A stretch of 26,366 bases of DNA. Source: a virus. Positions 1 through 26,366 of this stretch are shown here, piece after piece (position 1 is the first letter of the stretch; each line of letters starts with the position of its first letter). The notes under the pieces were generated by a model, which had not been told where the DNA came from, did not search any database, and was given only the letters and a program-made list of their open reading frames with translations. The DNA lies in IMG/VR virus record IMGVR_UViG_3300031718_000040, positions 1 through 26,366 of that record, one strand, 5' to 3'. The translations under genes and the position numbers were made by a program.

Positions 1-93
1 ACAACGATACTAGATACAAAAGACACTATATGAGCGGCTGCGCCGTGCGCTTACATCCCCGTCATGAATGACGGGGTTTTTCGCGCAGGTTTG
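1..93 (-). mobile_element. Left end of IS605-type mini-element (copy A), cut by window edge
   Basis: These 93 bases match 20447-20539 (copy C) with no difference that I can see, then the sequences diverge. They hold the tnpA-start remnant, the subterminal hairpin CGGC-TGC-GCCG and the left-end hairpin at 57-76 (stem CCCCGTCA/TGACGGGG, loop TGAA, then T5). The minus-strand flank is TTTAT (plus ATAAA at 94-98), as in the three other copies. The rest of the element lies outside the window. It is inserted in the endolysin gene. Confidence 0.85.
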
Positions 94-366
94 ATAAAGC
101 TCCTGTTCTCTGGCACTTTTGGCGTGAAGGTCTTTTAAGGGATAAGGATAGGCATCCACAGCAATCGACGGATAGCGATTATGCTTTCCGTAAGGAAATT
201 TTACTTTACTGAATCCATTTTCAAAAGCTTTATCCTGTTCTTCCTGAGGACGATAACCACACACAAGAGTATGATCAAATATGGGGAGCACAAAGTCAAA
301 AATCTTTTGTAACTGTGGATGAAGTTCACTGCGTACCTTGAGAGATCTTTCGCTATATTTAAACAA
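10..366 (-). pseudogene. M15-family endolysin (peptidoglycan peptidase), 3' half lost to insertion
   Basis: The first 91 codons (366 to 94) look like a phage peptidoglycan L,D- or D,D-peptidase of the M15 group, which cuts the peptide stems of the wall at lysis. The family metal-binding region is visible: a G-Y-R segment near residue 37, then H62 and D71 in a KHN-x4-SIAVD pattern followed by AYPYP. The distal half, which carries the catalytic acidic residue and the last zinc-ligand histidine (usually near a D-x-PHFE-type motif), is missing. At residue 91 (a TAT codon) the frame enters mini-element A and picks up a foreign tail of about 27 residues ending at 10. The start is TTG at 366, with AGGGGAT just upstream. 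The gene lies 15 bases after the membrane-protein gene, consistent with a lysis cassette. The protein is very probably inactive. The family call is good; the exact specificity is not known. Confidence 0.75.
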
Positions 367-381
367 ATTTATCCCCTAAAT

Positions 382-777
382 TTAGTAACTTTTAATAATA
401 TCACCCACTTTTATTGCTTTATCTGGCAAAGTGGCACGTAATAAATCTTTTATACCATTATCAAAAGCAAATCCTAGACCCGCAAAAAAAATGGCTATGA
501 TAAGCAATGACTTCCAATGAGCTGTCACAAGTTTTATCTGATTTGTGATTTTTTCAGCTTCAGAAATTCTCATCGTAATATCTTTAAATGATTCTATCAT
601 TTTAAGGGAGATACATTCTTGGTTTTCATAAATAGTTTTTAAATTATTATCAAGTTTATCTAGAATCGAAATCATTCCTGCTTGCGTATTTTCAGTCCTA
701 TGCGCCCTAGTCCTTAATGATAATATTTCATTATTATTATTATCGACTCGCTTTGATAATTCAAGAATATCAGACAT
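382..777 (-). CDS. Coiled-coil, single-membrane-segment protein; possible holin or lysis accessory protein
   Basis: The protein is 131 aa if it starts at the ATG that overlaps the upstream stop by one base (TAATG at 779-775); five extra codons are possible upstream. Residues 1-85 are hydrophilic and rich in heptad-like I/L spacing, suggesting a coiled coil. A single hydrophobic stretch follows at about residues 88-106 (from WKSLLIIAIFF to GFAF), then a short charged tail. There is no signal peptide. Coiled coil plus one C-terminal membrane segment recalls XhlA-type and other phage lysis accessory proteins. The position directly before the endolysin gene supports a role in lysis as a holin, antiholin or anchor. 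That role is inferred from context; I do not recognise the family from sequence. A tail- or membrane-associated protein is the alternative. Confidence 0.5.
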   Translation of the reverse strand: MSDILELSKRVDNNNNEILSLRTRAHRTENTQAGMISILDKLDNNLKTIYENQECISLKMIESFKDITMRISEAEKITNQIKLVTAHWKSLLIIAIFFAGLGFAFDNGIKDLLRATLPDKAIKVGDIIKSY

Positions 778-1307
778 TAGATTATATACCAATTTGAACC
801 GTCAGAAATAAACTTGACATACGAATATTGCGTTACCATGCTGTAGGAAGATGCCCCATCTATGGTCTGACCAGATTGAGGATTTATCGTCACGATTTCC
901 AATAATCCTGATATTTTCTTCAAGATTATCTCTTTCCCTTTGGCCTGTGTAGCATCAGGTAATGTATAAATAGCAGAAGAAGAATTATTTAAAATATAAC
1001 AGGCGGGAGCTACAAGGTTATATGAAGCGCCCATTAATGTTATAACATTTGTACTTCTATTATATCGAGAAACATCAATTAGATTATAATTGCTATCAAA
1101 AAAACCAGCAACAGAACCATCCGCCGCGGAAACCAAAATCAAATCTCCCGTTATTGCAAATTCGTAAAAATCTGCCGGTGGAAAATAACCAGGTGTTAAA
1201 ACTTCATCCACCGTATCAGGTGTTGAATATCCAAAAGTGCCAGGGATCCCGAATGATACCATCGTCAAAGTAGAATTTGAATAAAAATTATCTATATTGA
1301 ATGCCAT
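777..1307 (-). CDS. Small tail/fibre-associated protein with shared C-terminal module
   Basis: A 176-aa protein with an AAGGAATTATAT ribosome site before its ATG. The N-terminal 95 or so residues are Gly/Pro/Tyr-rich and not recognised. Residues of about 100-176 form a beta-rich module: Y-x-LNN, TLP, GK-x-IILKK, VTI-x-P, GQTIDG, and a C-terminal YVKFISDGSNWYII. The same layout occurs at the end of the three genes upstream (1335, 1680 and 2126). Such ISDGSNWY endings are common in phage tail and receptor-binding proteins, so a virion surface or adhesion role is likely. Its stop overlaps the next start by one base, so translation may be coupled to the lysis-type gene. The exact role is unknown. 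Confidence 0.6.
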   Translation of the reverse strand: MAFNIDNFYSNSTLTMVSFGIPGTFGYSTPDTVDEVLTPGYFPPADFYEFAITGDLILVSAADGSVAGFFDSNYNLIDVSRYNRSTNVITLMGASYNLVAPACYILNNSSSAIYTLPDATQAKGKEIILKKISGLLEIVTINPQSGQTIDGASSYSMVTQYSYVKFISDGSNWYII

Positions 1308-1334
1308 ATATAATTCCTTAAGAAATTGATAAAA

Positions 1335-1667
1335 TTATCCCGCCGTACCGGCATATAACCAAACATTACCGATATGAATAAAATGATAATACGTATACGG
1401 CGTTAATATAATAAAAGTCCCACCCACCTCAATTGAATCTCCAGGATAGGCGGTAATATTTACATTATTAAGAGAGTTTGATGCTATCTTTATTATCCTT
1501 AAGTTAAAACCAGGAGGGCCATCGATTAAAGGAGGAAGTGTAATGTTGGCTGCCGTATTTGCTGGATTATTAACCAGCACCGTCTGAGACTGATAGGTTA
1601 AAATTTGGGTACCCGATATGGTAAGAGGTATTTTTGATAATTGGTCATAAGTGGGGAAATTAGCCAT
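1335..1667 (-). CDS. Small tail protein consisting mostly of the shared module
   Basis: A 110-aa protein with AAGGGAAAAGA ahead of ATG. A lead of about 25 residues is followed by one copy of the module also seen in its neighbours: V-x-VNNPANTAANITLPP, G-x-NLRIIKI, NVNITAYPGDSIE, and a C-terminal YYHFIHIGNVWLYAG. It departs from the others near the end, with HIGN-x-W in place of SDGSNW. It is close to a stand-alone version of the module, which suggests that the module folds independently and may decorate a fibre or tail. I know no specific function for it. Confidence 0.55.
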   Translation of the reverse strand: MANFPTYDQLSKIPLTISGTQILTYQSQTVLVNNPANTAANITLPPLIDGPPGFNLRIIKIASNSLNNVNITAYPGDSIEVGGTFIILTPYTYYHFIHIGNVWLYAGTAG

Positions 1668-1679
1668 TCTTTTCCCTTT

Positions 1680-2102
1680 TCATGAAATAATAAAACTGGT
1701 AGTAGAATCTGTTACTAAAGTCACAGAGGGATAACTTCCAGATGAAGCAGAAGTCAAAGAAATGAAGGTTTGACCGTCTATTGTGCAACCTGAAGGAGCA
1801 TTTATGGTAATTGGAAAAGAACTTTGATTAGTAATAATTATTTCTGCTCCTATATTATTAGAGGTTGGCGTAGGAAGAGTTTGAGAAGTGGGAGCCGTTG
1901 CCGACGATCCCACAATTACATTCGTTTTTGCACCCGTGTAACTTAAGGTACTTGTCGCCGTCACTGTAGAGGGAGGGTAAAACCCCGTTACCCCCGCAGG
2001 AGGGGCATTTACATTTGTGTTATTTGCAAGAATTGCACCAGGCGAAATAGACTGGAGAGATGAAATAGGGACAGAATCAGGCGGATAATAGCCAAAAGTC
2101 AT
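1680..2102 (-). CDS. Small tail protein with shared C-terminal module
   Basis: A 140-aa protein with a GAGGAAACTTTC ribosome site. The first 55 or so residues are Pro/Ser/Thr-rich. The region of about 58-140 follows the neighbour module: QTLP, G-x-EIIITN, ITINAPSGCTIDG, and a final VTLVTDSTTSFIIS. It is rich in Ser and Thr with few charged residues, as expected for a beta-structured virion surface protein. It belongs to a row of four genes sharing this ending. The role is inferred from context and composition only. Confidence 0.55.
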   Translation of the reverse strand: MTFGYYPPDSVPISSLQSISPGAILANNTNVNAPPAGVTGFYPPSTVTATSTLSYTGAKTNVIVGSSATAPTSQTLPTPTSNNIGAEIIITNQSSFPITINAPSGCTIDGQTFISLTSASSGSYPSVTLVTDSTTSFIIS

Positions 2103-2125
2103 GAAAGTTTCCTCATTCTAAAAAA

Positions 2126-3343
2126 TTACTCGGTATACCAATTTGAAACCCCATCTGAAAATAAAGAAAGAGAAATTAAAGTGCCCGTCCCAGGATTTGA
2201 AATTGGAAAAGATAATCCTGGGTCGATAGTATCTGACCCTTGCGGTAAAAGAGTCATGTTCCCTGTTCCTATCAATTTTATAGTTAATTTTCTTCCGCTA
2301 TTTCCGGCTGCGGGTGGTAAAGTATAACTTCCTGCTGTTGTGTTATTTAAAATATAATAATTAGAAGTAAAATCAAAAGTATAACTTGTCGCTGTTAAAA
2401 TAATAGGAGGAGTAGAAATACTATTCCATATAGTACTCAAGGGCTGCTCCAATATATAAAAAGCGCCATTGCTTAAAATGGGATTCTCAACGAGACTTGC
2501 CAAATCAGTCCTTACCACACAATTGCTCGCATTAGCCCCTACAGAACCTACCTGACTATTTCTAACCGAAAATAGAGGGGTGTAAGAAATCTCCGCCGGA
2601 ACATTAAAATCAATTGTATTTATCATGGCGCCCAAAATAGTGGCACCAAAAGAATTTTCACCCGATATTCCAGGGTTACGCATTCCCATGTTTATAAAGG
2701 CAAAGTAATCACCTCCAAAAGAATATAATCCAGCATTATCTATATAGACTACCCCATATCTGCTAGAAAAAGAATATACAAGTGGGCCAAAGTTTGTAGT
2801 GCCTGCTACCGTAAAAGTTCCAGCAATCCTTACATTATTCATGTTGAAAACTGTCGTACTAAAATACGGATAAGTAAAAGGTGTAAAATCAAAGGTGACG
2901 CTGCCTTGAATAGAAAAGTTCAGAAAAAATACCGAAGATGCCGGAGTGGTTCCCCAACTATTATCAAGTATCATAGGGCCTGCGCTTTGAATAACGGCTC
3001 CTTCTCCCATACCAATAATATGAACATTGGGCTTATAACTTATCGAACTAGATTCTCCAATAATTCCATAAAAACAAATATAAGCAGGATTGCCTGCGCT
3101 AGCCGTTATCTGACTCATAGCAAACGAAATAGTCGCCCATGGATTCAATATACTGCCGGTACCGGTGCTGTTGCTTCCATCGGGGGTTACCCAGAATAGT
3201 TGAGTGTTAACCCCTAATGAATTACTTCCCAATACAGAATAATCAGCCCATACCCCTGGAGAAGTTTCTCGCTGAATTATTAAAAGATCGGTATCTTCTA
3301 AAGTCGAAAGAGGAAGTTCATGTATTTGTTTGTCAATTGCCAT
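2126..3343 (-). CDS. Tail fibre/tailspike-like protein with predicted beta-helix body
   Basis: A 405-aa protein with three visible parts. Residues 1-45 (IDKQIHELPL, then DTDLLIIQRE) resemble the N-terminal attachment segment seen in many phage fibre proteins. Residues of about 50-310 read like a right-handed beta-helix: a WVTPDGSNSTGTGS and NPWATI entry, then short alternating hydrophobic and Asn/Gly turns. Residues of about 325-405 are the shared C-terminal module (YYILNN, SYTLPP, GRKLTIK, DTIDPG, FSDGVSNWY). The likely role is host receptor binding, possibly glycan recognition. No catalytic residues can be assigned from sequence alone. The ATG at 3343 has AAGG upstream and lies 8 bases after the small gene at 3352. 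Confidence 0.6.
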   Translation of the reverse strand: MAIDKQIHELPLSTLEDTDLLIIQRETSPGVWADYSVLGSNSLGVNTQLFWVTPDGSNSTGTGSILNPWATISFAMSQITASAGNPAYICFYGIIGESSSISYKPNVHIIGMGEGAVIQSAGPMILDNSWGTTPASSVFFLNFSIQGSVTFDFTPFTYPYFSTTVFNMNNVRIAGTFTVAGTTNFGPLVYSFSSRYGVVYIDNAGLYSFGGDYFAFINMGMRNPGISGENSFGATILGAMINTIDFNVPAEISYTPLFSVRNSQVGSVGANASNCVVRTDLASLVENPILSNGAFYILEQPLSTIWNSISTPPIILTATSYTFDFTSNYYILNNTTAGSYTLPPAAGNSGRKLTIKLIGTGNMTLLPQGSDTIDPGLSFPISNPGTGTLISLSLFSDGVSNWYTE

Positions 3344-3351
3344 ATAAAACC

Positions 3352-3525
3352 TTAAGTAAGCCTTACTCGTCCGCCAGTACTCAGCAATACATACGCACCC
3401 CCAGATAACAATAAATAAGTAGGCTGTGTAGGAGGAGGAGTATTTGATGAATTTTGCGTTTGTTTATATACAGACTTTGCGTACGTATTATCTTTTAATA
3501 TTTTTAATTTTCCTGAATAACTCAT
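3352..3525 (-). CDS. Small hypothetical phage protein, 57 aa
   Basis: A short reading frame from ATG at 3525 to TAA at 3352, beginning MSYSGKLKIL. The middle is N/P/T/Q-rich (SSNTPPPTQPTY), and it ends with a hydrophobic, glycine-rich stretch (LLLSGGAYVLLSTGG). It starts 3 bases after the preceding stop and ends 8 bases before the next start, with GGAAATAAAAT in front. The tight fit within a gene row argues that it is real. It fills what would otherwise be a 185-base gap. Small virion or tail accessory proteins are common here, but no function can be assigned. Confidence 0.55.
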   Translation of the reverse strand: MSYSGKLKILKDNTYAKSVYKQTQNSSNTPPPTQPTYLLLSGGAYVLLSTGGRVRLT

Positions 3526-3528
3526 ATT

Positions 3529-3858
3529 TTATTTCCAAAATGATACGTGAACATAAGCATTTGTCGCACATATACAAGAAATAGTTTGTCCAGGTTCTAG
3601 CCCATATTTTCCAAGTGGCGTAAGTTCAGAAGTTGTTTCTTCAAATGTTCCGCTGGGTAAGGTTGCTGTATTTTCATAATCAACCCAAACATCTCCTCCA
3701 CTAGAATATGAGAATAAAGCAGAAGTACAATTGGGAGGAACCGTTACGCTTTGAGGAATATTAGGATCAAGCTCTACTCTCATCATAATGTCGCTTATAG
3801 GTGTACGATAAGTTACATTTCCATTAATATCTTTTTCTAAAACAAAAGGTGTTGACAT
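3529..3858 (-). CDS. Hypothetical beta-rich virion protein
   Basis: A 109-aa protein with a GAGGAATTAAATA ribosome site. It is beta-rich by eye: VTVPPNC, ALFSYSSGGDVWVDYEN, then SELTPLGKYGLEPGQTISCI and a final AYVHVSFWK. Short proteins of this sort occur next to tail-fibre genes in podophages and are probably small structural or fibre-assembly components. It contains no catalytic motif, signal or membrane segment. It lies 11 bases after the large fibre gene. I do not recognise a named family. Confidence 0.5.
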   Translation of the reverse strand: MSTPFVLEKDINGNVTYRTPISDIMMRVELDPNIPQSVTVPPNCTSALFSYSSGGDVWVDYENTATLPSGTFEETTSELTPLGKYGLEPGQTISCICATNAYVHVSFWK

Positions 3859-3869
3859 TATTTAATTCC

Positions 3870-6263
3870 TCAATATTTTATAACCCAATTTACATTAGCA
3901 TTTAAAGGCCGAGACTCAGGTCCACCAGATGAAAGTATAGTCAATACTGAACCCTGAAATATGTCAGTTGGGACAGGTATAGTACCTCCACTACTTAGTC
4001 CACTAACAGTAGGTGTAGTATTATGATAATGTTGAACAATATCATCGAACTGAAAACTACCTGTTAAATTTCCTTGATCAGAACTTATTAATTGGTTATA
4101 AAATGACCATCTTGCGGCAGTACTTAAATCAATACCCGCACCACCGTCCACGCCTCTCAAAAACATTCCCCTTAAATCTGGGAGAGCATAATATTTACTA
4201 TTAATCGCAAGTAGCGTTTTAGAAGCGACCTGAATATCGCTATCAGTAGATAGTATTGCAACCATAATAGGAAGCCTACCGGGAGGAGCAGGGTCAGTTC
4301 CCACACTATCTACCGTATAATAAACATAATATGATTGAGACTGTGTATTTAAGTTCCAGTAAGAACCTGCGGGCACAATATTACCTGCTTTAGTGATAAT
4401 ATTCGTAATTTTAGAGCCAGAAAGCGCGCCTGCAATGACTCTTGCAACTTCCTGTGCCGTCCAAGTGGATAATAAATCAATTTCCAATAATGTATAACCC
4501 GCACTGGGAGGCGCCGTTCCGCTCCCATTGACTTTAAACCAAACTCTATAAGAAGATGACGGTGCACTTGTAAAATCAAAATATAATCCTGCTAAACCAG
4601 TTGCAGCAACCGTAGAGACTTGAAAAATGGCTTTTGTAACTACGGTTTCTACGGTGGGTCTTCCATTTCTTACAACAGCGGTAACAAATCCTGAAGTACC
4701 TGAATCAATGCCTGGATTATTCACTGCGCCCGCAGTTACTGCCCATATGAAAAAATTATTGCCCCCGTAATAGAGTCCCCATGTCCCCGTATCAGTTCCT
4801 ATCGTAACATCCGTAAATGTAAAAGTAGTTGGGGGTGTCCCGTCAGAAAAGTCTGTGGTTTGACCTGCCGTATTATTAAAGATTCTTAATGAATTAGTAG
4901 GAGAGGCTAAACTTCCATTTGCGATATATGCAGACACAAAATTTATACCCGTTCCATATAAAGGCATTCCTTTAGTAGGATCAAAATATTTTGACTGAAG
5001 TCTTTTAAAAGGAATGCCCTCAGAAGAATAGGCAGCCGTTTCATATTGTGAACCATCTGCGAGAAGTTCACCATATTCAAGATTTATACTCGAAGAGGCA
5101 AATACTTTACCTACCAAAGCGTCGCTGAAATATAATCCATGTTCTCCAAGGACTGGAGATAAACCTAGATCGCTACCATCATGCGCAGGAACTAAATCCC
5201 TGAACAAAGATTGATAAATGAATTGTCTCGTGGTTGTGTCATCAAAAACAGGATTTGTTATATTTCCAGGGGTCAAAATAACATCGGTAATTTCAGCATC
5301 AAATATAGAATTAGGCGGAAAGCGTATGGCCAATTCAATATAATCATCATCATTGGTGCCGATAACTTTACCCGTATTATCGCCAAAATCAAATGTAAAA
5401 AACTGCAAATCAAATGAACCCGTCAACGTAAAAGTTGTAAGATTAGTTTCTGTGGTCGCATCGCCGCCCGTCCCAAAATTCTTAATCAAAATTAAAGAGA
5501 CGTTGATATTACCTCCCGATAATATTTGGCCTGTTAAGGCAAAAGTGAATTGCTGCGCCAGATATTCAAATTTATTTACATCATCAAATCTAACCCGTAA
5601 ATCTTTAAAAAGATCTCCCGAAGAAGGATTTTCGCATTTAACTCTGCAAGCGTATCGTGGGCTTTTAGGGGGATTTGTTAAATAAGAACCGAGCCTTTGG
5701 AAAGTCACAAAATCACTTGCTGTAGAACTATTGGGGCGTACAAATGCCCATCCTCCATAAGCAATTGGCGTAACAGCCTGTCTTATTTCACCCGACTCTA
5801 AAATATCGGTTTCAGGAATATCCGTATGTAGTAAAAATTGACCATTTGGAACGTAGTTAATATTAATTTGTGTTGTATTTCCGCCCCCCCCGCTAAAGAA
5901 ATTTGGCCAACCTTCGCGAGAAAATTGAAATACTCCCCCGTTACTATAAAATTGAATAAAATAAAGATCAACTTCGCCACCCGAATCCAATGGATATCCA
6001 TATACCATTAACGGAAAAGCCCCCTGATCATTTAAATCAACTCTCCATGCACCCGCAAAAGAGCCGGACGTTACTAAATAACCTTGCTGAATGTAAGAAT
6101 AGTTAGGAGGAGAACCTGTCAGTTGATAGACAGGTTTACCCACTGTTCGCGCAGTATCACGGTAAAAAAGTGCAAAGCCGTCTCTTAAAAAGTCTCCCGT
6201 ATCTTTGTCGCTATGAAGCTCCCAAAGCGGGGTTAAAGGAACATAATTAGCATTTAATGGCAT
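3870..6263 (-). CDS. Large tail fibre with collar-type C-terminal domain
   Basis: A 797-aa protein. The N-terminal region (PLTPLWELHSDKDTGDF, then a Tyr/Gly-rich segment to about residue 120) could bind the virion; the middle is Ser/Thr/Gly-rich beta sequence. The C-terminal 110 or so residues show the phage tail-collar/fibre-tip pattern: ALPDLRGMFLRGVDGG, GIDLSTAARWS, GNLTGSFQ-x-D, a QHYH histidine pair, and the end ESRPLNANVNWVIKY. In T4-like and P2-like fibres this tip binds metal through H-x-H motifs and contacts the receptor. The ATG overlaps the preceding stop by one base (TAATG), with AGGAG upstream. It probably replaces the P22 tailspike as the main adhesin; that is inferred from position and the tip domain. 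Confidence 0.8.
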   Translation of the reverse strand: MPLNANYVPLTPLWELHSDKDTGDFLRDGFALFYRDTARTVGKPVYQLTGSPPNYSYIQQGYLVTSGSFAGAWRVDLNDQGAFPLMVYGYPLDSGGEVDLYFIQFYSNGGVFQFSREGWPNFFSGGGGNTTQININYVPNGQFLLHTDIPETDILESGEIRQAVTPIAYGGWAFVRPNSSTASDFVTFQRLGSYLTNPPKSPRYACRVKCENPSSGDLFKDLRVRFDDVNKFEYLAQQFTFALTGQILSGGNINVSLILIKNFGTGGDATTETNLTTFTLTGSFDLQFFTFDFGDNTGKVIGTNDDDYIELAIRFPPNSIFDAEITDVILTPGNITNPVFDDTTTRQFIYQSLFRDLVPAHDGSDLGLSPVLGEHGLYFSDALVGKVFASSSINLEYGELLADGSQYETAAYSSEGIPFKRLQSKYFDPTKGMPLYGTGINFVSAYIANGSLASPTNSLRIFNNTAGQTTDFSDGTPPTTFTFTDVTIGTDTGTWGLYYGGNNFFIWAVTAGAVNNPGIDSGTSGFVTAVVRNGRPTVETVVTKAIFQVSTVAATGLAGLYFDFTSAPSSSYRVWFKVNGSGTAPPSAGYTLLEIDLLSTWTAQEVARVIAGALSGSKITNIITKAGNIVPAGSYWNLNTQSQSYYVYYTVDSVGTDPAPPGRLPIMVAILSTDSDIQVASKTLLAINSKYYALPDLRGMFLRGVDGGAGIDLSTAARWSFYNQLISSDQGNLTGSFQFDDIVQHYHNTTPTVSGLSSGGTIPVPTDIFQGSVLTILSSGGPESRPLNANVNWVIKY

Positions 6264-8245
6264 TATTGTGCTCCTGCATTATTCAGCTGCTGTCCAAGAA
6301 TTCCTTGACGTAGATAGGGATATGAAACCCTCGCGCCTTTTGAGAGATATCTTCCCATAGTCTCCAGCGGTAAAGTTTCCTGCGCAAATCTCATCACTTG
6401 AGGGGAAGCCAAGCCCGTTAAAGCCCCCCACCCTCCCGCTCCAAAAATGGAATTTCCTATCGCGCTCCCTAAACCAGCACCGGCCCCAACCTGCAAAGCT
6501 TTTGTTGCTAAAATTCTTCTTTGAAGACCTTTGATTTGATCTTGTAATTCAGGTGGCGCATAATTCTGCAAATCTCCTTTTTTGATGTCATTATAGACAT
6601 CTACTAAATCTTGAGGTTGACCTTCTTTTGCTGTATTTATTTTGTTGAGAAATTTTTCTTGATTGATCTGATTTTGAAGTTCCCCTATCCTCTGGCTTAA
6701 CTGAGGGGTCACATATTCACCTAATCCCTGTTCATCCAACCGATTAAACGCATTCACAAGATTTTGAGGAGAAGAGGAAGGCGTCATTTTTCCTAACTGA
6801 GAATAAAGAATTTTATTCTGGTAATCAGGTCCTAAATCCTGTACAACTCTTTGAATATTAATACTGGGATTTTTAAATGGTGCCTGTATATTTCCAATAT
6901 TTTCTATATTTCCTTTTGCCATACCCGCTATTGTGGGACGGGAAAAATAAGGTGTTACAGTAGTACGCCAATTTTCTTTAGCCTCATTATAGGCATCTTG
7001 ATATTCTGACGAAATTTTTCCTAAATAATTAGACATATCTGTTTTAAGAGCATTTTTCGCTTGCAAATAATTTCCTAAAACGTCTTTGTCAGATATAGAT
7101 AAATTTCCTCTAGCATCACTTTTTTGAAAAGACCTAATTTCTGATCCTAATTGACTTTGTAGGGTATGAGCATTTTCTAAAGTAGGATTCTGGACAAAAT
7201 CATTATGCATGTTTTTTAGATTACTATTATAGGAATCTAACACATCCGATGATAAAGAAGGATATTCACCGCTAGAAAATATTTTACCGCCGCTATTATT
7301 TAATCTCCATTCACTGAGTCCGTTTAACAAAGGAGTTTTTGTATAAAATGAAGATATATTATTATTAGGGGAAGTGCTTAATGTTTTTGGAAGATTTACC
7401 TCGTCATAAATAGTACTACCAGAAAGATTATCAAAAAGAGAATTATAAAGCCCACTTCCTTCCTCCTTACGTCCTTTAAATGCCATATTAACTCTTTGAG
7501 TTAAAGATTTTGCATTATCAGAAAGGGTTTGTCCAGACCCCAAATCATTTAAAATGCTATTTTTGATATCATTTGCACTTGCGGATGCTGAAGATCCATT
7601 CAATGTATTTAGGCTTGGGGCTGCATTTAAATTTAATTTATCAATAATATTTTTAGCATACAGCCCAGGCCGGAAATATTGAGATTGAACAATTTTTCCC
7701 ACCCCAAAGGGTAAAGCACTCAAAGCAGCCCCTTCGCCTGCGCCAATAATGGCATTATCTCCTCTATCTTGATTAGTTGATAGTCCTCCGTAAATCCCAC
7801 TGCCTATCCCTTGACGGCTAATCGTAGAAGCCATTCCGGAGCCACCCAAAGATTTCGCTATACTTCCTATCAAAGGGATTCCTTCCGCTCCCACACGCGC
7901 AAGATCGAGTAATTCCCCTCCCCCCATAAATGTGCCTATATTACCCGCAATATTTCCAACATCATAAGCCATTCCCTGACCGCTCTGAACAGGAGAAATA
8001 TTAACCCCCGGAAGAAGATTAGCGGCTGATGCCATAGTATTTCTGACGGCATCCCCCGCTCCTAGAATTGCTTGAATTCCGGGACTATTGGCAACCGTTG
8101 AAAGGATAGAATCATCTTGATTTTGGGGTGAAGTATCATTTAGCTGGGCTAATATTGCCGGATCCGTGACTTCTTTTAGAGGCCTAGCCGGAATTGAAGG
8201 ATCATTTAATTGCGCCAATATCGCGGGATCCGTGACTTCTTTCAT
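6263..8245 (-). CDS. DNA ejection/internal virion protein, P22 gp16-like
   Basis: A 660-aa protein from the ATG at 8245, which overlaps the upstream stop (ATGA); nine upstream nucleotides would add three residues. The N-terminus has two tandem copies of KEVTDPAILAQLND, a motif often found at the start of internal virion proteins. Glycine-rich hydrophobic stretches follow near residues 90-160 and again near 600-630 (AGAGLGSAIGNSIFGAGG), compatible with membrane insertion during ejection. The middle is long, helical and Gln/Asn-rich. Size and place (third of three after the gp10-like gene) match P22 gp16 (609 aa), which is ejected into the host envelope. The assignment rests on synteny and composition; sequence alone would only say internal virion protein. 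Confidence 0.65.
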   Translation of the reverse strand: MKEVTDPAILAQLNDPSIPARPLKEVTDPAILAQLNDTSPQNQDDSILSTVANSPGIQAILGAGDAVRNTMASAANLLPGVNISPVQSGQGMAYDVGNIAGNIGTFMGGGELLDLARVGAEGIPLIGSIAKSLGGSGMASTISRQGIGSGIYGGLSTNQDRGDNAIIGAGEGAALSALPFGVGKIVQSQYFRPGLYAKNIIDKLNLNAAPSLNTLNGSSASASANDIKNSILNDLGSGQTLSDNAKSLTQRVNMAFKGRKEEGSGLYNSLFDNLSGSTIYDEVNLPKTLSTSPNNNISSFYTKTPLLNGLSEWRLNNSGGKIFSSGEYPSLSSDVLDSYNSNLKNMHNDFVQNPTLENAHTLQSQLGSEIRSFQKSDARGNLSISDKDVLGNYLQAKNALKTDMSNYLGKISSEYQDAYNEAKENWRTTVTPYFSRPTIAGMAKGNIENIGNIQAPFKNPSINIQRVVQDLGPDYQNKILYSQLGKMTPSSSPQNLVNAFNRLDEQGLGEYVTPQLSQRIGELQNQINQEKFLNKINTAKEGQPQDLVDVYNDIKKGDLQNYAPPELQDQIKGLQRRILATKALQVGAGAGLGSAIGNSIFGAGGWGALTGLASPQVMRFAQETLPLETMGRYLSKGARVSYPYLRQGILGQQLNNAGAQ

Positions 8246-9696
8246 GAGTGCCATTTCCCTTGTGTGAATATATAAGGAACGCCATTTACAACTTTTGATA
8301 AAGGAGTTCCATAAGCAGAGGGCGAGCCAACGCCAGACGGAGAAGCCGGAACATTTACTTGGTTAGGCATATTAACAAGTGATTTATTATAAGTATTTGA
8401 CATTCTTGCAACCCAATTATCTAGATATTGATTTGCTAAAGCGTAAGTTTTAGGGGAAACCATTCCCTGAAAATTCTTTAAGGTTAACATGGAACTTTCC
8501 TTTACTTCCCTGATTGCTTCTATACCGCTTGTTGCGTTCATCGCTTTTAAACGAAGAGATGCTATTTCAGGAGCTAGCGCACGCGCAGCTAAAGCTTGAC
8601 CTACACTATCAGGATCCTTTCCTGCCAATTCTTGAATAACTAATTTTGGAGAAAAACCCAAAAATTGTCTGGAATACGGAGCTAAAGCATTTGTTATTAA
8701 AGGATTAATATCGGTCAATGCAGCAGTTGCCGCCGACGATATTTGGGCTTTCTGAAGAGAAGTTTGGGAAGGAGCATATATAGGCGTACTGGACTGCCCC
8801 GTTCTCTGTTCAACAGATTGCATTAATTTATTCATATCGCCCCCCTGCGCAATAAAACCTAATGTTTCAGTAGGTGACATCCCTACGCCTCTTCCTTGAG
8901 CGATAAGTTGATTACGCGTATCTTGAGGCAATGCTGAAAAATTAGCTAAATTACTTTTGGTCGTATAAAAATCTGCCTGCGCCATATCTTTTCGAAGGGG
9001 CGCAAATTGCTGCTGAAGAAGCATATTTGCCATATCTGATACACCCGGTAACTGACCTGGCGTCATTGAACCACCACCACCACCTGTTGGCGAAACTCCG
9101 GCGGCTCCTGCATAGGGGTTTTGAGGCAATATAGGGGCGTTACTTGCGGAAGGCGAAGCCGTAAATTGACCTGCAGATGGAACGGCAGGTAATGATGTAG
9201 CAACCCCCCTCGATAAATTATTTGCCACCCCCTGGGAACTTGTCGGTGAAACCGCAGAAGGCGTACTAAATAGGCCCGGGTACATTTTCTGCAATAGAGC
9301 ATAACTCCCTAAATTGCCTGCGATACCGCCCAGCATCACTTCGGGATGAGCAAGTTTAAATTGATTCAATTGTGATTCTGTACCGGCCAATGCCGCTTGT
9401 GATTGTTGAAGCGGGATTTGACCTCGCAATATTCCCTGTGTTTGAGCGGACGCAAACGGCGCTTGTGCTTGTTTATAGGCTAAGTCTGCGGCGGTCAATT
9501 GGGGAGCATATTGTGCCTGAGGCTGCATAATCTGATTCTGAAGCTGAGCTTGTTGCAATTGCTGCGCCAGCATAGGTGCCAAATATCGGTTTTGAATACC
9601 CTTCGCATAAAGATCCTGAGCAGCACCCATTCCCGCCAGCATAGGATTGGCTTGTTGAAATGTTTCAGGATTAAAATTGACAACGGGGATAGCCAT
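8242..9696 (-). CDS. DNA ejection protein, P22 gp20-like
   Basis: A 484-aa protein starting at the ATG that overlaps the previous stop by one base (TAATG at 9698-9694). Residues 25-80 are extremely rich in Ala, Gln and Leu (LAQQLQQAQLQNQIMQPQ), giving a long helix. Residues of about 140-220 are a low-complexity Ser/Ala/Pro/Gly linker with GGGGG. The rest is helical. P22 gp20 (471 aa) is similar in size and is the middle ejection protein of the 7-20-16 set; this gene holds that slot. There is no enzymatic motif. The assignment is by gene order, size and composition. Confidence 0.6.
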   Translation of the reverse strand: MAIPVVNFNPETFQQANPMLAGMGAAQDLYAKGIQNRYLAPMLAQQLQQAQLQNQIMQPQAQYAPQLTAADLAYKQAQAPFASAQTQGILRGQIPLQQSQAALAGTESQLNQFKLAHPEVMLGGIAGNLGSYALLQKMYPGLFSTPSAVSPTSSQGVANNLSRGVATSLPAVPSAGQFTASPSASNAPILPQNPYAGAAGVSPTGGGGGSMTPGQLPGVSDMANMLLQQQFAPLRKDMAQADFYTTKSNLANFSALPQDTRNQLIAQGRGVGMSPTETLGFIAQGGDMNKLMQSVEQRTGQSSTPIYAPSQTSLQKAQISSAATAALTDINPLITNALAPYSRQFLGFSPKLVIQELAGKDPDSVGQALAARALAPEIASLRLKAMNATSGIEAIREVKESSMLTLKNFQGMVSPKTYALANQYLDNWVARMSNTYNKSLVNMPNQVNVPASPSGVGSPSAYGTPLSKVVNGVPYIFTQGKWHS

Positions 9697-10433
9697 TATA
9701 ACCATCCCGCTAAAGATGCTATTTGACCTATTCCCTCAGCAAGAGACCCCCATCCTCCCATATCACTTTGATTTTTGTTAATGTCCCCCGCATAATCAAG
9801 ATTTGCTTTACTTAAACCTAACGAACCTAGGTTTGATGCTAATTCATTCGCAGAATTTGCTCCTATCCCATAAATATCACTAGCCGCATTAAGACCCAAC
9901 CCCGATAAATTATTAAGACCCGAAAATCCTTGACCAAATACACTCAAACCATGGTTAAGATAATTATAAAAATCCTGATTAGCCAACTGGTTCGCCGTTG
10001 TTTGAACTTGCTGTTGCTCAGCAGGACTTCCGGCCATCCCACCGGCTGCCGCTGCGCGATTAGCCGCATCAATACTTTGACCCATCTGCCAATTATATCC
10101 TGGCGAACGCTGAAATCTATTTCCTATCGACGACATAATAGAAGTGGGATCTAAAATTAATTTTCTTGAAGTATCTAATAATAGATTAGAGGCAGTATTT
10201 CCAACGCCCATATAGTTATTTAAATTATTAAATCCAATCTGCCCATTATTAATATAAGGAGACAAATACTTTTCAAGCATTGGATAAATACTGGAAATAT
10301 CATAAGATGCAGAATCAGCGGGATTTCTAGAAAACAGACTGCCGGCGCCCCCCGCAATATTTCCAAAAGCGGAAATCCAATTACCATAATTATTTGAATC
10401 ACCAGAAAATGGAATAGGTAGATCTTCTCTCAT
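9696..10433 (-). CDS. DNA ejection protein, P22 gp7-like
   Basis: A 245-aa protein. It has a glycine-rich N-terminal stretch (NIAGGAGSLF) and an Ala-rich centre (AANRAAAAGGMAGSPAEQQQ) followed by QLANQDFYNYLNHGL. This pattern is common in podophage DNA-transfer proteins, where small residues let helices pack and insert into membranes. The C-terminus ends in a hydrophobic GIGQIASLAGWL. P22 gp7 is 229 aa and is the first of the three ejected proteins, as here. It starts 7 bases after the stop of the small gene at 10441. Function is inferred from order and composition. Confidence 0.6.
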   Translation of the reverse strand: MREDLPIPFSGDSNNYGNWISAFGNIAGGAGSLFSRNPADSASYDISSIYPMLEKYLSPYINNGQIGFNNLNNYMGVGNTASNLLLDTSRKLILDPTSIMSSIGNRFQRSPGYNWQMGQSIDAANRAAAAGGMAGSPAEQQQVQTTANQLANQDFYNYLNHGLSVFGQGFSGLNNLSGLGLNAASDIYGIGANSANELASNLGSLGLSKANLDYAGDINKNQSDMGGWGSLAEGIGQIASLAGWL

Positions 10434-10440
10434 ATTTCAA

Positions 10441-10710
10441 TTATACCACCTGAACAGTTTTATAAACGCCATTAATGGCCACCATGACTGCATGTTTATT
10501 ACTATCATAGACAAAAGAAGGTAAAGGATTTGCAGTCTGTAGAGTATTTATATCATTGGTAGTTTGTGTAGGAATATTCAATCCTTCTTCCGACAAATTA
10601 TTTTGACATTCGCTGGTAAGTTGAGTAAAAAATCTATACCAAGAATCATGGATTTTCCCATTTTCTGAAATAATGGGAACCTCGGGATGCGGTAAATTAG
10701 GTACATTCAT
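10441..10710 (-). CDS. Small conserved phage protein between gp10-like and ejection genes
   Basis: An 89-aa protein from the ATG at 10710 (MNVPNLPHPEVPII), with a WYRFFTQL segment near residue 25 and a C-terminal YDSNKHAVMVAINGVYKTVQ. Small proteins with this P-x-P, G-x-I-x-x-W-x-x-FF outline are common in podophage head-tail regions, and the slot corresponds to P22 genes 26/14, but I cannot assign either. The start choice matters because mini-element B lies directly upstream. The element tip supplies GGGAGG nine bases before this ATG, and an in-frame extension through the element (from 10755) is open but artificial. Before the insertion, the upstream stop and this ATG would have been adjacent (TGAATG). 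Confidence 0.6.
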   Translation of the reverse strand: MNVPNLPHPEVPIISENGKIHDSWYRFFTQLTSECQNNLSEEGLNIPTQTTNDINTLQTANPLPSFVYDSNKHAVMVAINGVYKTVQVV

Positions 10711-10712
10711 TG

Positions 10713-10779
10713 TTGACATCCTCCCTTCCCCTGCGCTTACCTCCCCGTCATTCATGACGGGGTTTTTCGCGCATCATTG
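10713..10779 (-). mobile_element. 67-bp IS605-type remnant (copy B)
   Basis: The left end (about 50 bases) has the same hairpin as the other copies (10743-10762, stem CCCCGTCA/TGACGGGG, loop TTCA, then T5 and CGCGCA). It is joined directly to the outermost 13 bases of the right end (plus TTGACATCCTCCC). The flank is TTTAT on the minus strand, as elsewhere. The right-end hairpin and both genes are absent, so it is probably no longer mobile and may have shrunk after insertion. It sits exactly between the gp10-like gene and the next gene. Confidence 0.75.
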
Positions 10780-12258
10780 ATAAATATTACCTTCGGCTCC
10801 CGTAATACAAAACCTTTGCTCTCCCCAAAAAGCAAATTTAAGCGTGCAGTCAACATAACTTCCTAAGTTCCAAAAGTTACATATATTTTCTCTTTTTCCT
10901 AATGGATTCATTTTTTTAGAAGCTACATATTTATAGCTTTCCCCTCCATCCCGTGAGGCGGCAATATCAATTCTTGGCCTTCTGATAGGCAACAAAGATA
11001 AACTTGATTTATTTTCATTCTCTAAAATTCCCTGTTCCATTGTGATATTAATATTATTTATCACAAATCTGTCGCCTAACGGAAGCCTAAAAGGTTTTAA
11101 TATCCTAAATCGGGGCGTCTCATGATCTCCTGAAGTATAAATAGTTGAAGAAATTTTATAAATATTTCCGTCATTAAAACTTACAAAATAATAACTACCA
11201 TTAAAAAATGTAATTCTTCTTGCAGGATGATGATTCATGCTTTTATCGGTTAAGGTAAAAAACATCTTTGTATTAAAATCATAAACATAAGTAAGATTAT
11301 CTTTCGTAAATGTAAGCACATAAAATACATGCCCGGCTTCTCTAAACAAGAAACCATAAGAATCTTGAGGTGATTTTAAATTTGAAAATACAAAATCAAG
11401 GCCATCGTTGGAAATTTTTTCAGGAATGCCTCCCGTAGAAGCCATTATTGAAATTCCTGTTTTCTCATTAGATCCTAACCATACCATTAACCCAAATCCA
11501 ACATCTATGGTAGAAGGGCTTATAGTTCCATAATCTATAGTGTAGTAATTTGTTCTTTGATAAGGAAAAAGCGTATATCCAATATCATACCAAGGTTCTG
11601 CAAATGTTTGTCCAAAAACAAATAATTGACGAGCCAAAACTACCGCAGCAACAGCGTTCGTTGATTTTGTCTGTAATTCTCCGATATGTCCACCATCGGA
11701 TGGCCATAAAGTACCGTCATTATTAGCGGACAGTCTCCATCTATTTGTTCTTTTGTCTGTGGCAATAAAGTAAGTATCCTGAAATGTTATATAACCCGGC
11801 AAAAAATCTACTTTAACCTGCACAAAAGTATTATTTTGATAATTAAATATATAAATAGTAAATCCATCACAAATAGCGATTTGTGAGCCCAGATTCTCGG
11901 AAATATAAACATCTCCGCTAAACGTGTTTAAACTTCCCACCAATGTAAAAGATAAATCTGTACTAATAGAAAACACATTATCAGAAACCACCGCTATCAT
12001 TTTATTGTATCGGGTGCTTGTATATATTTCCCTTCCGTTATTTCCAAATAACTTTTTGACGAGAGAATATCCCGGAAAATTTACAAGCGCACCATCCGAA
12101 ACAATCATATTATAAGTTTCTTCGGAAGATATTTTTTTATATCTTCCAAATGAATTACCTCCCACAATATCAAACTTAACCGGCATTCCGATTTCAAATT
12201 GTAATGATTTATTTCCAGAAGATGGACGTCCTGAAGGAGCCTCTATCACGGCGCCCAT
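10774..12258 (-). CDS. P22 gp10-like tail hub / packaged-DNA stabilisation protein
   Basis: A 494-aa protein (P22 gp10 is 472 aa) placed right after the gp4-like gene, as in P22. In that family gp10 forms a hexameric ring below gp4 that plugs the portal after packaging and holds the tailspikes. The sequence is beta-rich with many aromatic and Asn turns (NFPGYSLVK, GREIYTSTRYNKMIAVV, LARQLFVFGQTFAEPWYDIG), typical of the phage stabilisation family. It overlaps the gp4-like gene by 13 bases. The last codons (TAT CAA TGA) cross the TTTAT target into mini-element B. The element's first bases, CAATGA, reproduce what removal of the element would leave, so the C-terminus appears unchanged by the insertion. 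Confidence 0.8.
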   Translation of the reverse strand: MGAVIEAPSGRPSSGNKSLQFEIGMPVKFDIVGGNSFGRYKKISSEETYNMIVSDGALVNFPGYSLVKKLFGNNGREIYTSTRYNKMIAVVSDNVFSISTDLSFTLVGSLNTFSGDVYISENLGSQIAICDGFTIYIFNYQNNTFVQVKVDFLPGYITFQDTYFIATDKRTNRWRLSANNDGTLWPSDGGHIGELQTKSTNAVAAVVLARQLFVFGQTFAEPWYDIGYTLFPYQRTNYYTIDYGTISPSTIDVGFGLMVWLGSNEKTGISIMASTGGIPEKISNDGLDFVFSNLKSPQDSYGFLFREAGHVFYVLTFTKDNLTYVYDFNTKMFFTLTDKSMNHHPARRITFFNGSYYFVSFNDGNIYKISSTIYTSGDHETPRFRILKPFRLPLGDRFVINNINITMEQGILENENKSSLSLLPIRRPRIDIAASRDGGESYKYVASKKMNPLGKRENICNFWNLGSYVDCTLKFAFWGEQRFCITGAEGNIYQ

Positions 12259-12944
12259 CCTTTTCCGATATTTACCTGAGCATAACTAATTGTTCCATCT
12301 CCTCCCAGGAGAGATCTTTTTACTATAGATAAATCAGGTAAATTGATATAAGTCATTTCTTTTTTTAACTTTACAAGCTTTTGCATGGTCGCAGGAGGCA
12401 AAGAAATTTTGTAATAAATACAAAGAGTTTCGGCTAATTCGTAAATGAGAAAATTTTGATAAAACCTATCTACAAATCCATCCAGGTCCGTATCAAAATC
12501 AATATTGGTCTGAAGGGTCGCTAATCCTGTGATTTGAATATCATAGGCATCCGCAGGAAAAAAATATAAATATACATTCAAACCACCATTAACGCGTTCC
12601 CAATACCATTTATAGGGAAGTGAAACGATGTTTTCTGCACGTGAACTACCAAAATATCTATTTCTGTTTTCCGGTCTAACAGAATATCTAACATTTTGAA
12701 GAGTAAATGTCAGAACATCTGCATTCACAAGTCCAGTGACAAAATAAGACTCTTGGCCAGGAATTGCAGTTAAAGAAATATGGCCATAGTAAGGTAATTG
12801 CTTACCCGTTGCAGATTTTTCTTCTAGAAGTCGATTTAACCAAAAAAGACCGTCGACACCTTCCTCGTCATCTTCTGCTTCAAGCGTTCTCGCAAGAATA
12901 CCAGAAACATTGAGTGCTCGATTAATGATTTCAACGGCCTTCAT
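12246..12944 (-). CDS. P22 gp4-like tail accessory factor (head completion)
   Basis: A 232-aa protein from the ATG at 12944 (MKAVEIINRALNVSGILA), with AGGA ten bases upstream; an open TTG at 12962 would add six residues and overlap the coat gene. In P22 gp4 binds under the portal ring and starts closure of the head; some members have muramidase activity, which I cannot confirm here. Visible features are the N-terminal helix, then EEGVDGLFWLNRLLEE, typical of head-tail connector adaptors, followed by a beta-rich centre (YSVRPENRNRYFG, YKWYWERV) and a C-terminal helical segment with LAETLCIYY. It is longer than P22 gp4 (166 aa). Gene order makes the assignment strong. Confidence 0.75.
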   Translation of the reverse strand: MKAVEIINRALNVSGILARTLEAEDDEEGVDGLFWLNRLLEEKSATGKQLPYYGHISLTAIPGQESYFVTGLVNADVLTFTLQNVRYSVRPENRNRYFGSSRAENIVSLPYKWYWERVNGGLNVYLYFFPADAYDIQITGLATLQTNIDFDTDLDGFVDRFYQNFLIYELAETLCIYYKISLPPATMQKLVKLKKEMTYINLPDLSIVKRSLLGGDGTISYAQVNIGKGWAP

Positions 12945-12951
12945 TTCTTCA

Positions 12952-14298
12952 TTATCCTGCAAATGGTGTAGTTATCGGGAATATCAACCTCATCGCATAC
13001 GGGGAGGTCAATTTTGCTCCCCAGATCTGATCCCAAATAAATCCGGTGATATTTTGACCAAAAGCAGCACCTTGCGTAAAACGAATGGATGCTCCTGAAA
13101 CAGGATCACTCTTTTGAGCTGTCGCAAAAGGCGCTTGATCTGGTAACCGAGGCATTCCTAGATAGAAGGGTTTGCCAGAATACATGACGCCCGCACGATG
13201 AGAAGGTAAAAACTGTATTTGCATGCCGGGAGCAACCGGAACGCTGATATTTTGATTTTTTCCCGGCGCACTATAGAGCTTAGGCAATATACTAAACGTT
13301 ACGTTTCCGGCCGAGGAAGAGGCATTTGCGGTAGCTTGAAATTGTACCTGCAACTCACTAGGATTATGGCCTGTGTATGTCAAATAGCGAATGTTGGGTT
13401 GACCTGCGACCCCGTCCATGAAAAAACCCAAATCGCCTGCATTAATCGCTGTAGCATCTGTTCCGGCACCCGAGCAAGTAATACTGCTAATGCCGCCATC
13501 TGAATCTGTTACGAAAGATGTGATGGGAAGAATTGCGCCAACATTCCCAAGCGTACCGGCGATTTGAACTGGTAATAAATTAGAACGATACCAATCAAAT
13601 TTACCAAATTTACCCAGTTCCCAAGAATTATAAGCCTCGTTATTTCTATCAAGAATAAACTTGTTTAACCCTTGGCTAATAATATTAGAGACGGCCATGT
13701 TTGGTATAAAGGCTTCATAATCGGTTTGAGCACACCCGTATTCGCAAAATTGGCTTTCTGCAAATGCCAGCTGGCCATAAGAATTTATGGGTAAAGGAAC
13801 ATTATTAATATAATCAATCCCTGCCGTATAAAAACGATAAGTATCATTGATGAATCTATTCAAAATACTCGATTCTATGGTATTGCCAAGTTCAGACATA
13901 TACGCTTCTTCAAGCGGCTGACGATAATCGTTATTATCGATATTAAAAATAAGTTGTTCACTACTTACGCTTAGGTTTGTATTTGCAGCATTAAGATTTC
14001 CATAAGAATCATAAGCACCAAGCGGTGTAGGAATTCCAGAAGAATCATAGCCACCAATGGTTAATGTATACACCAATTGTTCAATAGAATCAAAGCTTGA
14101 AACGACAAGTCCCGGATAAGAAAATGCTCTAGGAGGAGAATCATAGGTAACACTATTGCCAAGATTTGCCACAACATCCTGAAAGTTTTTAAATTTTTTG
14201 TTTGCTTTATTGATGCCAGCAAACATATTCACTAATCTGCCCAATGCAGATTTATTATAAGTAGCAACCGCCTGCAATAAATTATCAGTCGTAGCCAT
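12952..14298 (-). CDS. Major capsid (coat) protein, P22 gp5-like
   Basis: A 448-aa protein (P22 coat is 430 aa), the building block of the icosahedral shell. I chose the ATG at 14298 (MATTDNLLQAVATYNKSALG) because GGAGAGGGC lies just upstream; the open frame six codons earlier starts with TTG. The N-terminal arm, the FQDVVANLGNSVTYDSPPR region and a Gly/Ser/Thr-rich insertion domain near residues 290-350 fit a HK97-fold coat with an extra domain, as in P22. It follows the scaffold gene and precedes the gp4-like gene. Alternating hydrophobic beta segments and absence of catalytic motifs are as expected. The P22-family assignment rests mainly on order and size. Confidence 0.8.
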   Translation of the reverse strand: MATTDNLLQAVATYNKSALGRLVNMFAGINKANKKFKNFQDVVANLGNSVTYDSPPRAFSYPGLVVSSFDSIEQLVYTLTIGGYDSSGIPTPLGAYDSYGNLNAANTNLSVSSEQLIFNIDNNDYRQPLEEAYMSELGNTIESSILNRFINDTYRFYTAGIDYINNVPLPINSYGQLAFAESQFCEYGCAQTDYEAFIPNMAVSNIISQGLNKFILDRNNEAYNSWELGKFGKFDWYRSNLLPVQIAGTLGNVGAILPITSFVTDSDGGISSITCSGAGTDATAINAGDLGFFMDGVAGQPNIRYLTYTGHNPSELQVQFQATANASSSAGNVTFSILPKLYSAPGKNQNISVPVAPGMQIQFLPSHRAGVMYSGKPFYLGMPRLPDQAPFATAQKSDPVSGASIRFTQGAAFGQNITGFIWDQIWGAKLTSPYAMRLIFPITTPFAG

Positions 14299-14387
14299 TT
14301 TTTGCCCTCTCCACAAATTGAATTTTAATTTAAGTGAGGGAATAAAATGATCTTAGAGATGAAAGATATTTTAAAGGAAATTAAATT

Positions 14388-15104
14388 TTAATACTTTCCC
14401 TTAAAAGTATTAGCATAACTATCTTCATTTTCATTTCCCACACCAACCGTCGAGGGAGTGATTTGTGAGAGAGGCGCCTTAACTTTAGGTTTTGTATCAC
14501 CCATATCATTAACCTTTATTGAATCAGACAATTTTTTTACCTCACTAGCCGCGTCATTACTCATACCCATACGATTTAATAATGCAATAGTGGCTATTTT
14601 TGAGGGGTTTTTAGCTAAGTCATACAACACTTCGCCAGGATTATCTGTAAGATTGGCATAATACAAAACTTCAGGCACATGTGCGAAATTTTTAAATTCA
14701 GGGTCAACCACTTTTTCATAGTCTTGCAGCTTAGATTTTGCCCCAACAGATTTCGCATTGATATCATTTAATATTTGTTGTCCAGCCGCTTCGTGCTGTT
14801 TTTGTATCAATTGTGCTTGTAGTTGCTGTTGTTGTTTTAGCACTTCTTCCGATGCGATTTGTCTCAGTCGTGACTCATCAATGCCTGTAGAGGTAGGCAA
14901 AGAATTATTAAAATTTTGATTTTGTTCAGGATTATTCTTAGAAAGTTCAGATCTTGCTTTTTCATATCCTTCTTGTTGACCTTTTTCATACCCTTTTTGC
15001 TTAGCCCCTGTGACTAAAGCAGTAATCTCATGCTGCTGCATGACCTTGGGTACCTCTGCCGGTGAAACGGCAGGAACCACTTCATTTAAATTTTCGCCAC
15101 TCAT
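14388..15104 (-). CDS. Scaffolding protein, P22 gp8-like
   Basis: A 238-aa protein from the ATG at 15104, chosen for the GAGGAGTTATTT site before it; 15 further codons upstream are open but lack a site. It is highly charged and helical: an early KGYEKGQQEGYEKARSEL segment and a Gln-rich coiled coil near residues 105-125 (EEVLKQQQQLQAQLIQKQ). The C-terminal part is Lys-rich and ends in NTFKGKY. Scaffolds of this class direct coat assembly through a basic C-terminal tail and leave the head intact. It is shorter than the P22 scaffold (303 aa). The position between portal and coat, plus composition, support the call. About 70 bases on each side are non-coding. Confidence 0.75.
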   Translation of the reverse strand: MSGENLNEVVPAVSPAEVPKVMQQHEITALVTGAKQKGYEKGQQEGYEKARSELSKNNPEQNQNFNNSLPTSTGIDESRLRQIASEEVLKQQQQLQAQLIQKQHEAAGQQILNDINAKSVGAKSKLQDYEKVVDPEFKNFAHVPEVLYYANLTDNPGEVLYDLAKNPSKIATIALLNRMGMSNDAASEVKKLSDSIKVNDMGDTKPKVKAPLSQITPSTVGVGNENEDSYANTFKGKY

Positions 15105-15221
15105 AAATAACTCCTCATAAACTATTGACCCCGTTACGGTAAACCGCAATTTTCAGTGCGGACTGATACATGATTAACCTGATGTCGCAGTAGACAGGCT
15201 TGGGGTGGCCAGCACCTTTTT

Positions 15222-17366
15222 TTATTCATTTTGGGGAAAATTTTGTATATCCGTTTCATCTGGCAATGAAGAATGATTCTGTGTTGCTCCTTGCATGGAG
15301 TCCAGAAGATCTGTTGTGCTATCTAATATTTCTTTTCTCATTTTATGAGTCATCTCTGATGTTTTTAAATTCGCATTAATGCCATGTACAAGTCTTTCGG
15401 TTTGATCGCGTTGTGATTCTAAAATTGTTTTTAACCGAGCATTTTCAGTTTTTGCGTACATTTCCATTCTTTTTGTATCTGAATCTTGTTTTTTAATTCC
15501 TAAGGCTGTTTGTTCATTTTGAGATTTAGATTGTATCTTTTGCGCTTCCAGATTTAATTTTAACAACGCTGGAGGAGGAGGCTGAGGCTGACTCTTCTGC
15601 GCATCCATTTTTTTGCTGGCTTCTTCTGCCAATTGTTTAATTTGATCTGCCCCTTTGAAAGACAAGTTATCAGCCACAATTGATAACCCTTTGGGATTAT
15701 TGATAATCTGAGCCATTCCAGGGAGTGCTTGAGACAAATCGATAAACATCTGAAGTGCTCTATTTTTCTGTACCTCAAAATTAACCCCTGCTTTTACCTC
15801 TATCTTTAAATCGTCAGAATTGAAATTTATTTTAGGCGAAGAGGGATCGTTGGGGTCATTAATGGTGACATGCTCATTTTTATCTTCGCTATTAATAATA
15901 GGCATACTTCTAGGCGTTATATAAATTTTAGGGATTTGATCTAAGATTATTTCTGCTGCTTGCTGTAGAGAAGACAAATAACTTATCACAAAAGGCATTG
16001 CTGCCGCATTAGATTGTGTTGCTCCCTCTACAATTGCTACTCCCGATAACTGATTTTTGTTTATCCCTAAAGCGGCATCATAAGACCCTAAAGATGCCTG
16101 TATAGTCTGTTCGGCATTCATGAAAATACTTACAATTTCCGGAGGCAAAGGCGTTTGCACAACTTCCATAGGTGGATTGTATTGTCTCGTACCATCTTCG
16201 CTATATTGTTGATACAAATAATTGTTTGGCATCTGAGGGTTTGTATAAGCTTCTAGATATTGGGGTGGAATTGAATCAACTGATATTTTCATTTTATGTT
16301 TTGTTAAAGTCTCAATGTGATTTGCAATAGTTTGTCCTGCAAGATTTTTAAGCTTTTGAGAGCCTACCGCATTATGCGCATAAGATCTTGTGATTTGCTC
16401 GATATCGCTTCCATCCCCTCCTCTGCGGGTTTGTATACTATTACCATCAACAAAAATAATCGGCAATGAGGTAAATTGTGTCTCCCTATACTCTAAGATT
16501 TTGTCTCCAATTAATCTATATCTCACAACATAAGGAAGATCAGTTATTCTAGAGTTAACTGGCTTCATAGGTTGCCTTATATCGGTGAAATTCTTATCAA
16601 ACCTAGACAAATATTCCGCATATTCTTCTTCTGTCAAGCTCATTCCATTAGGAAGCTCTAAAAGTTTAGTTTTACGAGACTTTTTCTCATAAAAATCGCA
16701 GATCATGACAAAATTTCTTCTGTTGCTGTTAAATCCCCATTTAAAACTACCAAATCCAGAATTAAAACAATTTTTTAGATTTATCTCTGATCCAAACTTA
16801 TTTCTAACTTGTTCTTCTCGTAAGGGAATAAGTTCAAAACAATACGCGCCATCTCCTTTGTGGGATTTTTGGGCTGCCGGATCCCAACCACAAAGTAAAG
16901 GATCAAATACGCGGTCGCAATATATATTTTGATCAAAACTTTTTGGATTTCTATAATCCGTCCAAACCTTTAATCCACTAAAGCCCCCACTCAAAATATC
17001 CTTATAAATTTCATTTGAACGAAGATTTGTAATAATATGCCGCATGTGATTTTGTACAAATTTTATTGTATTTTCAGGAGGTATAGAAGCCGTAGGATCT
17101 GCAAAAACATTTATACCCGGAATTTGTTTTGAAAATTCCCCACATAATCGACTGATATATGACTCGATCACATTAAATTCGAGCAAAGGCATTTCCATGG
17201 TTTGAAGTGCTGATCTTTGGTCATCAGTAATTGTCGTATTGAATACGAAATTTCTCATTTTGTTGAAATATTGTCTATTTTTCTCGAAAAACAAGTAAGA
17301 TTCTTCAATGTTAGATTTTATTCTACTCAACTGATCAGAATGAATTTTAGATAACTTTTTTTTCAA
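15222..17366 (-). CDS. Portal protein, P22 gp1-like
   Basis: A 714-aa protein (P22 portal is 725 aa) that forms the ring through which DNA is packaged and released. It overlaps the terminase gene by four bases (ATGA). It begins with a Lys-rich helix (MKKKLSKIHSDQLSRIKSN), has a typical portal core (MEMPLLEFNVIESYISRLCG, then VFDPLLCGWDP), and ends in a long Gln/Lys/Asp-rich helical region from about residue 580, corresponding to the P22 portal barrel. The segment ALGINKNQLSGVAIVEGATQ also fits portal families. The extended Gln/Pro run near 595-605 (QKSQPQPPPPALL) is a flexible joint. Assignment is strong from size, order and terminase adjacency. Confidence 0.85.
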   Translation of the reverse strand: MKKKLSKIHSDQLSRIKSNIEESYLFFEKNRQYFNKMRNFVFNTTITDDQRSALQTMEMPLLEFNVIESYISRLCGEFSKQIPGINVFADPTASIPPENTIKFVQNHMRHIITNLRSNEIYKDILSGGFSGLKVWTDYRNPKSFDQNIYCDRVFDPLLCGWDPAAQKSHKGDGAYCFELIPLREEQVRNKFGSEINLKNCFNSGFGSFKWGFNSNRRNFVMICDFYEKKSRKTKLLELPNGMSLTEEEYAEYLSRFDKNFTDIRQPMKPVNSRITDLPYVVRYRLIGDKILEYRETQFTSLPIIFVDGNSIQTRRGGDGSDIEQITRSYAHNAVGSQKLKNLAGQTIANHIETLTKHKMKISVDSIPPQYLEAYTNPQMPNNYLYQQYSEDGTRQYNPPMEVVQTPLPPEIVSIFMNAEQTIQASLGSYDAALGINKNQLSGVAIVEGATQSNAAAMPFVISYLSSLQQAAEIILDQIPKIYITPRSMPIINSEDKNEHVTINDPNDPSSPKINFNSDDLKIEVKAGVNFEVQKNRALQMFIDLSQALPGMAQIINNPKGLSIVADNLSFKGADQIKQLAEEASKKMDAQKSQPQPPPPALLKLNLEAQKIQSKSQNEQTALGIKKQDSDTKRMEMYAKTENARLKTILESQRDQTERLVHGINANLKTSEMTHKMRKEILDSTTDLLDSMQGATQNHSSLPDETDIQNFPQNE

Positions 17367-18898
17367 ATAAATTGACCTCTGCTTGCCTGTAACAAACTCT
17401 TATTCTTAGATTCTGCTGCTAGAAAACTTTTTGCTATATTGTCGTAAATCTGTTTTCTATTTACGCGAGAACTTACAATCGCCCGAATTAACCCCAAATC
17501 TATCGCATCAAAACATGTATCTGCGATGTCATCATGCCGATGAGAATTATTCGCCGTTATTTTTGACATGTGCGTGATACATTTCTCTAAATGTTTAGAA
17601 TTTTTTGTAAAACTTATTTGTTTTCTAGCGATATAAGGCTGTATAGAAATAAATCTGTCTGCTTTTGATCCAGAGGCAGCAGTCCTTTTTATCTCTATCA
17701 AATTTATCCCTTGGAGATCAGAGAGAGAAGATATAAGGCTGACCCCAGTGGATTTTTTCTCTATCCCTACGAGAGAGGGTTTTACGGGATGTCTCATACA
17801 CTCAGAATAAAACTGCGTGAAATTGCATATTAAATCTTTTGGTTCTACATAAATCTCTATACAATCTAACCAATGTAATCCAAAAATATTTGTAGTCTGA
17901 TTAAAATGTCTAATGGCATATAAACCCCAAAAGCTAAATACAGACGCGTCATTATAAGATTTCTCAGTCTCAGCCGTATCAATAGTTACAAAAGAGGCGA
18001 TAATTTCTGGTTCCTCATCTAAAACAACAAAATCGCTTTCTTTAAAAAGTCCTCCTCCCGCTGGAAAAGGAGTTTGTTGTATCTGAGAGGCATAAACATA
18101 AGGATTAAATTTTTCTTCTATTTTTAATTTCTCGAGCGGAAGAATATCAGGATGAATTGAATTGCCTGCATCATCTAAACCCTTTAAAATTATTTTTTTC
18201 CACTTATATCCATCTTTTCCTGAGATAAGATGATGTGCTAGATCATCTTCATGCAATCTCTGCCCAATGAAAATATAAGGCACGAGAGGAGATCTACCCC
18301 TTGGCTTCATGGTTTCGTTATAACTTCGTATAACCGTCTGCCGGATAGTATCACTATGTACTTCATCTGGCTTATGAAGATCATCCATCAAGAGAGCACC
18401 GCTAAACCGGCTTAGATGTGGAAGACCGGCATCCTGTCCCGTTATAGCACCACGAGACCCAAAAGCTTTAAGCGCGCCGCCGCCCGTCGTTTGAAAATTG
18501 TCTTTTGCAGAAGAGTGCCTACTGATCTCTACCCCGAAAAGCTCTTGATACTCTCTTAAAGACATGATGCTTTTTATATCTGCGGTATGCTTGGACGCAA
18601 GATCATGACTATAAGATATATATATAAACTGACAATCCTCGAAATGGGCAAACCCCCATGCCGCGAAATATTTCAACATCGTAGATTTTGCAAGCCCAGG
18701 CGGAATATTTATTATAAGCCTCTGAGTTTTAAGTAAAAAGCACTGCGTTAATTCTTTTGCTATCGTGATATAGTGGCATTCTCGACCGGTAGGTCTGGAT
18801 AACTCAAAGTTTCTGGAGTTTCTCAGTTTGTAAAAAACTCTCGTGAAAAGAAGTAAGCTACTAAGACACTCTTTCTTAAGATCTGAATGGACAGACAA
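17363..18898 (-). CDS. Large terminase subunit (DNA-packaging ATPase/nuclease), P22 gp2-like
   Basis: A 511-aa motor that pumps DNA into the procapsid and cuts the concatemer. ATPase motifs are present: Walker A PPGLAKST at residues 66-73 (an A in place of the last P-loop glycine, which is common in this family), Walker B ALLMDD at 168-173, and a coupling-type IGQRLHEDD near 211. The nuclease domain carries acidic residues in VTIDTAE (D307), VGIEKK (E380) and HDDIADT (about D456/D460). The only start in frame is TTG at 18898 with a weak AGAGA site. A better start (ATG at 18952, AGAGG upstream) lies in the same frame but is separated by a TAG at 18904-18902. The N-terminus is therefore uncertain. 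Confidence 0.9.
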   Translation of the reverse strand: MSVHSDLKKECLSSLLLFTRVFYKLRNSRNFELSRPTGRECHYITIAKELTQCFLLKTQRLIINIPPGLAKSTMLKYFAAWGFAHFEDCQFIYISYSHDLASKHTADIKSIMSLREYQELFGVEISRHSSAKDNFQTTGGGALKAFGSRGAITGQDAGLPHLSRFSGALLMDDLHKPDEVHSDTIRQTVIRSYNETMKPRGRSPLVPYIFIGQRLHEDDLAHHLISGKDGYKWKKIILKGLDDAGNSIHPDILPLEKLKIEEKFNPYVYASQIQQTPFPAGGGLFKESDFVVLDEEPEIIASFVTIDTAETEKSYNDASVFSFWGLYAIRHFNQTTNIFGLHWLDCIEIYVEPKDLICNFTQFYSECMRHPVKPSLVGIEKKSTGVSLISSLSDLQGINLIEIKRTAASGSKADRFISIQPYIARKQISFTKNSKHLEKCITHMSKITANNSHRHDDIADTCFDAIDLGLIRAIVSSRVNRKQIYDNIAKSFLAAESKNKSLLQASRGQFI

Positions 18899-18901
18899 AA
18901 T

Positions 18902-18952
18902 CTATCTCTTTTTAGGAGATTTTTCTTTTTTTTTGTCTTCTTTACGCTTCAT
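18902..18952 (-). other. 16-codon Lys-rich ORF in frame with the large terminase, ended by TAG
   Basis: ATG at 18952 with GAGAGGTAAAATT upstream begins MKRKEDKKKEKSPKKR, then TAG. Two codons later, in the same frame, comes the TTG used for the terminase. It could be the original terminase N-terminus broken by a nonsense mutation, a leader peptide that couples translation, or a suppressed stop. An A9 run lies inside it. Confidence 0.35.
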
Positions 18953-18985
18953 AATTTTACCTCTCATCTCTATATCCCCCAAAAG

Positions 18986-19504
18986 TTAAAAATCTTTCAT
19001 CTCTACTTCTAAGTTTCCGATTTCTGAGTTTTCTGCGGCAATTTTTTCTGCTTCTGCCTTCACATCTTCTAACCTACTGACTTTTATAGATAGGGCGGCA
19101 TAACTGCCTTGCATTTTGTTCGCTTCTGCTATACAAGCGACGCCCGCTTTTACATCTAAATATCGCATTTTCTGTTCTCTTAGCGATTTACTATCATAAG
19201 GATAGATAGTGGGGATACTAAGGTCTACACCTTCCTTAAGTTTTTTAAGTCTATAAGTTGCATCGAATTCAGCTTGATCGATCATTTTTTTGATCCTGTC
19301 TCTAAGAAATCGTTGTATTTCGGGCTTTCTCAGAAGATCGACGGATTTTTGTTTTGCGCATTTCACACTGTAAAAGACTCTTTTGGCGGATAAAGTGCCA
19401 TTAAAAGTACTCAGATAGTGCCAGCAAAAGAGCTTATATCGTGGAGGAAGGCCTTCTTTTTTCCTTATGCGTTTTTTTGTCGTGGAAAGTGGCTGAGGCT
19501 GCAT
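18986..19504 (-). CDS. Small terminase subunit (DNA recognition)
   Basis: A 172-aa protein (P22 gp3 is 162 aa) that recognises the packaging site and loads the large subunit. It starts with a basic tail (TTKKRIRKKEG). It then shows the phage small-terminase helix-turn-helix outline (FCWHYLSTFNGTLSAKRVFYS), followed by LLRKPEIQRFLRDRIKKM, which strongly resembles the Terminase_2 family pattern of a helix ending in LL-x-x-P-x-V/I-x-x-x-I. The C-terminal part is a charged helix (SRLEDVKAEAEKIAAENSE). The ATG at 19504 lies inside the upstream gene (71-base overlap), with GGAGG 12 bases before it; no other ATG is available before residue 90. It is the second gene after the predicted late promoter. 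Confidence 0.75.
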   Translation of the reverse strand: MQPQPLSTTKKRIRKKEGLPPRYKLFCWHYLSTFNGTLSAKRVFYSVKCAKQKSVDLLRKPEIQRFLRDRIKKMIDQAEFDATYRLKKLKEGVDLSIPTIYPYDSKSLREQKMRYLDVKAGVACIAEANKMQGSYAALSIKVSRLEDVKAEAEKIAAENSEIGNLEVEMKDF

Positions 19505-19712
19505 CTTTTAGGGGTGCCTCCTGAGAAAGTGGGGATTGTACTGCGTCTGTCAGCGGGGGGTTTATGGGGATCTTTTTCACTAAGACCCCTTTACCATTAC
19601 AGTTTTGGCATATGTGGGGCTGTCTTTTTTCAGTATCAAAGACACCAATACCGTGATAGTGGCCCGCGCCACGGCAGATAATACACTGAACGGTCGACTC
19701 GACAAAAGCCAT
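19434..19712 (-). CDS. Small zinc-finger protein, DnaJ-type cysteine pattern
   Basis: A 92-aa protein. Four cysteines in two C-x-x-C-x-G-x-G-like pairs (C10/C13 in CIICRGAGH, C35/C38 in CQNCNGKGV) resemble the zinc-binding repeats of DnaJ. The C-terminal half is low-complexity and rich in Ala, Ser, Lys and Arg. It could bind nucleic acid or fold a partner protein. It is the first gene after the promoter at 19755-19783, with AAGGAAAG before the ATG. Its last 71 bases overlap the small terminase in another frame. Small zinc-finger proteins near phage terminases are common, but no defined function is known to me. Confidence 0.6.
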   Translation of the reverse strand: MAFVESTVQCIICRGAGHYHGIGVFDTEKRQPHICQNCNGKGVLVKKIPINPPLTDAVQSPLSQEAPLKDAASATFHDKKTHKEKRRPSSTI

Positions 19713-19926
19713 ATCTTTATCTTTCCTTTTTGCACAGACTGACAGAATAGAAAAATCTTACCCTATCTTTCGCTAAAAGTCAATACCTTACAAAAAATAC
19801 TAATACGAAGAAAGAATTATACATAACTATCTGATTAATATAGAATTCATATGGTACTTTCCGATTAAAAAAGGAAAGATATGAACAAAATCAGCGAGTT
19901 AAAAGAGATATCAAGCGAAATGGCGG
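19713..19926. other. Intergenic control region
   Basis: AT-rich spacer between the Panacea remnant and the head operon. It holds the minus-strand promoter below, the start of a possible 38-aa plus-strand ORF (19881), and a CTTTCC/GGAAAG inverted repeat (19857-19862 and 19873-19878) whose right arm is that ORF's ribosome site. Confidence 0.5.
19755..19783 (-). promoter_or_regulatory. Predicted sigma70-type promoter for the packaging/head operon
   Basis: On the minus strand TTGACT (19783-19778), a 17-base spacer and TAAGAT (19760-19755) match the sigma70 consensus well. Transcription would begin about 36 bases before the zinc-finger gene at 19712. It would drive the terminase-to-lysis gene row unless a late antiterminator or other control acts. 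Confidence 0.6.
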
Positions 19927-19997
19927 TCAGCTCTCGCTACTGTCGCCTTCTTGGCGAAGAGAGGAGTAATACTCAAACATATCACTGTGTTCAATGA
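19881..19997 (+). CDS. Possible 38-aa plus-strand peptide
   Basis: ATG at 19881 follows AAAAAAGGAAAGAT, a good ribosome site, and encodes MNKISELKEISSEMAVSS and on to a stop at 19997. It overlaps the 3' end of the Panacea gene on the other strand. The start looks genuine (site plus charged helix), but the second half runs antisense to Panacea codons and may be the remnant of a longer gene. No function can be given. Confidence 0.3.
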   Translation: MNKISELKEISSEMAVSSRYCRLLGEERSNTQTYHCVQ

Positions 19998-20208
19998 CAT
20001 TATTGCCACGTTCATTAGAAGCCAATCCTTGACGGCCTTTCCTCCAAGGTTCCTCCAGATGAGTAAGGTCACTTAGCCATTGAAGATTTTTATCCCCATA
20101 ATATTTTAAAACGTGATCTATAGTGTCTTTTTGCTCATCACTTAAATTTTCAGCATCTCCATAAGCAACCTCATCAGCAGAAATATTATATTTACCACAA
20201 TGATATTC

Positions 20209-20403
20209 TTGACATCCTCCCCCGCCTAAAGTCGGGGGATTCCTACGGCGTTCAAGCAAAAGCAGCCTGACTCACTTCGGCGGGTTCCTGCTTCATCGAG
20301 CGGCCTAACCGCACCATCTCTCCACGGGCTAACACGGCATGCCCTGCCGCTAGTACATTTATTGCGCCGACAACATCTGCGTTGTTGACATAGCCGCATT
20401 CTA
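20209..20403 (-). ncRNA. Predicted guide RNA scaffold retained in mini-element C
   Basis: It corresponds to 21399-21593. The 88 bases nearest the end are identical to copy D, including the hairpin. The adjoining guide would be the Panacea sequence starting GAATATCATTGTGG, which follows TTTAT in the uninterrupted gene. Transcription and function are not shown. Confidence 0.4.
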
Positions 20404-20539
20404 CTCATCGTCCTATTATACTTTATACTTTCGTCTATGGAAACTCACAACGATACTAGATACAAAAGACACTATATGAGCGGCTGCGCCGTGCGCTTAC
20501 ATCCCCGTCATGAATGACGGGGTTTTTCGCGCAGGTTTG
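20209..20539 (-). mobile_element. 331-bp IS605-type mini-element (copy C)
   Basis: Both ends match the complete element at 21399-23155. About 195 bases of right end (with the tnpB 3' end) and 130 bases of left end remain. Internal deletions removed most of tnpB (only a short 5' stub fused to the C-terminal part is left, 20408-20226) and the body of tnpA (METHNDTRY start joined to the 3' end). The divergent tnpB/tnpA start region is kept. The first 88 right-end bases are identical to the complete element; about 11 differences follow. It is inserted after TTTAT (minus strand) in the Panacea gene without target duplication. It needs TnpA in trans. Confidence 0.85.
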
Positions 20540-20849
20540 ATAAAGAGCAGGAACCATGGGCCCATTAATCCACGCTTCGACAGGCTCATCAAATAATGGC
20601 TTTTCATCCCATACGAGTGACCACGCCTGGGAATAATAAACCAGCTTTTGAAGCTTCATGGCTGTCATCTGTTTCTTCTTCTCCAATATGTATTTAGCGA
20701 CATCAAAACAAGAACTCATTGGCAACCTCCTCCTATTTTCAATTAATTATATAACTACCTCCTACCCGCAGCGACCTTGACCTTCCTGCAGATGACTTAA
20801 AGAGACCATAAAGTGGAAGGTAGGGCATGTCTTCGATGCCAGACCGAGC

Positions 20850-20870
20850 AAAAAAGAGGCTTTATCCTCT
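20850..20870 (-). terminator. Rho-independent terminator (minus strand)
   Basis: On the minus strand AGAGG, loop ATAAAG, CCTCT is followed by a T run (the stem's last T plus five more). The stem is short. It would stop transcripts from the right before the Panacea gene. Confidence 0.45.
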
Positions 20871-20933
20871 CCTCTCCCAGTCCGATAGATATATAAATAG
20901 TTGATTTTTAATAATAAAAAATTTTAGAGCGTC

Positions 20934-20967
20934 TTTACTTCCAGTAAGAACAATTACTAGAAGTAAA
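20934..20967. repeat. 34-nt near-perfect palindrome
   Basis: The arms are TTTACTTC and GAAGTAAA (8 bp), then one mismatch, then AGTAA and TTACT (5 bp), with a central GAACAA. It lies in AT-rich non-coding DNA about 50 bases before a small plus-strand ORF. It has no T tract, so it is not a simple terminator. A repressor operator or a structured RNA is possible. Confidence 0.55.
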
Positions 20968-21015
20968 TTAAATCTTTGTTATGTCATCTTTAAGCTAAAG
21001 TTAAGGGAGAGCACA

Positions 21016-21170
21016 ATGGCAAAAAAAAAGATATTTTTAAAAAAATCATTAACTTATTGAAACATATGAGATTTTTTTTTCATCGAGGTATTGACAGACT
21101 AAAAAGGGAGGCATATCATACAAAAATAGAACAACATCTTAAACAAAAAATAAACAAAAAAGATCCCTAG
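21016..21170 (+). pseudogene. Small basic-protein ORF broken by a one-base slip in an A9 run
   Basis: ATG at 21016 with AAGGGAGAGCAC upstream gives MAKKKIFLKKSLTY and a stop. With one more A in the A9 run (21021-21029) the frame would read MAKKKKDIFKKIINLLKH and continue through an open frame (ATG at 21066) to TAG at 21170. That gives about 51 Lys/Arg-rich residues. It could be a pseudogene, a sequencing error in the homopolymer or a slippage-controlled gene. It lies on the strand opposite to the phage genes. Function is unknown. Confidence 0.35.
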
Positions 21171-21198
21171 ACGAAAGTATAAAGTATAATAGGACGAT
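21168..21198 (+). repeat. 31-base fragment of the IS tnpA/tnpB start region, inverted relative to copy C
   Basis: It is identical to the reverse complement of 20407-20437, the divergent start region inside mini-element C. It is followed by G9-AGGCAAC, which loosely resembles the right-end tip (GGGGGAGGATGTCAA). It may be the remains of a further element in the opposite orientation. Confidence 0.5.
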
Positions 21199-21398
21199 AG
21201 GGGGGGGGAGGCAACTGGCTCTGGCTATGAAAAGGGCTGTGGCGAGGAAGATGGCTCTGGCCATGGATAAAGTTCACCTACCGCCAAGTTTGTGCTCGCT
21301 TTGGCGGTAGCACTGCGGCGCAAAAGGGCTCGTAAAGGAAGGCTTTCGACGGTGGGAGTGAAAAAAAATTTTCTGAGGAAAGAACTATGGCGAGAGGT

Positions 21399-21593
21399 TT
21401 GACATCCTCCCCCGCCTAAAGTCGGGGGATTCCTACGGCGTTCAAGCAAAAGCAGCCTGACTCACTTCGGCGGGTTCCTGCTTCATTGAGCGGTCTGACT
21501 GCACCCTCTCTCCACAGGCTAACACGGCATGTCCTGCCGCGAGTACATTCATTGCGCCGACAACATCTGCGTTGTTCACATAGCCGCATTCCA
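21399..21593 (-). ncRNA. Predicted TnpB guide RNA (omega/reRNA) region of copy D
   Basis: In IS605-type elements the guide RNA spans the tnpB 3' end and the right end, and its guide is the DNA just past the right end. Here the minus strand runs through the last part of tnpB, the GC-rich CCCCCG/CGGGGG hairpin and GGATGTCAA. The guide would then start ACCTCTCGCCATAGTT. The 5' limit is a guess, taken from the part also kept in mini-element C. Confidence 0.5.
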
Positions 21594-22656
21594 CGCAAGC
21601 AAACTGCGCTTGCGTTTGTCTGTTTTCTGCGGCGGCGTGTCTGCAACACGGACAAGTGCGGCTGGTGTTTCTGGGATTGACCGCAACAAAAATGCCGCCG
21701 TTCCAATCCAGCTTGTATTCTAATTGACGACGAAACTCAAACCATCCCTGATCTAAAATCGACCTGTTTAGACCAGATTTTGCCCTGACATTTCGTCCCC
21801 TTGATTCCATCGTGCCTTTCGCCGACCTGGACATATTTCGAACCTGCAAATCTTCTATACATACCATAGCGTGGTTTTTGCTGATATGTGTCGTCGATTT
21901 ATGCAGAAAGTCCCGACGTGCATTTGAAATCTGCGTGTGTATCTTTGAAATCCTCTTTTTCGCTTTAACCCAATTACAACTAAATTTAACTTTTCGCGCT
22001 ATATCCCGTTGAACAAAGGCAAGGCGCGATTGCCTGTTTTTAAAACTGTTTAACGGCGCAATATATTCGCCATTGCTTAACGTCGCAAAACGGGCAATAC
22101 CTACATCAATGCCAACTGCACTCACTGATACAGGCTTCGGTATCTCTACCTCTCTTTCGGTTTGAATAGAGACAAACCATTTTCCATTTTTGCATGATAC
22201 CGTCATATTTTTGATCTCGCCAACTACCTTCTGACTCTGCCGATAACGCATCCATCCAAGCTTTGGCAGATATACGCGGCTGTTTGCCTGTTCCAGTTTA
22301 AAACCTTGCGGAAATCTAAAACTATCGCTAACTCCCTTCTTCTTAAACCGCGGAAAGTCAGCGCGTTTTGCAAAGAAATTTTTAAACCCTGATTCAAGAT
22401 TTTTTAAAGCCTGCTGTAAGGTTTGACTGGGAGAATCCTTAAGCCATTGCATTGCCTTGTCTTCTTTCCATGCAGGCAGCAAATTGGCAAGTCTTGAATA
22501 ACTAAACCTGATAGCATTATCTGTCTTAGGGCTTTCATTTTGATGCGCCAGCGCTTTGTTATACACAAAACGACAAGCGCCCGCAAAACGGCGCATATCC
22601 CGCATTTGTGCGCCATTGGGCATCAGTTCAAATTTAAAGGCTTGTCGTCGTTTCAT
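21442..22656 (-). CDS. tnpB: TnpB, RNA-guided RuvC-type nuclease of the IS605 family
   Basis: A 404-aa protein, the normal size. The start ATG at 22656 gives MKRRQAFKFELMPNGAQ, the usual TnpB opening; 27 upstream codons are open but cross the tnpA start. The catalytic RuvC residues are present: D184 in VGIDVGIARF, E268 in VCIEDLQVRNM and D364 in [10 protein letters not shown]. The zinc finger is C335/C338 (CPCC) and C354/C357 (CVEC). The basic N-terminal domain holds the typical RFAGACRFVYNKAL. Known relatives are guided by an RNA from the element's right end and cut DNA next to a motif equal to the insertion target, here predicted to be TTTAT, which helps the element persist. It reads towards the right end, opposite to tnpA. 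Confidence 0.93.
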   Translation of the reverse strand: MKRRQAFKFELMPNGAQMRDMRRFAGACRFVYNKALAHQNESPKTDNAIRFSYSRLANLLPAWKEDKAMQWLKDSPSQTLQQALKNLESGFKNFFAKRADFPRFKKKGVSDSFRFPQGFKLEQANSRVYLPKLGWMRYRQSQKVVGEIKNMTVSCKNGKWFVSIQTEREVEIPKPVSVSAVGIDVGIARFATLSNGEYIAPLNSFKNRQSRLAFVQRDIARKVKFSCNWVKAKKRISKIHTQISNARRDFLHKSTTHISKNHAMVCIEDLQVRNMSRSAKGTMESRGRNVRAKSGLNRSILDQGWFEFRRQLEYKLDWNGGIFVAVNPRNTSRTCPCCRHAAAENRQTQAQFACVECGYVNNADVVGAMNVLAAGHAVLACGERVQSDRSMKQEPAEVSQAAFA

Positions 22657-22677
22657 TGTTTCATTATACTTTAGTCT

Positions 22678-23094
22678 ATGAAAACAAACAACGATATTAG
22701 ACACGGCAGGCACTGTGTTTTTAATTTGCACGTTCATTTGGTCTTCGTCACAAAATACAGGCGAGGCGTATTTACAAAGTCTGTATTGGATGACTTAAAA
22801 CGCATCTTTTCTAAAATCTGCGAAGACTTTGAAGCAACACTGATTGAATTTGATGGTGAAGACGATCACGTCCATTTTCTGGTAAATTATCCCCCCAAGG
22901 TTGCCGTATCACATCTTGTAAATAGCCTTAAAGGCGTCTCTAGCCGCATGATACGTCAAGCCAAATACCCAGGCATTCAAAAAAAATTATGGGGCAATGC
23001 TCTTTGGTCACCAAGCTATTTCGCCGGCAGTTGTGGCGGCGCGCCCATTTCAATTATCCGTCAATATATTGAACAGCAGAAAACGCCCAATTGA
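22678..23094 (+). CDS. tnpA: TnpA, Y1 HUH transposase of the IS200/IS605 family
   Basis: A 138-aa single-domain transposase that cuts and rejoins single-stranded element ends through hairpin recognition. The HUH motif is H64-V-H66 in EDDHVHFLV, and the nucleophile is Y130 in SIIRQYIEQQ. The order and spacing, with LWGNALWSPSYF between them, are standard. The gene starts 21 bases from tnpB on the opposite strand, so their promoters overlap (TATACT-like bases lie at the junction). It ends just before the subterminal hairpin ACGGC/GCCGT (23095-23107) and the left-end hairpin with T5, which may also terminate its transcript. All catalytic residues are present. Confidence 0.93.
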   Translation: MKTNNDIRHGRHCVFNLHVHLVFVTKYRRGVFTKSVLDDLKRIFSKICEDFEATLIEFDGEDDHVHFLVNYPPKVAVSHLVNSLKGVSSRMIRQAKYPGIQKKLWGNALWSPSYFAGSCGGAPISIIRQYIEQQKTPN

Positions 23095-23118
23095 ACGGCT
23101 TCGCCGTTGCGCTTACAT

Positions 23119-23138
23119 CCCCGTCATGAATGACGGGG
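23119..23138 (+). terminator. Left-end hairpin of copy D, also a terminator-like structure after tnpA
   Basis: A perfect 8-bp stem (CCCCGTCA/TGACGGGG, loop TGAA) followed by TTTTT on the plus strand. Equivalent hairpins are at 57-76, 20503-20522 and 10743-10762. Its main role is TnpA recognition of the left end. Confidence 0.7.
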
Positions 23139-23260
23139 TTTTTCGCGCATGTTTGATAAATTAGAGCAATGGCGAAACCGTCTGAAACCAGAGCAAAATG
23201 AACTACTCCCTCTAAACCGCTAACGCGGCCATTCCTTTCAGAATGAACCATTTGGCGATA

Positions 23261-23692
23261 TCAGAAGCTCTGTACATACTTAAAGGATGTCGTAGGAGGA
23301 GGTTGAGATGCATAGTTTAGATAAGAGGCGAGCCACGCCATGGCGGTTGGGAGACAGCGGTTATATATATGATAAGAGAGGTGAGAGAGGGAAAGCGATT
23401 TTTTGAGATCTTTTTGAGTATATTTGATGAGGATGATTTTTGCCAGAGTTGGATTGTAAGCGGCCAGTTTTTCCAAAGCGTCTTCTACCTTTTGGATATC
23501 TTCATCATCTGAAAAGGTGAGAGGAGAGGATGAGAAGCCTTTACTTCTGATGAGAGTGCCGTATCGCATCAGGCGAGAGAGGACATTTTCTTTTTCATAT
23601 CCCAAATTTCCCGCGAGGGTACGCAAAGTAAAAGTCGCCCATTTTCTAAGATAGGTATCGACGGTGATGTCAAATGCACTTTGAGGTTTCAT
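23261..23692 (-). CDS. Putative late-gene antiterminator, Q-like
   Basis: A 143-aa protein. It opens MKPQSAFDITVDTYLRKWATF, and its C-terminal part has the outline seen in phage Q/ArpU-type late regulators: a helix (VEDALEKLAAYNPTLAKIILIKY), a short helix-turn-helix-like segment (LSLSHLSYHIYNRCL), then AMAWLASYL. Proteins of this kind bind DNA at the late promoter and let RNA polymerase pass terminators. Its place after the helicase and before the packaging operon is where late regulators sit in lambdoid and P22-like phages. The call rests on this outline and on position. It is 34 bases downstream of the dnaB-like gene, so probably co-transcribed with it. Confidence 0.45.
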   Translation of the reverse strand: MKPQSAFDITVDTYLRKWATFTLRTLAGNLGYEKENVLSRLMRYGTLIRSKGFSSSPLTFSDDEDIQKVEDALEKLAAYNPTLAKIILIKYTQKDLKKSLSLSHLSYHIYNRCLPTAMAWLASYLNYASQPPPTTSFKYVQSF

Positions 23693-23726
23693 GACTCATT
23701 CCATACTAAACTAAAAAATTGCTTTA

Positions 23727-25055
23727 TCATAGCATGATTAGATTTTCAAATCTACTGTATTTTGCTAAAAAAGCGAGATTAAAATCTTTTGTTTCGCCGT
23801 TGCGGTGTTTAGCGACGATGATATCAGCGATACCTTTTCTGGGGGAAGTTTTGTTGTACATTTCCTCCCGATGGATTAAAAGCACGAGATCTGCGTCCTG
23901 TTCGATGGCGCCGGAATCGCGCAGATCGGCGAGGGAAGGCCTTTTGTCGGCGCGATATTCAGTCGCACGGTTTAACTGAGAGATGGCGATGACAGGGATA
24001 TTCATTTCTTTAGCCAAGATTTTGAGAGAGCGGGTGATATCGGCGATCTCCAAGTTTCTGTTTTGCTGTTTTTTATCCGAACTCATAAGTTGGAGGTAAT
24101 CGATGACGATCAATTTCAGATCAACTTTTTTTGAGAGCTGACGTGCTCTAGAAAGTAGATCGATTGGTGTCAGCAAGGAGGAGTCATCGATGAAGATATC
24201 CACGCTAGAGATTTTTTTCAAAGATTTTTCGATTTTGGAAAAATCTTCGGGAACCAGATCGCCCGATAATATCTTTTTGTGAGGTATTTTTAGAGAGGAG
24301 GCTAAAAATCGGTTGGTAAGAGAAAAGGCGCCCATTTCCAAGCTAAAGATGAGGACGCTATTTTTTTGGAAAGCCACATTTTCTGCGATATTTAAAGCGA
24401 GAGAGGTTTTTCCAGTGGAAGGGCGGCCGGCGAGTATAATAAGGTCAGATTTTTGAAGTCCATTTGTAATCTCGTCTAGCGCGGTATATTTAGTTTCTAA
24501 GCCAGTAAAAGCATAAGGATTGTTATTTTTTCTGTCGATTTCAGAGAGGGCGAAATTTAGCTGGTCCGATAATTTTCCGATGGATTTTTCTTTAAAATTT
24601 TCGTTTTCGATGTCGGCAAAAATTTTCGCAGCATATCTTAAAATGAAAACGGCTGACTCGTCGGCGGTTTTTGTGGCATTGGGTTTTTGGTAGATATGCA
24701 AGACTTTTTTTTGCAGATGAGAAATTTCCTCGAAGACTTTTTTTAGGATTTTTTTCTCTTTGATGATTTTCGAATAGGCGACGATATTTGTAGGGCACGG
24801 GACGGCATGCATGCAGGCAAAGATAGTGACTTGGAGATGGGGTAAAGCATCGGCGAGTATACAAGAATCAAAAGGTCTTTTATTGATTCTAAATTCGCTC
24901 ATGATTTTAAAGATTTCTTTAAAGCCAGGATTGTCAAAGTCATTGTAAGTGATGATATCAGTGATCTCATCAAAGAGATCATTATTGAGTAAAAGGGATC
25001 CGAGGACAGATTCTTCTGCATCCCAGGCACCGATTAAGAGTTTTTTATCTTCCAT
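23727..25055 (-). CDS. Replicative DNA helicase, DnaB family
   Basis: A 442-aa hexameric 5'-3' helicase for phage DNA replication. The N-terminal domain (residues 1-100, with AEESVLGSLLLNNDLFDEI) is the primase/loader-binding part. The RecA-like core has Walker A GRPSTGKTS (210-218), an IFSLEM segment (236-241), Walker B LIVIDYLQLM (315-324), the ISQLNR sensor (359-364), and LRDSGAIEQDADLVLLIHRE (378-397). The C-terminal arginine region is IIVAKHRNG (412-420). All catalytic motifs are intact. I chose the ATG at 25055 (MEDKKLLIGAWDAEESV), which overlaps the upstream gene by 11 bases; the open frame goes 78 codons further upstream but only as a shadow of that gene. Phages with their own DnaB often encode a loader beside it. 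Confidence 0.95.
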   Translation of the reverse strand: MEDKKLLIGAWDAEESVLGSLLLNNDLFDEITDIITYNDFDNPGFKEIFKIMSEFRINKRPFDSCILADALPHLQVTIFACMHAVPCPTNIVAYSKIIKEKKILKKVFEEISHLQKKVLHIYQKPNATKTADESAVFILRYAAKIFADIENENFKEKSIGKLSDQLNFALSEIDRKNNNPYAFTGLETKYTALDEITNGLQKSDLIILAGRPSTGKTSLALNIAENVAFQKNSVLIFSLEMGAFSLTNRFLASSLKIPHKKILSGDLVPEDFSKIEKSLKKISSVDIFIDDSSLLTPIDLLSRARQLSKKVDLKLIVIDYLQLMSSDKKQQNRNLEIADITRSLKILAKEMNIPVIAISQLNRATEYRADKRPSLADLRDSGAIEQDADLVLLIHREEMYNKTSPRKGIADIIVAKHRNGETKDFNLAFLAKYSRFENLIML

Positions 25056-25413
25056 GATGTGAGTTCTCCAATTTTTCAAGATAACATTCCCCGCATATAT
25101 ACAAATTTCTAGGAGGGATGTAAAGGAGGCTGAGATTGAGATCTGAGCTTTGGTGGCAAAATTTGCAATTTTGGGAAGAGAGGGGAGAAGTGGGGGTCTG
25201 TTGGATGATTGAGATGATGTGGCCGGTTCGAGGGAAAGAGTTAGCTTGAGGATTTTGTCGCCATTGTGCAAAAGCGATCTGGATTGCATTTAAAGAATAA
25301 GAACTGAGGTCTTCCTCCCAAAGAAGGCGTTCACTGTTGTTGAGTTCTTTACCATACTGGCTCGCAAGGGTTTCTAGCATCTCGTAAAAATCCGACTTTT
25401 CTGAATGTATCAT
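25045..25413 (-). CDS. Small zinc-ribbon protein; possible helicase loader
   Basis: A 122-aa protein from the ATG at 25413, chosen for the strong AGGAGAAAACTTT site. An alternative ATG at 25470 overlaps the upstream stop (ATGA) and would add 19 residues. The N-terminal 75 residues are helical (SERLLWEEDLSSYSLNAIQI, then NSFPRTGHIISII). That W-x-x-x-L, A-x-x-x-W and FP-x-x-x-x-I outline resembles phage helicase-loader or G39P-like proteins. C83/C86 and C107/C110 form a zinc ribbon (CKFC, CGEC). It lies directly before the DnaB gene and overlaps it by 11 bases, so a loader role is plausible. It is not proven by sequence. Confidence 0.5.
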   Translation of the reverse strand: MIHSEKSDFYEMLETLASQYGKELNNSERLLWEEDLSSYSLNAIQIAFAQWRQNPQANSFPRTGHIISIIQQTPTSPLSSQNCKFCHQSSDLNLSLLYIPPRNLYICGECYLEKLENSHHGR

Positions 25414-25466
25414 AAAGTTTTCTCCTGAAAAATAGTCAATAAAGTAAAAATCAAATAATTTAGATA

Positions 25467-26366
25467 TCATTTTTTGCTTTCAGAAGGTGTTATTTTTGAT
25501 TTTGGGGGTGTAGGTAATGGTTTGGTAGAGGGGTATCCCCCTGAATCGAATGTAGGGGGTTCTGGGGCGATATTTTGAGACATCAGGCTTTGACGTTTCA
25601 CTTCTTCGAGAAAGTCTTTCGTTTCCAGGTGCATCTGCCACATGACATCTTCGACTGAGTCAGTGGGAGGAGGAAGGCCGAGTAAGATGGCTTGTGCTTT
25701 CTTGCAAGAGAGTCGGTTTTTGGCCTTAAGGCGCGCATCTACGGCGTGTAAGGCACTGCGGTAGGGTGGGGTTAAGGGTCGTTTTTTTCCTTTTCTCGCG
25801 TGACAGACCTGTAAGACGCAATTGGCGAAAAAGAGAGGGTTAAAGAAAAAAGTTCCTTGCTGTCGAGCTCGTGACACGGCCTTTTGGATATCTTCCAGGA
25901 TGACGCCTTCGTGTCGCCAAGTTTTCATCATCATCTGAGCTTTTTGGGAAGCCCAGAAAGTCATGATATCTGAGATACCTCTCCAGCAGCCAGGGAGTTC
26001 GGAGACGAAAAAATCCGTTACCTCTTGGCAAAATTTTTTGTTTTCGTTAGGAGATTGATCACTGACAGTTTCTGATGGCATTTCTTTGCTTTCAGAAGGT
26101 GTTATTTTTGATTTTAGGGGTGTAGGTAATGGTTTGGTAGAGGGGTATCCCCCTGAATCGAATGTAGAGGTTTCTGAGGCGATATTTTGAGGTTTTAGGT
26201 TTTTAGGGTCAGGGAGAGAAGCAAGGAGGGGCGAAAAGAGGGTAACTGGCTGAGAAATTTGAGACACACTATATGTAACGTGCGCGCGCGTTGATAGCTC
26301 TTTTAGAGGCGTAGGGTTTTTGGTTTGATAAGATATATTACTTACTTCGTACTTAATACATCTCTT
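25467..26366 (-). CDS. Replication-region protein, 5' end outside the window
   Basis: The frame is open from the stop at 25467 to the window edge with no stop, at least 299 codons, so the true start is probably upstream. A GTG at 26267 is possible but has no ribosome site. The central part (residues of about 75-170 counted from that GTG) is a folded helical domain: FFVSELPGCWRGISDIMTFW, KTWRHEGVILEDIQKAVSRA, FFFNPLFFANCVLQ. It is reminiscent of phage replication-initiation or DnaT/helicase-loader accessory proteins, but I do not recognise a named family. Both ends carry the same 36-residue Pro/Ser/Thr/Lys linker (FDSGGYPSTKPLPTP and KSKITPSESK). It shares four bases (ATGA) with the alternative start of the next gene. 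Confidence 0.5.
   Translation of the reverse strand, partial: KRCIKYEVSNISYQTKNPTPLKELSTRAHVTYSVSQISQPVTLFSPLLASLPDPKNLKPQNIASETSTFDSGGYPSTKPLPTPLKSKITPSESKEMPSETVSDQSPNENKKFCQEVTDFFVSELPGCWRGISDIMTFWASQKAQMMMKTWRHEGVILEDIQKAVSRARQQGTFFFNPLFFANCVLQVCHARKGKKRPLTPPYRSALHAVDARLKAKNRLSCKKAQAILLGLPPPTDSVEDVMWQMHLETKDFLEEVKRQSLMSQNIAPEPPTFDSGGYPSTKPLPTPPKSKITPSESKK
25473..25579. repeat. 107-base direct repeat, copy 1 (3' end of the replication-region gene)
   Basis: It matches 26085-26191 with only a few mismatches. The offset is 612 bases (204 codons), so both copies are read in the same frame and encode the same linker. Confidence 0.85.
26085..26191. repeat. 107-base direct repeat, copy 2
   Basis: Partner of 25473-25579. 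It encodes the N-terminal linker copy (FDSGGYPSTKPLPTP then LKSKITPSESK) of the same protein. Confidence 0.85.

Follow-up and report, generated by a model that had tools for sequence, protein, structure and literature searches.

The stretch of viral DNA analysed here, referred to as the window (26,366 nucleotides), carries on its minus strand a gp10-like head-closure gene, the gene of an 89-aa protein downstream of it and, at the junction of the two, a 67-bp element named copy B. A full IS200/IS605-type insertion sequence (IS), an internally deleted copy of it and a further IS left end are located elsewhere in the window. The first-pass annotation had described a 67-bp insertion at a stop/start junction that damaged neither gene, and this was borne out: the insertion lies immediately after TTTAT and both protein-coding frames around it are intact. 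Read in gene sense, the junction is ...GGTAATATTTAT before the element, CAATGATGCGCG...GGAGGATGTCAA at its two ends and CAATGAATGTACC... after it, the inserted part being 67 bp.

Table 1. Positions of the genes and repeat features discussed, numbered from the first base of the window.
Feature	Position	Strand	Basis or remark
Further IS left end at the window edge	1..93	-	
89-aa gene, downstream of gp10-like	10441..10710	-	48% identical to the same-place gene in L008
Copy B, 67-bp terminal-only derivative of the window's IS200/IS605-type element	10713..10779	-	Comparison with L008 and the full IS
Right-end tip of copy B, GGGAGGATGTCAA; TCAA is the presumed right cleavage site	10713..10725	-	IS608 cleavage-site logic as given in PMC5934647
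GGGAGG, candidate Shine-Dalgarno (SD) sequence of the 89-aa gene	10720..10725	-	Predicted duplex -11.6 kcal/mol
Left-end hairpin of copy B, outer TGCGC/GCGCA stem and inner 8-bp GC-rich stem	10732..10773	-	
Inner stem of the left-end hairpin	10743-10762		
gp10-like head-closure gene (PHROG 578, head closure Hc3), 494 aa	10774..12258	-	
TGA in the copy B tip, present gp10-like stop	10774..10776	-	
Target pentanucleotide TTTAT, immediately 5' of copy B	10780..10784	-	
331-bp internally deleted IS copy, both ends kept	20209..20539	-	Splits a SocA/Panacea-like gene
Full IS200/IS605-type element, 1757 bp	21399..23155	-	
tnpB of the full IS	21442-22737	-	OrfB_IS605 (PF01385) and Cas12f1-like_TNB (PF07282)
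tnpA of the full IS	22678-23094	+	Y1_Tnp, PF01797, 5.4e-45

The tnpA and tnpB genes of the full IS are divergent, and the combination of a Y1 HUH transposase with TnpB places it in the IS200/IS605 family; its tnpA is 83% identical to a Methylomonas plasmid tnpA and its tnpB 67%. IS608 is described in PMC5934647 as being cut by its transposase 3' of a short target, which is kept on the left, and after TCAA on the right, with four-base guides (AAAG left, GAAT right) before each hairpin. As in IS608, subterminal hairpins are present at both ends of the full IS, with the motif GAAT, a presumed guide, before the right hairpin and TCAA at the right tip. TTTAT stands before each of the window's four left ends and also before the related IS in Methylomonas and Shewanella loci and in the H. 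pylori phage SwC388G (annotated IS606), while TTTAC precedes the related IS of Methylophaga. Of the 6 related plasmid IS loci compared, 5 contain the tip sequence GAGGATGTCAA, indicating that the SD-like right-end tip is part of the IS itself. In the stretches examined, the Deferribacter relative (L017) showed neither such a right-end tip nor a recognisable left end, and no left end was seen in the Providencia relative (L016).

Several further features of the IS copies were observed. From the TAT codon of TTTAT, the IS left end can be read as an open frame, and the ORFs 10-366, 20456-20725 and 23054-23251 enter it in the same codon phase, with a tail starting QTCAKNPVIHDGDVSA. The left-end hairpin of the full IS, followed by TTTTT (23108-23149), lies just beyond the stop codon of tnpA and could also serve as its intrinsic terminator. 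The halves of the SocA/Panacea-like gene correspond to ORFs 20456-20725 and 19927-20259, which score against separate parts of the Pfam model. An inner stretch of the 331-bp copy recurs inverted just outside the right end of the full IS, as a 35-nt inverted repeat (20407-20441 and 21164-21198, 97% complementary). A 122-nt direct repeat (25470-25591 and 26082-26203, 92% identical) is located within one ORF at the right end of the window.

Bases 1-48 of copy B match the left ends of the three other copies (at the window left edge and from 20539 and 23155 downwards), with alignments of 54-56 bases at 88-91% identity (E 1e-15 to 2.5e-17), and none of 200 shuffles reached the stability of the stretch folded as DNA (z -4.78); both results argue against a chance repeat. 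The final 13 bases equal the right-end tip of the full IS (21399) and of the 331-bp copy (20209). Alignment to these copies therefore shows copy B to be a hairpin-bearing left end fused to a right-end tip. The right-end hairpin, its GAAT and both transposase genes are absent and, with right hairpin and interior lost, copy B is a terminal-only derivative. GGGGAAGG is absent from the other right ends, which prevents an exact placing of the deletion joint. The hairpin loop (10751-10754) reads TGAA on the minus strand and TTCA, its reverse complement, in the other copies, as if the tip had been flipped. On the plus strand, a consensus scan around copy B found TTTTT after the hairpin, resembling an intrinsic terminator.

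Copy B sits immediately 3' of a fixed short target without target-site duplication, as is characteristic of IS200/IS605 elements; CAATGA does flank it on both sides, imitating a duplication, and under these boundaries one of the two belongs to the left tip. A reading on the plus strand with a TTGAT/TTGAC target (ISDra2-like) was dropped, since the tnpB right end and the relatives place TTTAT on the minus strand. As in a palindrome-associated transposable element (PATE), copy B has a palindrome near its terminus that is related to an IS605-type element, and its length would not fit a transposase; PATEs carry palindromes near both termini, however, and here only the left one is kept. Copy B does not correspond to a classical MITE, its ends not being mutual inverted repeats as printed and the empty-site comparison revealing no duplication, nor to a Rickettsia palindromic element, which adds an in-frame peptide, as the TGA of the tip closes the frame.

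A scan with the gp10-like protein identified a relative, L008, whose gp10-like protein is 79% identical over the full length and which carries the empty site. Its junction reads GGGAATATTTATCAATGAAAACGCC, and the window flanks joined without copy B, GGTAATATTTATCAATGAATGTACC, align to it gap-free; the comparison with uninterrupted relatives that the first-pass annotation had proposed thus revealed the empty site expected of an invading mobile repeat. Could the element have been stitched into the junction from a repeat read during assembly? The window is an IMG/VR-type virus contig whose left edge (1-99) repeats 20447-20545 with all 99 bases the same, and it therefore probably broke at this repeat. 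An assembly artefact at copy B is nevertheless highly improbable: both of its flanks align to L008, and since no other copy in the window has the same sequence, none here could have donated the read.

The joined flanks read TAT CAA TGA ATG, as had been predicted for removal of the element. The prediction that this stop adjoining the next ATG represents the native link was contradicted. The ATG after the TGA sits in another frame (the gp10 frame reads ...YQ-stop-MY), and the 89-aa gene starts at the ATG within cAATGA, in a four-base overlap with the gp10-like stop that the first-pass annotation had missed. A wider gp10-like scan yielded 40 loci, with a readable C-terminus in 33; those in which the match stops short of the C-terminus (L040, L047, L050, L051, L052, L053 and L056) were excluded. 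A 4-base ATGA stop/start overlap was found in 22 of the 33 readable relatives, all 22 among the 26 included in the ribosome-site calculation; the seven distant relatives outside that calculation (L043-L046, L049, L054 and L055) differ at the junction. The next gene starts 12 bases from the stop in L026, 35 in L027 and 2 in both L037 and L038. As near-duplicates occur (L029/L030, L034/L036/L048 and L043-L046), the number of independent relatives is lower than these counts.

The copy B element was present in 0 of the 33 readable relatives, and an ancestral 67-bp spacer, named beforehand as the finding that would speak against an insertion, was rejected. Among 56 loci, the hairpin pattern and the right tip occurred only in window-derived loci, IS relatives and one chance match (L011). 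On the sequences compared, the empty site in L008, the ATGA overlap in relatives and the element in none of them identify copy B as a later insertion and the native link as a coupled ATGA overlap rather than a stop followed by a start. Comparison with the joined flanks further shows that the element entered where the gp10-like gene ends, immediately 3' of TTTAT, and split this conserved 4-base overlap. The claim that the native link was replaced holds to the extent that the overlap was split; the link was a different one, and translation from the new site is predicted.

The gp10-like protein still ends in GNIYQ, as in L008, because copy B starts with CAATGA and, as the first reading had it, recreates the last codon and the stop. 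The 67 bp also convert the -1 overlap into a shared frame, in which the gp10-like and 89-aa genes read ...GNIYQ-stop-CAKNPVMNDGEVSAGEGRMSTMNVPN...; this change had escaped the earlier reading. The tip TGA alone therefore separates the two proteins, and a readthrough fusion, if made, would yield CAKNPVMNDGEV peptides. The three other left ends in the window begin with CAAACA or CAAACC and leave the frame open, indicating that the TGA arose in copy B or its parent. A by-eye count gives 5 differences in 48 positions between copy B and the left end of the full IS, and two of these five create the TGA. The proposal that the repeat brought its own stop and ribosome site thus stands for the SD-like tip, which is the IS's, and fails for the TGA, which is no standing property of the repeat. 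The 89-aa protein had no match elsewhere in the searches, and a DNA search with the gp10-like and 89-aa genes in phages gave no match.

The right-end tip places GGGAGG nine bases before the ATG at 10710, as originally noted, and the predicted anti-Shine-Dalgarno duplex (-11.6 kcal/mol) ends eight bases from this ATG. The corresponding predicted energy was -4.0 for the joined flanks, a median of -5.0 (range +0.4 to -10.7, the -10.7 without any element) for the 22 ATGA relatives and +0.4 to -10.3 for 16 other window genes, making the copy B tip the strongest predicted ribosome site among those compared. At 500 random window positions the median was -2.7 and the 1% level -11.6, so about 1% were equal or better. 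The bases of the site are partly paired in the local fold (unpaired probability 0.11-0.63), and a gain in translation therefore stays a prediction. An ATG at 10719 abuts GGGAGG with zero spacing. The ATG within the hairpin (10755) shares the frame of the 89-aa protein, as reported; a predicted upstream energy of 0.1 kcal/mol amounts to no ribosome site, and this ATG was rejected as an unlikely start.

Copy B is probably a remnant of an IS200/IS605-type (IS606-like) element that was inserted at the ATGA overlap and lost its core, its tips now providing stop and ribosome site. A longer IS copy would have been inserted by TnpA via the usual single-strand route and would then have lost its core; the TGA of the left tip would end the gp10-like protein at its native residue, and GGGAGG of the right end would start the 89-aa protein on its own, changing coupled translation to independent initiation. 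It is unlikely that the 67-bp form is instead a mobile PATE that arrived already short, mobilised in trans by TnpA from the full IS. Copy B does keep both cleavage-site sequences and one hairpin, a full tnpA is present within the same window, and six strain-specific 52-bp terminal-only ISHwa23 insertions reported for Haloquadratum suggest movement of such forms (PMC3119063). However, the right hairpin and the GAAT guide, which are part of the IS608 mechanism outlined in PMC5934647, are gone, and no second 67-bp copy was found: three patterns and an exact one gave 0 in viral_contigs, phages and plasmids contained 0 full-length matches, and the single match in genome_contigs (L011) was rejected as chance, lying in GC-rich surroundings without left-end flanks. 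Insertion followed by core deletion is therefore preferred, while a single known copy is compatible with both routes.

Since the insertion put both genes in one frame with the TGA as sole barrier to a gp10/89-aa fusion, selection for the TGA is plausible. On the sequence differences, the TGA is a better argument for selection than the ribosome site, which comes with the IS and needs no selection. The remnant may have been selected or may alter translation. A fuller version, in which it was co-opted as a translation adaptor that moves ATGA-coupled virion genes to independent initiation while the TGA prevents fusion, or leakily allows a little of it, is rather unlikely. There is a fair, if less than even, case for coincidence, an ordinary insertion and deletion in a decaying prophage or mixed contig with stop and ribosome site unselected. 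The SD-like tip is intrinsic to the IS right end, and an insertion at such a place is not very rare, as 6 of 137 TTTAT sites in 94-20208 (129 of them inside a listed gene) lie no more than 9 bases from a C-terminus, the copy B site included. The same IS also splits the Panacea-like gene and interrupts the left-edge ORF, which may point to relaxed selection in a contig that could be decaying or composed of mixed variants. Against coincidence, two substitutions stop the gp10-like protein exactly where the native one ends, in a frame that would otherwise run on into the next gene, and the neighbouring virion genes are intact. The gp10-like gene, with dN about 0.15 against dS about 1.6 in the comparison with L008, is under long-run purifying selection, although most of this history predates the insertion and says little on the time since.

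Among known elements, the nearest likeness is to the terminal-only PATEs of Haloquadratum walsbyi (HqIRS46, core-deleted ISHwa23, 52 bp), with an IS605-type parent and a lost core. In PMC3119063, IS605-type elements are reported to shrink by core deletion to 52-bp terminal-only forms keeping one palindrome copy, and six copies of one such form suggest possible movement of the short form. Common to these and copy B are one palindrome between outer tips, no target duplication and a transposase-less length. Unlike the H. walsbyi forms as described there, copy B is 67 bp long, phage-borne and a single copy, combines the left palindrome with a right-end tip, and occupies a stop/start junction with a stop and an SD-like site.

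The window IS resembles IS606-like/IS605-group elements of Helicobacter pylori (L057 and L058) in its left end, GCGCGAAAAAC-stem-ATGTAAG, and its divergent tnpA/tnpB; L058 (IS606-like) shares the TTTAT target, and the window tnpA is 65.9% identical to the best H. pylori tnpA, located on a SouthAfrica7 plasmid. Both H. pylori loci are full elements with genes, and their right end is unlike that of the window IS. The Borrelia IS605 stem loops are likewise transposase-less hairpins that reach into gene 3' ends, there of lipoprotein genes (PMC2775950); unlike copy B they comprise one end per site, and a stop/start junction of overlapping genes is not reported in the portion of that paper drawn on here. 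Rickettsia palindromic elements are also short palindromic repeats tolerated in protein-coding sequence, but according to the review PMC10969869 they lengthen the host protein by an in-frame peptide, which the stop of copy B prevents. The literature searched (titles and abstract openings) contained no description of an IS605 remnant on a phage gene overlap. The locus thus offers an aligned before/after case in which an IS605-type remnant breaks a conserved phage gene overlap with neither protein visibly harmed and, if translation from the IS tip is true, an example of mobile-element ends rewiring operon coupling. Compared with these systems, copy B is a mobile-element scar of a known kind, ordinary as a mobile element, and the neat fit is its unusual part.
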